Position numbers and translations under genes: made by a program | Shown: positions 1-64,000 of the stretch, in pieces | How the letters are laid out: each line of letters starts with the position of its first letter | Position numbering within the stretch: position 1 is the stretch's first letter | Source: Streptomyces sp. Ag109_O5-10 | GTDB taxonomy: Bacteria; Actinomycetota; Actinomycetes; Streptomycetales; Streptomycetaceae | Reading direction: 5' to 3' | Length of the DNA: 64,000 nucleotides | Assembly: GCF_900105755.1 (NCBI RefSeq) | Contig: NZ_FNTQ01000001.1 | Location: 9,114,001-9,178,000 of the forward strand | Notes under the pieces: model-generated | Databases searched by the model: none | The model's input: the letters and a program-made list of their open reading frames with translations, nothing else | Told to the model about the DNA's origin: nothing

Positions 1-52
1 TGACGTCAGGGGCGGCGTCGCCGATGACGAGCACGTCGAAGGTGTGCGGCAC
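1..52 (-). CDS. PfkB-family carbohydrate kinase, N-terminus only (runs off left edge)
   Basis: Only the first 17 codons are inside the window. A GTG start at 52 follows a good ribosome site (AGGCAGGA, about 8 nt upstream), and the peptide begins VPHTFDVLVIGDAAPDV, the beta-strand and Gly-Asp start typical of ribokinase/PfkB sugar kinases. It is the last visible gene of a leftward series with the two permeases and binding protein, 43 nt after the permease stop. In an amino-sugar locus containing AgaS and a tagatose-bisphosphate-type aldolase, a tagatose-6-phosphate kinase is the expected missing step; that assignment is inference from context, since too little protein is visible. Confidence 0.6.
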   Translation of the reverse strand, partial: MPHTFDVLVIGDAAPDV

Positions 53-95
53 TGGGGTGTTCCTGCCTGAGTGGTGTGTCGGGTGACGGGCGGGA

Positions 96-986
96 TCAGG
101 CTTTGAGACCGGTGGAGGTGATCGACTGGATGAACGCCTTCTGCGCGCCGAGGAAGGCGAGCAGGACCGGAAGCACGGTGATGACGTTCCCGGCCATCAC
201 GGCGGACCACTGCGTGTGGTGCTGTCCCTGGAAGGTCGTGAGGCCGAGCTGGAGCGTGTACTGGGTGTCGTGGTTGATGGCGATCAGCGGCCAGGTCAGG
301 TCGTTCCAGGTGCTGAGGAACGTCAGGACGGCCACCGTGCTGAGGGCCGGCCGGGACAGCGGCAGCACGATCCGCCACAGCACGTGCAGCCGTGAGCAGC
401 CGTCGATCCACGCGGCCTCCTCCAGCTCACGGGGCAGCGAGAGGAAGAACTGCCGCAGGAGGAACACCGAGAACGGCGTGACGAGGGACGGCACGATCAG
501 CGCCCCGAGCGTGTCGATGAGGCCGAGCTGCTTCATCACCAGGAACGTGGGAATCATCGTCAGCTGGAACGGGATCGCCATCGTGGCCAGCATCAGTCCC
601 AGCAGCAGCCGGGAGCCGGCGAACCGCATCCGGGCGAACGCGTAGCCGCCCAGGGTGCCGAGTACGAGGTTCGCGGTGACCGTGACGAGGCTGACGAGGA
701 ACGAGTTGGCGAACCACCGCGGGAACATGGCGTTGCCGAGCACATAGCGGTAGCCGCCCAGGTCCAGACGGGAGGGCCACAGGGCCGGCGGGAAGCGGTT
801 GATCTCAGCGTTGCTCATCACCGAGCTGAGCGCCAGCCAGATCAGCGGCACCGCGAAGAGCAGCGCCATCGGCGCGAGCAGCAGGTGCCAGGGGCTGAAC
901 GGCAGCCGCGGGCGTCGCCGGCCGGTGTCGGGCCGGGCGGCCGGTTCGGCCTGCGCGGCCGCGGGCGGAGCGGAGACGGCGGTCAT
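96..986 (-). CDS. Carbohydrate ABC transporter permease, MalG type
   Basis: A 296-residue inner-membrane permease of the carbohydrate importer family CUT1. The start is the ATG at 986, which overlaps the stop of the upstream permease (ATGA), so the two are translationally coupled. An N-terminal cytoplasmic stretch rich in Ala/Pro is followed by about six membrane segments. The ABC-ATPase contact loop is visible as EEAAWIDGCSRLHVLWRIVL near residue 200, and the C-terminal half has the usual F-S-T-W-N-D-L pattern. It should form a heterodimer with the product of 983-1936. No ATPase gene lies in the visible cluster, as is usual in streptomycetes, where one shared ATPase (MsiK) energises many sugar importers. 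Confidence 0.93.
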   Translation of the reverse strand: MTAVSAPPAAAQAEPAARPDTGRRRPRLPFSPWHLLLAPMALLFAVPLIWLALSSVMSNAEINRFPPALWPSRLDLGGYRYVLGNAMFPRWFANSFLVSLVTVTANLVLGTLGGYAFARMRFAGSRLLLGLMLATMAIPFQLTMIPTFLVMKQLGLIDTLGALIVPSLVTPFSVFLLRQFFLSLPRELEEAAWIDGCSRLHVLWRIVLPLSRPALSTVAVLTFLSTWNDLTWPLIAINHDTQYTLQLGLTTFQGQHHTQWSAVMAGNVITVLPVLLAFLGAQKAFIQSITSTGLKA

Positions 987-1936
987 GCGGCGGCTCCCTG
1001 GAGTCGGCGGCGGGCGATCTGGAAGATCAGGCCGATCAGGCCCAGGGCCGCGGCCAGTACGTAGGCCGAGGCGGCGCCGTACCCCGCGGTGGCGTTCTTG
1101 AACGCCTGCTCCCAGATGAAGTAGACGATCACCGTGGTGGATCCGAGGGGTCCGCCCTTGGTGGTGACGTACACGAGGTCGAAGGTCTGGAGGGCCTCGA
1201 TGGCCTGCCACAGCAGCAGGAACACCGAGACGGGCCTGAGCGTGGGCAGAGTGACGTGCCGCAGGATCTGGAAGCGGCCGGCGCCGTCCAGCCGGGCCGC
1301 CTCGATCAGCGAGGCCGGCACGTCCTGCAGGGCCGCGAGATAGATGACCATGCAGAAGCCGGTACCGCTCCACAGACTGATCGCGACCAGCACGGGCAGT
1401 GCCTGGGACGGATCGTTGAGGAAGCCCTGCGCCGGGATGCCGAGATAATGCAGTACCGCGTTCGCCGCGCCGAACTGCTGATCCAGGATGAAGGAGAACA
1501 GCACGCCCTGCGCGGCCGAGGAGACCACGAACGGGACGAAGAACAGGGTGCGGTAGAGCCCGACGAAGCGTATGCGCCGGTTCAGGGCGAGGGCGAGCAG
1601 CAGCCCTGCCACCATGCTCGCCGGCACGTACAGCGCGGTGTAGAGCAGGGTGTTGTGGAGCGCCTGGCGGAAGTGGGGGTCCTGGGCGAGGGCGCGGTAG
1701 TTGTCCAGGCCCACCCAGCGGCTCGGTGTGACGAGGTCGTCGGCCTGGAAGGACAGCAGCAGCGACCAGATGATGGGCACCACGCTGAGACCGAGGATGA
1801 TCAGGACCGCGGGCGACACGAACGTCCAGGCCGTGGCGGCCTCGGCGGCCCGTCTGCGGCGCAGGGCGCGGCGGTTGTCCGGGGGCCGGCTGTCCGGGGG
1901 CCGGGACACAGTGATCGGGGTGGGCACTCGGGACAC
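983..1936 (-). CDS. Carbohydrate ABC transporter permease, MalF type
   Basis: A 317-residue permease, partner of the MalG-type protein that overlaps its stop. The GTG at 1936 is preferred because GAGGAG lies 7 nt upstream; a second in-frame GTG at 1927 has worse spacing. After a basic N-terminus (NRRALRRRR) come about six hydrophobic helices. The ATPase-contact loop IEAARLDGAGRFQILRHVTL sits in the C-terminal third. It starts 11 nt after the stop of the binding protein, so binding protein and both permeases form one transcription unit. The sugar cannot be read from the permease; the neighbourhood points to amino-sugar oligosaccharides. Confidence 0.93.
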   Translation of the reverse strand: MSRVPTPITVSRPPDSRPPDNRRALRRRRAAEAATAWTFVSPAVLIILGLSVVPIIWSLLLSFQADDLVTPSRWVGLDNYRALAQDPHFRQALHNTLLYTALYVPASMVAGLLLALALNRRIRFVGLYRTLFFVPFVVSSAAQGVLFSFILDQQFGAANAVLHYLGIPAQGFLNDPSQALPVLVAISLWSGTGFCMVIYLAALQDVPASLIEAARLDGAGRFQILRHVTLPTLRPVSVFLLLWQAIEALQTFDLVYVTTKGGPLGSTTVIVYFIWEQAFKNATAGYGAASAYVLAAALGLIGLIFQIARRRLQGAAA

Positions 1937-1947
1937 GGCGGATCTCC

Positions 1948-3279
1948 TCAGCGGGGTATGAGCAGTGCGGCGTTGGCGTCGGCGGCGCAGGAGCGCAACG
2001 CCTGGGCGGGACTGCTCCGGCCCAGCAGCACCGCGACGACGGCCTGGCCGAGGGCCTGCGAGATCTGCGGGTAGGCGGCGTGCACGGGGCGCACGCGGGC
2101 CGAGTCCAGTGCTTTGGTGAACACGTCCAGGCCCTCGGTGGCGTGCTCCTGGTGCTGCCAGGCGGGCAGGTCGCGGGTGTGGCGGCTGAGCGGGAGGCTG
2201 CCCGCGTCGATGTCCCAGCGCACGTCCTGCGCGGGCTGCATCAGCCAGCTCACGAAGGTCTTGGCGGCCTTCGTGCGGGCGGCGCCGTTGTCGAACACCG
2301 TCCAGGTGTCGGGTCCGCTGATGGTCACCGGCCGGCCGGAGAAGGTGGGCAGCGGGACGACGTGATAGTCGACCTTCGCCTGCCGGATGTCCGGGAGCTG
2401 CCAGGGGCCGGTGACGGCCATGCCCATCCGGCCGGACAGGAAGACCTGGTACATCTGCTCGCTGCCCGGCTTCGGGTCGACGTAGACGCTCTTGTCCCGG
2501 GCGAGGGCGGCCACCACCTCCAGGGCGCGGATCCCGGCGTCGCCGCCGAACCCGATGTGCTTGCCGTCGTCGGCGACGACGTCCCCGCCGAGATCCCAGA
2601 TCATGGGCCACATGCGCCAGACGGTGTCCTCGTCGCCGACGCCCGGCCAGCCGGTGCCGAAACGGCCGCTGCCGACGTTCGTGAGCGCCTTGGCGGTGGC
2701 GACGAAGTCGTCCCAGCGCCAGCCTGCTTGGGGCAGCGGCAGTCCGGCCTCCCGGAAGAGCTTCCGGTTGCAGACCACCGCGAGCGAGTCCAGCAGTGCG
2801 GGCGCGGCGCGTACCTGGCCATTGACGGTCACGGCCTGGCGGGCCGGCGCCCAGTAGTTCGTCCAGGGCGTGCCGGCATGTCCGACCATGTCGGTGAGGT
2901 CGGCGACCTGAGGGCTGTGGGCGACGCTCGCCAGGTCGGAGCCGAAGATGTAGGCGATGTCCGGGAAGGAGCCGGCGGCGAGGGCGGCGGTCACCTTCTG
3001 GAGCATCGCGTCGGCGAGCACCCCGCCGCCCAGCTCCACCCGGATGCGGGGGTGGCTCCGCATGAACGAGGCGGCCAGGGAGTCCATGGCCTTCTTGCCG
3101 GTGTCGGTCTGCCCGTGCCACATCTCGATCGTCACGGTGCCGTCGGCGCTCACGCCGTCGGCGCCGCCCGCCGCGCAGCCGGAGGCCCACAGGCCCGCGG
3201 CCGCCGTGGTGGCCAGAGCCGCGCCGGTGCGCAGCACTGTGCGGCGTTCGGGCTGTGCGCTGCGGGTGAGCGCGAACAT
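1948..3279 (-). CDS. Extracellular sugar-binding lipoprotein of the ABC importer
   Basis: A 443-residue type-1 extracellular solute-binding protein, the specificity component of the importer. The start at 3279 follows GGGAGG with good spacing; the reading frame is open further upstream but lacks a better start. The N-terminus combines a twin-arginine-like stretch (ERRTVLR) with a lipobox (ASGC), suggesting export as a lipoprotein. The mature part has the expected Trp/Tyr-rich sugar-binding character, for example VEMWHGQTD-like and GPWQLPDI segments. Its long leader contains a conserved RNA-like element at 3495-3597, which also precedes both GH114 genes. This suggests that the transporter imports the products of those enzymes. 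Confidence 0.92.
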   Translation of the reverse strand: MFALTRSAQPERRTVLRTGAALATTAAAGLWASGCAAGGADGVSADGTVTIEMWHGQTDTGKKAMDSLAASFMRSHPRIRVELGGGVLADAMLQKVTAALAAGSFPDIAYIFGSDLASVAHSPQVADLTDMVGHAGTPWTNYWAPARQAVTVNGQVRAAPALLDSLAVVCNRKLFREAGLPLPQAGWRWDDFVATAKALTNVGSGRFGTGWPGVGDEDTVWRMWPMIWDLGGDVVADDGKHIGFGGDAGIRALEVVAALARDKSVYVDPKPGSEQMYQVFLSGRMGMAVTGPWQLPDIRQAKVDYHVVPLPTFSGRPVTISGPDTWTVFDNGAARTKAAKTFVSWLMQPAQDVRWDIDAGSLPLSRHTRDLPAWQHQEHATEGLDVFTKALDSARVRPVHAAYPQISQALGQAVVAVLLGRSSPAQALRSCAADANAALLIPR

Positions 3280-3347
3280 GGGTACCTCCCGTGCGGAGCT
3301 GTGGGACAAGCGCAGTGCGTAAGGGATCGTGCGCCGTGCGGCGGTGC

Positions 3348-3485
3348 TCAGGGCCGGGCGTGGAGCGGGACGGGCGGCCGGGTGCGGGCGCTGGGCGACC
3401 GGAGCGGGCGGCCGGCACGTGAAGTGCCGCCTGCCGTGGCCGTCGAGATGCGCCGTCCGCGGGGAGCCGCATGGATACGGATCAT
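3348..3485 (-). CDS. Possible 45-residue upstream ORF in the binding-protein leader
   Basis: A short frame, ATG at 3485 to TGA at 3348, encodes a basic 45-residue peptide starting MIRIHAAPRGRR. It lies between the RNA-like element (3495-3597) and the binding-protein start at 3279. It is listed because its ATG is 23 nt past the closing stem of that element, close to the 21-23 nt seen between the same stem and the GH114 starts. The ribosome site is weak (TTGGAC). It resembles no family I know and could be chance in GC-rich DNA. Confidence 0.25.
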   Translation of the reverse strand: MIRIHAAPRGRRISTATAGGTSRAGRPLRSPSARTRPPVPLHARP

Positions 3486-3494
3486 GTCCAAGCC

Positions 3495-3597
3495 CCAGAG
3501 CATGGTGGGTACGTCCCCGCCTCGGACACCGACGTGGTCCTGGCGACTCAGTCCGGACTCCTGGCGCGTGGTCAGCTACCGGCTGGGCGTACCTCTG
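3495..3597 (-). ncRNA. Candidate structured leader RNA, copy A
   Basis: On the minus strand this 103-nt stretch carries the blocks CCCAGCCGGT, AGTCGCCAGGAC and GTCCGAGGCGGGG, shared in order with copies at 4638-4740 and 23349-23440. Its ends pair as GGTACG (3593-3588) with CGTACC (3513-3508), with CAGA/TCTG able to extend the stem. A GGAC/GTCC hairpin lies inside. The copy begins about 28 nt after the predicted transcription start of the binding-protein gene. The family is unknown to me; a cis-regulatory RNA is the inferred role. Confidence 0.65.
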
Positions 3598-3631
3598 CCG
3601 CCGAGTGCTTCGACTGCGGCGTTGACCAGGA

Positions 3632-3660
3632 GTTAAACGATGGTGCCCGGCAGCTGTCAA
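3632..3660 (-). promoter_or_regulatory. Predicted sigma-70-type promoter of the ABC importer operon
   Basis: The minus strand reads TTGACA (3660-3655), a 17-nt spacer, then TTTAAC (3637-3632). Transcription would start near 3625, placing leader copy A about 28 nt into the transcript. The same layout occurs at the GH114-1 promoter. Confidence 0.55.
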
Positions 3661-3726
3661 GAGGGAGGTGTTGATTGGACATGCGTGAAACACCGGGGAA
3701 ACCTGCATGATTGAGCATCAGGCGAT

Positions 3727-3765
3727 GCCGGCCTGTGGCGGCCCGGTGAGCCGTCACAGGCCGGC
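3727..3765 (-). terminator. Strong hairpin downstream of GH114-1
   Basis: A 15-bp stem (3727-3741 with 3751-3765, one G-T type mismatch) around a 9-nt loop sits 48 nt past the GH114-1 stop. There is no long U-run, which is common for streptomycete terminators. It separates GH114-1 from the importer promoter. Confidence 0.6.
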
Positions 3766-3812
3766 ACGCTTTCCAGGGCGCGCCTGGGGTCGTGATCAGT
3801 GCGGGATGCGCC

Positions 3813-4628
3813 CTAACAGGTCTTGCGGACGTATCCGCTGCTGCCGGCCGGCGAGACGTTCACGTCGCGCTGGACGATGCTCAGCGTGCCGCCCCATCCC
3901 CTGCACGCCTTCGTCTTGCCGGAGTTGGTGTACTCGATCACGATCACGTTGTTGCCGAAGGCGCTGGTGTAGTCGCCGCACTCGTCGTACTGGCCGCACT
4001 CCTCGGCCACGGCGAAGTCGAGGCCGTTGGCGGTGCGGTTGCCGGCCAGCTCGGGCGTGTTCTTCTGGGCGATGGCCAGGCCGTCCGCGTGGGCGCGCGC
4101 GGAGAGCAGCTTGATGAACGCCTGCGCGTTGTTCGCCGTCAGACGGTTTCCGGAGCGGCTGTAGCTGTCGTAGTTGTCGGGCTCGACGGCTTGGAAGCCC
4201 TTGTCCCGGCAGCCGTCGATCTGGGATCCGATCTGGCCGGCGATCCGCTGGCGCTTGGCGTCCGTGCTGACGTCGAGCAGGGCCTCGCCCCAGTCCTCGT
4301 CGTAGACGACCTTGCCCGCGGAGTCGCGCAGGAGCAGGTCCGGCGCCCACTCGCCCTTCGCGCCGGGCTGCGCCTGGAAGGCGTTGACGTAGCAGATGTT
4401 GTACAGACCGGCGGCCGGGGAGGCGGTGTGGTCACGGGTGACGACCTTGACGCCGGCGGGCGGTGTGTAGGCCCCTCCGATCTGGTAGTCGAAGCCCGTG
4501 TGCGTGGGCGGCAGGGACACGGTCGCCGCCTGCGTCGCGGGCGCCCCGACGAACAGGGCGCCGGTCAGCGCGGCCGCGCCGATGGCGGTGCCGGTGAGTG
4601 TGCGAGCGGTGGTGTTCGGGTGGCTCAT
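3813..4628 (-). CDS. Secreted GH114 endo-alpha-1,4-polygalactosaminidase-like enzyme (GH114-1)
   Basis: A 271-residue secreted protein of the GH114 family. A signal peptide covers about residues 1-34, ending AQA. The mature enzyme shows the family signatures TGFDYQIGGAY, GLYNICYVNAFQAQP, DEDWGEALLDV, VEPDNYDSY and FAVAEECGQYDECG; conserved acidic residues in the later motifs are the probable catalytic ones. Characterised family members cleave alpha-1,4-linked galactosamine polymers, including fungal galactosaminogalactan. The start at 4628 follows GGAG. A second enzyme at 23462 is clearly homologous over the whole mature length. The gene lies between the sugar importer and the AgaS operon and carries leader copy B immediately upstream, linking polymer cleavage to amino-sugar uptake. 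Confidence 0.88.
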   Translation of the reverse strand: MSHPNTTARTLTGTAIGAAALTGALFVGAPATQAATVSLPPTHTGFDYQIGGAYTPPAGVKVVTRDHTASPAAGLYNICYVNAFQAQPGAKGEWAPDLLLRDSAGKVVYDEDWGEALLDVSTDAKRQRIAGQIGSQIDGCRDKGFQAVEPDNYDSYSRSGNRLTANNAQAFIKLLSARAHADGLAIAQKNTPELAGNRTANGLDFAVAEECGQYDECGDYTSAFGNNVIVIEYTNSGKTKACRGWGGTLSIVQRDVNVSPAGSSGYVRKTC

Positions 4629-4637
4629 GCGTGAGCT

Positions 4638-4740
4638 CCAGAGGAAGCGGGCACGTCCCCGCCTCGGACGGGTGGGGTGTCCTGGCGACTTGGGCCGGGC
4701 TTGCGGCGCGGGGCCTGCATACCGGCTGGGCGTGCCTCTG
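4638..4740 (-). ncRNA. Candidate structured leader RNA, copy B
   Basis: Same length (103 nt) and block order as copy A. The closing stem here is GGCACG (4736-4731) with CGTGCC (4655-4650): relative to copy A one U-A pair has become C-G, a compensated change. An outer CAGAGG/CCTCTG pairing would reach into the CTCTGGAG that serves as the GH114-1 ribosome site. This makes control of translation plausible. An inner TGC-GGC/GCC-GCA stem and the GGAC/GTCC hairpin are also possible. Confidence 0.7.
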
Positions 4741-4771
4741 AACGCGGAGCGTGGCTCCGGTGTAGTCCGAG

Positions 4772-4800
4772 AGTAAAGCGATCGCTTTCGAGGATGTCAA
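4772..4800 (-). promoter_or_regulatory. GH114-1 promoter with overlapping 14-bp palindrome
   Basis: The minus strand reads TTGACA (4800-4795), 17 nt, TTTACT (4777-4772). The perfect palindrome AAAGCGATCGCTTT (4775-4788) fills the spacer and enters the -10 box. Its form resembles LacI-family operators, so a repressor there would block RNA polymerase. No LacI-type gene is in the window. Transcription would start near 4765, about 25 nt before leader copy B. Confidence 0.65.
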
Positions 4801-4915
4801 CGGCTGTGAAATCCCTTGTGTGGGGCTTGAGTTGGATGCTCGCGTGGTGGGGCGTGACAGTTGGCGGCGCTGCCCCAGTGTCGAAGGCAATGCGCGAAAC
4901 TGCTTGATGTAAGCG

Positions 4916-4944
4916 TTGATTGAGCAGCATCGAGCATCTAAGGT
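4916..4944 (+). promoter_or_regulatory. Predicted promoter of the Gfo/Idh gene
   Basis: TTGATT (4916-4921) and TAAGGT (4939-4944) are separated by 17 nt and lead into the oxidoreductase gene at 5153, leaving a leader of about 200 nt in which I see no gene. The spacer contains GAGCAGCATCGAGCATC, with a partial direct repeat of GAGCA. Confidence 0.4.
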
Positions 4945-5152
4945 CGTCGGCGTGACGGTCGGACCGGGCCGCGCCGCCGGCCCGGGGCGATGCGTGACGC
5001 GTCTCTGCCGCGCTCCCGCGCCGGGCGTGCCCGCGACGGCGGTTGGGACACCGCGAGTCCGTCCACCACCGCGCACCGCGGCCGGCCCTCCGACAGGCCC
5101 GAGGCGTCCAGGCGTCCGTCACGTCTCCCTGCTCGCGACGAAGGGATGCTCC

Positions 5153-6412
5153 ATGACCAACCAGCCGCCCGCGCCGGAACTGCGTGTCGGTGTCGTAGGC
5201 GCGGGCCAGCGAGCCGGGCTGGCCGTCCTGGCCGAGCGGCCCGGCTCGGCCCGCGTGGTCTCCTGCGCGGATCCGTCCGCGCGCGGCCGCACCGACGCCC
5301 GGACGCTCTTCGGGCCGGACGTCCAGATCCACGACCGTTACGAGGACATGCTCACGGACGACCTGGACGCCGTCTTCGTCCTCACCCCGGACGACCTCCA
5401 CACCGCTCCGGCCCTGTACTTCCTCGAGGCCGGTGTCGCCGTGTTCGTCGAGAAGCCGCTGGCCGTCGGCCTCGACGACTGCGACCGGGTCCTGGCCGCC
5501 GCGGCCCGCACCGGCACCCGGCTGTACGTCGGGCACAACCTCCGCCACCTGCCGGTCCTGCGCACCATGCGCGGGCTCGTCGACGACGGGGCGATCGGAA
5601 CCGTACGGGCCGTGTGGTGCCGGCATTTCGTCGGCCACGGCGGCGACTACTACTTCAAGGACTGGCATGCCGAACGGGCCCGGACCACGGGCCTGTTGCT
5701 GCAGAAGGGCGCGCACGACCTGGACGTGATCCATTGGCTCGCCGGCGGCTACGCCCGCACGGTGACCGCGCTGGGCGATCTGTCCGTCTACGGAGCCAGC
5801 CCGCACCGCCGTACCCGGCCCCAGGACTCGGAGCGAGTGCAGGACTGGTTCGACGAGGGCGTCTGGCCGCCGTCGGCGCTGCGCGATCTCAACCCCGTCA
5901 TCGACGTGGAGGACATCAGCATGGTGCTGACCCGCCTCGACAACGGGGTGCTCACCAGCTACCAGCAATGCCACTTCACCCCCGACTACTGGCGCAACTA
6001 CACCGTCATCGGCGACGAGGGCCGTATCGAGAACCTCGGGGACGGCGTCCAGGGCGACGCCCCGTTGATCAAGGTGTGGAACCGGCGCCGTTCCGGCTAC
6101 CGTGCCGAGGCCGATCTGACGCTGCCGCCCACCGAGCCGGCCGGCGGCGCGCACGGGGGCGCCGACCAGTCCCTCGTCGACGAGTTCCTGCGGTTCGTCG
6201 CGCACGGCGGTGCGACCGAGACATCGCCCGTCGCCGCACGGGAGGCCGTCGCGACCGGTATCGCGGCCACCACGTCGCTGCGCTCGGGGGGCACGCCGGT
6301 CCAGGTCCCCGCCCTCGCCCCGCACCTCGTCGACTACTTCGCGCGTCACCAGCCTGGTTCCCGCGGCCCGGCCTCGACGCGATGGGAACGCCTGATCGGT
6401 GACGGTCAGTGA
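5153..6412 (+). CDS. Gfo/Idh/MocA-family NAD(P)-dependent oxidoreductase
   Basis: A 419-residue cytoplasmic sugar oxidoreductase. The ATG at 5153 follows AGGGA and begins directly before a Rossmann fold: LRVGVVGAGQRAGLAVLA near residues 10-27 binds the dinucleotide. The family lysine motif VEKPLAV is near residue 100, and the C-terminal alpha/beta domain carries the substrate site (GGDYYFKDWHAER, GAHDLDVIHWLAGG). Such enzymes oxidise or reduce sugar hydroxyls, sometimes as part of unusual glycoside cleavage. The gene is divergent from GH114-1 and its stop overlaps the stop of the aldolase gene by 7 nt. Its step in the amino-sugar pathway is unknown. Confidence 0.9.
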   Translation: MTNQPPAPELRVGVVGAGQRAGLAVLAERPGSARVVSCADPSARGRTDARTLFGPDVQIHDRYEDMLTDDLDAVFVLTPDDLHTAPALYFLEAGVAVFVEKPLAVGLDDCDRVLAAAARTGTRLYVGHNLRHLPVLRTMRGLVDDGAIGTVRAVWCRHFVGHGGDYYFKDWHAERARTTGLLLQKGAHDLDVIHWLAGGYARTVTALGDLSVYGASPHRRTRPQDSERVQDWFDEGVWPPSALRDLNPVIDVEDISMVLTRLDNGVLTSYQQCHFTPDYWRNYTVIGDEGRIENLGDGVQGDAPLIKVWNRRRSGYRAEADLTLPPTEPAGGAHGGADQSLVDEFLRFVAHGGATETSPVAAREAVATGIAATTSLRSGGTPVQVPALAPHLVDYFARHQPGSRGPASTRWERLIGDGQ

Positions 6413-7254
6413 GCCAGCACGCTGAGCATGCTGTGTACCGTGCCGGCGACGGCGTCGCGCGCGGGGCCCAGGTACTTGCGCGGGTCGGTCAGCGCAGGCA
6501 GCGAGTCCAGCGTGTCGCGCACGACCCGGGTCAGGGATATGTTGAGCGCCGTCCCGATGTTGATCTTCACGATGCCGGCTCGGACGGCGGAACGGAGTTC
6601 GCCGTCGGGAACTCCTGAGGAGCCGTGCAGCACCAGGGGCACCGGAACCGCTTCCCGGAGTCGTTCGATGAGTGCGTGGTCCAGCGTCGCCGACCGTTCG
6701 GTCATGGCGTGACTGCTGCCCACCGCGACCGCGAGGGCGTCCACGCCGGTACGCGCCACATAGTCGGCGGCCTCCGCCGGGTCGGTGCGCACGCCGGCGG
6801 TGTGCGCGCTCGCGGGGGAGTCCGGCTTGCCTCCCACATAGCCCAGTTCGGCTTCCAGCCAGAGCCCCGCGCCGTGAGCCCATCGAGCCGCCGCGGCGGT
6901 GGCGGAGACGTTCTCCGCGTAGGGCAGGGCCCCGGCGTCGAACATCACGGAGGAGAAGCCGCAGTCGGCCGCCTGGTGCAGCAGCTCCACGTCGGTCACG
7001 TGGTCGAGGTGCAGCGCGACCTCGACCGCGCTGGACCGGGCCATCGAGGCCGCCGCCAGCGCGAGCGGAAGCAGCTGGCCCCTGTGGTACCGCACGGCGT
7101 TCTCGCTGATCTGCAGGATCACCGGCCGTTCGGCCGCCTCGGCGCCCGTGATGATGCCTTCGGCGTGCTCCAGGGTGATGACGTTGAAGGCGGTGACGCT
7201 ACGGCGCGCGGTCGCGGCGTGGGCGACCAGTTCGCCGGTGGGGACCAGAGGCAT
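6406..7254 (-). CDS. Class II ketose-bisphosphate aldolase, GatY/KbaY-like
   Basis: A 282-residue zinc-dependent aldolase of the fructose/tagatose-bisphosphate family. The ATG at 7254 follows GAGGAGC; an upstream in-frame extension lacks a better start. Visible active-site features are HLDH at residues 82-85 (catalytic Asp84, zinc ligands), the ELGYVGG segment, HGSSG (zinc His) and KINIGTALN near the C-terminus, the DHAP phosphate site. In the AgaS operon the likely reaction is cleavage of tagatose-1,6-bisphosphate to DHAP and glyceraldehyde-3-phosphate, helped by the GatZ-like subunit encoded at 10443-11735. Fructose-bisphosphate cannot be excluded from sequence alone. Confidence 0.9.
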   Translation of the reverse strand: MPLVPTGELVAHAATARRSVTAFNVITLEHAEGIITGAEAAERPVILQISENAVRYHRGQLLPLALAAASMARSSAVEVALHLDHVTDVELLHQAADCGFSSVMFDAGALPYAENVSATAAAARWAHGAGLWLEAELGYVGGKPDSPASAHTAGVRTDPAEAADYVARTGVDALAVAVGSSHAMTERSATLDHALIERLREAVPVPLVLHGSSGVPDGELRSAVRAGIVKINIGTALNISLTRVVRDTLDSLPALTDPRKYLGPARDAVAGTVHSMLSVLAH

Positions 7255-7318
7255 GTGTGTGCTCCTCGCGCGGGGGGCTGGCTGAACCTGCGATGTCGGT
7301 GTGCGGCGGCTCACGTTC

Positions 7319-8242
7319 CTACGGGCCCGAGAGCGATGCCGATGGTTGCCGGGTCCCGGGCGTCTCTTCGCGCTTCTCGTCGGCGTACACCATCAGAGTG
7401 GATCCGCCGAGGGCGAGGACGATGCCGATGGTCCCCCAGATCGTCGGCAGCGTCTGGTAGACGATGAGGGACAGCACGATGGTGAGCACGGGTGCCAGGG
7501 CGTTGGTGACCGGTGCGACGACGCTGGCCTTGCCGCGGCTGAGCGCCATGACGAGGAACAACGCGCCCACGGCGTTGAGGACCTGGGTGCCGGCGGTGAG
7601 TGCCGGGGCCTGCCACGGTGCGTCGGGCAGCCCGCCCATCATGGCGACGGCCACGGGGACGAGCAGCAGACCGCTGATCGTCATCCACCCGAACGTGGTG
7701 GCGTCGTTGACGTCGGCGAGGGCGGCCTTGCGCATGAAGAACGCCTGCGCGCCCCAGGCCACGCAGATGAGGACGGAGAGCAGCAGCCAGGACCCGGTGC
7801 CGGCCGAACCGTGGTCGCCCGCGGGGATGCTGATGAGCACGATGGCGACCAGCGCGGCGACCACGCCGATGACGGCGAGCCGTCCGATCCGCTCCCTGAG
7901 CAGGGCCACCGCCATCAGCACGGTGATCACCGGGGAGAGCGAGACCACCGGGAAGATCAGGTAGGCGGGGCCGTTGGACAGCGCCTGGAACAGCAGGAGC
8001 TGACCGCCCGCGCCGGTGAGGCCCGCCGCGAGCCCGTAGAACGCGGCGACCGGCCGCCGGTCGAAGCGCTGGCGGCGCAGCGCGACCGCCGCCGGCAGCA
8101 GCATGGTGAAGGCCCAGATGACGTAGATCATCTCGTTGGGGTAGCCGTACCGTTCGGTGGGCTGGCTGGAGAACGCTCCCCAGACGCCCCAGAACAGCAC
8201 CAGCAGGCCCGCGTACAGGATCCAGTTTCTTTGGTCACGCAT
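7319..8242 (-). CDS. EamA/DMT-family membrane transporter
   Basis: A 307-residue protein with about ten hydrophobic helices arranged as two EamA repeats (LVLFWGVWGAF at the N-terminus, LSVLICVAWGAQAFF near residue 160). It begins 8 nt inside the end of the kinase gene, so it is translationally coupled to it. Drug/metabolite transporters move small metabolites, often outward. Being embedded in an amino-sugar operon suggests uptake or export of a pathway metabolite, perhaps monosaccharide, but the substrate is not readable. A paired EamA in such an operon is less usual than a PTS or ABC system. Confidence 0.87.
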   Translation of the reverse strand: MRDQRNWILYAGLLVLFWGVWGAFSSQPTERYGYPNEMIYVIWAFTMLLPAAVALRRQRFDRRPVAAFYGLAAGLTGAGGQLLLFQALSNGPAYLIFPVVSLSPVITVLMAVALLRERIGRLAVIGVVAALVAIVLISIPAGDHGSAGTGSWLLLSVLICVAWGAQAFFMRKAALADVNDATTFGWMTISGLLLVPVAVAMMGGLPDAPWQAPALTAGTQVLNAVGALFLVMALSRGKASVVAPVTNALAPVLTIVLSLIVYQTLPTIWGTIGIVLALGGSTLMVYADEKREETPGTRQPSASLSGP

Positions 8243-9239
8243 GGTGGTTCTCCGTGGGGGTGATCTCCGAAGAGGAGCGCAGGGCGGCGAGTGCCGCGGT
8301 GTCGAGAGGGGTTCCGGCGAGCTTCGCCGCGTAGAGGGCCGCGCCGACCACCGGCTCGAACTGCGGCCGGCGCAGCTCGTAGCGGGCCGCGCCGCCGCGG
8401 AGTTCGGTGGTGAACGCGTCGAGTACGGCCGCCGAGCGGAAGACGCCGCCCGAGTAGGACACCGGGACGGGTTCGGCGTCGGCGAAGCCCAGCCGGCGTC
8501 GCGCGCTGTCCACCAGCAGGGCCAGTTCCCGTCCGGCCTCGGTGAGGACGGCGGCGGCCTGTGTGTCGCCCAGCCCGGCCGCCTCGACCACCAGCGGACT
8601 CAGCGAGGCGATCTCGCTGCGGTGACCCTGCCACCGGTTGAGGACGACGTCGATCACTTCGAGGTCGGTGGTCAGATCCAGATGGCGGCGCAGGAGGTCC
8701 GCGAGCGGGCCCTCGGGCAGCCGGCCGTCACTCATCCGGGAGAACACGTTCAGCGCGCGGGCGGCGATCCAGTACGCCGATCCCTCGTCGCTGAACAGTT
8801 CGCTCCAGCCTCCGGTGCGCACACCGCGGCCCTGCCGCTCGCCGTAGGTCATCGATCCGGTACCGCTGATGACGTTGATGCCGTCCACCGCGCCGAGCGA
8901 TCCGGCCCACCCGCAGATCATGTCGTTGTCGCACGCGTACCGCCCGTGTCCCAGCACCTCGCCGGGGACGGCGTCCAGCGCGGCGACGTCGCCGGGGACC
9001 TCCCCGTACCCGGGCAGGCCCAGGAACGCGTAGTCGATGTCCGCGAGCGTGATGCCCGCGTCCTCCGTCACGGCCCGGATGCCCTCGCGCAGAACCTGCG
9101 CGACGTGCTCCACGCCCCCGGTGCCGTTGTCCGCGAAGTAGTAGGCACCCTCCGCGACGGCCCGGGCCCTGATCGCGCCCGCACGGTCGATGAGGCAGAA
9201 GGCCGTCTTGGTGCCTCCGCCGTCCACACCCAGAAACAT
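8235..9239 (-). CDS. BadF/BadG-type amino-sugar kinase (N-acetylglucosamine-kinase-like)
   Basis: A 334-residue ATP-dependent sugar kinase of the ASKHA fold. The N-terminal phosphate loop is FLGVDGGGTKTAFCLID; further signatures are DYAFLGLPGYGE, CDNDMICGWAGSLG, NVISGTGSM and GGWSELFSDEGSAYWIA. Relatives phosphorylate GlcNAc or glucosamine at C6; in this setting galactosamine or GalNAc phosphorylation to feed AgaS is the inferred role. It lies 34 nt downstream of agaS and overlaps the EamA gene by 8 nt. Because the importer is ABC-type rather than PTS, a cytoplasmic kinase like this is required for the pathway to work. Confidence 0.88.
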   Translation of the reverse strand: MFLGVDGGGTKTAFCLIDRAGAIRARAVAEGAYYFADNGTGGVEHVAQVLREGIRAVTEDAGITLADIDYAFLGLPGYGEVPGDVAALDAVPGEVLGHGRYACDNDMICGWAGSLGAVDGINVISGTGSMTYGERQGRGVRTGGWSELFSDEGSAYWIAARALNVFSRMSDGRLPEGPLADLLRRHLDLTTDLEVIDVVLNRWQGHRSEIASLSPLVVEAAGLGDTQAAAVLTEAGRELALLVDSARRRLGFADAEPVPVSYSGGVFRSAAVLDAFTTELRGGAARYELRRPQFEPVVGAALYAAKLAGTPLDTAALAALRSSSEITPTENHHA

Positions 9240-9273
9240 CGTTGTTCCTCCGCTCGGCTCTGTCTGAACGCTG

Positions 9274-10446
9274 TTAGACGACGTCGTCGCGTCGCTGGGG
9301 GAGCGGATGCACGGTCACGCCCTGCACCACGCGGTTCACCTCTCCGGAGGGGAACGGGTTGTCGGGCCGGAGGCCCTGGTGCAGGGACGCGCGCAGCGCG
9401 ATCAGCTGGGCACAGATCACCGCGGGAAGGGCGAGGACGGTGTCGTCGACGCCGGCGAGCCCCGGGAGCAGCCAGGTGTCGTCGCCGGGCAGTCCGTCCG
9501 GTGACGTGGAGACGGCGACGACGCTGCCCTGCGGCAGCCCCGCGCGCAGTTCGGTGAGGATGTCGAGGTCGTAGCGGCGCGTGTAGGGGTCGTTCGACAC
9601 GTAGACGACGACAACCGTGCGGTCGTTCAGGACGGACTTGGGGCCGTGGCGGAAGCCGAGTGAGGACTCCGAGGACGCCACGAGCGCACCGCCGGTCAGC
9701 TCCAGCAGCTTCAGGGCGGACTCCTGGGCCAGCCCCTTGAGCGCGCTGCTGCTGCCGAGGTACACCAGCCGTTCGGGTGCGCGGGCCAGCAACTCCTCGA
9801 TCCGCGCGGAGAGTCCGCCCGCGGTGATGTGCTCGGCCGCGGCGGCGGGGGCCTCGACGGCGTCGGTGGTGAGCGCGCCCAGGGCGAGCAGGGAGGCCAG
9901 CAGCATGCTGGTGAAGCTCGACGTCATGGCGAAGCCCTGGTCGTTCGCCGCGGCGGGCATCTGCAGGACGTGGGAGGAGGCGCTGCCGCCGTGGAGGCGT
10001 GCCAGCTCTCCGGCGCTGTTGCAGGTGATGACGAGGTGGTGGACGCGTGTCAGGACCTGGTCCGCGAGCCGGGTCGCCGCGACACTCTCGGGGCTGTCGC
10101 CGGACCGCGCGAACGAGACGAGCAGCGTGGGGACGTCGTCGGGGAAGGACGCGTGGGGGTCGGCGACGATGTCCGTGGTGGACACGGCGTCGGTGCGCCG
10201 GCCGGTGGCACGTGCGACCGCGGCCCGGACGACTTCGCCGGCGAAGGCCGAGGTACCGGCTCCCGTGAGGACGATCCGCAGGTCCTCGTCGGCGAGCAGG
10301 GGTGCCAGGAAGGCGTCCAGGGACGCGCGCTCACCGGCGACGATCGCCCCGACCTCACGCCACACGTCGGGCTGCTGGATGATCTCGGCGGTCGTGTGGT
10401 CGGCCCCGCGGTCCTGAGGTACCAGGTCCTGGGTGGTGGTCTTCAC
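9274..10446 (-). CDS. agaS: AgaS-type SIS-domain amino-sugar phosphate isomerase/deaminase
   Basis: A 390-residue protein with two sugar-isomerase (SIS) domains, matching the AgaS layout: HTTAEIIQQPDVWREV near residues 17-32, RIVLTGAGTSAFAGEV, SFARSGDSPESVAA and, in the second half, LGFRHGPKSVL. AgaS converts galactosamine-6-phosphate to tagatose-6-phosphate with loss of ammonia. The GTG start at 10446 overlaps the upstream gene's stop (GTGA), so both are coupled. The enzyme is the best single indicator that this operon handles a galactosamine-type rather than a glucosamine-type sugar, although substrate preference within the family varies. Confidence 0.9.
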   Translation of the reverse strand: MKTTTQDLVPQDRGADHTTAEIIQQPDVWREVGAIVAGERASLDAFLAPLLADEDLRIVLTGAGTSAFAGEVVRAAVARATGRRTDAVSTTDIVADPHASFPDDVPTLLVSFARSGDSPESVAATRLADQVLTRVHHLVITCNSAGELARLHGGSASSHVLQMPAAANDQGFAMTSSFTSMLLASLLALGALTTDAVEAPAAAAEHITAGGLSARIEELLARAPERLVYLGSSSALKGLAQESALKLLELTGGALVASSESSLGFRHGPKSVLNDRTVVVVYVSNDPYTRRYDLDILTELRAGLPQGSVVAVSTSPDGLPGDDTWLLPGLAGVDDTVLALPAVICAQLIALRASLHQGLRPDNPFPSGEVNRVVQGVTVHPLPQRRDDVV

Positions 10447-11735
10447 GCGTACTCCTTGTCATGGGTGCGGCATGCACGGTCGTAGTCGCGCAGGACGTCA
10501 CGGACGTGATCGACCACGAGGTCCCGCGGTGTCGCGGACAGGGCGCCTGCCCGGACGCGCTGGTACTGGTTGGGCAGGTGGGCACTCAGCAGCGGAAGCG
10601 GAATGGCGAGGCCCGAGAGGTTGGCGAACAGCCGGTCCTGCGCGGCGGCGATCTCGGGGTCGGGCCAGTAGTAGCGCATGCGGTCGCTGTAGCTGTAGCG
10701 CCTGGCCAGCCGCTGGTCGGCGGCGCTGCCCCCGTAGTAGCCCTCCCACCAGGAGGGGTCGTCGCGCATACGCCGGTCGACGACCTCGGCCAGCCGGGAC
10801 CGGGATCCGGCCGGGACGAGCTCGTCCTCGATGTCGGCGAGCGCGAACAGGGCCTCGCGCAGCGCGAACGTCAGTCCGGGGCCTACCTTGAGCACCGCCC
10901 AGTGGTCCGCCACCAGGCCGGCCAGTGCGTCCACCGTCTGGTAGTCGGTCGAGTGGGCTTCGAAGACCATGCCGGGTTCGTCGGTCAGGACCGTGCGCAG
11001 CTCGGCCGTCCGCTCACGCCGGTAGTCGAACACCTGGAGGTGATCGAACTCCACGCCGGGCTGCACGACCAGGGCCATGACGCGAGGCCATGCCCCGGCC
11101 ACGCCGTGCCTCTCGAACGCGCGCCGGTTGTGTGCCAGCGTCAGCCGTGCCGCCTGCGGACTGGTGGCGGACATGCCTTCCAGCGTCTCGTGGGCCCCTC
11201 CGGGCACCGGTACCTCGGTTCCGATGACATATCGGAGGGTCCCGGCGGAGTCACCCGCGGTGGTCTCGGCCACGCGCACCAGGCGTGCGGTGCGATCGGC
11301 GACCAGGTCGTCGGTCAGCGGGGCCACGTCGTCGGCGCAGGAGAAGCTGCAGTCCAGGTGGATCTTCGTGAAGCCCGCCCGGACGTATGCCGCGACGAGC
11401 CTGTCCGCTTCGCCCATCGCTTCTTGCGAGGACAGCGAACGCCACCGGTTGGGTCCCAGGTGGTCTCCCCCCAGAACGACCCGGTCCAGCGGCAGCCCGT
11501 GTTCGGCGGCTATGCCGTGCACGAGTTCGCGGAAGTCTTCGGGCCGCATGCCGGTGTAGCCGCCGTACTGGTCCACCTGGTTGGAGGTCGCCTCGGCGAG
11601 GACGGTGCCTCCCGACGCGAGGGCCTGGCGGACCGCTGCCTCGATGACCAGCGGATGGGCCGAGCAGACGGAGGTGATGCCGTGCGGTTCGCCTGCCTTC
11701 TGGCGGCGGACCACTTCGTCCAAGGGATTCCACAT
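10443..11735 (-). CDS. GatZ/KbaZ-like tagatose-bisphosphate aldolase subunit
   Basis: A 430-residue protein of the GatZ/KbaZ family, the non-catalytic partner that stabilises GatY/KbaY aldolases, though some members have been proposed to act as tagatose-6-phosphate kinases. Start chosen at the ATG at 11735, 5 nt after GGAG. Visible motifs include GITSVCSAHPLVIEAA near the N-terminus, EATSNQVDQYGGYTGM, LGGDHLGPNRW, KIHLDCSFSC, VIGTEVPVPGGA and VFEAHSTDYQ. It is the first gene of the leftward operon and faces the GntR regulator across a 149-nt gap filled with an array of operator-like repeats. Confidence 0.92.
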   Translation of the reverse strand: MWNPLDEVVRRQKAGEPHGITSVCSAHPLVIEAAVRQALASGGTVLAEATSNQVDQYGGYTGMRPEDFRELVHGIAAEHGLPLDRVVLGGDHLGPNRWRSLSSQEAMGEADRLVAAYVRAGFTKIHLDCSFSCADDVAPLTDDLVADRTARLVRVAETTAGDSAGTLRYVIGTEVPVPGGAHETLEGMSATSPQAARLTLAHNRRAFERHGVAGAWPRVMALVVQPGVEFDHLQVFDYRRERTAELRTVLTDEPGMVFEAHSTDYQTVDALAGLVADHWAVLKVGPGLTFALREALFALADIEDELVPAGSRSRLAEVVDRRMRDDPSWWEGYYGGSAADQRLARRYSYSDRMRYYWPDPEIAAAQDRLFANLSGLAIPLPLLSAHLPNQYQRVRAGALSATPRDLVVDHVRDVLRDYDRACRTHDKEYA

Positions 11736-11808
11736 GATCGCTCCAGGGTTCACCGAAGGGCGTCCGCCGTATCTGTCGGCGCGCCTTCGGAAACGTGACT
11801 GGAACGGT

Positions 11809-11886
11809 ACTGGTCTCCCTCATGGCCGTCAATGGTCTGTTATTGGTATGGAACTGGTCTGCTCGAAACTGGTATACATCTGGTAT
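11809..11886. promoter_or_regulatory. Array of six TGGT(C/A)T half-sites, GntR operator region
   Basis: Six direct copies of an NNTGGT(C/A)T octamer start at 11809, 11831, 11842, 11853, 11868 and 11879. The steps are 22, 11, 11, 15 and 11 bp, mostly one or two helical turns, so most copies face the same side. ACTGGTCT is exactly the half-site of the inverted DasR-type operators bound by GntR/HutC regulators, but here it is repeated directly. The array covers the divergent promoter space and the last copy overlaps the GntR start codon. Confidence 0.7.
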
Positions 11887-12679
11887 GTCTTCTTCGGACC
11901 GTGGTCTCCCTCAAGGGCTGTTGAGCGGAGACGCCCTGCCGCTGTACACCCAGGTCGCCGGACGCCTCCTGGACGACATCGCCGAGAGAGGTGCCCGCCC
12001 GGGAGACCGGCTGCCCTCGGAGCGGGCACTGGCCACCCGGTACGGCGTCTCGCGCGTCACCCTTCGCTCGGCCCTGAACGAACTCGCGGAGCGCCGGGTC
12101 ATCGAGTCCGCGCCGGCCCGCGGCTGGTTCCTCGCCGAGGGCTACGAGCGCGTCGCCCCCGCATCGGCTCCGCCGTCACCGGGTCGGGCGACAGCCCAGT
12201 CGGTCCAGGGCTTCGCCGACTACGCCGAACAGCAGGGACTGCGGCTCCGCGACTCGGTCCTGGAGACCAGGGTCCGTCCCGCCACCGTTCAGGAGTCCGA
12301 ACAGCTGAGGGTCGGCCCGGGAGCCGCGCTCTTCGAGATGCGCCGACTGCGCTACCTGGACGACATCGTCGTGGTGCTGGAGCACAACCGGCTGCCGCTC
12401 GCACTGTGCCCGGAGCTCGCGGAGACGGACTTCACCACGCACACGCTCTTCGCGACGCTCCGCCGCGCCGACCCGCCGCAACTGCCCAAGGTCGCCGACT
12501 ACTCCGTGGAAGCACGCCACCCGACGGCGGAGGAACGGCGACTGCTCGAAATCACCGACGCGACTCCGGTGCTCGTCGCCACGCAGCTCGCCTTCAACCA
12601 GAACGGACAGCCCCTCGAACTCACCGCGGCCGCCTACCGCGGCGACCGGTACCACTTCCGGGCCTCCATCACGGGGTGA
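11885..12679 (+). CDS. GntR/HutC-family regulator of the amino-sugar operon
   Basis: A 264-residue repressor-type protein. The winged helix is at about residues 18-85 (PLYTQVAGRLLDDIAERG, RLPSERALATRYGVSRVTLR), and the rest is a UTRA effector domain (QGLRLRDSVLETRV through ALCPELAETDF and LELTAAAYRGDRYHF). UTRA domains bind phosphorylated amino sugars in DasR/NagR relatives, fitting a pathway intermediate as inducer. No ribosome site precedes the ATG at 11885, and the upstream in-frame starts are no better, so a leaderless mRNA is likely. Its start codon lies inside the repeat array, implying autoregulation. Confidence 0.88.
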   Translation: MSSSDRGLPQGLLSGDALPLYTQVAGRLLDDIAERGARPGDRLPSERALATRYGVSRVTLRSALNELAERRVIESAPARGWFLAEGYERVAPASAPPSPGRATAQSVQGFADYAEQQGLRLRDSVLETRVRPATVQESEQLRVGPGAALFEMRRLRYLDDIVVVLEHNRLPLALCPELAETDFTTHTLFATLRRADPPQLPKVADYSVEARHPTAEERRLLEITDATPVLVATQLAFNQNGQPLELTAAAYRGDRYHFRASITG

Positions 12680-12687
12680 ACGCGTCG

Positions 12688-13578
12688 TCAGGGGCGCAGC
12701 AGGGTGCCGGCGGCCTCTTCCAGGAGCGCCACGGCGAGGAGTTCGCCGTCCACGGGTCCGAAGCGCTCCAGGGCCTGCCGGTGGATGCGCAGTACCGTGT
12801 CGGCCATCTCGTGCGGCGTGCCGAGGTCTTGCGCCTCCTCGGTGATGACCTTGAGCTGGTCGTGGATGCGGTCGAGTCCGTAGGAGCGCAGGTAGTCCCC
12901 GGCGAACAGAGCCGGCAGGTCCCGCCGGATGAAGTCGCTGCCTGCCGCGCTGCCGGCCAGCGTGCCGTGCAGGGCGGTGAGGTCGATGCCCGCTCGGCGA
13001 CCGAGCAGCAGGACCTCGGCGGTTGCCGTGGCCTGCCCGAACCAGAGGAGGTTGATGAGGAGTTTCGTGGTGTAGCCGGTTCCCGGCCCGCCCATGTGGC
13101 GGATGCGATCCGATGTCGTCACCGCCTCCAACAGCGGCCTGCACCGGTCGAGGACGTCAGCCGAACCACCCACGAACAGCCGCAGGCGCCCCTGTTCGGC
13201 GTCGTCCGGGCCGCCGCCCATGGGCGCTTCGAGCACATCGACGCCGTGTGCGCCGGCTCGTTTCCGCAGCTCCCGTGCCACCGCAGGCGCGTTGCTCGTC
13301 ATGTCGATCCACACCGCCCCGGTGGCCAGGGCGGCGAACACGGCATCCTCCAGAGCGGCCGCGGCCTCGTCGGGTCCAGGAACCACGGTGACCAGGACAT
13401 CCGCCCCGGCAGCGGCGGTCGCCGCGGACGGCGCCCAGTCCGCGCCCAACGAACGTACCGCTGCCTCCCGTTCGGGACGCAGATCGAAAGCGGTCACCGC
13501 GTGCCCCGCCGAAACCAGGCGTCCACACAGAGGTGTCCCCATGCGTCCGGCACCGATGAGGGCTACGCGTGAGGGCAA
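12688..13578 (-). CDS. 3-hydroxyisobutyrate dehydrogenase-like NAD(P) oxidoreductase
   Basis: A 296-residue beta-hydroxyacid dehydrogenase. The N-terminal Rossmann motif VALIGAGRMGTPLCGRL, the substrate signature segment EAPMGGGPDDAEQGRL near residues 120-135, and the catalytic Lys region GYTTKLLINLLWFGQ near residue 170 are all present. The only fitting start is TTG at 13578, without a clear ribosome site. It converges on the GntR gene with an 8-nt gap. The family reduces or oxidises small hydroxyacids such as tartronate semialdehyde or hydroxyisobutyrate; the link to the amino-sugar genes is positional only. A degenerate copy of its first part lies at 20684-20795. Confidence 0.85.
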   Translation of the reverse strand: MPSRVALIGAGRMGTPLCGRLVSAGHAVTAFDLRPEREAAVRSLGADWAPSAATAAAGADVLVTVVPGPDEAAAALEDAVFAALATGAVWIDMTSNAPAVARELRKRAGAHGVDVLEAPMGGGPDDAEQGRLRLFVGGSADVLDRCRPLLEAVTTSDRIRHMGGPGTGYTTKLLINLLWFGQATATAEVLLLGRRAGIDLTALHGTLAGSAAGSDFIRRDLPALFAGDYLRSYGLDRIHDQLKVITEEAQDLGTPHEMADTVLRIHRQALERFGPVDGELLAVALLEEAAGTLLRP

Positions 13579-13944
13579 AGCAGCACCGCCGTATCAGTCG
13601 TTGCGTCCGTCGTCCGTCTCAGGCGCACTCGAAAGACCGCCGTCGTCCGCTCACTTGGACACGTCAGGGATCATTCCGGGAATCACCGCGGTCATCCTAC
13701 GAGCCCGTTGTGTGATCACGATCCGGCCTCCACGAGTCGTCGCCGACGGATCAGGCAACAGCTGTGCGGTGCGTTGCGTTGCGGTGCGGTGTGTGCTTCG
13801 CCGTGCCCGTGCGGACACGGGCCCATGGTGACCGACCTGGGCCGTGAAAGGTGGGCGACGGAGAAGACCACTGCGCCACAGCCGGCGACCACGCTCAGAC
13901 CCGGGCGCGACGCGTGTGTCAGTCCTGCGGGACCGATGCCCGAG

Positions 13945-14110
13945 AGCAGGCCGGCTGAGCCCGGCCATGCAGAGCCTGCCCGCCGTGCTGAAGCCGCCGG
14001 GGAGGAGCAGCGGCAGCCGAGGTCCCGTGCGGGCGGCCAGGCGGCCTGGCCGCGGGGCGCAGACGGTCGCTCCGGCGGCCGACGGCAGGATCGCCACGCC
14101 CGCGGTCGGG
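13945..14110 (-). pseudogene. Relic of an MFS drug-exporter-like protein
   Basis: Within the 607-nt gap 13579-14185 the minus strand encodes AGVAILPSAAGATVCAPRPG followed by RLAARTGPRLPLLL and GFSTAGRLCMAGL. This resembles the inter-helix GRL-ART-GPR motif and flanking helices of EmrB/QacA-type exporters. There is no start, and the frame degrades on both sides. Divergent TetR-exporter pairs are common, so the TetR gene at 14186 probably lost its partner. I see no gene in the rest of the gap apart from the operator-like dyad. Confidence 0.45.
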
Positions 14111-14129
14111 CAAGATAACCAGGCAAGTA

Positions 14130-14164
14130 TATCAATGTTATGTAAAATAATCGCAACAGTGATA
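14130..14164. promoter_or_regulatory. Inverted repeat upstream of the TetR gene
   Basis: TATCAATGTT and AACAGTGATA form a 10-bp dyad with one mismatch around a 15-nt spacer, in a strikingly AT-rich island, 21 nt before the TetR start. Size and position suit TetR autoregulation. Confidence 0.5.
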
Positions 14165-14185
14165 AATCGGAGATAAATTGGACTG

Positions 14186-14929
14186 ATGCAAGAACGGGCC
14201 GTACGTACCAGGGAGCGGGTTCTGCGCGCCGCCGCGGAGCTCCTGAGCTCGCAGGGTCGTGCGGGTGTCTCGACGCGTGCCGTGAGCGCGGCAGCCGGTG
14301 TGCAACCTCCCACCCTGTACCGCCTGTTCGGCGACAAGGACGGGCTGCTCGACGCCCTCGCGGCCTACGGCTTCGAGCAGTACCTGCGCGAGAAGCAGGC
14401 GCTTGAGCAGACTGACGACCCGGTCGCGGACCTGCGCCGCTCCTGGGACCTGCATGTCGAGTTCGGTCTGTCGCGCCCCGGCTTCTACGTGCTGATGTAC
14501 GGCGAGGGCCGCCACCGCGGCGGCATGCCGGGAGGGCTCGAGACAGTCGCCATCCTGCGCCACACCCTCGCCCGGGTGGCCGCGGCCGGCCGGCTCCGCA
14601 TGAGCGTGGGGCGGGCCACTCAGCTTGTCCATGCCATGGGCCTGGGCGTCGTACTGTCCCTGATCGCCACGCCGCCTTCCGAGCGGGACGAGACCCTCCC
14701 GGCCACGGCCCGTGAACACGCACTGCGCATGATCACCACCACGGGCACCGCGGGGGAGCGGAGCACGGGCGAGGACTCGTGCGCGGACGTGGCGTGCCGG
14801 GCCGCGGCCCTGCGTGAGGCGCTGTCCCGGCACGGCACCACGCCGCTGACACCGTCCGAGGGCGCGCTCCTGGCGGACTGGCTCGACCGCCTGGCCGACG
14901 CGAACTCCGCCGCGCGGTCGGCATCCTGA
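14186..14929 (+). CDS. TetR/AcrR-family transcriptional regulator
   Basis: A 247-residue regulator. The N-terminal helix-turn-helix spans about residues 9-55 (VLRAAAELLSSQGRAGVSTR, AVSAAAGVQPPTLYRLFGDK), followed by an all-helical ligand domain (RPGFYVLMYGEGRHRGG). The ATG at 14186 has a GGAGATAAATTG leader. It probably represses an exporter gene that now survives only as a relic upstream, and itself through the dyad at 14130-14164. It is followed after 16 nt by the phosphatase gene, so both may share a transcript. Ligand unknown. Confidence 0.88.
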   Translation: MQERAVRTRERVLRAAAELLSSQGRAGVSTRAVSAAAGVQPPTLYRLFGDKDGLLDALAAYGFEQYLREKQALEQTDDPVADLRRSWDLHVEFGLSRPGFYVLMYGEGRHRGGMPGGLETVAILRHTLARVAAAGRLRMSVGRATQLVHAMGLGVVLSLIATPPSERDETLPATAREHALRMITTTGTAGERSTGEDSCADVACRAAALREALSRHGTTPLTPSEGALLADWLDRLADANSAARSAS

Positions 14930-14945
14930 AGGAGGGACGGCGCCA

Positions 14946-17399
14946 ATGGCCGAAACCAGGAACACGATGCCGGAGGCCGGACGGGAGGCCGGGCAGTCGG
15001 CGGGCCCCGCCATGGCGGTGGTGGACGCGCACGGAGTGGTGGTCTCGTGGAGCCCGGAGGCGGAGCGGCTCAGCGGTGTCGTGGCCGCCGACGCGATCGG
15101 GCTCTTCGCCGGACGGCTCCTGGCGGACCCGCAGGTGGTCCTGGGGGCGCCCGCCTTCACCGATCCGAGCCGTCGGGGAGACGGCTGGTCCGGGATCGTC
15201 GGCCTGCGCCGCGCCGACGGACCACCGCGGGACGTGTACCTGCGGGCCCATCCCCTCACCGAGCGTGACGGCACGGTGCGCTGGCTGGTCACCGCGACCG
15301 CGATGACGGCCGTTCCCTCGTGGCCGATGAACGGCGCCGGTGTGCGGGCGCTGCTCACCGGGGCGCCGGTCGGCATCGCCGTGCGCGACACCGATCTGCG
15401 GTGCACCTGGGTCAACGACGCGCTGGCGCTGCAGGACGGCATCCCGCGTGAGAAGAGACTCGGACGCCGGCTGACGGAGGTGCTGCCGGGACCCGAGGCC
15501 GAGTCGGCCGAGGCGGTGATGCGACTGGTCCTGCGGAGCGGGAAGCCGCAGGTCGACCACGAGTACCGCGCGTGGATGCCGACGAGGCCACAGCAGGAAC
15601 ACGCCTTCTCCACCTCGTTCTTCCGCCTCGACGACGCCGACGGGCGCACGCTGGGCGTGTGTGTCATGAGCGTCGACGTGACCGACCGGCAGCGGGCCCG
15701 CGAACGCCTGGCCGTGCTCAGCGAGGCCAGCACCCGGATCGGCACCACCCTGGAGGTGATGAGAACCGGTCAGGAACTCGCCGACCTCGCCGTGGCCCGC
15801 ATCGCCGACTACGTCACCGTGGACCTGGCCGAGTCCGTCGCGGAGGGCGAGGACTCCGTGGCCCGGCTCGGCGCGGCGATCGGCCGCGTGCCGGCGTTCC
15901 GCAGGGCGGGCGTCGCCTCGGTCCACGACGGCGCACCGGAGTCGCTCTTCTCGCGCGGGGAAACCGTGTCCGTGCCGGCCCCTTCCCCCTTCACGGACGT
16001 CCTGGTCTCGGGCGCGTCACATCTCGAACCGGTGCTGAGCACCGCGCGAGGCGCCTGGCTGGAAGAGGACCGGGAACGGTTGGAGAAAGTACGCCGGTAC
16101 GGCATGCACTCGCTGATGATCGTGCCGATCCACGCCCGCGGCGCGGTGCTGGGCGTCGCGGTCTTCGTGCGCATGGGCGACTCGGTGCCCTTCGAGACGG
16201 ACGACCTGCGGCTGGCCGAGGAACTCGTCGCGCGTGCCGCCCTGTCCCTCGACAACGCCCGCCGGTACGTACGCGAACGCACCGCCGCCCTCGCTCTCCA
16301 GCGCAACCTGCTGCCGGGCAGGCTGGTCGGCGGGGCGGCCGTCGAGGTGGCGTCCCGCTACGTTCCCGCCGACACGGAACACGGCGTGGGCGGTGACTGG
16401 TTCGACGTCATCCCGCTGTCCGGCGCCCGGGTGGCCCTGGTCGTGGGCGACGTGGTCGGTCACGGCATCAACGCGGCGGCGACCATGGGCCGGCTCCGGG
16501 CCGCGGTGCACACCCTCGCCAACCTGGACCTGTCCCCGGACGAACTGCTGTCCCACCTCGACGACACCATCTCCCGCCTCGGCGTGGAGGACAGCGACAT
16601 TCCGGATCGCGCAGCCGCGGAGTCCGGCGCCACCTGCCTGTACGCCGTGTACGACCCGGCCACCCGCCGCTGCACGATGGCCCGCGCGGGTCACCCGCCG
16701 CCCGTGATCATCTCGCCCCAGGGCGGCGTCTCCGTCCCCGACCTGCCCGCCGGTCTGCCGCTCGGTGTCGGGCCGGCCTCCTTCGAGTCCGTCGAGGTGG
16801 ACCTGCCCGAGGGCTGCCTGATCGCCTTCTACACCGACGGTCTGGTGGAGACCCGGGATCAGGACATCGACGCGGGGATACGACGGCTCGGAACGGTCCT
16901 CGCGCGGCCGGACCGCCCTCTGGACGACCTGTGCACGGCAGCGTTCGACACCCTGCCGCCCAGGGCCCTGGAGGACGACGCCACGCTGCTCCTGGCACGG
17001 CCCCGTTCGCTCCCGCCGTCGCAGTTCGCCACGTGGGACCTGCCGAGCGATCCCGTCGTGGTCCCCCACGCCCGGGCCCTGGCCACCGCCCAGTTGACCG
17101 GATGGGGACTGGAGGGCCTGGTCGCGACCACCGAACTCATCGTCAGCGAACTGGTCACCAACGCCCTGCGCCACGGCGACGGTCCCATCACCCTTCGCCT
17201 CATCCGGCACGAGGTGCTGGTGATCGAGGTGACGGACACCAGCGACTCCGTCCCTCGACTGCGCCATGCCCGTCCGACGGACGAGGGCGGGCGCGGTCTC
17301 TTCCTCGTCGCACAGCTCGCCAGCCGGCGGGGCACCCGCAACTCGCCCGCGGGCAAGACGGTCTGGGCCGAGCAGGAGATCAATCCGCCGCCGTCCTGA
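14946..17399 (+). CDS. PAS-PAS-GAF-PP2C phosphatase with C-terminal anti-sigma-like kinase domain
   Basis: An 817-residue cytoplasmic signalling protein. Domains in order: two PAS-like sensors (about residues 20-120 and 130-250), a GAF domain (about 255-440), a SpoIIE/RsbU-type PP2C phosphatase (about 460-670) with metal-binding GVGGDWFDVIPL and VGDVVGHGINAAAT, and a HATPase_c domain (about 690-810) with the N-box SELVTNALRHG and G-box GGRGLFLVAQL. Such proteins dephosphorylate STAS anti-anti-sigma factors, while the last domain resembles the RsbW-type kinase that does the reverse; both activities are fused here. No membrane helix is visible, so the signal is likely intracellular. It starts 16 nt after the TetR gene with GAAGGAGGG upstream. 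Confidence 0.92.
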   Translation: MAETRNTMPEAGREAGQSAGPAMAVVDAHGVVVSWSPEAERLSGVVAADAIGLFAGRLLADPQVVLGAPAFTDPSRRGDGWSGIVGLRRADGPPRDVYLRAHPLTERDGTVRWLVTATAMTAVPSWPMNGAGVRALLTGAPVGIAVRDTDLRCTWVNDALALQDGIPREKRLGRRLTEVLPGPEAESAEAVMRLVLRSGKPQVDHEYRAWMPTRPQQEHAFSTSFFRLDDADGRTLGVCVMSVDVTDRQRARERLAVLSEASTRIGTTLEVMRTGQELADLAVARIADYVTVDLAESVAEGEDSVARLGAAIGRVPAFRRAGVASVHDGAPESLFSRGETVSVPAPSPFTDVLVSGASHLEPVLSTARGAWLEEDRERLEKVRRYGMHSLMIVPIHARGAVLGVAVFVRMGDSVPFETDDLRLAEELVARAALSLDNARRYVRERTAALALQRNLLPGRLVGGAAVEVASRYVPADTEHGVGGDWFDVIPLSGARVALVVGDVVGHGINAAATMGRLRAAVHTLANLDLSPDELLSHLDDTISRLGVEDSDIPDRAAAESGATCLYAVYDPATRRCTMARAGHPPPVIISPQGGVSVPDLPAGLPLGVGPASFESVEVDLPEGCLIAFYTDGLVETRDQDIDAGIRRLGTVLARPDRPLDDLCTAAFDTLPPRALEDDATLLLARPRSLPPSQFATWDLPSDPVVVPHARALATAQLTGWGLEGLVATTELIVSELVTNALRHGDGPITLRLIRHEVLVIEVTDTSDSVPRLRHARPTDEGGRGLFLVAQLASRRGTRNSPAGKTVWAEQEINPPPS

Positions 17400-17628
17400 G
17401 CGCACCGACGTCGGACCGGCCCCCTGTACGCGGTCCGAGCCCCGGGACCGGGGACCGTGCAGGGCAGCCCCCACCGCGTGGCCGGAGGCACTCAAGAAGA
17501 CGGGCTCAACACGGTTGGTGGCGCGGTGCTACTTTGTCCTGCGCCTTGTGCACGTCACGTCGATGAGCTGCGCCACAGACCGACGGGCTGGTGTCCTGCG
17601 GTCCGTGGAGCCGGCAGGGGGAGTCACG

Positions 17629-18831
17629 GTGCCGTTCGGCCAGGTGATCAGCAGCAGTGGGACGCTCACGCTCATGACCCTTCTCGCGCTGCGTCCGCCG
17701 CGACCGCGGCGCTCCACTCCCTTCACTCTGAGCTTCTTTCTCACCTTCCTGATCAACGAGCAGCCGTTCCTCGGCCTGTATGTGCTGGCCGCCGGTGCGG
17801 TACCGCCTCTGCTGGCCGGAGAGACGGGAACGCTGTCGTGGTGGCTGGGCACGGGCACGGCCGCGGGCACCGCGGGCGGACTGCTGGTGCTGGCGGTGCG
17901 GGCCCGCACCGCCCGACCCCGGCTGACCGCTGCGCTGCGACAGGCACTCGGGCCGTCGGCGGTGGTGCAGCGACGGCGGCGTGGCCCGTGGCCGATCGTG
18001 CGGCTGATGGTCTTGCCCCTGATCTCCTACCGGTTCGACGTGCGGCGGGTGGCCAACCTGCGCTACGGCGACGCAGGCCGAGGCCACCTGCTGGACGTGT
18101 ACGTCCCCCGGGCAGGGACAGCCAACGCGCCGGTCCTCGTCTACCTGCACGGCGGGGGCTTCCGCATCGGCAGCAAGATGATCGGCGCGCGTCCCCTGCT
18201 CTACCGGCTGGCCGGCCGGGGCTGGGTGTGCGTGAGTGCCAACTACCGGCTGGGCGGCCGCCTGGACTATGCCGACCGGCTCGCGGATGTGCGGCAGGTC
18301 GTCCGGTGGGTGTGCGACAATGGTGCCGCCTACGGAGCCGATCCGTCGGCGGTGTTCCTCGCCGGCGGCTCCGCCGGGGCCCATCTGGCGGCCACGACCG
18401 CGCTCACCGCAGGCGGGGCACCGGGTCAGCCGGACGGTGAGGAGACCGGCCCACCGGTGGCGGGGGTGATCGGCTTCTACGGCTACTACGGGCAGGCCGA
18501 CGCCGGCGCCGACTCCACCCCGCTGGCACACCTGCACCCGGACGCCCCGCCGTTCCTCGTCGTCCACGGCGCGCTGGACACGCTGGTCCTGGTCGAGGAT
18601 GCCCGACATTTCGCGTCCGAACTCGGGCGCGTCTCCACCCAGCCGGTGGTCTACGCCGAACTCCCCGGCACCCAGCACAACTTCGACTTCTTCCCCTCGC
18701 TCCGTTTCCACGCCGTCATCGACGCGGTCGAGGACTTCACCGCCTGGGTCCGATCCGGCGACGCGGCCGGACCGACGCATCGGGATGCGGCGCCCTCCCG
18801 CCGGGAAGACGATCCCGGCGGGCACCCCTAG
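17629..18831 (+). CDS. Membrane-anchored alpha/beta hydrolase (esterase-like)
   Basis: A protein of about 400 residues. The GTG at 17629 has a strong ribosome site (AGGGGGAG, 5 nt away); an ATG at 17674 would shorten it by 15 residues. Two hydrophobic segments near residues 30-90 are followed by a hormone-sensitive-lipase-type hydrolase domain: oxyanion motif LHGGGFRIGS, nucleophile in AGGSAGAHLA, acid in HGALDTLVLVED and His in GTQHNFDFF. It should hydrolyse short or hydrophobic esters on the inner face of the membrane. The gene stands alone; the 229-nt gap before it holds no other gene. Confidence 0.85.
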   Translation: MPFGQVISSSGTLTLMTLLALRPPRPRRSTPFTLSFFLTFLINEQPFLGLYVLAAGAVPPLLAGETGTLSWWLGTGTAAGTAGGLLVLAVRARTARPRLTAALRQALGPSAVVQRRRRGPWPIVRLMVLPLISYRFDVRRVANLRYGDAGRGHLLDVYVPRAGTANAPVLVYLHGGGFRIGSKMIGARPLLYRLAGRGWVCVSANYRLGGRLDYADRLADVRQVVRWVCDNGAAYGADPSAVFLAGGSAGAHLAATTALTAGGAPGQPDGEETGPPVAGVIGFYGYYGQADAGADSTPLAHLHPDAPPFLVVHGALDTLVLVEDARHFASELGRVSTQPVVYAELPGTQHNFDFFPSLRFHAVIDAVEDFTAWVRSGDAAGPTHRDAAPSRREDDPGGHP

Positions 18832-18984
18832 CCTGATCTTTGGCCTGTGCGGCGGGGCCGCGGATGGTCGACTTCTCTTTCCGGGACGTTGTGGTGACTG
18901 CGGTCGCCGCGGACACGGGCCGGGGTGAGTCTGTCCGAGGACACGGGTCTGTCCCATGGGTGCCGTCGGCCGCCGCCCAGGAGG

Positions 18985-19212
18985 AACGGTGGCCGCCTTC
19001 CTGGCCGTCATCCGTGCCGACGAGCACCGCGAACACCCCGCACCCACCGCGCTCATCCCGTTCACCGGCAACGAAACACAGCGACTGTTCGCCCTGCCCG
19101 CCGCACACCCGAACGGCCGACGCGACCATCGCCTGCGCTGGTCCCTATGGCGTCGCCGAGATCAGCCCGCGCCCGCGACTGCCGCTACCGCCGACGCGAG
19201 GCCACGACATGA
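18985..19212 (+). pseudogene. C-terminal fragment of a transposase (IS701/IS4-like)
   Basis: The plus strand reads LAVIRADEHREHPAPTALIP, then FTGNETQRLFALP, LRWSLWRRRDQ, and after a one-base loss continues in another frame as ARARDCRYRRREATT before TGA. The W-x-x-W-R-R-R-x-Q-A-R-A-R-x-x-x-Y-R-R pattern is the C-terminal tail of transposases common in Streptomyces. No start, catalytic DDE core or terminal repeats remain. The rest of the 461-nt gap 18832-19292 shows no other gene. Confidence 0.6.
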
Positions 19213-19292
19213 CGATCCCCAACTGGGCACGGAGCATCAATGGACCGGCCGTAAGAAGCAACCGACCGAAGTAGGCGCGGCCTGAGGGCCCC

Positions 19293-20021
19293 TCAGGCCC
19301 CCATCAGCGCCGCCAGGGCGCGGTCCATCGCGGCGTTGAACTCTTCCGGCGTCAGCGGCAGCCGGGACTTGGCGTCCCGACTCCATTGGTCGGCGAGCAC
19401 CTCGGCGGAGCCCGCCTCGACACCGTCGAGCGCCGCGTCGGCCAGGTCCGACGGAGCGATCTTTGCCACGGGCCAGGCCGCCGCCATGTCGGTGTCGGCC
19501 AGGCCGAGGTGTACCGCTGTGACGAGCGTGCCCTGCTCGGCGAGCTCCAGGCGGACGCCGTTGGTCATGGCCCAGGCGGCGGCCTTGGACAGGTGGTAGG
19601 CGTTGGCGCCCTTGCCCCCGAACCACGACATGGCGGAGAGGACGTTGACGATCGCGCCCCCGCCGTTCCTGGCGAGCGCCGGCGCGAACGCCCGGATCAT
19701 CTCCAGGTGGCCGAACGTGTTGGTCTCCAGCTCGCGCCGGACCGCGTCCAGCGAGCCGGTCACCAGGTCGGTCCCCGTAATGATTCCCGCGTTGTTGATG
19801 AGTAGCGAGACGTCCGGGGCGGCCTCGGCAGCGGCCCGCACGGACGTGGGGTCGACGATGTCGAGGGGCAGCACCTCGACCCCGGGCAGGTCCACGGTCT
19901 CCGGTCGGCGGGCCGTCGCATAGACCTTGTGGGCGCCCCGTTCGAGCAGGCGCTGGGCGAAGGCGCGGCCCAGGCCGCGGTTGGCTCCGGTGACAAGGGC
20001 GACGGAGTTGTTGATATCCAT
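19293..20021 (-). CDS. Short-chain dehydrogenase/reductase
   Basis: A 242-residue SDR oxidoreductase. It has the cofactor motif TGANRGLGRAFAQ, NNAG near residue 80, a catalytic Ser in VLSAMSWFG and the Y-x-x-x-K motif YHLSKAA. Unlike many classical SDRs the C-terminal third (EVLADQWSRDAKSRLPL) resembles quinone-linked or detoxifying SDRs. It starts at the ATG at 20021 and is divergent from a MerR regulator across a 75-nt spacer containing a perfect palindrome, so MerR control is very likely. Substrate unknown; many such pairs respond to electrophiles. Confidence 0.9.
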   Translation of the reverse strand: MDINNSVALVTGANRGLGRAFAQRLLERGAHKVYATARRPETVDLPGVEVLPLDIVDPTSVRAAAEAAPDVSLLINNAGIITGTDLVTGSLDAVRRELETNTFGHLEMIRAFAPALARNGGGAIVNVLSAMSWFGGKGANAYHLSKAAAWAMTNGVRLELAEQGTLVTAVHLGLADTDMAAAWPVAKIAPSDLADAALDGVEAGSAEVLADQWSRDAKSRLPLTPEEFNAAMDRALAALMGA

Positions 20022-20038
20022 GCCCGGTACGCTAAAAC

Positions 20039-20054
20039 CTGACGCTGGCGTCAG
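20039..20054. promoter_or_regulatory. MerR operator between divergent SDR and MerR genes
   Basis: CTGACGC-TG-GCGTCAG is a perfect 7-2-7 palindrome centred between the two start codons. In the SDR direction it can overlap the -35 side of a promoter with -10-like TTAGCG, the usual position for MerR activators that untwist long spacers. Confidence 0.75.
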
Positions 20055-20096
20055 AGGCAAGTGCTGTCCGTCAGAACCGGGGCGAGAGGAATCACC

Positions 20097-20474
20097 ATGA
20101 CCGTCACGGAGGCTGCGGCCGAGCGGCTGGTCCGCATCGGCGAGGTGGCACGGGGCGCCGGCGTCTCGGTACGCGCCGTGCGCTACTACGAGCAGCAGGG
20201 GCTGCTCATCGCGGAGCGCAGCCCGTCCGGCCAGCGCCTCTACCGGCAGGACACCGTCACCCTGGTGCGCTTCTTCCAGCAGATGTTCGCCGCCGGTCTG
20301 ACCAGCCGAAGGATCGCGGAACTCCTTCCATGCTGGGACACCGGGCACACCGACGCCGATCAACGAGCCATGCTGCGCGCCGAGCGCGACCGCATCCAGG
20401 CCAAGGTCGACGACCTGCAGGCCGCCCTGGACCGCCTCGACGAGGTCATCGCGATCACGGACACGCACCCGTAG
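20097..20474 (+). CDS. MerR-family transcriptional regulator
   Basis: A 125-residue MerR protein. The winged helix is at about residues 12-80 (VRIGEVARGAGVSVRAVRYY, then EQQGLLIAERSPSGQRLYR), and the C-terminal half is a long dimerisation coiled coil (AERDRIQAKVDDLQAALDRL). It lacks the cysteine set of metal sensors, so an organic ligand or redox-independent cue is more likely. The start at 20097 follows GAGAGGAATC. It faces the SDR gene and should control it, and itself, through the palindrome at 20039-20054. Confidence 0.9.
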   Translation: MTVTEAAAERLVRIGEVARGAGVSVRAVRYYEQQGLLIAERSPSGQRLYRQDTVTLVRFFQQMFAAGLTSRRIAELLPCWDTGHTDADQRAMLRAERDRIQAKVDDLQAALDRLDEVIAITDTHP

Positions 20475-20683
20475 TCACGGTCGGTCGGACGACGCACCAG
20501 CGATCCACGGCCGGAGTACCGGACCGCTCTCCGTCTCCCCGGGAGCCCACAGGCCTCCGCCGAACCGCTGGCCGGCCGGGACCCGGCGCAGGACCGCTCC
20601 GTGACGGGGACCGCCGAGGACGTTTCGTCTTCTGCCGGGAGCGACGGCCCTCTGCCGACCGGCCTCTCGGCCGCTCAAGGCCG

Positions 20684-20795
20684 CAGCAAGGTGCTCGGGC
20701 CGGGTACGACGGTGACCAGTACATCCGCCCCTGCCGCGCACGCCGTGACGGACGACGCCGAAACGAGGCGTCCGCACGGAGGCGTTGTCCCGCAT
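20684..20795 (-). pseudogene. Degenerate N-terminal copy of the 3-hydroxyisobutyrate dehydrogenase gene
   Basis: The minus strand aligns with 13440-13550: a block like ATG-GGGACA...GGACGCCT-GTTTCGGCG is followed, after an internal deletion, by GGGGCGGATGTACTGGTCACC, encoding AGADVLVTVVPGP as in the intact gene. Frame and length are destroyed. The remaining parts of the 516-nt gap 20475-20990 show no recognisable gene. Confidence 0.55.
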
Positions 20796-20990
20796 CGAAC
20801 CGCGTGCGCTGCCGGTTGTCTGAGGTGGCCCGGCGACGGCGAACGCCGCTAGCCCGCTTGCTCTGCCGGCCTCAGGCGATGCGACCGAAGTCGATGCGAC
20901 CGAAGTCGATGCCCCGCGATTCGTCACGGTGTGGCCACGAGACGGCGCACGGCCGGCCGGGAGACGCCCCCCGGAAGGTAACTTGCCGCA

Positions 20991-21677
20991 GTGACCACAC
21001 AATCGAACACCCCTGACCCGACGGTCAGTCGACAGGTGCAGCAGCAGGCCGGGATCGCCCCGAGCGGCCCCGGCGGCGGCACCCTCTTCACCGAACCGGT
21101 TCTGGTCGTGAACCAGAAGGCCAAACTCATAGAGCTGACCAACGAGTACAAGGTCATGGACCAGCACGGCAACCAGCTCGGGTCCGTGGCCGAGGTCGGG
21201 CAGAGCGCGCTGCGCAAGGTCGTACGCTTCATCAGCGACTGGGACCAGTACTTCACCCACAAGCTGGAGATCAGGGACGCCCAGGGGCAGCCGGTGCTGC
21301 GACTGACCCGTCCCGCGAAGATATTCAAGTCGCGGGTGATCGTCACCCGGCCGGACGGAGAGCCGGTGGGCGAGTTGGTCCAGCAGAACGTCTTCGGGAA
21401 GATCAACTTCGCCATCAACGCAGGTGGGACCCAGATCGGCGCCATCAAGGGGGAGAACTGGCGCGCCTGGAACTTCGCCGTCGTCGACCAGGCAGGCACC
21501 GAGGTGGCCCGGATCACCAAGACCTGGGAGGGCCTCGCCAAGACGATGTTCACCACGGCGGACAACTACGTCCTCCAGATTCACCAGCAACTCCCCGAGC
21601 CGTTGCGAAGCCTGGTCGTCGCTACGGCGTTGACGGTCGACACGGCTCTGAAGCAGGACGCCCGCGGACTGGGCTGA
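20991..21677 (+). CDS. Scramblase-related (LURP-one-like) protein
   Basis: A 228-residue soluble protein starting at a GTG with GGAAGG 12 nt upstream. After a Gln/Pro-rich N-terminus of about 30 residues comes a tubby-like beta-barrel domain: LVVNQKAKLIELTNEYKVMD, GSVAEVGQSALRKVVRF, HKLEIRDAQGQPVLRLTRP and IHQQLPEPLRSLVVATALTV. It matches actinobacterial phospholipid-scramblase-related proteins. These are widespread but of unclear function; a lipid-binding or membrane-associated regulatory role is inferred from the fold. It stands alone. Confidence 0.8.
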   Translation: MTTQSNTPDPTVSRQVQQQAGIAPSGPGGGTLFTEPVLVVNQKAKLIELTNEYKVMDQHGNQLGSVAEVGQSALRKVVRFISDWDQYFTHKLEIRDAQGQPVLRLTRPAKIFKSRVIVTRPDGEPVGELVQQNVFGKINFAINAGGTQIGAIKGENWRAWNFAVVDQAGTEVARITKTWEGLAKTMFTTADNYVLQIHQQLPEPLRSLVVATALTVDTALKQDARGLG

Positions 21678-22413
21678 CGACGAGCCGCGTTGAGCGGCGC
21701 GAGGTGCACACGTCGGGGCAGTGGAGCCTGCCCCGGCGGGATCGACACGGCATCACCCTGCACTCCCTCGTAGTCGTACCCGTGCCGAACGCCGACGGAC
21801 GGCTGCCCCAGGGCCTCGTGTCTGGAAAGGCGTTGACGGGGAGACGGGCCGGGCCGGCCCGCCCGGTTGCGCACCTTCTCCCGCCGCACCCTCGGTCCGG
21901 GCCCGCGATCCCGCGCGCAGCCCGTCACCCGCCGCTGTGCACGTCGTCCGCTCCGGGAACGGCGACCGACCTGCGCGGATGTGCTGCCGCTCGCCCGGCT
22001 CGACGCGGGCGAACAGCCCGGCCACGCCCGCCTCGACCTGACCGCACTGGTGCGGGTGCGCACCCGGATGAGAGGGATCTCAGGTGGCTGCCGTGACTGG
22101 TGCGGCGGCCGTTCACATGCCGCGGTCTGGGCCGTACCAAGGTGCGGTGCGTTCGTCGGCGGACATGGGAAGGCGCTGCAACCTCACGGGGCCGGGGTAA
22201 AAGGCTGCACTGTTGGGCCCGCTCATGTCCTCGCCGATGAGATGGCGGTAGAGCCATTCCGCTTAGCTCATGCGGTGCTCTGCCCAGGTTTCGTCATAGC
22301 TCACCAGGAGCCTCGGAGCCTCAGGGGCAGCGATCAGGAAGAGGAGGTATGCCGAGAGCAGATGCCTCCGACGACGTCCCGGTAGCCCGAGTGTGAGCGC
22401 TGGGCGTGCCGAG
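21678..22413 (+). pseudogene. Gene-free stretch with a short histidine-kinase relic (about 21960-22076)
   Basis: In this 736-nt gap the plus strand encodes ADVLPLARLDAGEQPGHARL and DLTALVR, matching the segment after the phospho-acceptor helix of sensor kinases (ALARLDAGE...LDLAALVRE). It has no start, ATPase motifs or continuation. I see nothing recognisable in the rest. Confidence 0.35.
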
Positions 22414-22989
22414 TCAGGTGGTCAGCCGGGCGAGTTCGTCTGCGCGACGGTGGTCCTTCGGGCGACCGAGGGCCCGCCGCATGCGGATGAGGTCGTCGAG
22501 TGCGGCGTAGCGGATGGTGAATCCCGCGGGGTCACGGGTGGTCTCGGCCGAGGCCAGGCAGGGGGTGACGTCCATGGCGCCCCAGGGCAGGGCGGGAGTG
22601 CACAGGTCTCCGCTTGCGCCGGTGACCCGGTACCCCACATGTGGGCGGTCGAGATCGGGCAGGTCGGTGCAGCCGCACCGGGCCAGGGCGTCACGCAAGG
22701 CGTGCGCCTCGTCAGGGGTGCCGTCCCAGAGCAGGTCGAGGTCCCCGGTCAGTTCGGTGGAGCCGTGCATGATGCCGGCGACCTGACCGATGACCACCGC
22801 GTGGGAACCGGCTGCATGGATCGCCTGGAGGAAGGGGAGGGGATCGAAGCCGAGTGCCCCGTCGGTGGCGAACGTGCCCAGTAGATCGTCGGCTTCCTCT
22901 GGGCGGCGTCCGACGGGGACACGTTCTCGTGTTGCGTCTTCGGTCCGGGCGACGGCGCGCCGCAGGCGCAGGGCAGCTGTCTGGCTCAT
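22414..22989 (-). CDS. Nucleotidyltransferase-fold protein (AbiEii-like)
   Basis: A 191-residue protein. The core HAVVIGQVAGIMHGSTELTG followed by DLDLLWDG has the G-S...D-x-D nucleotidyltransferase signature seen in AbiEii-like toxins and related NTases; further on is ALDDLIRMRRALGRPKDHRR, a typical C-terminal element of this group. The ATG at 22989 has a modest GGA site. No antitoxin-like gene (AbiEi) lies beside it, so a complete toxin-antitoxin pair is not visible. Function unknown; it may modify tRNA or protein like its relatives. Confidence 0.7.
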   Translation of the reverse strand: MSQTAALRLRRAVARTEDATRERVPVGRRPEEADDLLGTFATDGALGFDPLPFLQAIHAAGSHAVVIGQVAGIMHGSTELTGDLDLLWDGTPDEAHALRDALARCGCTDLPDLDRPHVGYRVTGASGDLCTPALPWGAMDVTPCLASAETTRDPAGFTIRYAALDDLIRMRRALGRPKDHRRADELARLTT

Positions 22990-23144
22990 GGGCCCATCCA
23001 ACACGGTCGGACCCTGCCGGTGATCAGTAGTGGTTCCGGTCTGATCGCCGCGGTCAGGTGGCCGGCCATGTTCAGTACCACGAGGCTCGCCCACCGGGCC
23101 GTCTCGGTGGTGGTGTGCCGACAGCAGATGAGGGTGCCGGCGAA

Positions 23145-23215
23145 CTCACCGACGTGTCCGGAGGCGGCTTCGTCTTCCTGGTCACCCTGCCGCGGGGGAG
23201 AGCCCGACGCCCGCG
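23145..23215 (+). pseudogene. Possible histidine-kinase C-terminal relic
   Basis: The plus strand reads GELTDVSGGGFVFLVTLPRG, resembling the final strand of HATPase domains (G-G-x-F-x-V-x-L-P-R). Nothing else of a kinase is in frame. It may derive from the same lost kinase as the relic near 22 kb. The rest of 22990-23348 shows no gene. Confidence 0.3.
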
Positions 23216-23348
23216 GCGACCACGTCTGACCGCACCCCACGCCGCGGCCCAACGCCCTCCGGCCCGGCCCGGACGCGGCACAAGCCGGTTGCGACGGCTT
23301 GATATCGTCACGGTGTCGGACCGCCCAGCACCGTCGCGGTCCGCGGAA

Positions 23349-23440
23349 CCATGGCATTCCCAGCCGGTGACACGGGCCTTCGACCCGTCAGCCCGGCCCC
23401 AGTCGCCAGGACCATGCGCGTCCGAGGCGGGGCATGCTCT
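23349..23440 (+). ncRNA. Candidate structured leader RNA, copy C
   Basis: Contains the same three blocks as copies A and B: CCCAGCCGGT, AGTCGCCAGGAC and GTCCGAGGCGGGG (23420-23432). The closing stem has a third sequence, GGCAT (23353-23357) with ATGCT (23434-23438). An inner ACGGG/CCCGT hairpin replaces the inner stems of the other copies, and GGAC/GTCC is kept. It ends 23 nt before the GH114-2 start and is in sense orientation although this gene runs opposite to the other two. Confidence 0.68.
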
Positions 23441-23461
23441 CCCGTCCAGAAGCAGGCCGTC

Positions 23462-24346
23462 ATGCGCAAGTCCCCGGCAGAATCCAGCCGCGCCGCGGTC
23501 ACGCGCGCCGTCGCTGTCGCCGTCGTCCTGGCCACAGCCTCCCTCACCGCAGGCTGCTCCAGCATCAGCACCGAAACGGGCACCACCACTCCAACGGGCA
23601 GCGCCTCGAAAGCCCCGGCGGCGAAAGTCTCCGGACCGCCCGTCCACGCCGGCGTCGACTACCAGCTCGGCGGCGCCTACACCCCGCCGAAGGGCGTCTC
23701 CGTGGTCTCCCGCGACCACACGGCGTCGCCCGCCGCGGGCCTGTACAACATCTGCTACGTCAACGCGTTCCAGGCCCAGCCCGACGCGGAGCAGGAGTGG
23801 GACGCCGACCTCCTGCTGCGCGACGCCTCCGGGAGGATCGTCATGGACGAGGACTGGGGCGAGGCGATGCTCGACATCAGAACCCCGGCCAAGCGCGCGC
23901 GGATCGCGCAGAAGGTGGACGACTGGATCGACGAGTGCGCCGACAAGGGGTTCGACGCCGTCGAGCCGGACAACTACGACAGCTACACCCGCGCCCCGCA
24001 CGGACTGCTGACCGCGGCCGACGCCGAGGCGTTCCAGACCCTCCTCGCCCGCCACGCGCACTCCCGGCACCTCGCCGTCGCCCAGAAGAACACCCTCGAA
24101 CTCGCCAAGGACCGCAAGCGGGTCGGCCTCGACTTCGCGGTGGTGGAGGAATGCGGGCAGTACGACGAATGCGGGTCCTACGTCGACGCGTTCGGCGACC
24201 ACGTCATCGTCGTCGAATACACCGAGAAGGGCCTGAGGAAGGCCTGCGCGGGCTGGGGCGACCGGATCAGCGTCGTCCGGCGCGACCTCGACGTCACACC
24301 GGCCGGTCACCACGGGTACCTGCGCGAGACCTGCGACCGTTACTGA
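23462..24346 (+). CDS. GH114 polygalactosaminidase-like lipoprotein (GH114-2)
   Basis: A 294-residue homologue of GH114-1 with the same signatures: GVDYQLGGAYTPPKGV, GLYNICYVNAFQAQP, DEDWGEAMLDI, VEPDNYDSYTR and FAVVEECGQYDECGSY. The difference is at the N-terminus: a lipobox (LTAGCSS) predicts a lipoprotein, followed by a Thr/Ser-rich linker of about 30 residues, so this copy should stay on the cell surface while GH114-1 is released. Start at 23462 with a weak GCAGG site; an in-frame ATG at 23414 would run into the RNA element. It is tail to tail with a polysaccharide deacetylase gene, which suggests a deacetylate-then-cleave pair. Confidence 0.87.
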   Translation: MRKSPAESSRAAVTRAVAVAVVLATASLTAGCSSISTETGTTTPTGSASKAPAAKVSGPPVHAGVDYQLGGAYTPPKGVSVVSRDHTASPAAGLYNICYVNAFQAQPDAEQEWDADLLLRDASGRIVMDEDWGEAMLDIRTPAKRARIAQKVDDWIDECADKGFDAVEPDNYDSYTRAPHGLLTAADAEAFQTLLARHAHSRHLAVAQKNTLELAKDRKRVGLDFAVVEECGQYDECGSYVDAFGDHVIVVEYTEKGLRKACAGWGDRISVVRRDLDVTPAGHHGYLRETCDRY

Positions 24347-24437
24347 CGACGGCCCGTCGGCTGTCGACGATGTCCCGCGACGGCCTCTCCCACGGCCCCG
24401 GAGCCGTACGACGACGCCGGCCGGGTCTCCCGCCGGT

Positions 24438-25307
24438 TCACCTGTTCGGCGGCTGGATGTAGTCCTCCAGGCGGGCCACGGCGAAGCCCTGCTCATGGAT
24501 GCGCCGGAGCAGGTTGGCGAACATGTGCGTCATCGTGGTGCCCTTGAGCTCGGACGGCCCGCGGAAGTGGGCCAGGATGATGTCTCCGGGGTGCAGCTTC
24601 CTGTCTGCCGACTGGTACTGCATATTGCGGATCTGCATGGACTCCCGCCACCACACGATCGCGCGGGGTCCGCACTCCCCGACCGCGATCCTGGTGTTGG
24701 CGTTGTACGCGCCGTAGGGCGGCCGGAAGAGCAGCGGCGCGGTGCCGTACTCCTTGGTGAGGATCTTCTGGTCGCCGCACACCTCCTCCTTCTGGCGGGC
24801 CAGGGGGAGGGCGCTCATCACGGGGTGGTGCAGGGTGTGGTTCTGGATGTGGTTGCCCAGTGCCTGCAGCGGCCGGAAGTACGCGTAGTCCGACTTGACG
24901 GCGTCGTCCATCAGGAACATCGTGATCGGGACCCTCAGGTCCCGCAGCATCCGGATGAAGGCGGGGTCCTTCTCCTGTCCATCGTCCACGGTGATGAAGA
25001 CGACCTTCTGTGTGGTCGGTATGCGGGTGAAGACCGGAACGGTTCCGGTGGCCGAGAGCCGCACCGGCTTGTCGGCCGGGGGCCGCGGGGCAGCGGGCAG
25101 CGGAGTCAGGCCCCACTTGTGCCAGTTCGCCGCCGAGTCGGACACGGCGGGCGCGGTACTGACGGTGCCGTCGGATACGGCGGGCCGGGAGGCGCGGGCG
25201 GTACCACCGGTACCGCCACCGGCGCCGCAACCGCCCATCGCCAGGCTCACTGCGACCGCCCCTGTCACCGACCGGTACAGCCTGCCCCGGTTCCTGCGCT
25301 TGTCCAC
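24438..25307 (-). CDS. Polysaccharide deacetylase (CE4-type) lipoprotein
   Basis: A 289-residue secreted NodB-fold deacetylase. GTG start at 25307 with AAGGA 8 nt upstream; signal peptide with lipobox (AMGGC). Catalytic motifs are visible: motif 1 VVFITVDDGQEKDP (TFDDG variant with two Asp), motif 2 NHTLHHP (metal His), motif 3 FRPPYGAYN, and a late IILAHFRGP with the catalytic His. Such enzymes remove N-acetyl groups from chitin, peptidoglycan, PNAG or poly-GalNAc. Convergence with GH114-2, which needs free amino groups on galactosamine, suggests the GalNAc polymer as substrate, but peptidoglycan remains possible. Confidence 0.85.
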   Translation of the reverse strand: MDKRRNRGRLYRSVTGAVAVSLAMGGCGAGGGTGGTARASRPAVSDGTVSTAPAVSDSAANWHKWGLTPLPAAPRPPADKPVRLSATGTVPVFTRIPTTQKVVFITVDDGQEKDPAFIRMLRDLRVPITMFLMDDAVKSDYAYFRPLQALGNHIQNHTLHHPVMSALPLARQKEEVCGDQKILTKEYGTAPLLFRPPYGAYNANTRIAVGECGPRAIVWWRESMQIRNMQYQSADRKLHPGDIILAHFRGPSELKGTTMTHMFANLLRRIHEQGFAVARLEDYIQPPNR

Positions 25308-25676
25308 CGTGCCCGTCCTTCAGCCGACGTCGATCTTGGTCAGCCGAAAGGTAATCCAACAACACCAAGAAAGGATCAACAGTCAGGTGTGAGTGCGTCA
25401 GGTCGTGCCTTCCGCACCTGGGGAGCGTCCAGAGGGGGCGCTGTCCCTCTCTGTGCCGCGTTGCGGCCCTGCACGCCTGCCTGCGCCGGTGCGGGTCCCA
25501 GGAGCGCCGCTCAGGATCAACCGCTGACCGGACGGTCGGGCCCGGTCCGGTGAGGTGAGGTGAGGTGAGGTGAGTGGAGAAGACACTTTCCCACGCAGCC
25601 TCGTGACCTGACGGCCAAGGCGCCCCCGTGACCGTAGAGAAGCGTGGTCGTGATCTCGACTTGGCAGGGTGGCGGC
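25308..25676. other. Gene-free spacer
   Basis: This 369-nt stretch separates the divergent deacetylase and lipoprotein genes. I see no gene; the only structure is the GGTGA tandem repeat at 25550-25574. Confidence 0.6.
25550..25574 (+). repeat. Five tandem copies of GGTGA
   Basis: The pentamer GGTGA is repeated five times without interruption, about 100 nt before the lipoprotein start. It is a potential slippage site. Confidence 0.85.
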
Positions 25677-27239
25677 ATGGACATTCTGCGGCGTGTCCCT
25701 CGCCTTCGAGGGAGTCAGGAGCGGGAGACGAACCGGGTCGTTCGTGCCTGCAAGGCTGCCGTCGGCCTCCTGCTCACGCTGGTCACCATGACGTCAGTCC
25801 TCGCGGGGTGCTCCTCGAACGACGGAGCCGAGGTGAAGCTGGTCGTTCCATCGGTCTTCTACGTCTCCCGCGGTCCGCAACAGCCCGTGTCGGACCTGCG
25901 GGTCGAGGAGAGGCTCGGCGCGGGGACGGCCACATTACGGGTGACCTTCGACGCCGGTGATCTGAAGGGCATCGTCACGGTCAAGCGGGCACTCGACAAC
26001 TGTGTCGTCCATCTGCCCGTCTATCACTGCGATTCGCAGGCGGGCCCGACAGGATCAGGGGGTATCCAGGCCTTCCACCTGAGTCCCGCGCAAGGCGCGA
26101 AGGCGGGTGACTCCGCGGTGCTGCGCTACCGTGTGACCGCGCCCGGCATGGAGCCCGTCCGTGGTCGCTCCCTCATCGTGATCGGCAGACCGGAGCTGCG
26201 AGTCGTGCTGCACCGGGATTCGGGCCCGGTGAATCCCGGCGGGAGCGTGGCGGTCCGGCTGACGCTGCGCAACGTCGGCGACGTGCCCGCCCGTGGCGTG
26301 GCGCTGCGCATGGAGGCACAGGACGGCATCACCCTGAGCGACCGGCACCGCAACTGTCGCTACCGAGGCGGTACTTCGGCCTGGTGCCGGCTCTCCGCGG
26401 ACGACATTGTCATTCCGCCGGGCCGGTCGTACGGCCTGGATGCGCGCGAACATCTGCGGGCCACGAAGGACGCCACCTACCCGACCGTCACCTTCCGTGC
26501 TGACGCCATCGGTACCGACTATGTCCCCCCGGACACGATCGCATCGACCTACCGGCCGGGTGACGGGCCTCCACTGCGCTTCGTTCCGGCCCCCCGTTCC
26601 GAGGCCGCCGGCGCGACGAGCACTGGCAGCGACGATCCGCAGGTGCTCCGCGTGACCGTCGCCAACAAGAGTGAGCTGGCCGCGGTCGCCGGGACGGTGC
26701 ACGGTCCTCTCGGAAGCCTCGCCACGGTGCGGATCGGCGCGCGGAACGACGGGCCCGGTGCGCTCACGGCGGCGGTCAAGGTCCTGTTCACGGTGCCGGA
26801 GGGCACCACTGTCGTGGCGTCGCCGTACAGTTTCGAACGCGACGAGGAGGTGATCGAGCAGGACTGCCGAGCGCTCGCCGCCGACGGCACACCACTCGCC
26901 GACGCCTCCGCCAGGCAGCCGAGTGCCGGACGCTACGTCTGCACAGCGCGCATCGATGCGGTGGGGGCCTCGGCGACGTTTCCGTTCACCCTGCGCGTCG
27001 ACAAGGACAGTGCCGGGGGGAGCGGCCGGGTCACGGTCATGGACGGCGACCCACGACATCCCAGCGGGGACACCGAACCGGCCGACGACACGACGGACGT
27101 CGTTGTGTCCGTGTGGCCGGGGCCGTCCTGGGCCACCCCAGGGTTCTACATCGCCGTTGCCGTCGGCGTTCCGTTGTTCACTCTCGTTGTGGCCCTCTAC
27201 GTGTGGCGGCGGAGGCTTTCCGCCGCCACGACGAGATGA
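25677..27239 (+). CDS. Large lipoprotein with repeated Ig-like domains and C-terminal helix
   Basis: A 520-residue exported protein. A basic N-terminus and hydrophobic segment end in a lipobox (SVLAGCSS), so it should be lipid-anchored. The body contains at least two DUF11/COG1361-like beta-sandwich repeats: GGSVAVRLTLRNVGDVPARG near residue 180 and LATVRIGARNDGPGALTAAV near 355. A hydrophobic helix (FYIAVAVGVPLFTLVVALYV) followed by Arg-rich residues ends the protein. Two membrane attachments on one protein are unusual. Paired cysteines (CRYRGGTSAWC) suggest disulfides. It resembles cell-surface structural or adhesion proteins; specific function unknown. Start at 25677 after AGGGTGG. Confidence 0.75.
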   Translation: MDILRRVPRLRGSQERETNRVVRACKAAVGLLLTLVTMTSVLAGCSSNDGAEVKLVVPSVFYVSRGPQQPVSDLRVEERLGAGTATLRVTFDAGDLKGIVTVKRALDNCVVHLPVYHCDSQAGPTGSGGIQAFHLSPAQGAKAGDSAVLRYRVTAPGMEPVRGRSLIVIGRPELRVVLHRDSGPVNPGGSVAVRLTLRNVGDVPARGVALRMEAQDGITLSDRHRNCRYRGGTSAWCRLSADDIVIPPGRSYGLDAREHLRATKDATYPTVTFRADAIGTDYVPPDTIASTYRPGDGPPLRFVPAPRSEAAGATSTGSDDPQVLRVTVANKSELAAVAGTVHGPLGSLATVRIGARNDGPGALTAAVKVLFTVPEGTTVVASPYSFERDEEVIEQDCRALAADGTPLADASARQPSAGRYVCTARIDAVGASATFPFTLRVDKDSAGGSGRVTVMDGDPRHPSGDTEPADDTTDVVVSVWPGPSWATPGFYIAVAVGVPLFTLVVALYVWRRRLSAATTR

Positions 27240-27475
27240 CCTCGCGGGAACAGGGGACCGACGCGCGGCACCGCCCGGCCAGGAACGGCCCGGTGAACTC
27301 CCACTCACCGGCGGTTAGTTGCGCACGCGTCACCGCACAGTCCTACCGGACCGACACCTCACCCCCGGGCCTGATCGCAACCACAGCAGCCCCTGGATCA
27401 AATGCCTTCTGCGAGAGGGCGTCGGCCGCCCCGGACCGGCACTCCGGCGGCTACGCCTGTCCTTGGCGTGGGCTG

Positions 27476-28921
27476 TCACAGGGCGAGATCGGTGAGGACC
27501 AGCACGCGTTCGTAGGTGTAGTCGTCCATGGCGAACTTCACTCCCTCGCGGCCGACACCTGACTGCTTGACGCCGCCGTAGGGCATCTGGTCGGCCCGGT
27601 AGGAGGGGACATCACCGACTACGACACCGCCGACCTCCAGAGCCCGGTGGGCCCGGAACGCCGCCTGTAGGTCGTGCGTGAACACTCCCGTCTGCAGGCC
27701 GTACTTGGAGTCGTTCACTGCCGCGAAAGCCTCGGCTTCGCCGGAGACCTTGAGCACCGTGAGAACTGGTCCGAAGACCTCCTCGCAGGCCAGTGTCGTG
27801 TCAGCCGGAACGTCGGCGAGAACCGTAGGCGCATACGAGGCGCCATCGCGCTTGCCACCCGTGTAGAGGGTGGCACCGGAGACGACGGCTTCGTCGACCC
27901 AGGACTCGACGCGGCGCGCGGCGTCCTCGCTGACGAGCGGGCCCACATCGGTCCTGTCGTCCGACGGGTCCCCGGTGATCTGCGATTCGACCGCCGCGAC
28001 GATGCGGGGGAGCAGGCGGTCGTACACCGAGGCGTCGGCTATGACGCGCTGCACGGAGATGCAGGACTGTCCGCCCTGGTAGTTGGAGAACGTGGCGATC
28101 CGGTCGGCGGCATAGGCGAGGTCTTGGTCGCTGGCGAAGTCGCCCAGCACGACGGCCGCACCGTTCCCGCCGAGTTCCAGCGTGCAGTGCTTCCTGGGTA
28201 CCGAGTCCATGATCGCGTAGCCGACCCTCTCGGAACCGGTGAACGAGATGACGGGCAAGCGCTCGTCCTGTACCAGCGCAGGCATTCGGTCGTTGGCGAC
28301 CGGCAGAATGCTCCACGCGCCTCCTGGCAGTTCCGTCTCGGCGAGCAGTTCGCCGAGAACCAGGGCGGACAGAGGAGTGTTCGGCGCCGGCTTCAGGATG
28401 ATCGGGGCGCCGGCCGCGATGGCAGGGGCGACTTTGTGGGCGCCCTGATTGAGCGGGAAGTTGAAGGGCGTGATGCCCAGCACCACCCCCTTGGGGAAGC
28501 GGCGGGTGAGCGCGAGACGGCCCCGGCCCGCTGGGTCAGTGTCCAGTCGCTGAGCCTCGCCGCTGTTGAATCGGCGGGCCTCCTCGGCGGCGAACCGGAA
28601 CACGGACACCGAGCGGCGAACCTCGCCTCGGGCCCACTTGATCGGTTTGCCGTTCTCCGCTGAGATGAGCTGCGCGATCTCTTCGGTACGCTCCACGAGC
28701 CGCTTGCTCACGTGGTCGAGAGCAGCGGCACGCAGGTAGGCGGGGGTTGCCGCGAACTCCTCGCGAGCGGCATAGGCGGCGGCCACCGCCTCCTCGACCT
28801 GATCATCGGTCGGCACGCTGATCTCGCCGACCAGCTGGCCGGTCCAGGGCGAGGTCACGGCCAGGCTGGTCTCGCCGGTGGCCTGGCGGCCGGCGAGCCA
28901 GAAGGCGCGGGGGGAAGTCAT
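27476..28921 (-). CDS. NAD(P)-dependent aldehyde dehydrogenase
   Basis: A 481-residue aldehyde dehydrogenase of normal length. The general base Glu lies in TLELGGNGAAVVL, the catalytic Cys in NYQGGQSCISVQRV; cofactor segments GITPFNFPLNQGAHK and FTGSERVGYAIM and the C-terminal GVKQSGVGREGVKFAM are intact. The Cys region resembles lactaldehyde, phosphonoacetaldehyde and non-phosphorylating GAPDH types rather than betaine aldehyde dehydrogenases. Start at 28921; the upstream site is weak. Physiological aldehyde unknown. Neighbouring small-molecule enzymes (isochorismatase-like, FAD monooxygenase) suggest catabolism of an aromatic or amine compound, but no clear operon is formed. Confidence 0.92.
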   Translation of the reverse strand: MTSPRAFWLAGRQATGETSLAVTSPWTGQLVGEISVPTDDQVEEAVAAAYAAREEFAATPAYLRAAALDHVSKRLVERTEEIAQLISAENGKPIKWARGEVRRSVSVFRFAAEEARRFNSGEAQRLDTDPAGRGRLALTRRFPKGVVLGITPFNFPLNQGAHKVAPAIAAGAPIILKPAPNTPLSALVLGELLAETELPGGAWSILPVANDRMPALVQDERLPVISFTGSERVGYAIMDSVPRKHCTLELGGNGAAVVLGDFASDQDLAYAADRIATFSNYQGGQSCISVQRVIADASVYDRLLPRIVAAVESQITGDPSDDRTDVGPLVSEDAARRVESWVDEAVVSGATLYTGGKRDGASYAPTVLADVPADTTLACEEVFGPVLTVLKVSGEAEAFAAVNDSKYGLQTGVFTHDLQAAFRAHRALEVGGVVVGDVPSYRADQMPYGGVKQSGVGREGVKFAMDDYTYERVLVLTDLAL

Positions 28922-29153
28922 GTCCGGTCACGGCCCTAACGCTCGGGGTGTGCTGACGTGTGTCCGTCAGCCGGTCCCACCGTAGGACCGTCCCGGCCAG
29001 GGGTGACTTGTACAAAATGTAGCGGTGCCCGATCTGCGGACGCCGGAAGGCCGGTTCCCTTCCGGCCGCTTCTTTCGCTATTCCCCGTGCTCCCGGTAGC
29101 GCGGCAGGCGTGCCGTTGCCCCTGGAAGCCGGTGCTGTCTGCATGACGACGGG

Positions 29154-29783
29154 TCAGGTGCCCGCAGCCTTGGTCGCAGAAAGGAATTCTTCGGCGCTGA
29201 GAGTCGCATGCGATATGAGTGGATATCGCAGGATCATGGCGTCGTATGCAGGGCGTCCGCCGAAGGCTGCTGTCGCGTCCGTGAAGGTCGTGACGTGAAA
29301 GCCGTGTTCCATGCAGCTGCGGGCGGTCGATTCCACACACATAGTTCCGACCATGCCGGCGACAGCGATGTACTCGACATCGTGCTGCCGCATCTGTACT
29401 TCGAGGTCCGTATTGGCCAGAACGTCGATGTTCTTGTGAGGCGCGATGACAATCTCGCCGTCGGCGGGGGCCAGGTCCGGGTGGAAGTCCGCACCCCAGC
29501 TCCCTGCCACGAACAGGCGGTTGTCGAACATTTCGTGGTGAACGCCTGAGATGTGCTTCCAGGTCGTATAGTCGCTTTCAGTGTACGACATGGGGGCATG
29601 GAATACAGGGAAACCTTGCTCTCGGGCTCCCGCGAGGAGGGTCTTGAGGTTTTCGAGAGTGCCGATTCGTTCGAATTCCTCTCTGTAGACCCTGTATGCC
29701 TTCCCGTCCTCGGAGAATACGTCGTTGACGGTGTCTATGAGCAGCAGTCCTATGCGTCCCCGTTCGTACGACAGAGCGTTCAT
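29154..29783 (-). CDS. Isochorismatase-like cysteine hydrolase
   Basis: A 209-residue hydrolase with the family triad in place: Asp17 (LLLIDTVND), Lys117 (APHKNIDVLA) and Cys149 (GMVGTMCVESTAR). Members hydrolyse isochorismate, nicotinamide, carbamates or ureides, and this sequence does not discriminate. GGGAGG precedes the ATG at 29783. Codon use is visibly less G/C-biased than in the neighbouring aldehyde dehydrogenase gene, and the same holds for the next two genes. This suggests they arrived together from another source. Confidence 0.88.
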   Translation of the reverse strand: MNALSYERGRIGLLLIDTVNDVFSEDGKAYRVYREEFERIGTLENLKTLLAGAREQGFPVFHAPMSYTESDYTTWKHISGVHHEMFDNRLFVAGSWGADFHPDLAPADGEIVIAPHKNIDVLANTDLEVQMRQHDVEYIAVAGMVGTMCVESTARSCMEHGFHVTTFTDATAAFGGRPAYDAMILRYPLISHATLSAEEFLSATKAAGT

Positions 29784-30135
29784 CTCGACCTCCCTTGCCG
29801 CTTTGGTTGTATCGAGATTCTAAGACGAAGCATCTGCGGGCGCGCGCTGGCAGCCAGACCGTGTTTGAAATGCTGGGGCCCGTCTTCCACGAGAGTTTTG
29901 CGAGGTCTTGATCGTCGTGGACGGGGCAGGGCCCTAATGGCGCTGACTCCACGCCGTACGGCCCGTGCGGAGGTGACCCGTGGGCCGCGTGCGCAGCCGA
30001 TTTCGGTGAGGCATTAGTTGCATGCGCGCCTGCCCGCGAGAGCGTCGCCTCGCGTTGGCTCCCTGCGGAAGCGATGATCGCCGAGGAGGAACACGGCAGC
30101 GCCCGGGCAGGGTGGTAACGGAACGGAGTACGTCT
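29784..30135. other. Gene-free spacer between divergent genes
   Basis: This 352-nt region holds the promoters of the isochorismatase-like and TDT genes. A TAGAAT box on the minus strand near 29820 could be a -10 element. No gene is seen. Confidence 0.5.
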
Positions 30136-31143
30136 TTGACCAGCCGCAAGTATCTGGTGGCGCCGAATCTCTTCGGCATCAGTTTTGGTGTGGCAGGGCT
30201 GGCTCAAGCGTGGACAGTGGCGCACAGCGTGGTGCGCACGCCTGAATGGCCGGGAGTCGTTCTGTGGTTGGGTGCCGGTCTGCTGTGGCTCCTGACGACG
30301 GTGGCCTACGTGGTGAATGTCAGGTCTCGGGGACATCTGGGGACTGAATTCACACATCCGGTTACCGGCCCGTTCATTTCGCTGGTGCCGATTGTTCCCA
30401 TGCTCTTCGGTGTCGCGTTGAGGCCGTACGCGGACACGGCCGGTAAATTCATCTACCTCGTCGCATATGCCGTCACGGTTATTCTAGGAGGATTGCTGAC
30501 CGGTGCGTGGATTCGCGTCGAAATGAAACTTGTGGACTGGCATCCGGGTTATTTTCTGCCTACCGTGGCCGGCGGTCTGCTGGCGGCAGGTGGGGCGGCA
30601 GCATTCGGCTGGGTGAGGCTTTCCGAGCTCATGTTCGGGTTCGGGTTCATCTGCTGGGTCGTGCTCGGCTCGATTCTTCTCCTCAGATTGTTCACGCAGC
30701 CCGCACTGCCGAACCGGCTGCTGCCCGTCATCGCCATTGAGTTCGCTCCGCCCGTCGTGGCCGGGAACGTCTGGTTTGCGATGAACGGAGGAAGAGCGGA
30801 TTTCGTGGCGAGCGGGCTGGCAGGCTACGCACTGCTCATGGCAATCGTGCAGATTTCGATGATTCCCTCATATCGGACGGCTCCTTTCGGGCCGCCCTAC
30901 TGGGCGTTCGCCTTCACCTATGTCGCCGCTGTCACGGATGTGATTTTCTGGCTGAGAGCCGAGGATGTCGATCATTCGCAGGTGATCACGTACGTTCTCC
31001 TCGCACTCTCCACCATGGGCTATGCAGCACTTGCTGCACGCACGGTAAAGGGCATGGTCCAAGGCACTTTTCTTCCCGAGTATCCCGCTGCGCCGGCCCG
31101 ACCGGGCTCCGGTGGGGCCGACCGACAGGAGGACGCGGAGTGA
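30136..31143 (+). CDS. TDT/SLAC1-family membrane transporter
   Basis: A protein of about 335 residues with roughly ten membrane helices and little else. NLFGISFGVAGLAQAW at the N-terminus, FEFAPPVVAG-like (IEFAPPVVAGNVWFAMNGG) in the middle and PPYWAFAFTYVAAVTD near the end are characteristic of TehA/SLAC1-type anion channels and C4-dicarboxylate exporters. Start taken as TTG at 30136 because GGAG lies 8 nt upstream; GTG at 30112 is an alternative. Substrates in the family include malate, sulfite and chloride; not predictable here. It converges on the monooxygenase gene. Confidence 0.82.
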   Translation: MTSRKYLVAPNLFGISFGVAGLAQAWTVAHSVVRTPEWPGVVLWLGAGLLWLLTTVAYVVNVRSRGHLGTEFTHPVTGPFISLVPIVPMLFGVALRPYADTAGKFIYLVAYAVTVILGGLLTGAWIRVEMKLVDWHPGYFLPTVAGGLLAAGGAAAFGWVRLSELMFGFGFICWVVLGSILLLRLFTQPALPNRLLPVIAIEFAPPVVAGNVWFAMNGGRADFVASGLAGYALLMAIVQISMIPSYRTAPFGPPYWAFAFTYVAAVTDVIFWLRAEDVDHSQVITYVLLALSTMGYAALAARTVKGMVQGTFLPEYPAAPARPGSGGADRQEDAE

Positions 31144-31189
31144 CGAAGGTGCTCGGCTCGCGCCTGCGGCCGTAAACCGGGTGGAGACG

Positions 31190-32680
31190 TCACACGAGCG
31201 AAGCCCTGCTGCCCGGGGTCTCCGGCTGTGCGCCGCACCAGTCCGCCAGCGCGTGGCGGGTTGCGTCGATGCGACGTTCAGGCGACTCGTCCGAGACGGC
31301 CCACGCGATGTAGGCGTCCGGCCGGACCAGCACACTTTTATTCGTCGAGCCTCGTGGGGACACGATCTCCACTTCGTCGGACCACTCGCTGATCAGCGAG
31401 GAGAGATCAGGGGAGTCATTGGGGATGACAAGCACGAACCGTCGGCCACGAAGCGCCTCGTAGAGTCGACGCCCGTCGCTCAGAGGGACATCGGGTGCCC
31501 GCTTTCCGGCGAGGGGATGCGCGTCGGCCGCCGAGGCGTATGAAATGTCGAGCCCCGAAATCGCCGCCGCCAGCCGTCTGGCCACCCAAGGGGTCTTCAG
31601 CACCGTACGAGCTGCGAAATCACGGACCCCGCACAGTGCTCGCGGCGTGGTCAGGACTCCGCGTAGCAGTGCACCGCTCATCCGCAGGACCCTGCGTCCC
31701 ACCGGGTGCCGTTCATCCTCATAGCTGTCGAGCAGTGAGTCCGGTGCGCGGCCGCGTTGAACAGCTGTCAGCTTCCAGCTGAGATTCGCAGAGTCCTGAA
31801 GGCTGGTGTTGAGGCCCATACCGCCGGCAGGGGAATGGACATGCGCGGCGTCACCGACGAGGAACACCCGGCCCACCCGGTAGCGCGGCGATTGGCGCTC
31901 GTCGCTGTGGAATCGCGAGAGCCAGCGGGGGTCGTGCATGGCAAAGTCACTGCCCAGTGCCCGGCGGGCAACTTCACGGATTTCTTCCAGGTCGACCGGC
32001 GCATCGTCCGGCATCGGGTGACGGCGGTTCCACGCCATGACCCTGAACCAGGCGTCACCGAAGGGCACCACAATGGCGAAGGCATCTCCGATCGCTCCCA
32101 CTGTGGGTGGTTTCGTCGGTGGATCAGCCAGGCGCACGTCCGCAAGCATCATCGAGCGAACCGCGGATCGGCCCGGGAAGGGAAGGCCGAGTGAGCGGCG
32201 CACGGAACTGTTGCGCCCGTCTGCGCCGACCACGAAGTCCGCACGCAGGCTTCGCTCGGCTCCGTCGGGCGCTCGCACCGCTACGTCGACCCCGGTTTCG
32301 TCCTGCTGGACACCGGTTGCTTCGTGGCCCCGCATGATGGTCACGCCGTGCGCCTGGGCACGAGACAAGAGCAGGCGCTCAGTGTTGTACTGCGGGGTCA
32401 CCAGCACATGAGGGTAGCGACTCGGCAGCCGAGACAGGTCGATCCGCAAGAACTGCAGAACCGGATTGCGGATCCCGGTCAGCAACAGTTCGTCGGCGAG
32501 GCCTCGGGCGTCCAACTGCTCCATTGTCCGTGCATGCACGGCAAATGCCCGCGTGAGCTTCGACTCCCCTTCTCGCCGTTCTACGACGGTGCAGCGAAGC
32601 CCTGCTTCGGCCAAGTCGCCCGCGAGCAACAACCCCGCTGGGCCGGCTCCGACAACCAGTACATCGATGTCTGAACCCAT
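31190..32680 (-). CDS. FAD-dependent aromatic hydroxylase-type monooxygenase
   Basis: A 496-residue flavoprotein of the PheA/TfdB/MhpA group. The FAD motif VLVVGAGPAGLLLAGDLAEA is at the N-terminus, the NAD(P)H/FAD motif FVVGADGRNSSVRRSLG near residue 160, and GRVFLVGDAAHVHSPAGGMG with LNTSLQDSANLSWKL near 285. A C-terminal thioredoxin-like domain is present (VLVIPNDSP, SVLVRPDAYIAW), usual for phenol or polyketide hydroxylases. GGAGGAAGAG precedes the ATG at 32680. Substrates are phenols or aromatic polyketides; none is indicated nearby. It belongs to the stretch with lower G/C bias. Confidence 0.9.
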   Translation of the reverse strand: MGSDIDVLVVGAGPAGLLLAGDLAEAGLRCTVVERREGESKLTRAFAVHARTMEQLDARGLADELLLTGIRNPVLQFLRIDLSRLPSRYPHVLVTPQYNTERLLLSRAQAHGVTIMRGHEATGVQQDETGVDVAVRAPDGAERSLRADFVVGADGRNSSVRRSLGLPFPGRSAVRSMMLADVRLADPPTKPPTVGAIGDAFAIVVPFGDAWFRVMAWNRRHPMPDDAPVDLEEIREVARRALGSDFAMHDPRWLSRFHSDERQSPRYRVGRVFLVGDAAHVHSPAGGMGLNTSLQDSANLSWKLTAVQRGRAPDSLLDSYEDERHPVGRRVLRMSGALLRGVLTTPRALCGVRDFAARTVLKTPWVARRLAAAISGLDISYASAADAHPLAGKRAPDVPLSDGRRLYEALRGRRFVLVIPNDSPDLSSLISEWSDEVEIVSPRGSTNKSVLVRPDAYIAWAVSDESPERRIDATRHALADWCGAQPETPGSRASLV

Positions 32681-33206
32681 ACTCTTCCTCCGCCTGCCCC
32701 CGAGCGAGCAGCACGCCAGGTGATCATCCGGCTGTCCGGGTCGGCTGATCCCGTTGCGGATTGCTGCCCTGTTTTCGTCCGTGTCCCCGCGCCTGCCCGG
32801 GCGGATATCACACCCCCTCAACCGCACCTGACGCCCTGACCCGAATGGGGCACCACGATCACTCGAAACTCGCGGATCAGCGCATCACGAGAAAGCCGAC
32901 CGGGTGGTGAACGCGTTCCCGCCGGCACGAGACGGCGGGGATATATGACAGGTCCCGGAGTCCAGCCATTCGGCTCGGCCTGCAGCGAGGCGGTCATGGA
33001 AACGCCGATGACGCCTTACAGTCCACCATGCGCAGCGCGCTTCCGCATCTTGTCAGGCGCTGCCGGTCCGCTCACATTCAGTGCGGTGCTTTCCAGCGCG
33101 CTGAAACGATGCCTCCTGATTATGGTGACCTCAGCGCCTTCTCCCGTCACAGCCCGGGCGGCGTGAAACAGGGAGCGGCGAGCGAGCTGCGAGAGGAACG
33201 CACACC
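32681..33206. other. Gene-free spacer between divergent genes
   Basis: A 526-nt region between the monooxygenase and chloroperoxidase-like genes. Short frames exist, but none has coding-like composition or a family match. I see no repeats or clear operators. Confidence 0.5.
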
Positions 33207-34034
33207 ATGCCCTTCGCCACTGCCAAGGACGGCACTCAGATCTTCTACAAGGACTGGGGATCCGGCCAACCCGTTGTCTTCTCCCACGGCTGGCCCCTCA
33301 CGGCCGACGCCTGGGACCCCCAGATGAAGCTCATGGCGGACAACGGATTCCGCGCCATCGCCCATGACCGACGAGGCGGCGGCCGCTCGGGACAGACCTG
33401 GGACGGCAACAACCTCGACTCCTACGCCGACGACCTGGCCGCTGTCATCGAAGCCGAAGACCTCCACGACGTCATCCTGGTCGGCCACTCCACCGGCGGC
33501 GGCGAAGTCACTCGCTACATCGGCCGACACGGCACGGCCCGTGTCGCCAAACTGGTCCTGCTCGGCGCGATCCCCCCGCTCATGCTCAAGACGGAAGCCA
33601 ACCCGGAAGGTCTGCCGATCGAGGTGTTCGACGAGATCCGCCAAGGTGTGCTCACAGACCGCTCCCAGTACTACAAGGACCTCAGCGCCCCGTTCTACGG
33701 GGCAAACCGTGAGGGATCGACCGTCACCCAGGGAACGCGTGACGAGTTCTGGCTCTGGAGCATGACCGTCGGAATCAAGGGCGCCTACGACTGCGTCAAG
33801 GCGTTTTCGGAAACGGACACGACCGAGGACCTGAAGAAGGTCGATGTGCCGACACTGATCGTGCACGGCGACGACGACCAGATCGTGCCCATCGTCGCAG
33901 CCGGCGACAAATCATCCAAGATCGTCAAGGGTGCGCAGTACAAGGTCTACGAGGGCGCACCGCACGGCCTCGCGATGGTGCCCAAGTACGCCGAAATCTT
34001 CAACAAGGACCTGCTGGAGTTCGCGCGCAGTTAG
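33207..34034 (+). CDS. Alpha/beta hydrolase of the non-heme chloroperoxidase type
   Basis: A 275-residue cofactor-free perhydrolase/esterase. The triad is visible: Ser95 in [10 protein letters not shown], an Asp in [10 protein letters not shown] near residue 223, and His253 in [20 protein letters not shown] gives the oxyanion hole. The family hydrolyses esters and can form peracids that halogenate in vitro. The start at 33207 follows GAGAGGAACG. It is convergent with a TetR gene and not obviously in an operon. Physiological substrate unknown. Confidence 0.92.
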
Positions 34035-34256
34035 CGCCGAGGCGCAGGGGGCGTCCGCCGCCCGCGGTGCTCACCCGACACCGCGTGGCGGCCGCACCCA
34101 GATCGACCTGCGTCTGTACCTGTCGACGTCCTGGCTGGAGCACCGGCATCGGTACAGTGGGCCGGCACCGACGACACGGCCGCTTCTCCACGGGCTGGCG
34201 CACGGACCTGGGGTGGGCCGTGCGGTACCAGACGGTGCATGCGCACACCTGGAACG

Positions 34257-34838
34257 TCAGCCGAGGAGCTTGAGCGCGGTGTGGGCGATCTGCAGAAGAG
34301 CCGCGTCGTCCATGTCCGTCTTGGCGAGGAACTCGATGCCCTGCATCACGGCCAGGATCAGGCGCCCGAGTTCCTGGGGGTCGGCGCTCGGTTTGATGGA
34401 TCCGTCTTGCTGGGCTTCCTTCACGCATGCGATCAGAAGGTCTTCGACCTCCTGGTACGTGGTTCTGGACCGTGAGACGACCTCGGGCTCGTTGCTGTGC
34501 AGCTCGGACGTGCTGTTGACCAGGAGACATCCCCGCCGCAGCGGGTCTTCCGCGAATCCCTTGGCCACGCCCTCCACGAGGAGAGTCAGGCGTTCGACCG
34601 CGGCACCGGGACCGGTGAGTATCGCCCGGACGCTGTTCAGCTGCTCGGTGCGGTAGCTGTCCAGCACGTGCAAGAACAGCTGCCGCTTGTCACCGAAGGC
34701 GCCGTAGAGGCTTCCCTTGCCCAGCCCGGTGGCATCCGTCAGATCCTGCAGCGACGTAGCCTCGTAGCCCTGATTCCAGAACTGCTCGCGTACGGACTCC
34801 AGGACCTGCTTTTCGTCGAATTTTCGAGGCCGTCCCAT
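34257..34838 (-). CDS. TetR/AcrR-family regulator
   Basis: A 193-residue regulator beginning MGRPRKFDEKQVLESVREQF, with the helix-turn-helix DLTDATGLGKGSLYGAFGDK at about residues 33-52 and a C-terminal TetR_C-like domain (RRGCLLVNSTSELHS). This subgroup often represses a neighbouring SDR or oxidoreductase gene in response to electrophiles. It is divergent from the SDR gene at 35260, and two copies of a 15-bp repeat lie in that gap, making the SDR its likely target. Confidence 0.88.
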   Translation of the reverse strand: MGRPRKFDEKQVLESVREQFWNQGYEATSLQDLTDATGLGKGSLYGAFGDKRQLFLHVLDSYRTEQLNSVRAILTGPGAAVERLTLLVEGVAKGFAEDPLRRGCLLVNSTSELHSNEPEVVSRSRTTYQEVEDLLIACVKEAQQDGSIKPSADPQELGRLILAVMQGIEFLAKTDMDDAALLQIAHTALKLLG

Positions 34839-35259
34839 GAGGAGAGCATACGCCCTTCTTGACTCATCGGTCCAGATCTATCGGTGCTGAGGCCGTCGCG
34901 TGATGAGCCGGATGCGCGGCTGTTCGGGCTCCTGGAGCGGGGGCGGCAAAGAGGCGCGCGCGAGTCCGGGCCTGTCATCGCCTGACCCGGCCCCCTGGGG
35001 GCCGGGCCGCGCGCCGGCCTGCCTGCCGTTCGGCGTGGGGGTGCCTCAGGGCAGAGAGCGCCTGTCCGCGCCCACCCTCTGTGCGGTCATCGACCGGCGA
35101 GGGGAGTGGCGTACCTCGCACCGCCGTTTTTGCCCGTACGGTCCATAACGAAGTTCTTTACCGTATAGTCCATAACTGTGCCCGCCTCCCGTGCGGGCCG
35201 TGACGTGCTAGCGGCGCTTGGCGAACGGACGATGTCCGCGCCGAAGAGGAGTAATGATC
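34839..35259. other. Divergent regulatory gap between TetR and SDR genes
   Basis: This 421-nt region contains no gene I can support. The SDR side holds the direct repeat described separately; the TetR side has ATCGGTCCAGATCTATCGGT at about 34865-34884, a loose repeat that may be a second operator. Confidence 0.5.
35135..35176 (+). promoter_or_regulatory. Two direct repeats of a probable TetR operator
   Basis: CGTACGGTCCATAAC (35135-35149) and CGTATAGTCCATAAC (35162-35176) are identical at 13 of 15 positions and 27 bp apart, about 85-110 nt before the SDR start. They probably bind the divergent TetR protein and flank or overlap the SDR promoter. Confidence 0.6.
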
Positions 35260-36009
35260 ATGGGACAGCTTGACGGAAAGACGGCCGTCGTCACCGGAGG
35301 CAACAGCGGAATCGGCCTGGCCACTGCCAAGCGGTTCGCGCGCGAAGGTGCCCACGTGTTCATCACCGGGCGCCGGCAGGAGGCCCTCGACGCCGCCCTG
35401 GCCGAGATCGGCCACGGGGCCACCGCGGTAAGGGGCGATGTCGCCGACCTCGCAGACATCGACCGCCTCTACGCGGCCGTCGAAGAGCGGGGGCGGACCA
35501 TCGACGTGCTGTTCGCCAACGCAGGTGGCGGCGAATTCGCCACTCTCGAACAGGTCACGGAGGAGCACTTCGACGCGACGTTCAACACCAACGTCAGGGG
35601 GATGCTCTTCACCGTCCAGAAGGCAATTCCGTTCCTCAGCGACGGCGCGTCGGTGATCCTGACCGGGTCGACCGCGGCCACTTCGGGCGAGGCCGCCTTC
35701 GGCGTGTACGCCGCATCCAAGGCCGCCGTCCGGTCCTTCTCCCGCACCTGGGCCAACGAACTCAGGGGACGGGCCATCCGGGTGAACACCCTGGTACCCG
35801 GGCCGATCGTCACGCCGGGCATCAACGGACTGGCTGCCGACGCCACCGAGGCCGCCAAACTGAGGGACGTCTTCGCCAGCCAGGTGCCACTGGGCCGGAT
35901 GGGACACCCCGACGAGGCCGCTGCCGCCGCTCTGTTCCTCGCCGGCAGCGAAAGCAGCTTCGTCACCGGATCGGAGTTGTTCGTGGACGGCGGACTCAAC
36001 CAGATCTGA
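35260..36009 (+). CDS. Short-chain dehydrogenase/reductase
   Basis: A 249-residue classical SDR. TGGNSGIGLATAKRF binds NADP(H) or NAD(H), NAGGG replaces the usual NNAG, Ser is in ILTGSTAAT and Y-x-x-x-K in YAASKAA; the C-terminus FVTGSELFVDGGLNQI is typical. ATG at 35260 is chosen over 35254 because GAGGAG then lies 8 nt away. It faces the TetR gene and is preceded by two operator-like repeats. A 192-nt gap without a recognised gene separates it from the VOC gene. Confidence 0.92.
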   Translation: MGQLDGKTAVVTGGNSGIGLATAKRFAREGAHVFITGRRQEALDAALAEIGHGATAVRGDVADLADIDRLYAAVEERGRTIDVLFANAGGGEFATLEQVTEEHFDATFNTNVRGMLFTVQKAIPFLSDGASVILTGSTAATSGEAAFGVYAASKAAVRSFSRTWANELRGRAIRVNTLVPGPIVTPGINGLAADATEAAKLRDVFASQVPLGRMGHPDEAAAAALFLAGSESSFVTGSELFVDGGLNQI

Positions 36010-36201
36010 CCGCATCACTGGCGGTCCGCTCGGTTGTGCTGAAGGGTCCCGCCCAGTTCCCCATATGCGGCCTCCGAACCTCGCGCCTATTCGGACGACA
36101 GCGCACGGGCTACGGCCCCTCGCGCCGAATCTGGTTCACGGCGCCGTGCGGGTGCCGACTACGTCTATACCGAAACCGCAAACCCAAAAGGAAGCACTGA
36201 A

Positions 36202-36549
36202 ATGAGCAGCAACATCCATGCAATGGTCGCAAACGTCGCGGTGGATGACCTTGACGCCGCTATCCCGCTCTACCAGGAGCTGACCGGAGAAACGGAAGTC
36301 CGCCGATTCCCCTACCGTGAGCTCGAGTTGGCACTGGTGGGACCATTCCTGCTCTACTCCGGCCCCCTTGAGAAGTATGTCTGGCAGAACGGAACCGTCA
36401 TCGTCGGCTCCCTGGCTCCCGTTCTTGAGGCTCTCGGCAAGGCGAACGCCGAAATCCTTGAAGCTCCCAACGAAGTACCCAACGGGACCAGAATCGTCGC
36501 TCGCCACCCGGACGGTTCCGTTTTCGAATACATGCAGCTTCGCGCCTGA
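36202..36549 (+). CDS. VOC/glyoxalase-fold small protein
   Basis: A 115-residue protein with one vicinal-oxygen-chelate fold: MVANVAVDDLDAAIPLYQEL at the N-terminus and TRIVARHPDGSVFEYMQL at the C-terminus. The final Glu in the FEY position is the usual metal ligand, but the N-terminal His is replaced (Ala/Asn region), so metal binding may be partial. AAGGAAG precedes the start. VOC proteins act as lyases, dioxygenases or resistance binders; function here unknown. Confidence 0.85.
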   Translation: MSSNIHAMVANVAVDDLDAAIPLYQELTGETEVRRFPYRELELALVGPFLLYSGPLEKYVWQNGTVIVGSLAPVLEALGKANAEILEAPNEVPNGTRIVARHPDGSVFEYMQLRA

Positions 36550-36692
36550 TCCCTGTGCGCGCAGTACCGCGGTCCACCAGCAGCCGCGCGGCCTGCCCAC
36601 TATGGGCTGTCACCCGTCTCCGTCGGGAGGCCGCACCGTCGTTCCGGTGGCTGTCACCGGGTTACGGCCGGTGTCCGTCCTGGTGATCCTCG

Positions 36693-39600
36693 TCAGCACA
36701 GGGACCGGAACGGCAGGTCGGGCAGGTATTGCTGCCATTGCTGCGGTGTCAGGGCGCTGCGGGTGCTGACGCAGACCCGTTGGACGGCTACCCCGACGTC
36801 GACGCGCGTCAGCTGAAGGGTGCGGTCGTCGGCGACGGTTGCCAGGACACGCCCGTCCGGGCTGAACGCCGTGTCGTTGACGGGTCCGCCGTGACCGGTC
36901 AGGGCCGCACCGATGGCGCCGGCATGTTCCGGATGCGATACGTCCCACAGGCGCACGGTCCGGTCGTCGCCACCGGTGGCCAGGACATGCCCGTCCGGGC
37001 TGAAGGTGAGGGTGTCGACGAAGCTGGAGTGGCCGGTGAGCGGCAGGCCCGCCCGTGCGAGGTGGACAGGGTCGGTGACGTTCCACAGGCGTACGGTGTG
37101 GTCGGCGCTCGCGGTGGCGAGGGTGTGACCGTCCGGGCTGAAGGCCGCGGCGCGAATGCCGCCGCTGTCGGTCTGTACGGCCGGCCGGAACAGCCGGGGC
37201 TGTGCCGGATTCGACGTGTTCCACAGACGCAGCGTGTCATCGGCGCCCGCGCTGGCCAGAACGTGTCCGTCCGGGCTGAACGCCAGCGCCTCGACGCTGT
37301 CGGTGTGGCCCTGGAGGACGCTCAGAGCGCGGGCACGCCCCGGATCGGTGACGTTCCACAGCCGTACCGTGTGGTCGGCGCTCGCGGTGGCCAGCACGCG
37401 GCCGTTCCGGCTGAACACCACACGCATGACCGGGCCCTTGTGGCCGCCCAGCACCCGCAGGCGCCTGGCCCGGCGGGGGTCGGCTACGTCCCACAGACGC
37501 ACGGTGCCGTCGGCTCCGGACGTGGCCAGCAGGCGGCCGTCGGGGCTGAAGGCCACGCTGGAGACGGTGTCCTCGGTGCCCGCCAGCGCAGCCAGTTCTC
37601 TGGGAAGCGATGGATCGGTGACATCCCAGAGCTTCGTGGTCTGGTCGCTGCCCCCGGTGGCCAGAAGACGACCACCGGGGCTGAAGGCGACGGCACCGAG
37701 GGGACCTTGGGTGGCCAGACGAGTAGCGGGAAGATGCCACAGCCGTACCGTGTGGTCACGGGAGGCACTGGCGAGCGTACGGCCGTCCGGGCTGAAGGCC
37801 AGCCAGTAGACGTAGTCGGTGTGACCGGTCAGCGGTTCGCCGAGGGTCGACGGGTGCCGGGGGTCGGTGACGTTCCACAGCCGTACGGTGTGGTCGGCGC
37901 CGGCGGTGGCGAGGGTCTGTCCGTCGGGGCTGAACGCCACGGCGTACACCGAGTCGGTGTGGCCGGTCAGCGCAGGGCCCAGAGGGGTGGCGTGCGTGGG
38001 GCGGGACACGTCCCACAGGCGCACGGTGTGGTCGTTGCTGACGCTGGCGAGCGTGCGTCCGTCGGGGCTGAAGGCGACCGCGTAGACCGTGTCTTCGTGG
38101 CCCTTCATCGCAATGCCGAGAGGCTTGGGCTCGGCCGGGTCCGCGATGTCCCAAAGGCGGATGGTGTGGTCGTGGCCGGCGCTGGCGAGCACGCGCCCTC
38201 TCGGGCTGAACGTCGCCGAGGCGACCGCCCCCACATGGTCGGTCAGGGCGTGACCGACGAGCGTGGCGTGCGCGGGGTCGGACACGTTCCACAGCCGCAC
38301 CGTGTGGTCGTAGCTCGCGGTGGCGAGGATCCGGCCGTCGGCACTGAACGACACGGAGAACACGTAACTGGTGTGCCCCCTCAGGGGCGGCCCCCACACC
38401 ACGGGGTGAGCGGGGTCGGTGACGTTCCACAGCCGTACCGCCCGGTCGCGGCCCGCGGCTGCCAGAGTGCGGCCGTCGGGGCTGAAGGCCAGCCAGTACA
38501 CCCAGCCGATGTGGTCCCTGAGGGGTTTGCCGAGCGCTCTGGGGCGGGCGGAGTCGGTGACGTCCCACAGGCGCACGGTGCCGTCGGCGCCCGCGGTGGC
38601 AAGGGTGCGCCGGTCAGGGCTGTAGGCCACGGCGAAAACGGTGCCGGTGTGGCCGTTCAACGTGGTCGCGAGGGGCGTGTTCTCGGTGCTGAGGAGCCTG
38701 GTGTAGAGCTCGGGAGAGGGCCGCAGCCGGTAGGCGGCCAGGCTGAGACGTGCGGCCAGCGAGGTGTCGTTGCCCTCCACCTGCTCGGACCGGGCCGTGA
38801 TCTCCCGGGAAATGGCGACATCGCGCTCCGCCCGTGCGGCGCCGCGCTGCTGGAACGCGACGACGGCGGCGGTTGAGGCCAGTACCGCCAGGACGGCCAG
38901 TACCGCGACTGCCGCTCGGCGCAGGTGAGCTGCCCGGCGTTGCTGCCGGAGGGACGCCGTCAGGAAGTCCTGGACCCGTTCGCCGAGAAGGAGGTCGCCG
39001 CGGTGACGTTCGGCCCATTCGGCAGCTGTGGCCAGCCGGCTGCCGCGGTAGAGCAGGCCCGGATCCCTGTGTTCGCGATCCCAGATGGTCGCGGCTTCCG
39101 TCAACCGCTGGTGGACGAGGAGTCCTGCCCGGTCCTCGTTCAGCCAGCCGGCCAGCCGCGGCCACGCTTGGAGCAGTGCCTCGTGGGTGACCTCGACGGT
39201 GTCGGTGTCCAGTGTGACGAGGCGGGCCTGGGCCAGGGCGTCCAGAACGGCCTGGGTACCGGGGTGAGCGAGGGCGTCCAATTCGGCGCGCGCCACGCGT
39301 CGTCTGGTGTCGTCGACCCCCTCGCCCAGGACGACGAGCCGCAGGAAGACGGCGCGGGCCAGGTCCTGCTGCGCAGGCGTCAGGGCGGCGAAGACGGTTT
39401 CGGCTGTCTGCGCGAGAGCATGTCGGATACCGCCGGCGGCTTCGTAACCAGCCAGGGTGAGGGTGTTGCCGCGTCGGCGCCGCCAGGTTTCGCGCAAGGC
39501 GTGTGAGATCAGCGGCAGGGCGTTGGGCTGGCCGGTGGCATCGGCGACGACGCGGGCCAGCAGCGGGGTTTCGACCGTGCAATCGGCCTGTACGGCGGGT

Positions 39601-40547
39601 TGGCTGATGGCCCGGCGCAGCTCGTCGGTGGTCATCGGGCCGACAAGCAACTGGGCGTCGCGCAGCGCCTCGACAAGCTCCGGGTGTTCGGAGCAGCGGG
39701 CGTAGAAGTCGGCCCGGACGCCGATCACGACACGGGTACGGCTGTTGGCGGCCTGGGCTGCGGTGGTCAGTGCCTCGATGAATGCGGCCCGCTCCCGTGT
39801 GCCGGCGCAGAGAGTGAAGACCTCCTCGAACTGGTCCACGATCAGCAGGAGTTCACTGTCCTCGGACCGGTCGGCGAGGATCTGCAGCACGGTCATGTGC
39901 AGGGCGCGGGGCTTTTCCCGTAGCTCCTCGGACAGGGCGGTGGCTGAACCGCCGTTCAACGCGGCGAGTCGCGCCGCGCACTCCTCCAGCGGGTGGGGGC
40001 CGGGGACGAGCAATACCGTGCGCCATTCGCCTTTCCCCGCTGCGATGGCATCGGCCCTGGGCAGCAGGCCGGCCCGCAACAGGGACGACTTGCCCGAGCC
40101 GGAGGCGCCGAACACCGCGAGGAAGCGATGGTCACGGACGCGGGTGACCAGGTCGTCGGTCAGGCGCTCGCGTCCGAAGAACCGTTCGGCGTCTTGCGGC
40201 TCAAACGCCGCGAGCCCCGCGTAGGGGCTCCGGCGCTCGTCGTCGAGGGAACCGGTCGGCGCCTCGGCCGGCGCATCGGCCGCCAATTCCGCGGCGGTCG
40301 AACGCCACCGCGTCTCCCACGCGGCCGGATCACCGTCACAGGCCCGTACGTATGCGAGGGTGACGGCCAGGCTCGGCAGTCTGCGCCCCGCGGCTGCGTC
40401 CGCGAGGGTCGAGGACGAGTAGTGCGCCCGACGGGCCAACTCCCGGTAGGGCGGGCTCCCCGCCTCGGCCCGTAATCTCCGCAGGTCGGCCGCGAAGGCG
40501 GTCAGCACGCCGTCGTCGTCCGCCAGCGGACGCTCGCCTCGTGGCAC
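36693..40547 (-). CDS. XRE-nSTAND NTPase-TM-WD40 protein with 14 repeats
   Basis: A 1284-residue protein. Order: XRE-type helix-turn-helix (about 14-75, RELARRAHYSSSTLADAAAG), linker, STAND NTPase with P-loop FGASGSGKSSLL (about 146-157) and Walker B LLLIVDQFEEVF (about 233-244), helical region, one membrane helix (about 540-562, AVAVLAVLAVLASTAAVVAF), then 14 WD40 repeats from about 636 to the end, enough for two seven-bladed propellers. GTG start at 40547 with GGGAGG. STAND-WD40 proteins are signal-triggered oligomerising switches, some in antiphage or cell-death systems, others in development. No effector domain besides the DNA-binding head is visible, so transcriptional output is possible, yet the TM helix would tether it. 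Confidence 0.92.
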   Translation of the reverse strand: MPRGERPLADDDGVLTAFAADLRRLRAEAGSPPYRELARRAHYSSSTLADAAAGRRLPSLAVTLAYVRACDGDPAAWETRWRSTAAELAADAPAEAPTGSLDDERRSPYAGLAAFEPQDAERFFGRERLTDDLVTRVRDHRFLAVFGASGSGKSSLLRAGLLPRADAIAAGKGEWRTVLLVPGPHPLEECAARLAALNGGSATALSEELREKPRALHMTVLQILADRSEDSELLLIVDQFEEVFTLCAGTRERAAFIEALTTAAQAANSRTRVVIGVRADFYARCSEHPELVEALRDAQLLVGPMTTDELRRAISQPAVQADCTVETPLLARVVADATGQPNALPLISHALRETWRRRRGNTLTLAGYEAAGGIRHALAQTAETVFAALTPAQQDLARAVFLRLVVLGEGVDDTRRRVARAELDALAHPGTQAVLDALAQARLVTLDTDTVEVTHEALLQAWPRLAGWLNEDRAGLLVHQRLTEAATIWDREHRDPGLLYRGSRLATAAEWAERHRGDLLLGERVQDFLTASLRQQRRAAHLRRAAVAVLAVLAVLASTAAVVAFQQRGAARAERDVAISREITARSEQVEGNDTSLAARLSLAAYRLRPSPELYTRLLSTENTPLATTLNGHTGTVFAVAYSPDRRTLATAGADGTVRLWDVTDSARPRALGKPLRDHIGWVYWLAFSPDGRTLAAAGRDRAVRLWNVTDPAHPVVWGPPLRGHTSYVFSVSFSADGRILATASYDHTVRLWNVSDPAHATLVGHALTDHVGAVASATFSPRGRVLASAGHDHTIRLWDIADPAEPKPLGIAMKGHEDTVYAVAFSPDGRTLASVSNDHTVRLWDVSRPTHATPLGPALTGHTDSVYAVAFSPDGQTLATAGADHTVRLWNVTDPRHPSTLGEPLTGHTDYVYWLAFSPDGRTLASASRDHTVRLWHLPATRLATQGPLGAVAFSPGGRLLATGGSDQTTKLWDVTDPSLPRELAALAGTEDTVSSVAFSPDGRLLATSGADGTVRLWDVADPRRARRLRVLGGHKGPVMRVVFSRNGRVLATASADHTVRLWNVTDPGRARALSVLQGHTDSVEALAFSPDGHVLASAGADDTLRLWNTSNPAQPRLFRPAVQTDSGGIRAAAFSPDGHTLATASADHTVRLWNVTDPVHLARAGLPLTGHSSFVDTLTFSPDGHVLATGGDDRTVRLWDVSHPEHAGAIGAALTGHGGPVNDTAFSPDGRVLATVADDRTLQLTRVDVGVAVQRVCVSTRSALTPQQWQQYLPDLPFRSLC

Positions 40548-40580
40548 CCGTACCTCCCTGAGATCAACAGGTCCGGCTCA

Positions 40581-40626
40581 TTGTCCGGAGCTTGTCGTCC
40601 GGCATCCAACCCCCGATTCCGGACAA
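40581..40626. promoter_or_regulatory. Inverted repeat upstream of the STAND gene
   Basis: TTGTCCGGA (40581-40589) and TCCGGACAA (40618-40626) are perfect complements separated by 28 nt, just before the GTG at 40547 on the minus strand. A further GTCCGG core occurs at 40597-40602 in the interval. It is a candidate operator for the gene's own XRE domain. The rest of 40548-40974 carries no supported gene. Confidence 0.5.
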
Positions 40627-40974
40627 CGAAACAGCAGTACAAACAAGGGCAGCAGCCGACGGCGGTCTTCGCTCCGCCGACTCACCTCGGTCTGTTGGAC
40701 GACCGGACGCCGGCAGGATCCGGAAGCGGACCCGGACCACGGAGAAGGGCCGACGATGACGAAGCTCCGCCCTGTCACGTCCGGTGTGCACACCACGGCG
40801 ACGCAACGAGCTCCGACGCCGTAGTCGCCCTCGCCGTGGGCGGCCTCGGCCTGAGTGCCGAACAGGCCCGGGGGAGCGGCGTCGGGCGCACCAGTACGTC
40901 TGCAGATGCAACGGCCCGTACGACGGACTGCCGGGCGCAGAGAGCCACAGCGGTACGACCGACGAAAGGATGTC

Positions 40975-41388
40975 ATGGGAGACACGCAAAGGGCGGAGCC
41001 TGTACCCAGGCAGCTCGCCATCGGCTCCTTCCTGGGCGCCGCAGCACTCGTCCTGACCACCCTGGGGGCGGCAGGCACCGCCGAAGCCGCAGACTGCCCC
41101 TCCGGGGCGCTGTGCGCCTACACCTCGACGTACGAATCCGGATCACGCGGGGCGGTCTACGAGGACAACACGGACCTCACCGGCTTCTCCCCGTTCCGTG
41201 GCGCCGAGTCTCTGTGGAACGCCGGTACCTCCTGCAACGTACGGGTCTACAGCGAGCGCAACTACACGGGCCACTACTGGACGTTGGCCCGCGGCACGGG
41301 CATGTACTCGCTCAACGACGTGGCCGACAACCCGGAATGGGGAACGGCTCTGTACCACCACGTCTACTCGGACGACTGGTGCGTGTGA
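40975..41388 (+). CDS. Secreted peptidase-inhibitor I36-like protein
   Basis: A 137-residue exported protein. AAAGGA lies 5 nt before the ATG at 40975. A signal peptide (LAIGSFLGAAALVLTTLGAA) ends at AEA near residue 38. The mature part is a small beta/gamma-crystallin-like domain with cysteines in CPSGALCAY, TSCNVRVYSERNYTG and DDWC, as in the Streptomyces metalloproteinase inhibitor group. It probably blocks an extracellular protease. The gene overlaps the next one (GTGA), forming an operon with a lipoprotein and a second I36-like gene. Confidence 0.82.
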   Translation: MGDTQRAEPVPRQLAIGSFLGAAALVLTTLGAAGTAEAADCPSGALCAYTSTYESGSRGAVYEDNTDLTGFSPFRGAESLWNAGTSCNVRVYSERNYTGHYWTLARGTGMYSLNDVADNPEWGTALYHHVYSDDWCV

Positions 41389-42296
41389 GGCGAGTCCCCG
41401 TACGGCTCGCGGAGATCGTCGTCACCGCCGCCGCGTTCACGGCCGGCTGTTCGTTCCCGGGTAGCGGCGACCGAGGGCAAGTCCCCCTCGACCCCCGCCC
41501 CCTGTCCGGCGTCCTCGTCACCTCCGTGGCCGACACCGCTCGTCTGCGAGAGCACGAGGAGTCCGCCGTCGCTGAGTGCATGGCACGCCGAGGATTCAGG
41601 TACGAGCCGGAGCGAACGTCGGTGAGCGAGCGCGCGGTGACCACCAATCCGTACGGTCTGCTCCGCGAGGAGCAGGCGCGCCAGGACGGTTACGGCGTAG
41701 TGGGAGAGATTCTCAGCGGGACGCGCAACCATGCTCCGCCGGCCGCCCACCACTCCACTGACTGGACAAAGGCGCTGGAAGGCACGCACGTCGAGAAGTT
41801 CACTCTTCCGACCGGAGTGGTTCTGACCTACCGGCCCGACGGGTGCGCCTACCGGGGCCGGGAAGCCGCCTACGGGCCGGGCTGGAACCGGCTCGAGAAT
41901 GAACTGGAGGGCTTGCAGGCGGCTGTGATGGACCAGGTCGAAAGAGACGGCCGATATATCAGCGCCGTGGCCACATGGTCCTCGTGCATGTGGAAGTCGG
42001 GCTACTTCTTCGACGATCTGCAGGCACCGAGAACAGAGCTTGCCCGAGACGTGGAGTCGACCGACGGCAGCGACAGAGCACTACGCAGCCTGGGCCGCAA
42101 GGAGTTGCGCATCGCGTCCGACGATTACGTCTGCGAGCGCAAGGTACGGCTTCACGAGACGGTGCGCGAAGCCCAACGGGACGCGGAGGAATCCACGCTC
42201 GACGATTCGACCCGGGCTGACCTTCGGCGCTACCAGACGTTGAAGCGGAAGGCATTACGGTCGCCGAACAGAAACACCTCCACTAGGCCACATTGA
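41385..42296 (+). CDS. Lipoprotein of unknown function in the I36 operon
   Basis: A protein of about 303 residues, coupled to the inhibitor gene by a GTGA overlap (GTG at 41379 is an alternative start). The N-terminus RRVPVRLAEIVVTAAAFTAGC ends in a lipobox. The mature sequence is charged, with a repeated feature: Cys-containing segments ESAVAECMARRGFRYEPE and VATWSSCMWKSGYFFDD, each like the 'x-x-C-M-x-x-x-G-y-x-y' motif common in actinobacterial secreted proteins. A long helix (VREAQRDAEESTLDDSTRAD) lies near the end. I recognise no enzymatic domain. Position suggests a role with the flanking inhibitors. Confidence 0.75.
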   Translation: MRRVPVRLAEIVVTAAAFTAGCSFPGSGDRGQVPLDPRPLSGVLVTSVADTARLREHEESAVAECMARRGFRYEPERTSVSERAVTTNPYGLLREEQARQDGYGVVGEILSGTRNHAPPAAHHSTDWTKALEGTHVEKFTLPTGVVLTYRPDGCAYRGREAAYGPGWNRLENELEGLQAAVMDQVERDGRYISAVATWSSCMWKSGYFFDDLQAPRTELARDVESTDGSDRALRSLGRKELRIASDDYVCERKVRLHETVREAQRDAEESTLDDSTRADLRRYQTLKRKALRSPNRNTSTRPH

Positions 42297-42354
42297 AGGC
42301 CATGCGCGTCGTCCGGCAGCTCACGCACCGACCAGATCTGACCAAAGGAGAGAG

Positions 42355-42756
42355 ATGCTGATCCGCTCACGCCTGGCACGGTTCGCCGCAACGGCCGCCG
42401 TCGCCGTAGGCGCAATGACCGCCTCCACCACAGCCCCGGCGTCGGCAGCGCCGGCTGCGTTCCCCATCGACAAAAACGAATGCCCCCGCACGTACTTCTG
42501 TGCCTGGCACGTTCAGGACAATTCCTACTCGCAGATGTGCAAGTGGCAGGACGACGCCTTTTCCTGGTACGACTGCTCGTGGGTGGCGGACGGGAAGTTC
42601 ACGTACGCCGTCTACAACAACGGCACGTCGGGACTGGGCGTGAGGATGTACCGGGAGACCGGCTATGTCAGCCCCATTGGCAGCTGCGTCTCGCGGGGCG
42701 AGTTCGTCCACCTCGCGAACAACTACAGCCCCCATTCGTCCCAGTGGAACTGCTGA
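42355..42756 (+). CDS. Second secreted I36-like protein
   Basis: A 133-residue exported protein preceded by AAGGAGAGAG. The signal peptide ends at ASA near residue 32. The mature part has six cysteines (ECPRTYFCAW, MCKW, YDCSW, GSCVS, WNC) and crystallin-like Gly/Tyr/Trp-rich strands, like the first inhibitor but only distantly similar. It closes the operon, 58 nt after the lipoprotein, and is followed by a strong terminator 258 nt later. Protease inhibition is inferred from the family only. Confidence 0.75.
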   Translation: MLIRSRLARFAATAAVAVGAMTASTTAPASAAPAAFPIDKNECPRTYFCAWHVQDNSYSQMCKWQDDAFSWYDCSWVADGKFTYAVYNNGTSGLGVRMYRETGYVSPIGSCVSRGEFVHLANNYSPHSSQWNC

Positions 42757-43014
42757 CCCGTTCAACCGGTTCCAGCAGACCTCCCACACCGGCGGGACCC
42801 GTCGTCGCGCTGCCGTGCCCGGCGGCCGGCACCATGGGCAGCCTCTGCCGTCGCCGGGCGCACACGGTGCGGGTGGAGGACTCGCGCCGGGTGCGACGGT
42901 CCGGAGGTGGGATCCGCCCAGCACCCGGCCGTGAGAGCAAGCCGAGTGGCAGCGCAAGGTGACGCAGAACCCGCGCAGGTCAGGGAGGGCCGGCGGCCTG
43001 TGACGGCGGAAGAA

Positions 43015-43051
43015 CCGGAGGGCCTCGGACTGGGGCTCCGAGGCCCTCCGG
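43015..43051 (+). terminator. Perfect 15-bp hairpin
   Basis: CCGGAGGGCCTCGGA (43015-43029) pairs fully with 43037-43051 around a 7-nt loop. It ends the inhibitor operon. The remaining 42757-43336 shows no gene I can support. Confidence 0.7.
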
Positions 43052-43336
43052 CGGCGGGCGTCACGACCTCGACACGCTGACCGTCTGGCGTTCTCCCCGC
43101 GCAGTTCGCGACACCACGTCCACTCCACGGGCGCGATGCTCGTCGGCGGCCCGCAGATCCTCGCCCTGCTCTTCCCGGGCTTCTCCCGCTCCGGCGCCAG
43201 GCGGGCCCGGTCCCGCTTGCCGTGGGCACCGCGGGCTCCTTGTGGTCGCCTACGCCTTGATCTCTGGGCTGCTGAAGTTGTCGCCGAGCGCTCCTTCGGC
43301 ACATCAAGGAACGTAACAGCCGCTACATTCACCGTT

Positions 43337-43684
43337 GTGTCGAATCCGGAACCGGGGAGACGCCGGCTCGTGCCCGTGACCGAATTGTCTGTCGGCCCCT
43401 CCCAGCACCGGGGCGCGGTCCGGCGGGCGCTGTGCAAGGCCGGTGCGCTCTCGCTCGGGCAGGGCGAGTGGGCCGTTCCGGACGTGCCGGTCTTCGCCGC
43501 CGGTGAGGAACAGTCGCTGGAACGGCCGCGGCGCTGGCACCGGTACTTGTCCGCGCGGGTCGCCTGCGGAGTTCCGGAGGCGGCCGACGCGGGCCGACGG
43601 CTCGAGGCGTGCGCCGCCGTCCGCGAGGACTACGCCGAGCGGGTCTTCGCCGCTCGCGATCAGACGCCGGGGGCGCGCCGGTGA
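43337..43684 (+). CDS. ChrB N-terminal-domain-like protein, probably leaderless
   Basis: A 115-residue protein starting at GTG 43337. Its core SVGPSQHRGAVRRALCKAGA followed by LSLGQGEWAVPDVP matches the N-terminal domain of chromate-resistance ChrB proteins (PSRHRVAVWRELRRAGAVSLGQG...). The usual C-terminal domain is absent, so it is about one third of full ChrB length. There is no ribosome site; TACATT about 12 nt upstream could be a -10 box, giving a leaderless message. It overlaps the MFS gene by 4 nt (GTGA). Regulation of, or cooperation with, that exporter is inferred. Confidence 0.7.
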   Translation: MSNPEPGRRRLVPVTELSVGPSQHRGAVRRALCKAGALSLGQGEWAVPDVPVFAAGEEQSLERPRRWHRYLSARVACGVPEAADAGRRLEACAAVREDYAERVFAARDQTPGARR

Positions 43685-44871
43685 CCCCGTCCTCTACCCC
43701 GGCCCGGCAGATGCGGCCGCTGTACGCGGCCGGGTTCACCACCGCCTTCGGCGCGCACGGCATCGCCGCCAACCTCGGCGGCCACACCGATGACGCTGTC
43801 ACCTCCCTGCTCGTGCTCGGCGGATTGCTGGCCCTCTACGACGGCGCCGAGGTCGTCCTCAAGCCGCTCTTCGGCATGCTCGCCGACCGGATCGGTGCCC
43901 GCCCGGTGCTGTTCGGCGGGCTCGTGGCCTTCGCCGCCGCGTCCGCGCTGTACGCCGTCGCCGACAGTCCCGGCTGGCTCTGGGCCGCCCGCCTCGGCCA
44001 GGGAGCCGCGGCCTCGGCCTTCTCGCCCTCCGCCTCCGTGCTGGTCGCCCGCCTCAACCCGTCGGCCGGGCACGGGAGGGCCTTCGGCAGCTACGGTTTC
44101 CACAAGTCGATCGGCTACACCCTCGGTCCGCTGCTGGGCGGCGTTCTGGTGTGGGCCGGAGGTCTGCGCCTGCTGTTCGCCGTCCTGGCGGTGCTCGGCG
44201 CGGCGGTCGCCGTCTGGGCCGCGCTCACCGTGCCCGATGCGGCGCCGCTGCCCAAGGCCCGGCAGACGGTCCTCGACCTGGCCCGACGGTTGGCCGAGCC
44301 TGTCTTCCTCGCCCCGACGGCCGCGCTCGCGGCAGCCACCGCGGCCCTGTCGGCCGGCGTCGGTTTCCTGCCTGTCTCCGGCCGCGCCGTGGGGCTGGGC
44401 ACGGTCGCGACCGGGGCGGCGGTGTCGTTGCTCGCCGGCTGTGCGGCCCTCGTGCAGCCGCGTGCCGGGCGCGCTCTGGACGACGGACGCCTCACCGCCC
44501 GGACCGGCCTGGCCGCAGGGCTGTCGCTCACCGCCTCGGGGCTGACCTGTGCGATGCTGCCGGGGCTGACCGGCATCCTCCTCGCAGCCGCGCTGATCGG
44601 GGCCGGTACGGGGCTGATCACCCCGCTCGGCTTCGCCGCACTGGCAGCGAGCGCTCCTGCGGAACGGCTGGGGCAGACCATGGGCGCCGCCGAACTGGGC
44701 CGCGAACTGGGCGACGCGGGCGGCCCGCTGCTCGTCGCGGCCATCGCCTCGATCGCCACCCTCACCTACGGCTTCGGAGCGCTCGCCGCGCTCACCGGGG
44801 CCCTCGCGGTGGCGGAGTTCCTTCACCGCCGCTCGGTGCTGCCTCTACCCGGGTCGAGGACCGAAGGGTGA
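43681..44871 (+). CDS. MFS transporter coupled to the ChrB-like gene
   Basis: A 396-residue major facilitator with about 12 helices. The inter-helix motif KPLFGMLADRIGARPVLFGG lies near residue 60, and GLGTVATGAAVSLLAG and GAGTGLITPLGFAALA are in the second half. It begins on the stop codon of the ChrB-like gene, so the two are produced together. ChrB linkage hints at oxyanion or chromate efflux, but chromate is normally exported by ChrA, a different family, so the substrate is open. Confidence 0.88.
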   Translation: MTPSSTPARQMRPLYAAGFTTAFGAHGIAANLGGHTDDAVTSLLVLGGLLALYDGAEVVLKPLFGMLADRIGARPVLFGGLVAFAAASALYAVADSPGWLWAARLGQGAAASAFSPSASVLVARLNPSAGHGRAFGSYGFHKSIGYTLGPLLGGVLVWAGGLRLLFAVLAVLGAAVAVWAALTVPDAAPLPKARQTVLDLARRLAEPVFLAPTAALAAATAALSAGVGFLPVSGRAVGLGTVATGAAVSLLAGCAALVQPRAGRALDDGRLTARTGLAAGLSLTASGLTCAMLPGLTGILLAAALIGAGTGLITPLGFAALAASAPAERLGQTMGAAELGRELGDAGGPLLVAAIASIATLTYGFGALAALTGALAVAEFLHRRSVLPLPGSRTEG

Positions 44872-44889
44872 ACGGCTCCAGGTGTCACA

Positions 44890-45510
44890 TCAGTTCTCGT
44901 GTCTGCGCCGCAGCACATGCCGGCCGACAAGCGCGGCGGCCAGAACTGCGAGAGCGATCAGTGCGTAGAGCTGGTAGCGGGTGATCTCGTCGTAGAGGGC
45001 GGTGATGTGGGTGCCGGCCACGAAGGCCAGCGTCGCCCACAGCCCGACCCACAGCGCGGCACCGATCGCGTTGTAGGCGAGGAAGCGTCGCCAGGGCATG
45101 CCACTGGTCCCGGCGATGATGCCGTTGGCCTGGCGCAGTCCTTCGATGAAGCGGGCCACGATGACGATCGGGGCGCCGTGGCGGGTGAAGAACTCCTCCG
45201 CCTTGTGGAAGCGCTCGGGGGTGAGGAAGACGTAGCGGCCCCAGCGGTGCACGAGGGCCCGTCCGCCGGAGCGGCCGATCAGGTAGCCGACGTTGTCGCC
45301 CACGACGGCTGCGGCAAAGGCGATCACCGCGACCGCCACGATGTTCAGCCGGCCGGCTCCGGCATAGATCCCCGCGGCGATCAGGATGGTCTCGCCCGGG
45401 GCGGGGACACCGAAGTCCTCGACGAGGACCACTGCGCCGACGGCCCAGTAGCCGTAGTGTCCGAGCAGTGGGGCGAGGTGGGCCAGCGGACCGGGCAGGG
45501 GCGGCGCCAT
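44890..45510 (-). CDS. DedA-family membrane protein
   Basis: A 206-residue membrane protein with the DedA/SNARE-associated signature: [20 protein letters not shown] near residue 30, GDNVGYLIGRSGG near 70, FFTRHGAPIVIVARFIEGLR near 105 and MPWRRFLAYNAIGAALW near 130. These proteins flip undecaprenyl phosphate or phospholipids and support envelope integrity. ATG at 45510 is chosen; the upstream extension is unlike the family. It converges on the MFS gene. Confidence 0.9.
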   Translation of the reverse strand: MAPPLPGPLAHLAPLLGHYGYWAVGAVVLVEDFGVPAPGETILIAAGIYAGAGRLNIVAVAVIAFAAAVVGDNVGYLIGRSGGRALVHRWGRYVFLTPERFHKAEEFFTRHGAPIVIVARFIEGLRQANGIIAGTSGMPWRRFLAYNAIGAALWVGLWATLAFVAGTHITALYDEITRYQLYALIALAVLAAALVGRHVLRRRHEN

Positions 45511-45769
45511 ACCTGCACCGTACGCCGCCCCCAGGCCGGCGCGTCGTTCGGCACGGCAGGTCGAGGATGACCGCGCTCGCATGTTCGGGTGTTCGCGGCG
45601 CGAGGCGCCACCGCGGGCGACGGCGGCCGCGTGGACGAAGGCGACGTGGTGCCGGCCCTGCACGGCCGCCCCTTGTGGATCGTCGGCGTGATCCACGCGC
45701 GACGGTGCCAGGTGGCGCGGTCGGGGTGGGGGCGGCCCGGCGCTTCGGTGGTGCCGGGCCGCACCGTGG

Positions 45770-47689
45770 TTACAGGGTGTGGGTCAGGCGGTCGGTGAGC
45801 AGCCGGGTGAAGCGGGCCGGGTCGGGCAGGTCGCCTCCTTCGGCGAGCAGCGCGCTGCCGTAGATCAGTTCGGCGATCTCCGCCAGCGCGGGGTCGTCGG
45901 CGCCTGCGTCGTGTGCTGTGCGCAGGGCGTTGACCAGCGGGTGTGCGGGGTTGAGTTCCAGGATCCGCTTGACCGGGGGTATCTGCTGGCCCATCGCCCG
46001 GTACATCTTCTCCAGGGTCGGCGTCACGTCGTGGGCGTCGCCGACGATGCAGGCCGCCGAGGTCGTCAGGCGTGAGGACAGCCGGACCTGCTTGACCTGC
46101 TCGGACAGAGTGGTGGTCAGCCACGGCAGCAGGGCGGCGAAGTCCTGTTCGCGCTGGACCTTCTCGGCGTCGGAGTCCTGGTCGCCGTCGGCGGACTCGT
46201 CGAGATCGACCTGGCCCTTGGCGATGGACTGCAGACGGTGACCGTCGAAGGCCGGGATCTGGTCCACCCACACCTCGTCGACGGGGTCGGTGAGGATGAG
46301 GACCTCGTACCCCTTGGCGGCGAAGGCCTCCATGTGCGGGGAGTTCTCCACCATGGCGCGGCTCTCGCCGGTGAGGTAGTAGATGGTGTCCTGGCCGTCC
46401 TTCATGCGCTCGACGTACTCGCGCAGCGTGGTGGTCTTCTCCGGGTCGTGGGTGGAGGCGGCCGACAGCAGCTCCAGCAGGGTCTCGGTGTTGTCCGTGT
46501 CCTCGAGCAGGCCTTCCTTCAGCGCCCGGCCGAACTGCGCCCACACCTTGGCGTAGCGCTCGGCGTCCTTGGACTGCATGTCCTTGATGGCGCCGAGGAC
46601 CTTCTTGACCAGGCGCCGGCGTACGCCGCGGATCTGCCGGTCGTGCTGGAGGATCTCGCGGGAGACGTTCAGCGACAGGTCGTGGGCGTCCACGACACCC
46701 TTGACGAAGCGCAGATAGTTGGGCATGAGCGCTTCGCAGTCGTCCATGATGAACACCCGCTTGACGTAGAGCTGCACGCCGGGCTTGGTCTCGCGGGAGA
46801 ACAGGTCGAAGGGTGCCTGCGAGGGGATGAACAGCAGCGCCTCGTACTCGAAGGTGCCTTCGGCGCGCATGTGGATCGTCTCGGCCGGGGGCAGCCAGTC
46901 GTGGCTGATCTGCTGGTAGAACTCGTTGTACTCGCCTTCGGTCACCTCACTGCGCGGCCGGCCCCACAGCGCCTTCATCGAGTTGAGCGTGTCGATGCCG
47001 GAGGTGGTCTCGCCCTCGGCGTCGCTGCGCTCGGTGGCCATCCGGATCGGCCAGCGGATGAAGTCGGAGTACCGCTTGACGATCTGGCGGATTTTCGACT
47101 CGGACAGGTAGTCGGCGAGCCCGTCCTCGCTGTCGGCGGGCTTGAGGTGCAGGGTGACCGAGGTGCCCACGGGCAGGCCGTCGACGCTCTGGAGGTCGTA
47201 GGTGCCCTCGCCGTCGGACTCCCACTGGGTGCCGGAGCCGGTGCCGGCGCGCCGAGTGCGCAGGGTGACCTTGTCGGCGACCATGAACGCCGAGTAGAAG
47301 CCGACGCCGAACTGCCCGATCAGGTTCTCGACGGTGGCGGCGTCCTTGGATTCCTTGATCTTCTCCAGCAGGCCGGCGGTGCCGGACTTGGCGATCGTGC
47401 CGATCAGGTCGACGAGATCGTCCCGGGTCATGCCGATCCCGTTGTCACGGACGGTCAGGGTGCGGGCGTCCTTGTCGACCTCGAGCGTGATGTGCAGGTC
47501 GGCGGTGTCGATCTCGGTGAGGCCGGAGTCGGTCAGCGATTCCAGCCGCAGTTTGTCCAAGGCGTCGGAGGCGTTCGAGATCAGCTCGCGCAGGAAGATG
47601 TCCTTGTTCGAGTAGATCGAATGAATCACCAGTCGGAGCAACTGGCGGGTCTCGGCCTGGAATTCCAGCGTCTCGGCACTGCTGCCCAT
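45770..47689 (-). CDS. htpG: Hsp90 chaperone HtpG
   Basis: A 639-residue bacterial Hsp90. The ATPase domain shows LRELISNASDALDKLR, DNGIGMTRDDLVDLIGTIAK and GQFGVGFYSAFMVADKV; the middle domain has LYVKRVFIMDDCEALMPNYL and VDAHDLSLNVSREILQ; a dimerisation domain follows. The family chaperones signalling and stress proteins in the cytosol. ATG at 47689 is chosen; an in-frame ATG at 47716 is possible. It lies near the RheA-Hsp18 pair, so 45.8-49 kb is a small heat-shock cluster, though no RheA-type site is seen directly upstream. Confidence 0.97.
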   Translation of the reverse strand: MGSSAETLEFQAETRQLLRLVIHSIYSNKDIFLRELISNASDALDKLRLESLTDSGLTEIDTADLHITLEVDKDARTLTVRDNGIGMTRDDLVDLIGTIAKSGTAGLLEKIKESKDAATVENLIGQFGVGFYSAFMVADKVTLRTRRAGTGSGTQWESDGEGTYDLQSVDGLPVGTSVTLHLKPADSEDGLADYLSESKIRQIVKRYSDFIRWPIRMATERSDAEGETTSGIDTLNSMKALWGRPRSEVTEGEYNEFYQQISHDWLPPAETIHMRAEGTFEYEALLFIPSQAPFDLFSRETKPGVQLYVKRVFIMDDCEALMPNYLRFVKGVVDAHDLSLNVSREILQHDRQIRGVRRRLVKKVLGAIKDMQSKDAERYAKVWAQFGRALKEGLLEDTDNTETLLELLSAASTHDPEKTTTLREYVERMKDGQDTIYYLTGESRAMVENSPHMEAFAAKGYEVLILTDPVDEVWVDQIPAFDGHRLQSIAKGQVDLDESADGDQDSDAEKVQREQDFAALLPWLTTTLSEQVKQVRLSSRLTTSAACIVGDAHDVTPTLEKMYRAMGQQIPPVKRILELNPAHPLVNALRTAHDAGADDPALAEIAELIYGSALLAEGGDLPDPARFTRLLTDRLTHTL

Positions 47690-47830
47690 GTGGGTCTCTT
47701 TCTGTGGGATCGTCATGAACGAACTCGGACTCGGAGGCGGACTCGGGCCGGGACGGACCGTTGCCCGCCGTCGGCGTGGTTCGGGGTGGGCCGGACCACA
47801 CCCGCATGAGGCGATTCTGCGGGGTGGGGG

Positions 47831-48487
47831 TCAGTCATCGTCAGCGGCTGCCGCCGTTCGCCGGTCCTCGAGGGCGTCCAGGGATTCGACGAGGCCGGTG
47901 TGGCGGGCATCGAGGTAGGGACGCATTCCGGTCAGGGGCGCAATGAGCTCGGCGGCGTCGGCGGCGCCGAGAGCGGCATGCAGGGCGGCCTGGGCTGAGC
48001 GCGCTTCCGGCGCGAGGTGGGCGAGCGCGCTGATCTGTCCGGCGAGACGGCGCAGGTCGGCGGCGTTGGCGCGGGCCCAGGTGGCGGTGGCGCGTTCGGC
48101 GGCTCTGGCCTGGCGGGTGGCCGTCACGCGCTGCTCGCCGGTGGTGCCTGCGGCGCCGGGGCGGCCGCGCAGGTAGCGGCGTTCGGCGGCCTGACGGCTG
48201 GCGACGCCGAGGGGATGGGCGAGGTCGGCCCAGCTGGCTCCGGCGTCGCGGGCGGTTTCGATGAGGCCCGTCTCCCAGCCTGCCAGCCGCTCGCGCACCT
48301 GCCGCAGCAGCATCAGGGAGGCCAGCGCCTGCTCGGGACCGGGGTCCCCGGCGTCGGGAGTCTCGTGCTGGGCATCGCGCAACGCGTCGTCTATGGCGGC
48401 GAGAGCCGCCTCGGCGGCAAGGAACGACGCCGGGCTGTGGGTGTTCGTACGGGCCGCGGACGGCTGGTCGGCTGCGGTCACGGGCAC
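47831..48487 (-). CDS. rheA: RheA-like repressor of hsp18
   Basis: A 218-residue, Ala-rich helical protein without a classical winged helix I can point to; WADLAHPLGVASRQAAERRY near residues 85-105 is a plausible DNA-binding helix pair. Identification rests on context: it is divergent from an hsp18 gene and the gap contains TGTCATC-N5-GATGACA, the inverted repeat known to bind RheA of Streptomyces albus. RheA is a thermosensor that loses DNA binding at heat-shock temperature. Size matches RheA. The start at 48487 follows GGGAGG. Confidence 0.8.
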   Translation of the reverse strand: MPVTAADQPSAARTNTHSPASFLAAEAALAAIDDALRDAQHETPDAGDPGPEQALASLMLLRQVRERLAGWETGLIETARDAGASWADLAHPLGVASRQAAERRYLRGRPGAAGTTGEQRVTATRQARAAERATATWARANAADLRRLAGQISALAHLAPEARSAQAALHAALGAADAAELIAPLTGMRPYLDARHTGLVESLDALEDRRTAAAADDD

Positions 48488-48513
48488 CTCCCTCAGGTAG
48501 TCATCACGTTGAC

Positions 48514-48558
48514 GACACCGTGTTTGTCATCCATCGGATGACATGTTACAACGGTGTC
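48514..48558. promoter_or_regulatory. RheA operator with nested palindromes
   Basis: Inner palindrome TGTCATCC-ATC-GGATGACA (48525-48543) is perfect and contains the RheA consensus TGTCATC-N5-GATGACA. Around it lies a second perfect pair, GACACCGT (48514-48521) and ACGGTGTC (48551-48558). The site covers the divergent rheA and hsp18 promoters. Confidence 0.85.
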
Positions 48559-48608
48559 AGTGCAGCGCATTGGCAGCAACTGCCCGAACCTGCTGGAGGT
48601 GTTTCACG

Positions 48609-49040
48609 ATGTTGATGCGCACCGACCCCTTCCGTGAGCTGGACCGGCTGACGCAGCAGCTGATGGGCCCGGGCACCTGGTCGCGGCCGTCCCCGATGCC
48701 CATGGACGCCTACCGCGAAGGCGACCAGTACGTGGTGGCCTTCGACATCCCCGGCGTCACCTCGGACGCGATCGACATCGACGTCGAACGGAACATGCTC
48801 ACCGTCAAGGCCGAGCGCCGGCCCGTGGCGAAGGCCGACGACGTGCAGATGGACCTGTCGGAACGGCCGCTGGGCGTCTTCTCCCGCCAGATCGTGCTCG
48901 CCGACACCCTGGACACCGAGCACATCCAGGCCGACTACGACGCGGGCGTGCTCACGGTTCGCATCCCGATCGCCGAACGCGCCAAGCCCCGCAAGATCTC
49001 CATCGGCGTCGGCTCCGGCCACAAAAAGATCTCCGGCTGA
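48609..49040 (+). CDS. hsp18: Small heat-shock protein Hsp18 (Hsp20 family)
   Basis: A 143-residue alpha-crystallin-type chaperone: N-terminal [20 protein letters not shown], alpha-crystallin domain from about residue 40 ([18 protein letters not shown] through [20 protein letters not shown]) and a short C-terminal tail with the I-x-I-like KISIGVG. It holds unfolded proteins during heat stress. GGAGG precedes the ATG at 48609; the longer upstream frame is unlike the family. Expression should be repressed by RheA through the adjacent operator. Confidence 0.95.
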
Positions 49041-49057
49041 CACCGGCCGGGCCGGTG
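49041..49057 (+). terminator. Short hairpin directly after hsp18
   Basis: CACCGGC-CGG-GCCGGTG, a 7-bp stem with a 3-nt loop, begins right after the hsp18 stop codon. It is short and has no U-run, so its strength is uncertain. Confidence 0.4.
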
Positions 49058-49142
49058 CGGAGGACGGGCAGCTGATCTCCCCCCTCCATCCCGCCCTCCG
49101 CACCGTCATGCGCAGTCCGAGCGAGGAGAGGGATTGCGGACG

Positions 49143-49538
49143 ATGACCCTGCGACGCGAAGCGTTCCTCGACCACGTGAAGGAACGCGGCGAGTACGCCA
49201 CTCCCGAGGAAGCCGAACGTGCGGCCCGCGTGGTGCTCGCGCTGCTCGGCGCACACCTGGTCGGTGAAGTCCGCGCCCAGCTCGCGGCACGCCTGCCGGA
49301 GGAATTCGCCCTGATCCTGCTCAACCCGCTGCAGAGCGCCGAACCCCTGCCCCCAGAGCGGTTCGTCCGCGCGACCGCCGCCTGGATCGAGGGCGCCACC
49401 GAGCAGACCGCGAACTGGGACGTCAGCGCCGTGCTGTCCACCGTCGCCGACACGGCAGGCAAGGACCTGATGGGGCAGATCCTGCTCCAGCTCCCCGTCG
49501 GCTACGACCTCCTCTTCGGCCGCCCCCAGCCCACCTGA
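49143..49538 (+). CDS. DUF2267 protein
   Basis: A 131-residue (or 134 from TTG 49134, which has better ribosome-site spacing) helical protein of the DUF2267 family. EAERAARVVLALLGAHLVGE through LAARLPEEFALILL is the conserved core, and DVSAVLSTVADTAGKDLMGQ leads into a second copy-like helix set. The family is common next to stress genes in actinobacteria and has no assigned function. It follows hsp18 after 102 nt in the same direction and may be part of the heat-shock group. Confidence 0.85.
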   Translation: MTLRREAFLDHVKERGEYATPEEAERAARVVLALLGAHLVGEVRAQLAARLPEEFALILLNPLQSAEPLPPERFVRATAAWIEGATEQTANWDVSAVLSTVADTAGKDLMGQILLQLPVGYDLLFGRPQPT

Positions 49539-49699
49539 CCAGGACCGGAAATCCCGCACCCGCCTCCTTCGAGTCTGAGGGATGTACGGCCTCGGTGGCA
49601 GGCGCGCCGACGTCAACAGCCCTGGGTGGTTGGGACCGTGGCCGGCGCTGAGATCGATCAAGGCCGTCGCCGGTCCTTGACGCACCTAGGATTGCGAGA

Positions 49700-50677
49700 G
49701 TGACGGCAAGAACCAGTGACATCGAGAAGGCAGCCGGTGTGCTGCGTGCCGGCGGTCTGGTGGCCCTCCCGACCGAGACCGTCTACGGTCTTGGTGCCAA
49801 TGCCGAGGACCCCGCCGCCGTCTCGCGCATCTTTCAGGTCAAGGGGCGCCCGCCCTCGCACCCTCTGATCGTCCACATCAGTGGCGCGGAACACCTGGAC
49901 GACTGGGTCCAGGAGGTACCCGCGACGGCCCGCCTACTGGCCGAACGCTTCTGGCCGGGGCCCCTCACGTTGGTCCTGCGGCGCGGTCCCCGGGTGCCAC
50001 TCGAGGCAACCGGTGGCTTGGAGACGGTGGCTGTCCGCGTGCCCGACCACCCCGTGGCGCTCGCGCTGCTGAAGGCTTTCGGTGGCGGTGTCACGGCCCC
50101 GTCCGCGAACCGATTCGGCTCGGTGAGCCCGACGACCGCGGACGACGTCCGTGCCGAGCTCGGCGACGCCGTCGATTTCGTGTTGGACGGCGGTGCCTGC
50201 GAGGTCGGCGTCGAGTCGACCATCGTCGACGCCACCGGCGAGGTCCCGACCATTCTGCGGCCCGGCGGGGTGACGCGCGAGGACCTCGAAGCGGTACTGG
50301 GGCGCCCGCTCGCGGTCCCGGTCACCAGCCGCGTCCGGGTGCCGGGCCAGCATCCGTCGCACTATGCGCCGCGGGCGCGGGTCGTCCTCGTCGAGCCGGA
50401 GAAGGTCGTCGCCGAGGCGGAGCTGGCGCGGGATCTGGGGCACCGGGTCGGCGTGTTTCTTCCTGCCGCCTTCGCCGGCGCCGAGGTGAAGGCGCACGCG
50501 GTGGTGCAGGTCCCCGGTTCGATGGCAGCGTATGCGCGGGGGCTGTACGGGTTCCTGCGCGAACTCGACCAGCAGGAGTGCGACCTCATCGTCGCGTCAC
50601 TGCCGGCAGAGGAGGGGCTGGGACTGGCGATCGCCAACCGGCTGCGCCGCGCCGCGGGGCCACGGACCACCGCGTGA
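49700..50677 (+). CDS. sua5: L-threonylcarbamoyladenylate synthase, Sua5 type
   Basis: A 325-residue enzyme that makes threonylcarbamoyl-AMP for the t6A37 modification of tRNAs. The YrdC domain covers about residues 8-200 (LVALPTETVYGLGANAEDPA, KGRPPSHPLIVHI, FWPGPLTLVL, TAPSANRFGSVSPTTADDV, ESTIVDATGEVPTILRPG), followed by the smaller C-terminal Sua5 domain containing QHPSHYAPRA. The GTG start at 49700 has no Shine-Dalgarno match; TAGGAT lies about 8 nt upstream, so leaderless translation is plausible. Streptomycetes usually have another copy in the housekeeping tRNA locus; if so this is a paralogue. Confidence 0.93.
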   Translation: MTARTSDIEKAAGVLRAGGLVALPTETVYGLGANAEDPAAVSRIFQVKGRPPSHPLIVHISGAEHLDDWVQEVPATARLLAERFWPGPLTLVLRRGPRVPLEATGGLETVAVRVPDHPVALALLKAFGGGVTAPSANRFGSVSPTTADDVRAELGDAVDFVLDGGACEVGVESTIVDATGEVPTILRPGGVTREDLEAVLGRPLAVPVTSRVRVPGQHPSHYAPRARVVLVEPEKVVAEAELARDLGHRVGVFLPAAFAGAEVKAHAVVQVPGSMAAYARGLYGFLRELDQQECDLIVASLPAEEGLGLAIANRLRRAAGPRTTA

Positions 50678-50737
50678 CCTGCACCGACGCTGTGCCCTGA
50701 CCGCTCCCGGATGCGCGTGCCTGGTGGATGGGGCCGA

Positions 50738-50893
50738 GCTTCTGCCGGGCCGGCAGGCCGGGCACAGCTCGTGCCGCACGGGCTTCTGCCGGGGCCGGCA
50801 AGCCGGGCACAGCTCGTGCCACCCGTCGCGGGTGACAACCGTCTCCCCATCCCCGGCAACCTCGCGGCCTCCCCATCCCCGGCAACCTCGCGG
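50738..50893. repeat. Two adjacent short tandem duplications
   Basis: A 38-39-nt unit (50738-50775 and 50782-50820), ending in the dyad GGGCACAGCTCGTGCC, is followed by a 26-nt unit (50842-50867 and 50868-50893) repeated head to tail. The 396-nt gap 50678-51073 otherwise has no gene I can support. Confidence 0.8.
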
Positions 50894-51073
50894 CCCGCGG
50901 CCCGCGCCAGGTCGGCGCGGGGGCGGCGCTGGGCCCAAGGCCGGCTCCGCGAGCCATCGGGTAGTGCCCTTCGGAGGTGACCGAGTGGTGAACCCGGTGG
51001 GTTCCCCCCCCACGGATGCGGGTCTCCTGCGGCCGGGGCGGATCACGTCAGGACAGGCGCACGGCCGGGAGGG

Positions 51074-51715
51074 TCAGGACGCGGCAGGGACCGCCGCATC
51101 GAGGCCCCGAGAGGCGACGAGCTGTGCACTGCCGTCGGCCAGCCGGTAGGACAGTCCCACCACACCGAGGCGGCCGGCGGCCACCTGCTCGGCCAGGACG
51201 CGGGAGCGTTCGAGCAGCAGGTCCACGGTGTGCTCGATGTGCTCGGCCAGGATCTCGTCGGCCTGGTCGCGTCCGGCGGCGCGGGCTGCCAGCACGCTCG
51301 GCGTCACCCGTTCGACCACATCACGGACGAAGCCGCCGGGCACCTTGCCACCGTCGGCTGCGGCACGGGCGGCTGCGATGGCCCCGCACGAGTCGTGGCC
51401 GAGCACGACGACGAGCGGGGCGTCGAGCACGCTGACGCCGTACTCGACCGAACCGAGGACCTCTGCACCGGCGACATGCCCCGCCGTACGCACCACGAAC
51501 AGATCGCCCAGGCCACGGTCGAAGATGATCTCGGCAGCCAGCCGGGAGTCGGAACACCCGAACATCACGGCGAAGGGCTGCTGGGACGGCGCGATCTCGG
51601 TGCGGCGTATGGCGTCCTGGTTCGGGTGTTCGGGGGCGCCTGAGACGAAGCGCTGGTTTCCGGCCATGAGGAGCTCGAAGGCCTCGCGGGGCGTCGGGTT
51701 CTGGATCTCGGTCAT
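51074..51715 (-). CDS. Beta-carbonic anhydrase
   Basis: A 213-residue zinc enzyme interconverting CO2 and bicarbonate. Ligands and catalytic dyad are intact: Cys54-Ser-Asp56-Ser-Arg58 and His106-x-x-Cys109 (LGHDSCGAI). No signal peptide or membrane segment is present, unlike SulP-fused forms, so it is cytoplasmic. Start at 51715. It stands alone between the repeat-containing gap and a 313-nt spacer. Confidence 0.95.
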   Translation of the reverse strand: MTEIQNPTPREAFELLMAGNQRFVSGAPEHPNQDAIRRTEIAPSQQPFAVMFGCSDSRLAAEIIFDRGLGDLFVVRTAGHVAGAEVLGSVEYGVSVLDAPLVVVLGHDSCGAIAAARAAADGGKVPGGFVRDVVERVTPSVLAARAAGRDQADEILAEHIEHTVDLLLERSRVLAEQVAAGRLGVVGLSYRLADGSAQLVASRGLDAAVPAAS

Positions 51716-52028
51716 GGCGGCAGCCTACGAGCCGGCACCGGCACTCGCACCGCCTGCCTCCGTCGGAGGTCGCCGGATCGGACCACACTGACGGTCTGGT
51801 CCTCACCCCCAGGCGCCGGGCGAGGGCCGGCGGGACCGAGGACCTGCCGGGTGAGCCGCGACCTTGATGGTTGCCCGGCATGCCCCCGAGGCTCCGGCCG
51901 CCGCCGGGGGAGCCGACGCCCGGTCGTCTCCGAGGCGCTGGTGCGGGGCGTCGACGGCGACTGCCGGCACTCATCGCGGTTACCCGGCCCTGACCACTGG
52001 TCGAAGGACGAGCGAGGAGGCCGACAGT
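51716..52028. other. Gene-free spacer between divergent genes
   Basis: This 313-nt region separates the carbonic anhydrase and alcohol dehydrogenase genes. I see no gene and no clear repeat. Confidence 0.5.
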
Positions 52029-53213
52029 ATGCGTGCTCTGACCTGGCAGGGGCGGCGGGATGTCCGGGTGGAGACGGTCCCGGATCCGGCGATCGAGCAG
52101 CCCGACGACGTGATCGTGCGGATCACCTCCACAGGTATCTGCGGTTCCGACCTGCACCTGTACGAGGTCCTCGGGCCGTTCCTCGAGCCGGGCGACATCC
52201 TGGGACACGAAGCCATGGGTGTCGTCGAGGAGGCCGGACCCGAGGTGCGTGAGCTCGCTCGCGGGGACCGGGTCGTTGTTCCGTTCAACATCTCCTGTGG
52301 CACCTGCTTCATGTGCTCCCAGGGCCTGCAGTCGCAGTGCGAGACCACACAGGTGCACGCGTACGGCTCCGGTGCGGCCCTGTTCGGCTACACAAGGCTG
52401 TACGGGCAGGTGCCGGGCGGGCAGGCCGAGTACCTGCGGGTGCCGTTCGGCAACACCCTGCCGATCAAGGTGCCCGAAGGCCCGCCCGACGACCGTTTCG
52501 TCTATCTCTCCGATGTGTTGCCGACCGCCTGGCAGGCCGTCGAGTACGCGGCGGTGCCCCCAGGCGGATCGCTCACCGTGCTCGGGCTCGGCCCGATTGG
52601 CGACATGGCCACACGCATCGCTCGGCACCGGGGCGCCGGTCTGGTCATCGGCGTCGACCTCGTCAACGAACGCCTCGACCGGGCCGCTGCGCACGGGGTG
52701 ACCTGCCTGGACCTGCGCCGTCACGGGAAGGACCTCGGAGACGCGGTGCGCGAACTGACCGACGGGCGCGGCACCGACGCCGTGATCGACGCGGTCGGAA
52801 TGGAGGCGCACGGCAGCCCGGTGACCAAGGCCGCCCAGTGGGCGACCGGACTGCTGCCCGACGCGCTGGCCCAGCCGCTCATGGAGAAGGCAGGTGTGGA
52901 CCGGCTCGGCGCGCTCTACGCGGCGATCGACCTCGTACGGCGCGGCGGTACCGTCTCGATTTCCGGAGTGTACGGCGGGGCCATGGACCCGTTGCCGCTC
53001 CTACGCATGTTCGACAAGCAGCTCCAGTTCCGGATGGGCCAGGCGAACGTGTGGCGCTGGGTACCGGAGATTCGGCCCCTGCTCAGCGACGGAGACCCCC
53101 TCGGCGTGGACGGGTTCGCCACCCACCACCTGCCGCTGGAGGAGGCGCCAAGGGCGTACGAGGCCTTCCAGGCGAAGCAGGACGGCATGATCAAAACCCT
53201 GCTGCGCCCCTGA
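52029..53213 (+). CDS. Zinc-dependent alcohol dehydrogenase (formaldehyde-dehydrogenase-like MDR)
   Basis: A 394-residue medium-chain dehydrogenase. Catalytic zinc site: ICGSDLHLYE and GHEAMGVVEEAG; structural zinc: four Cys in CGTCFMCSQGLQSQC; cofactor: VLGLGPIGDMATRIARHRGA. The inserted region around residues 120-150 and the overall length are like glutathione-independent formaldehyde dehydrogenase relatives. GAGGAGG lies 9 nt before the ATG. Cytoplasmic, substrate unknown. It is followed by a region of broken genes. Confidence 0.92.
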   Translation: MRALTWQGRRDVRVETVPDPAIEQPDDVIVRITSTGICGSDLHLYEVLGPFLEPGDILGHEAMGVVEEAGPEVRELARGDRVVVPFNISCGTCFMCSQGLQSQCETTQVHAYGSGAALFGYTRLYGQVPGGQAEYLRVPFGNTLPIKVPEGPPDDRFVYLSDVLPTAWQAVEYAAVPPGGSLTVLGLGPIGDMATRIARHRGAGLVIGVDLVNERLDRAAAHGVTCLDLRRHGKDLGDAVRELTDGRGTDAVIDAVGMEAHGSPVTKAAQWATGLLPDALAQPLMEKAGVDRLGALYAAIDLVRRGGTVSISGVYGGAMDPLPLLRMFDKQLQFRMGQANVWRWVPEIRPLLSDGDPLGVDGFATHHLPLEEAPRAYEAFQAKQDGMIKTLLRP

Positions 53214-53451
53214 ACCGCCGGGGCGTCCGCGTACCTGTCCGGTCACCGCGGGCGCCCCGTCCCGCCCGCTCCCGGCGAACGCGAACCGTGACGTCCGCGC
53301 CGAGATCGTGCAGCCTGCCGGGCCCACGGACAGCGCAGGATGCCGTCTCGTCGGCGCCTGTAAATCGAAGGGTCCCCCTCACTCGCCGCCCAGCCCGCTG
53401 AGACCCAGGCACGACAGCCACGCTGCCCACCACGCACGTCACCCCCATCGG

Positions 53452-53633
53452 ACGGTCGTCGTGGACGCGGCCGGGGGTGACCTTCGCGGATGCCACCGTC
53501 CTGAGCGTGCGGCTGACGTGCCATCAGGGCCACCGGCTGCGTCTGGTCAGGCCCCCCGCACCAGCTTCGGCGGGTGCTGGAGGCACCCGGGGCGGACCAG
53601 GCCCTGGGCATCCGGCCGACCGTCGACGAGGCC
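53452..53633 (+). pseudogene. Relic of a STAS-domain anti-sigma antagonist
   Basis: Three frame-shifted pieces in order give TVVVDAAG, VTFADATVLSVRLTCHQGHR followed by LRLVRPPA, and LRRVLEAPGADQALGIRPTV. Together they match the second half of actinobacterial STAS proteins (D-x-S-G-V-x-F-x-D-S...RLR-L-V...L-E-x-T-G). Two one-base indels are implied. The rest of the 647-nt gap 53214-53860 shows no other gene. Confidence 0.5.
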
Positions 53634-53860
53634 AACGTCCCTCGAGATCTTCCGCAACCGACTGCGGCGCCGTTCGGCCATGACAACCAGCACCAGACCC
53701 GGCGGTCTGCGGGAGCGGTGCGCGCGAGGACTGCAGGGCGAAACAATTCCCCCGGCCGCCAGGTCCGTCCGCGGAACGCTCGCTCGTGCGCGGATGCGTG
53801 TGAGCATCAGGTGGCCGAAACTGAGGTCCTAGGGCCCCGACCGGTGAGGGTTGCCGTGGC

Positions 53861-54244
53861 ATGAACATTGACTTGAGCGGTCGTACCGCCTGGGTCAGCG
53901 GGTCCACGGCCGGGATCGGAGCGGCGGTCGCCGAGGTGCTGGACACCGCCGGAGCCGAGGTGGTAATCAACGGCCGGAACGCCGAGCGCGTCGCCGAGAC
54001 GGCACGACGGCTCGGCGCGCGCGGCGTGGCCGCGGACGTCGGAACGCCGGAGGGATGCGACGCGCTGATCCGGCAGATTCCCGAGGCAGACATTCTGGTG
54101 ATCACTTCTCCCCTGCAGGAACGACCGTGTCCACCCTTCACAGTGATTGGACAACTTCATGGCATCCACGTCGGTGAGTCGGACGCTCCCGGTATCACCA
54201 GAGCGGGTATGGCAGTTGATCGGGGGATTCGGCTCTCTCCCTGA
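53861..54244 (+). pseudogene. SDR gene truncated after about 80 codons
   Basis: MNIDLSGRTAWVSGSTAGIG starts a normal SDR and continues through INGRNAERVAETARRLGARG to IPEADILV, where NNAG should follow. Instead the frame runs into unrelated sequence and stops at 54244. Cofactor strand 1 is present but the active-site Ser, Tyr and Lys are missing, so it cannot be an enzyme. The break lies near 54100, next to the SRPBCC gene. Confidence 0.75.
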
Positions 54245-54575
54245 CTGGCTTCCCTTCATTGTCTCCAGCACCCTGGAAGAGGGAGGGCGCCGCAGAAGGC
54301 TCGCCAACCCGGAAGGGGACAGCGTCGTCGAGCAGCTACTGGCGTTCAACGAGCAGGAGCGCTACTACAGTTACGCCATTGTCGAAGCTCCCTTCCCGGT
54401 GACCGACTACATCTCCACGCTGCGGGTCCACGCCGTCACCGGTGCTCCCGGCACCAGCGAGGTCCAGTGGTCGGGGCGCTTCGTTCCCACCGACACCTCG
54501 GAGGACGAGGCCGTCGCCCTCTTCACCGGCATCTACAGCGACGGCCTGGAGGCTCTCAGCCAGGCCGTTTCCTGA
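54159..54575 (+). CDS. SRPBCC-fold (polyketide cyclase/dehydrase-like) protein
   Basis: A 138-residue START/Bet-v1-like protein: SVSRTLPVSPERVWQLIGGF at the N-terminus, LPDWLPFIVSS, RRRRLANPEGDSVVEQLLAF, YYSYAIVEAPFPVTDYISTL and a final helix ALFTGIYSDGLEAL. The fold binds hydrophobic ligands. The gene overlaps the end of the truncated SDR frame and precedes the aldo/keto reductase gene by 40 nt, probably in one transcript. A TTG 12 nt upstream is an alternative start. Confidence 0.85.
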   Translation: MASTSVSRTLPVSPERVWQLIGGFGSLPDWLPFIVSSTLEEGGRRRRLANPEGDSVVEQLLAFNEQERYYSYAIVEAPFPVTDYISTLRVHAVTGAPGTSEVQWSGRFVPTDTSEDEAVALFTGIYSDGLEALSQAVS

Positions 54576-54615
54576 GCGACGCCCCCGGCGGGAAACCAGC
54601 GGAGGAGTACCGACC

Positions 54616-55661
54616 ATGGAAGTGCGGCAGCTGGGCAACTCCGGCCTGCTGGTCTCGACGATCGGCCTGGGCACCATGGGCTTCGGCGGCAAGGACGTCT
54701 TCGGCAACGTGGGCAACACGGACGTGACCGGGGCCCGCCGGCAGGTCGACATGTGTCTCGACGCAGGGGTCAATCTCATCGACACCGCGAACATGTATTC
54801 CCGGGGGCGTCCGAGGAGATCCTCGGAAAGGCACTGGACGGACGGCGGGACCGCGTCATCCTGTCGTCGAAGGTGCGCCTGGCGATGGGGGACGGGCCCA
54901 ACGACGAGGGTCTGTCGCGTCGGCACATCCTGGACCAGATCGAGGGCAGTCTGCGCCGCCTGGGCACCGACTACCTCGACATCTACCACGTGCACGAGTG
55001 GGACGGGCTGACTCCGCTGGAAGAGAGCATGGAGACACTCAACGGCCTGGTGACCTCGGGCAAGGTCCGGTATCTGGGTGTGTCGAACTTCTCCGGCCGG
55101 CAGCTGATGAAGTCGCTGTGGGTTGCCCACGCCAACGGGTACCAGCCGTTCGTCAGCAACCAGATCTATTACTCCCTCGAATCAAGGGACGCCGAGTACG
55201 AGCTCGTCCCCGCCTCGGTGGACCAGGGACTCGGAGTCCTGGTCTGGAGCCCGTTGGCCGGCGGGCTGCTCAGCGGCAAGTACCGGCGCGACCGGCAGCC
55301 CGAGAACGGGCGTCACCTCACCGAGTGGTCCGAACCCCCCGTCCGCGACGAGGACAAACTCTATGACACCATCGACGTCCTCGTGGAGGTGGCGTCCGGC
55401 CGCGGCGTCTCGCCGGCCCAGGTGGCGCTGGCGTACCTGCTGGCGAAGCCCGGTGTCACGACCGTCATCGTCGGCGCCCGCAAGGACGAGCAGCTCGCCG
55501 ACGACCTCGGGGCGGCCGACGTCCACCTCACGCAGGAAGAGGTGGACCGCCTCGACAGGGTGAGCGCGCCCGATCTGATCTATCCGCACTGGCACCAGGC
55601 AAACCTCGTGTCCTCCCGGTTCAGCGAGGCGGACCAGGTGCTGCACCGGCCGGCCCGCTGA
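54616..55661 (+). pseudogene. Aldo/keto reductase with a single frameshift
   Basis: The ATG at 54616 has an excellent ribosome site and begins MEVRQLGNSGLLVSTIGLGT, running to IDTANMYSRG. There the run of five G at 54803-54807 appears one base short: the protein continues in another frame as ASEEILGKALDGRRD through YHVHEWD, YLGVSNFSGRQL and VIVGARKDEQL to 55661. With one base restored this would be a complete enzyme of about 348 residues with the usual Asp/Tyr/Lys/His set. A homopolymer sequencing error is as likely as a real mutation. Confidence 0.85.
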
Positions 55662-55796
55662 GCTCCGGATGCCGGACCGTGTCACCGCCCGGGCGGACAC
55701 CGCGAGCACCGCCCGCACATGTGTGACCCCTGTCGGGAAGGATCACCCGGGTCGAGAAGCCGCAGCCCATGCGTGGCGCCGACGTGTGTGCCTGGG

Positions 55797-56534
55797 TCAT
55801 GCCCGCAGATCCTCCGTCACGGGCAGGCACTCGGCGAGCAGGCCGACAACGTCGCGCCAGGCTCGCTGTGCGTGCCGTGGGTGGTAGCCGACGCCGGGGA
55901 CCGTGGGGTGGTCGACCGGTGGGTGGTGGAAGGCGTGCAGGGCGCCGCCGTAGACCGCGAGGCGCCAGTCGACGCCTGCGGCCTGCATCTCGGCGGTGAA
56001 CGCGTTCCGTTGCGCGGGTGGCATGATCGGGTCTTCCGACCCGACCCCGGCCCATACCGGGCAGCGAATGCGTGCCGCCTCGCCCGGTCGGCCCGTGGTC
56101 AGTGCGTTGACCGTCCCGATCGCGCGCAGGTTTGCGCCGTCGCGCCCGAGTTCCAGCCCGACGGCGCCCCCGGTGCCGTAGCCGACGGCGGCGATCCGGT
56201 CGGGATCGGTCCGCGGTTCGCTGCGCAACGCTTCGAACGCCGCACGGCCGATGCCCCGCATCCGGTCGGGATCAGCGAGCAGCGGCATGCAACGGGCCAG
56301 CATCTCCTCGGGGTCGCCCAGATAGCGCCCGCCATGAAGGTCGAAGGCCAGCGCCACGTATCCCAGCTCGGCGAGAGCATCGGCTCGGCGGCGCTCGACG
56401 TCGCTGAGCCCCATGCCCTCCGGCCCGAGCAGCACCGCGGGTCGGCGGTCGACACCGGCCGGGAGCGCGAGGTACCCGATCATCGTCAACCCGTCAGCCG
56501 GGTACGCGACCGTACGCGTCGAAATCGTCGTCAT
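55797..56534 (-). CDS. Dienelactone-hydrolase-family protein lacking the nucleophile
   Basis: A 245-residue alpha/beta hydrolase of the DLH family: LLGPEGMGLSDVERRRADAL near residue 36, AFDLHGGRYLG, AAVGYGTGGAVGLELGRDGA near 116-135, VGSEDPIMPP and GALHAFHHP. The position of the catalytic Cys or Ser (GY-C/S-x-GG) is Gly120, encoded by GGC. The acid and His appear conserved, so the protein may be inactive, bind a ligand, or use another residue. Start at 56534. It converges on the aldo/keto reductase gene. Confidence 0.85.
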   Translation of the reverse strand: MTTISTRTVAYPADGLTMIGYLALPAGVDRRPAVLLGPEGMGLSDVERRRADALAELGYVALAFDLHGGRYLGDPEEMLARCMPLLADPDRMRGIGRAAFEALRSEPRTDPDRIAAVGYGTGGAVGLELGRDGANLRAIGTVNALTTGRPGEAARIRCPVWAGVGSEDPIMPPAQRNAFTAEMQAAGVDWRLAVYGGALHAFHHPPVDHPTVPGVGYHPRHAQRAWRDVVGLLAECLPVTEDLRA

Positions 56535-56841
56535 GAGAATGGACAGTAGTGATCGTCGATCCCGGTCCGGCCGCTGTTCTGCCGCTGGCAGAACAGCGCC
56601 GGTGCACCTGCTGGACAGGTCCCGGCAGCCGAGCTCCGAGGCCGGTCGGCCGAGGCAGTGGCAGTCTGTGCCGGGGTGGAGAGATCAGGGTCCGTTTGGG
56701 CCGTCCGCATTCGAATGCAGCTGAGCCCGCCCAAAGGGTGAGGCGGGAGAGTCCCGCCGAGCGAGGGCGGGGGCACGAGGAACGCACCTGCGTGCGCCCC
56801 GCGCCCCGTGCCGCCTAGCTGCCCGGTCCGGCCCGGGCCGG
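56535..56841. other. Gene-free spacer
   Basis: This 307-nt stretch lies between the DLH-like start and the end of the Stealth gene. I see no gene; AACAGCGCC/GGCAGAACAG repeats near 56590 look incidental. Confidence 0.5.
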
Positions 56842-58689
56842 CTACGCCTCGCGGCGCCGTGCTCCCTCCCGTGTCGGCTGGGACGGGATTCTCGTCGTGA
56901 GCGGTGCGATGGGGAGGGTGCCGGTGCGGGGGGCTCCTTCGTAGCGGCTCGGGAAGGGGTATTTGCGGTTCAGGAACCTGCTGATGGCCGCCTGGGCAGC
57001 CGGTCTGGCCTCCGGGGGCGTGTCCACGTCGTTGAGGCAGAAGAAGTCGATGTCCTCGCCGGCCGCGAGGCGGGCCAGGCGGCGGTGCATGTCCGGTGCG
57101 CCCAGCTGGACGTAGCGGAAGCGGTAGTCGGCGGGGACGGCCCGGCCCGTTGCCATCGCCCAGTGGTGGTGGAGCGTGGACGCCGGAGCGACGTCGGAGG
57201 TGGAGCGGAAACGGGAAGAGGACGTCCGTTCGAGTTCCTCGATTCCCAGGCTCTCCATCTCGCGCATCACGGACAGTAGTTGGGGGTGCGGGGTGTGCAG
57301 CGACTTGTGCGTGATGTATCTGCCGTGGAAGCGCCTGATCACCTCGCGGGCGTTCTTGCCGGCGGAGTTCGGGGCGGGTTCGAGCGGGTGCGGGGCGCCT
57401 ACGCCGAGTTTCAGGGGAGACAGGGGGATGCGGGCGATGCCGTTGCCGTGGAAGAAGTGCTCGGGGCGTACCGGGCGGTTGATGAAGACGTCGTCGTTGA
57501 AGTAGAGGTAGTGCTCCGACAGGCCCGGGATGTGGTGCAGGCGGCTCTCTATCGCGTGCGAGTTGAAGACCGGGAGCGCGTCGGACGGGAGGATCTCCCG
57601 GTGGTCGATCACCGTCAGGCCTTCCGCCTCCGGGTCCAGCCAGGACGGGATCTGGGAGTCGGTGACCAGGTAGACGTGCCGGACGAACCCGGCGTACATC
57701 TCCAGCGAGCGCAGTGCGTACTTCAGCTCGTCATGGCTGGTGTAGCGGGAGGCGCCGGTCTCGCGCGGAGCGATGACGCTGTCGGCGAGTTCCTGGTGGG
57801 CCCGGCGCTTCGCGGCCATCGCCGGGTCGTCCCCGTCCACCCAGGTGTACACGGCGTCGACGGGGAACAGCACCTCGTCGATGGCGGGCCCGGCGAACGG
57901 GGCGAACGTCGGGACGGTGCGGCGGCGAACCGCCACCGCCGCCGGTTGTCGCGCCGTCACCGGGAGCACTTCCGCCACGGGGTTGCGGCGCGGGGCGACG
58001 AGTGCCGGCCCGAAGACGTCCGGCAGCCGACTGCCGGGCACGGTGAGCCAGGCGGGATCGGTGCCGCCGGCGCTGCCCCCGGCTGAAGCCGAAGAGGCGC
58101 CGAGGTCCCGGCCGTGCCGCCAGAACTCGATGTCGCACCCCGTCTCCAGGCCGCTGAGCACCTGCCCCACCGGGCCGAGGCGCACCACGCCGGTGCGGAG
58201 TACGGCGGCCCGCCGCAGCGCCCGGGGCAGCCTGCCGTCGGCCCACAGCACCGCGGTCGTCACGGCGCCGCCCGGTCCGACGGCGCCGACGTATCCGGTG
58301 GTGCCGGCGAAGCGCTGGGCGGCCCGGGCGAGGATCGCGTCGCGGTACGACTCCTCGACGCCGACGACCTGCCGCAGCGCGCCGTGTCCGTGGTCGGAGG
58401 GGACCAGGAAGTACGGGACGTGCAGCCCTTCCAGCAGGGTGCAGACCCGTTCGAGATCGGCTTCGGCGGCGTCCGCGGCCGTGTAGGCGTCGACCGTACG
58501 GCCGTACAGCCGCGTCGGTCCGAAGGTGATCACGCGCCCTGGGACGGCGGCGCGCAGGCGTCGTCGGGCCCGGGTCGCGCGCAGCGCCCAGAGCTTGGCC
58601 GACAGCACGGTGCACAGGTGCGCCAGCAGGTCCCGGGCGGCGCGCAGGCCCGCGGGCGCCGTGAACGTGAAGCGGTGACGGATGTCCAT
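56842..58689 (-). CDS. Stealth-family sugar-phosphate transferase (second of pair)
   Basis: A 615-residue protein of the Stealth/capsule-phosphotransferase family, which adds sugar-1-phosphates to build phosphodiester polymers. Conserved regions in order: CR1 FPVDAVYTWVDGDDPAM (about 275), CR2 SRYTSHDELKYALRSLEMYA to HVYLVTD (about 320-350), CR3 NSHAIESRLHHIPGLSEHYL followed by YFNDDVF (about 390-420) and CR4 DFFCLNDVDTPPEA near the end. The first 250 residues are a variable domain (VPYFLVPSDHGHGAL). No signal peptide. ATG at 58689. It starts 15 nt after its homologue, clearly in one operon. Confidence 0.9.
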   Translation of the reverse strand: MDIRHRFTFTAPAGLRAARDLLAHLCTVLSAKLWALRATRARRRLRAAVPGRVITFGPTRLYGRTVDAYTAADAAEADLERVCTLLEGLHVPYFLVPSDHGHGALRQVVGVEESYRDAILARAAQRFAGTTGYVGAVGPGGAVTTAVLWADGRLPRALRRAAVLRTGVVRLGPVGQVLSGLETGCDIEFWRHGRDLGASSASAGGSAGGTDPAWLTVPGSRLPDVFGPALVAPRRNPVAEVLPVTARQPAAVAVRRRTVPTFAPFAGPAIDEVLFPVDAVYTWVDGDDPAMAAKRRAHQELADSVIAPRETGASRYTSHDELKYALRSLEMYAGFVRHVYLVTDSQIPSWLDPEAEGLTVIDHREILPSDALPVFNSHAIESRLHHIPGLSEHYLYFNDDVFINRPVRPEHFFHGNGIARIPLSPLKLGVGAPHPLEPAPNSAGKNAREVIRRFHGRYITHKSLHTPHPQLLSVMREMESLGIEELERTSSSRFRSTSDVAPASTLHHHWAMATGRAVPADYRFRYVQLGAPDMHRRLARLAAGEDIDFFCLNDVDTPPEARPAAQAAISRFLNRKYPFPSRYEGAPRTGTLPIAPLTTRIPSQPTREGARRREA

Positions 58690-58704
58690 GCCCCCCAACC
58701 CCCG

Positions 58705-60438
58705 TCAGTTCTGCTTCTCGAAGGACTTCTCGAAGGACTTCTCGACGGGCTTCTCGAAGGGACTCGCGAAGGGGAAGTAGTCCTCCAGGAACTCGTGCAT
58801 CCGGAGGCCGACCCGCTCCCGCTCCTCCGGCGGCACGTCGACGTCGTTGAGGCAGAAGAAGTCGAAGCGGCGGGTGCGGCGCAGGTCGGCCAGGCGGGCC
58901 TCGGCGTCCGGACGGCTGATGTTGACGTACCGGAAGCCGAACTGGCCCGGCACACCGCGGCCGGTCATCAGCGCGTACTGGTAGAGCAGCGGGGCCGTCA
59001 AGGCGATGTCCTGCGGCGAGCGGAAGCGGGACGCCGTGGTGCGGCCGATGTCCTCCGGGAAGAGGTCCTCCAGGTCCCGCAGGGTCTCGCGCTGCTGCGG
59101 CAGCGGGGTGTGCATGAAGTTGTTCGTGGTCATCCGCCCGAACTTCTCCAGCAGCAGGCGGCGGACGTTCTTGCTCGCGGAGTTGGTGGCGGTCTCATCG
59201 GCGTGCGGCTTGCCGACCCCGATCTTGAGCGGGGACACCGGGATCTTCATTAGACCGCTGCCGTGGAAGAAGTGCTCCGCGGTGACCCGGCGGCCGACGA
59301 ACACGTCGTCGTTGAAGTACAGGTAGTGGTCCGACAGGCCGGGGATGTGGTGCAGCCGGGTCTCGATCGCGTGCGAGTTGAACACCGGCAGGACGTCCGC
59401 CGGGAAGATGTCACGGTGGTCGACGACCGTGATCCCCGGGGCCGTGTCGTCGAGCCAGTGCGGCTTCTGGCCGTCGGTCACGAGGTAGATGTGGCGGACG
59501 AAGTCGGCGTACATGGCGAGCGAGCGCAGGGAGTACTTCAGCTCGTCGTGGCTGGTGTAGCGGGAGGCGTTGGTCTCCTTGTCCAGGATCTCGGCGGTGC
59601 CGCGCTCCTGGTAGCGGGCGCGCTTGGCGCGCATCTCCGGCTCCTCGCCGTCCACCCACGTGTAGACGACGTCGACGGGGAAGGTCACGTCGTTCACGGT
59701 CGGCGGGGTGAGCGCGGCGAAGCTCGGCAGCTCCCGGTCCCCGATCCGGACCACGGCCGGTGTCTGCTCGGACGCCGGCAGTACGTCCGTGACGCCGTTG
59801 TTCCGGGGTGCGACGAGGGACTCGGCGAAGACGTCCTCGGAGGCCTGCGGCTGGACCGCGGCCAGGCGCCTCGGCCCCGCGTCGGAGGCGAGGAGCTGTG
59901 CCCCGTCCTCCCAGAACTCGACATCGCAGGCGAGTTCCGGGCCGGCGAGCAGCTGGCCCGCGGGGCCCAGGTGGTTCTCCCCGATCCGCAGGACCGGGGC
60001 CGTACGCAGCGCGGCCGGCAGGACGCCGTCCATGAACAGGGCGGGGTGCCTGAGCTTTCCGCCGGGCAGCGGTCTGCCGATGAACACCGCCTTCCCCGCG
60101 TTCTGCGCCTCCAGGGCGGTGAGGAGACGCTCCCGGTCCACGGCGTTCACGCCGACCGTGTGACGCGTGCGCGAGCCCGGCACCAGGAAGTACGGGATGC
60201 CGTCCTGCTCCAGCGCGGCGAGGACCAGGCCGAGGTTGGCGGCGGCCGCCTCGGCGGCGGTGAACCGGGTCACAACCCGTCCGTAGAGCTGCTGGCCGCG
60301 CACCGCCACCGGGCGGAGAACCGGGTCCGTGACCGCCGCCATGCGGCGCCGCCGCATGGTGCGCAGCTGCCAGACCTTCTCGGCGGCCTTCCGCTCGACT
60401 CGCGGTCGCATCCGCCGGGCAAAGGAACGCACGGTCAC
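58705..60438 (-). CDS. Stealth-family sugar-phosphate transferase (first of pair)
   Basis: A 577-residue homologue of the downstream protein with the same regions: CR1 FPVDVVYTWVDGEEPEM, CR2 SRYTSHDELKYSLRSLAMYA, CR3 NSHAIETRLHHIPGLSDHYL and CR4 DFFCLNDVDVPPEE. GTG at 60438 has GAGGAG 9 nt upstream. The C-terminus ends in a small repeat, FEKPVEKSFEKSFEKQN, written as near-identical DNA triplets, probably from slippage. The tandem pair suggests two different transfer steps on one polymer or a duplication. Other capsule genes are not in the window, so the acceptor is unknown. Confidence 0.9.
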   Translation of the reverse strand: MTVRSFARRMRPRVERKAAEKVWQLRTMRRRRMAAVTDPVLRPVAVRGQQLYGRVVTRFTAAEAAAANLGLVLAALEQDGIPYFLVPGSRTRHTVGVNAVDRERLLTALEAQNAGKAVFIGRPLPGGKLRHPALFMDGVLPAALRTAPVLRIGENHLGPAGQLLAGPELACDVEFWEDGAQLLASDAGPRRLAAVQPQASEDVFAESLVAPRNNGVTDVLPASEQTPAVVRIGDRELPSFAALTPPTVNDVTFPVDVVYTWVDGEEPEMRAKRARYQERGTAEILDKETNASRYTSHDELKYSLRSLAMYADFVRHIYLVTDGQKPHWLDDTAPGITVVDHRDIFPADVLPVFNSHAIETRLHHIPGLSDHYLYFNDDVFVGRRVTAEHFFHGSGLMKIPVSPLKIGVGKPHADETATNSASKNVRRLLLEKFGRMTTNNFMHTPLPQQRETLRDLEDLFPEDIGRTTASRFRSPQDIALTAPLLYQYALMTGRGVPGQFGFRYVNISRPDAEARLADLRRTRRFDFFCLNDVDVPPEERERVGLRMHEFLEDYFPFASPFEKPVEKSFEKSFEKQN

Positions 60439-61263
60439 GTTCTGAGCTCCTCTACGTCAATCTCTACACAACCTTGCGGTAACCAGACGGACATCTGAGC
60501 CGGATGGTTGTACAAAATTTCTCAGAGAATTAAGGAAACACCGAATGTACACACGACTGCCTCACACCTCGGTGTGCTAAGGGTCTCACCGGCGGTAGGT
60601 GGTGAGGGCCATACCGCCGGCCAGACGGTCGCGGCGAAGACGAGGCCGGAGTTCAGGGGCAGATCGCCCGCCGAGCACTGTCGTACTTCGTGTACGGCGC
60701 CGCACCGTCGGCCACACCGCACACCGACCGGGCGATGTCCGGGCTGCCTTCAACCAGCCTCACGAGAAGATCGACAGTCACGGCGCGTACGCGACCACAC
60801 GAGGTGGACCGGAGCCGGAGTTCGACAGCACTGGCAGGGAGCACCCGCTCCCGGGCCGCTCCGCTCGTGCTCAACGCCGGGGCAACGCCCCACATGGCGC
60901 CCGTGCATGAGCAGACCTGGGAGACCTTCAGCCGCAACGGGGAGGCCGACACGCGGCACGTCCTCACCTGGACCGGGGCTGCTCTGCGAGCGCCGCTGGG
61001 CAGAAGACGAAGAAGATCGCGGCGAACAGGTCCCTCAGAGGAGCGAACACGGTGTGGGCGCCCTCCGCGACCTTACGGCGCAGCGCCGCCCGCAGTTCCG
61101 GCGCCGGCCGCACCACGGCACCCGCCGGGCGCCATGACCCGCTGCGGGAGGGCACCGAGCGTCATGGGCTGACCTTCAGGGTGCCGTGCCTTCGTGGAAC
61201 GGGGCACGGCCGGAATGGCCTGGCGGCCATGCGGTGCAGACCGTGGCAGGGAGTGAGAGGCTC
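60439..61263. other. Long non-coding stretch upstream of the Stealth operon
   Basis: This 825-nt region starts with the AT-richer promoter side of the Stealth operon (TTGTACA near 60510 on the minus strand and a TTCTC-A-GAGAA dyad at about 60520). Beyond it I see only the transporter relic at 61003-61104. Confidence 0.5.
61003..61104 (-). pseudogene. Relic of a CPA2-type cation/proton antiporter
   Basis: The minus strand encodes APELRAALRRKVAEGAHTVF and APLRDLFAAIFFVF, matching the conserved helix segment (x-A-P-L-R-D-L-F-x-x-x-F-F-V-x) of Kef/CPA2 antiporters. Frame and flanks are lost on both sides. Confidence 0.5.
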
Positions 61264-61722
61264 GTGAACTCTCCGTACACCCTCGCGTTCGACAGCAGTG
61301 CCGAGGCCGGGACGAGCAGGTTCGGCGGCAAGTGCGCCGCGCTCACCGCGATGACCCGGGCCGGTGCTCCGGTGCCACCCGGGTTCGTGGTGACCATGGA
61401 TGCCTTCGAGGCGCTGCTCGACCGCGGCGGGTTGCGCCGGGACGTCGACGCCGCCCTCGCCGGGCTCGGCGCCGATCCGGGTGCTGTGGCGGCGCGCGGC
61501 GCCGAGAACCGCCGCATGGTGATGGACCAGCCCGTGCCCTCACCGGTCGCGTCGGCGGTGACGGCGGCGTACGAGGAGCTCTGCCGGGCCGTCGGCTGCC
61601 CGGACGCCCCGGTGGCCGTCCGGTCGAGCGCCGACGTGGAGGACCTGACCGAGGCGAGCTGCGCCGGTCAGTACGACACGTGCCTGTGGATCCGGGGTGC
61701 CGACTCCGTGCTCGGGGACATG
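61264..61722 (+). pseudogene. Truncated PEP-synthase/rifampin-phosphotransferase-like gene
   Basis: From GTG 61264 (GAGAGG upstream) the protein begins VNSPYTLAFD and has the ATP-grasp start SRFGGKCAALTAMTRAGAPV, PPGFVVTMDAF and VAVRSSADVEDLTEASCAGQ. Similarity ends near residue 153 (GADSVLGDM); the frame runs on to 61827 with unrelated residues. Intact relatives are about 750-870 residues, so about 80 percent is missing, including the swivelling His domain. The fragment may be a deletion scar next to the FCD regulator. Confidence 0.75.
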
Positions 61723-61768
61723 ACGGCCCCTCAGCGGACCGAGCCCGGCCGGGAACCGGCCCCGTTCG

Positions 61769-62470
61769 CTATGCCTGTGCGGTGTTCGATCGCAGGTGCT
61801 CGCGGAGCCAGTGCTCGGTGTTGCTGACGTGCAGCAGGGCCGCGGCCTGGCTCACCGCGGCGTCGCGGGTGCGGAGGGCGTTGTAGATCGCCTCGTGTTC
61901 GGCGAGAGTCCGCCCGGCGGACTGGTCGTCCAACTGGCCCCGCCAGATCCGGGCGCCCAGGGTACGGCCCGAGATGCCCTCGAGCAGGGTGAGCAGGCTC
62001 TCGTTGCCGGTGGCCGCCACGACCGAGCGGTGGAAGGCCGCGTCATGGACGTTGAGCCGCTCCACGTCGTCGCTCGCCTCCCGCATCGCATCCAAGTGGC
62101 CCTTGACCTCGGCCAGTTGGTCATCGGTGATCCTGGCGGCGGCCAGCCCGGTGGCGAGCGGTTCGAGCAGCCGCCGGACCTCCATGAGATCCAGCAGGGC
62201 GCCCGTGTCGCTCTGGAGGAGCTCCACGGCGCCACCGAGTCCCTCCAGCAGCAGGCTGGGCTGGAGACTGGTCACGTAGGTGCCGTCGCCTCGCCGTACC
62301 TCGAGCACCCGGGCCACGGCCAGTGCCTTGACCGCCTCGCGGGCGAGGTTGCGGGAGAGGCCCAGCTGCGCGGCGAGCTCCGGCTCCGGGGGCAGCTTCG
62401 CGCCCGGTGGCAGTGCGCCGGAGCGGATGAGCTCACGGATCTGCCCGATGGCCCTGTCTGTCAGGGACAA
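61769..62470 (-). CDS. FadR/FCD-type GntR regulator
   Basis: A 233-residue GntR regulator. TTG at 62470 is chosen because AGGAG is 6 nt upstream and the protein then begins right before the winged helix (DRAIGQIRELIRSGALPPGA, LAAQLGLSRNLAREAVKALA). The FCD ligand domain follows: LMEVRRLLEPLATGLAA, HDAAFHRSVVAATGNE and TLAEHEAIYNALRTRD, including Asp/His metal-site residues. It is divergent from the fucosidase gene, with a palindrome in the gap at 62639-62653, so control of fucosidase by fucose or a related acid is the simplest guess. Confidence 0.9.
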   Translation of the reverse strand: MSLTDRAIGQIRELIRSGALPPGAKLPPEPELAAQLGLSRNLAREAVKALAVARVLEVRRGDGTYVTSLQPSLLLEGLGGAVELLQSDTGALLDLMEVRRLLEPLATGLAAARITDDQLAEVKGHLDAMREASDDVERLNVHDAAFHRSVVAATGNESLLTLLEGISGRTLGARIWRGQLDDQSAGRTLAEHEAIYNALRTRDAAVSQAAALLHVSNTEHWLREHLRSNTAQA

Positions 62471-62638
62471 CGTGAGCTCCTTCCGTGAGCGCGCGGTGTG
62501 GTCCGGTGCGCGAATGACCGGGGCGACGCGTCGAGTGTGGCGCCGATCATACCGGGGGGCCGCCGAGCGTCCGCCGTCGGTGTGTGTCACCGCCACATAG
62601 TGCGTTCCGGGACGTCGGTGAAGCCCTTCCCGTCCTCG

Positions 62639-62653
62639 AAACATTGTATGTTT
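62639..62653. promoter_or_regulatory. Palindrome between FCD regulator and fucosidase
   Basis: AAACAT-TGT-ATGTTT is a perfect 6-3-6 palindrome in an AT-rich part of the 381-nt divergent gap 62471-62851, where no gene is visible. It is a candidate operator for the FCD regulator. Confidence 0.55.
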
Positions 62654-62851
62654 GCCGGTGGATAAAGAGCAGCAGATAGCTTATATAGGTACAAAATCCC
62701 GAGTGAAAACCTGTTTTCATCCCTGCACGCCCGTTGACATGGCGATGACACATGGCGGACCTTCTTCCGTAACGGCCGGTGCGCTACGGGTGGTGGCCGT
62801 CGCGCCGGTCCCACCTCTCCCGTCTGCCTTCGTCCGTCACAGGGATGGCCC

Positions 62852-64000
62852 ATGCCCAGTTCGATCAACAGACGTCAGTTCCTGGCCGGTGCCACCTGCG
62901 TGGCCGCCGCAGCCGTCGCGGGGGGAGTGTTCGGCGCCGGCACCGCGCAGGCCGCCCCCAGCACCTACACGCCCGCGTGGAGTTCGGTGAACCAGCACCC
63001 GCCCGCCCCGGAGTGGTTCCAGGACGCCAAGTTCGGCATCTATTTCCACTGGGGCGTCTTCAGCGTCCCCGCCTACGACAGCGAGTGGTACCCCCGCAAC
63101 ATGTACATCAGCGGGAGCAACGCCAACACGCACCACGTCGCGACCTACGGCGACCCCTCCGCGTGGCCGTACCACAACTTCATCAACGGGGCGAACGACA
63201 AGTCGGGCCACTTCACCCAGTTCGCACCCAGACTCAAGTCCGCCGGAGGGAACTTCGACCCCGACGAGTGGGCCCAGCTGTTCGTCGACGCCGGGGCGAA
63301 GTTCGCGGGACCCGTCGCGGAGCACCACGACGGATTCTCCATGTGGGACTCGCAGGTCAACGAGTGGAACTCGGTCGCCAAGGGCCCCAAGCTCGACCTG
63401 CTGAAGCTGTTCACCACGGCGATCCGCGCCAAGAACCTGAAGCTGCTGGTGGCGATGCACCACGCCTACAACTTCAACGGCTACTACGACCACGTGCCCG
63501 CCCAGACCGACCCCAGCCTGAAGAAGCTCTACGGACAGCTGGGCTCCACCGCCGAGAACCAGCTCTGGTACGACAAGCTCAAGGAAGTCATCGACCGCGC
63601 CCAACCGGACATCCTCTGGGAGGACTTCGACCTGAGCAAGGTCGACGAGACACAGCGCCTGAACTTCCTGTCGTACTACTACAACCAGGCCAACTCCTGG
63701 GGCAAAGAGGTCGTCGCCACCTACAAGGACGGCTTCAACGGCCACGGCGAGGTCTTCGACTACGAGCGCGGCGGCCCGGCCGACCGGACCGCGCCCTACT
63801 GGCTCACCGACGACAGCATCTCCAGCTCCAGTTGGTGCTACACGCAGGGGATCGGCTACTACAGCACCCAGCAGATGCTGCACTCCCTGATCGACCGGGT
63901 CAGCAAGAACGGCAACATGCTGCTGAACATCGCGCCGATGGCCGACGGCACGATCCCCCAGGGGCAGAAGGACGTGCTGCTGGGTATCGGCGACTACCTG
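62852..64000 (+). CDS. Secreted GH29 alpha-L-fucosidase, partial (runs off right edge)
   Basis: 383 codons are visible. The N-terminus INRRQFLAGATCVAAAAVAG is a twin-arginine signal ending at AQA near residue 34, so the enzyme is exported folded. GH29 features: EWFQDAKFGIYFHWGVFSVP, the HHDGFSMWDS motif near 160, MHHAYNFNGYY, and DILWEDFD near residue 253, where the catalytic Asp nucleophile is expected; GNMLLNIAPMADGTI follows. The family removes terminal fucose from glycans. AGGGA precedes the ATG at 62852. The C-terminal part, possibly with carbohydrate-binding domains, is outside the window. Confidence 0.95.
   Translation, partial: MPSSINRRQFLAGATCVAAAAVAGGVFGAGTAQAAPSTYTPAWSSVNQHPPAPEWFQDAKFGIYFHWGVFSVPAYDSEWYPRNMYISGSNANTHHVATYGDPSAWPYHNFINGANDKSGHFTQFAPRLKSAGGNFDPDEWAQLFVDAGAKFAGPVAEHHDGFSMWDSQVNEWNSVAKGPKLDLLKLFTTAIRAKNLKLLVAMHHAYNFNGYYDHVPAQTDPSLKKLYGQLGSTAENQLWYDKLKEVIDRAQPDILWEDFDLSKVDETQRLNFLSYYYNQANSWGKEVVATYKDGFNGHGEVFDYERGGPADRTAPYWLTDDSISSSSWCYTQGIGYYSTQQMLHSLIDRVSKNGNMLLNIAPMADGTIPQGQKDVLLGIGDYL

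Follow-up and report, generated by a model that had tools for sequence, protein, structure and literature searches.

A conserved three-way-junction RNA leader of GH114 and sugar-importer genes in actinobacteria, probably a new cis-regulatory family

The glmS ribozyme, a self-cleaving sensor of an amino-sugar phosphate, controls glucosamine 6-phosphate synthesis in Firmicutes, and the c-di-AMP riboswitch ydaO/yuaA stands before cell-wall hydrolase genes in Streptomyces. To our knowledge, riboswitches that sense sugars are few. Candidate Streptomyces leader RNAs described in passages of PMC11109978 include the dauA motif, a three-stem junction that includes the Shine–Dalgarno sequence, and the livJ motif, which occurs before genes for LIVBP-like ABC binding-protein domains. 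Galactosaminogalactan and similar cationic polymers from fungi and bacteria are degraded by endo-galactosaminidases, a group that includes GH114; according to passages of PMC12054363, the group is little characterised, its bacterial GH114 members are ‘elusive’ and a galactosaminidase activity of Streptomyces griseus is mentioned without a sequence.

Here we analyse a leader that precedes GH114 and ABC-importer genes in actinobacteria. Our best explanation, to which we give a probability of about one half, is an undescribed family of cis-acting 5′ leader RNA through which a metabolite of the galactosamine pathway switches GH114 and the importer together.

Three copies in one Streptomyces window

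The window, by which we mean the whole 64-kb stretch of Streptomyces sp. Ag109_O5-10 that was analysed, carries the leader at 3483-3621 (minus strand), 4626-4759 (minus) and 23317-23464 (plus), here called copies A, B and C. The composite pattern CCCAGCCGGT-gap-AGTCGCCAGGAC-gap-GTCCGAGGCGGGG matches the window three times and none of 100 dinucleotide shuffles, and the covariance model has no strong match in the 64 kb besides these three copies. The features are as follows.

96-1945, minus: genes for two ABC permeases, behind that of the solute-binding protein (BPD_transp_1)
1948-3279, minus: gene for the solute-binding protein (SBP) of an ABC importer, behind copy A (domain match, SBP_bac_1)
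3348-3485, minus: open reading frame (ORF) of 45 codons between copy A and the SBP gene, starting 13 nt past the model end of copy A
3508-3593, minus: copy A junction domain (covariance model, 96.8 bits), with helices P1 3593-3588/3513-3508, CCC/GGG from 3587-3585, P2 3582-3579/3556-3553 and P3 3544-3537/3527-3519
3599-3621, minus: copy A 5′ hairpin P0, CGCCG ... CGGCG (sequence and arm-swap test)
3632-3660, minus: copy A promoter, TTGACA at 3660-3655, 17 nt, TTTAAC at 3637-3632
3813-4628, minus: GH114-1, endo-galactosaminidase family gene behind copy B (PF03537, E 8.5e-54)
4650-4736, minus: copy B junction domain (covariance model, 95.5 bits), with helices P1 4736-4731/4655-4650, P2 4725-4722/4698-4695 and P3 4686-4679/4669-4661
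4745-4759, minus: copy B 5′ hairpin P0, CGGAGC CAC GCUCCG (sequence and arm-swap test)
4772-4800, minus: copy B promoter, TTGACA at 4800-4795, 17 nt, TTTACT at 4777-4772
6406-11753, minus: galactosamine-type catabolic genes without a leader match (class II aldolase, EamA transporter, BadF-type kinase, AgaS-family isomerase, GatZ/AgaZ)
11795-12679, plus: GntR/UTRA regulator gene, divergent from the catabolic cluster
23317-23343, plus: copy C 5′ hairpin P0, CGGACCGC ... GCGGUCCG (sequence)
23353-23439, plus: copy C junction domain (covariance model, 76.1 bits)
23462-24346, plus: GH114-2 gene behind copy C (PF03537, E 7.9e-56)
24438-25307, minus: polysaccharide deacetylase gene adjoining GH114-2 (PF01522)

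The original prediction, made from the letters of the window, had reported two minus-strand copies of equal length at 3495-3597 and 4638-4740, each behind a TTGACA-17-TTTA promoter. Both copies and both promoters are in place and the blocks quoted as shared are common to the two; the equality of length is only approximate, with 86 versus 87 nt from P1 to P1 and small indels. The outer stem is compensated as described, GGUACG/CGUACC in the copy at 3499 and GGCACG/CGUGCC in the copy at 4641 differing by one compensated pair. A third copy, which had been given without coordinates, was located at about 23343-23448 on the plus strand, ahead of the second GH114 gene; its outer stem is GGCAU/AUGCU and, unlike copies A and B, it has no TTGAC ahead of it. 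Hairpin P0 lies just 5′ of the element as reported and had been overlooked.

The GntR/UTRA regulator may control the catabolic genes at the DNA level, separately from the leader, and the deacetylase gene beside GH114-2 would fit a substrate polymer that is partly deacetylated. The importer start lies 206 nt past the start codon of copy A, so polarity through the short ORF might connect the two.

Distribution and gene context

An exact P3 pattern was found at 22 places in 17 of 199 genus genomes, compared with none for the reversed control, and these 22 places were used to build a covariance model, R1; part of P3 and of the junction was fixed by construction in this seed search. Of 392 genus genomes searched with R1 under strict filters, 71 had a match; the 107 matches divide into 104 strong copies, which score at least 52 bits, and 3 at 27-31 bits. 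Model matches of 23-31 bits (L085, L086, L106, L107, L108 and position 18177 of the window) have different neighbours and were taken as chance, outside the 104. Among 394 genomes of the class, eight had a match, six from the same genus and two, both weak, from outside it. With a second model, R2, matches were obtained for 32 of 200 family genomes, spread over 4 of 17 genera, and for 4 of 296 phylum genomes, every one from the same genus. A scan of named species genomes gave at least 119 stretches and contributed at least 80 loci, every one with a model match of at least 57 bits, and carriers among the matches listed for them include Kitasatospora, Actinacidiphila, Embleya, Amycolatopsis, Nonomuraea and Catenulispora, as well as MAGs; these genera belong to several orders. 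From all of these counts, the leader is frequent in the family and patchy elsewhere.

The leader keeps to a narrow set of genes. Within 1,500 nt downstream of the 104 strong copies, 53 have a GH114 gene, 32 a GH114 gene and then an SBP gene, 16 an SBP gene and 3 neither, so that GH114 (85) or the importer binding-protein gene (16) follows 101 of the 104. The three others are L039, at a contig end, L089 (1501-1604) and L105 (3277-3384), the last of which looks decayed in P1 and P3. In the named loci, with at least 83 matches, the corresponding numbers are 37, 31, 11 and 4; two of these four lie at the end of a sequence stretch and two precede a DeoR/AgaR-like gene. The DeoR-family regulator behind two Catenulisporales copies scores 181 and 183 bits on the NCBIfam AgaR model, short of its cut-off of 260 and hence unassigned, and adjoins an ABC sugar importer. 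A GH114-like ORF can be seen by eye in Catenulispora (L192, about 5400-6169, plus strand), within a few kb of the DeoR-family gene that bears the leader. In the family search, 31 of 33 pattern matches (some loci overlapping) were ahead of GH114, one was at a stretch end and one (L328) was ahead of a BadF-type kinase gene, itself just 3′ of a GH114 gene. Near that upstream GH114 gene lies a partial second match of 37 bits (G1108:C103:18274-18352).

Linkage was surveyed in 89 loci that span 7 kb or more, with limited flanks and with 11 window proteins as the only queries, a design that misses unrelated linked genes. GH114 was linked in 78 loci and SBP in 50; the two permeases followed with 39 and 37 loci, and Gfo/Idh with 9; rarer were the aldolase (6), the BadF kinase (2) and EamA, AgaS, GatZ and GntR (1 each). 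The association with one pathway is recurrent, through GH114, the importer SBP, the DeoR/AgaR-like regulator and the BadF-type kinase. Because AgaS and GatZ were each linked in only 1 of 89 loci, our guess at the ligand leans on GH114 and on the window's own catabolic cluster.

For many GH114 genes no leader was detected. The 199 genomes contain 122 GH114 genes, with a leader detected in 43 and none detected in 79, and in 8 of 30 GH114 loci examined the GAGGCGGGG core is absent upstream. One of these eight, L173, is a genuine divergent copy (57.7 bits). Other loci show degrees of loss: in L172, L180, L167 and L169 the GH114 gene and a promoter-like TTGAC box persist, with the leader gone; L164 (1300-1360) retains the first leader bases and the Shine–Dalgarno sequence but neither P2 nor P3; a degenerate remnant stands ahead of GH114 in L175; and in L174 nothing recognisable of the leader is left upstream of GH114. 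Such relatives are ready-made natural controls.

Of the 16 copies followed by an SBP gene only, five have the leader and start codon in frame into that gene; in the other 11, window copy A included, the leader is followed by a short ORF (27-95 codons). These arrangements suggest that the SBP-type copies arose by loss of GH114 from a leader-GH114-SBP operon in which the leader was retained; the SBP cases, looking derived in this way, are not fully independent recruitments. All 16, no longer preceding GH114, conserve the leader at 71-97 bits. The in-frame copies are L118 (3148+), L125 (3335-), L126 (3121-), L134 (2958-) and L094 (2858+); the first SBP residues of L118, L125, L126 and L134 are GH114-like, as if GH114 had been deleted.

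Fold, covariation and the approach to the start codon

The leader consists of the sequence-variable 5′ hairpin P0, directly before CAGA, and a three-way junction of P1, P2 and P3. P1 closes the domain with GGYRCG/CGYRCC plus CCC/GGG; P2 is CCGG/CCGG and bears a variable distal hairpin, P2b; and P3 is GCC-A-GGAC/GUCC-GA-GGC, with the variants GGAC/GUCC, GGUC/GACC and GGUG/CACC. The junction nucleotides are invariant across copies.

We compared the pairing of helix arms with their own and with swapped partners in 40 representatives under 80% identity, which remained from 43 after L083, L104 and L105 (wrong anchor, or divergent or decayed-looking copy) were dropped. Own partners were better in P0 (z -5.8), P1 (-5.5), P2b (-5.5) and P3 (-6.0), each with 0 of 2,000 swaps, whereas a control region had no own-partner advantage (z -0.3, 783 of 2,000). 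Pairs were also counted in an alignment, A6, of 77 sequences from 68 sources picked for diversity: 98.3% of cells are paired, sliding the partners destroys the pairing, and doubly changed cells (33 versus 9.7 in shuffles, 0 of 500) and doubly changed pairs (7 versus 3.9, 3 of 500) are in excess. As A6 was fitted to the structure, the helix-level swap test weighs more.

Under a home-made tree-based null for covariation, no pair is individually significant; the best is a P3 pair with a two-set E of 0.075, and one P3 pair and one P2b-region pair rank as the top two column pairs. In a separate run of this null, no pair was listed with an E of 0.05 or less. When arms were swapped with those of the five nearest relatives, own partners were better:worse in 25:15 (P0), 25:9 (P1), 22:16 (P2b) and 29:11 (P3) cases, compared with 19:21 for the control, a modest advantage. 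Compensatory change maintains the structure at the level of helices, by arm swaps and pair counts, with no single pair significant under the tree-based null.

In 96 of the 104 strong copies, TTGAC occurs 59-77 nt before P1, compared with a mean of 5.3 in mononucleotide shuffles, and from its position we predict an mRNA start roughly 30 nt 5′ of P1. In most copies the end of P1 is about 20-25 nt ahead of the start codon. Measured from the model end, the start codon follows after 10-14 nt in the 16 importer-type copies and, by eye, after a similar distance in most others. Judged from sequence, the leader therefore occupies a presumed 5′ untranslated region (UTR), in one orientation and at a near-fixed distance from the start codon.

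Three candidate switching devices were considered and none was adopted. An anti-Shine–Dalgarno hairpin between P1 and the Shine–Dalgarno sequence can be drawn by eye in some copies, but is not supported across 39 representatives (z +1.0, with 1,678 of 2,000 permutations as good). Pairing of the 5′ CAGAGG with a CCUCUG near the Shine–Dalgarno sequence was likewise seen by eye, in some copies only. Ensemble folding of 38 sequences gave no consistent direction of Shine–Dalgarno accessibility with P1, the site being more open in 8 of 38 with P1 forced and in 12 of 38 with the P1 strand blocked.

Candidate functions and known RNAs

The original prediction is supported in so far as it invoked a structured, cis-acting RNA that couples polymer cleavage to uptake: the leader sits before gene starts, covaries at helix level, matches no Rfam family and is followed by genes of one pathway. 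Matches scattered without regard to gene starts, a lack of covariation and membership of a named RNA family, the outcomes that the prediction had named as contrary to it, were all looked for, and none came true.

We propose that transcription from the promoter would yield an mRNA whose first ~140 nt fold into the variable hairpin P0 and the three-way junction, with the invariant junction nucleotides as the putative binding pocket. Uptake of the digestion products of a galactosamine polymer would lead to a small pathway metabolite, for which galactosamine, an oligomer or galactosamine 6-phosphate are candidates, and this metabolite would bind the leader. Binding may stabilise P1 and thereby alter initiation at a start codon that lies roughly 20-25 nt further 3′, a level of control that we infer along with its direction. 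The secreted GH114 enzyme and the importer would then be switched jointly, together with a kinase or an AgaR-like regulator in some lineages. A ligand-binding leader that controls adjacent initiation fits best because P1 ends so close to the start codon in most copies and because the start codon is kept even where the ORF is a relic. On our best reading, the leader forms a new family of cis-regulatory RNA and is probably a riboswitch whose ligand derives from galactosamine. More tentatively, with a chance that we put somewhat below even, it may represent a new riboswitch class of actinobacteria for galactosamine, galactosamine phosphate or an oligomer that switches endo-galactosaminidase, importer, kinase and AgaR-like regulator together.

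A protein could equally well recognise such a structure, which in the window copies measures 86-87 nt from one end of P1 to the other and has invariant bases at its junction, and the leader could be the site at which a regulatory protein from or near the pathway blocks or permits translation while the RNA itself binds no metabolite. Folding for Shine–Dalgarno accessibility found no consistent expression platform, which is compatible with such a site, and passages of PMC11109978 raise the possible binding of protein factors to the candidates of that study. Against it, no RNA-binding gene is known to be linked, the genes that recur among the 11 window proteins searched for in the 89 loci being GH114, SBP and the two permeases. 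The copies are also spread over genera of several orders, and we consider a protein site rather unlikely. The leader might instead be a constitutive 5′-UTR element that stabilises the mRNA or aids translation of secreted enzymes without sensing anything; its loss from some GH114 relatives that keep the promoter, and the 79 of 122 GH114 genes in which none was detected, would accord with this. A generic stabiliser would, however, be expected before unrelated highly expressed genes, yet GH114 or the importer follows 101 of the 104 strong copies, and the other identified neighbours are a sugar-kinase-type gene and a sugar-operon-type regulator; we think this explanation unlikely.

Long invariant blocks could also mark the target of a trans-acting small RNA, which is very unlikely given that these blocks are mostly in or beside helices with covarying arms; the variable hairpins P0 and P2b would moreover go unexplained. 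Sequence conservation by itself is compatible with a protein–DNA site, but hairpin loops that differ in length and sequence while pairing is kept, and a position 3′ of a conserved promoter-like box and mostly 10-14 nt (from the model end) before start codons, make a DNA operator or repetitive DNA element highly improbable. Equally improbable is that the leader has no function and was merely co-inherited with duplicated GH114 genes, its commonest neighbours, in view of the compensatory changes, the 71-97 bits kept in 16 copies that no longer precede GH114 and the copies ahead of regulator and kinase genes.

If the leader is indeed a riboswitch of the galactosamine pathway, soil bacteria could use RNA to detect fungal galactosaminogalactan or Pel-type polymers of bacteria. 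An unnamed, well-supported leader-RNA family is in any case added, with a clear pathway context that provides a short list of testable ligands.

Comparison with described RNAs supports novelty; the original prediction had proposed a scan against Rfam, with no known family as the supporting outcome. In a covariance-model scan of the whole window against Rfam 15 (4,227 families), no match reached the gathering cut-off, and the same held for 15 diverse loci that carry the leader. Relaxing the threshold to E 10 for 3300-5000 gave nine matches, none of which overlaps a leader on its strand. Among the literature matches listed, no title or abstract start was on the leader and, in 20 of them, no phrase for a galactosamine riboswitch occurred, the 224-motif survey being covered only via Rfam. 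Two Streptomyces transcript papers among those listed, PMC8079986 and PMC8780764, may contain transcript starts of carriers. Like the glmS ribozyme, the leader is a 5′-UTR RNA tied to hexosamine metabolism and, like ydaO/yuaA, it stands ahead of a secreted hydrolase; it differs from both in having no Rfam match, and from glmS also in that its genes serve polymer degradation and uptake in actinobacteria. The dauA, livJ, pntA and asfR motifs are likewise candidate Streptomyces leader RNAs, but passages of PMC11109978 place them before other genes, a distinction by description rather than by sequence; the terms GH114 and galactos are absent from the main text of that paper. The msiK motif (RF01747) is, like the leader, an actinobacterial 5′-UTR RNA motif of sugar ABC transport. 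Passages of PMC2864571, however, describe msiK as one long hairpin, interrupted by a bulge of 11 nt, ahead of the ATPase gene, whereas the leader, without a match in the cmscan of Rfam, is a three-way junction with a 5′ hairpin before GH114 and SBP genes.
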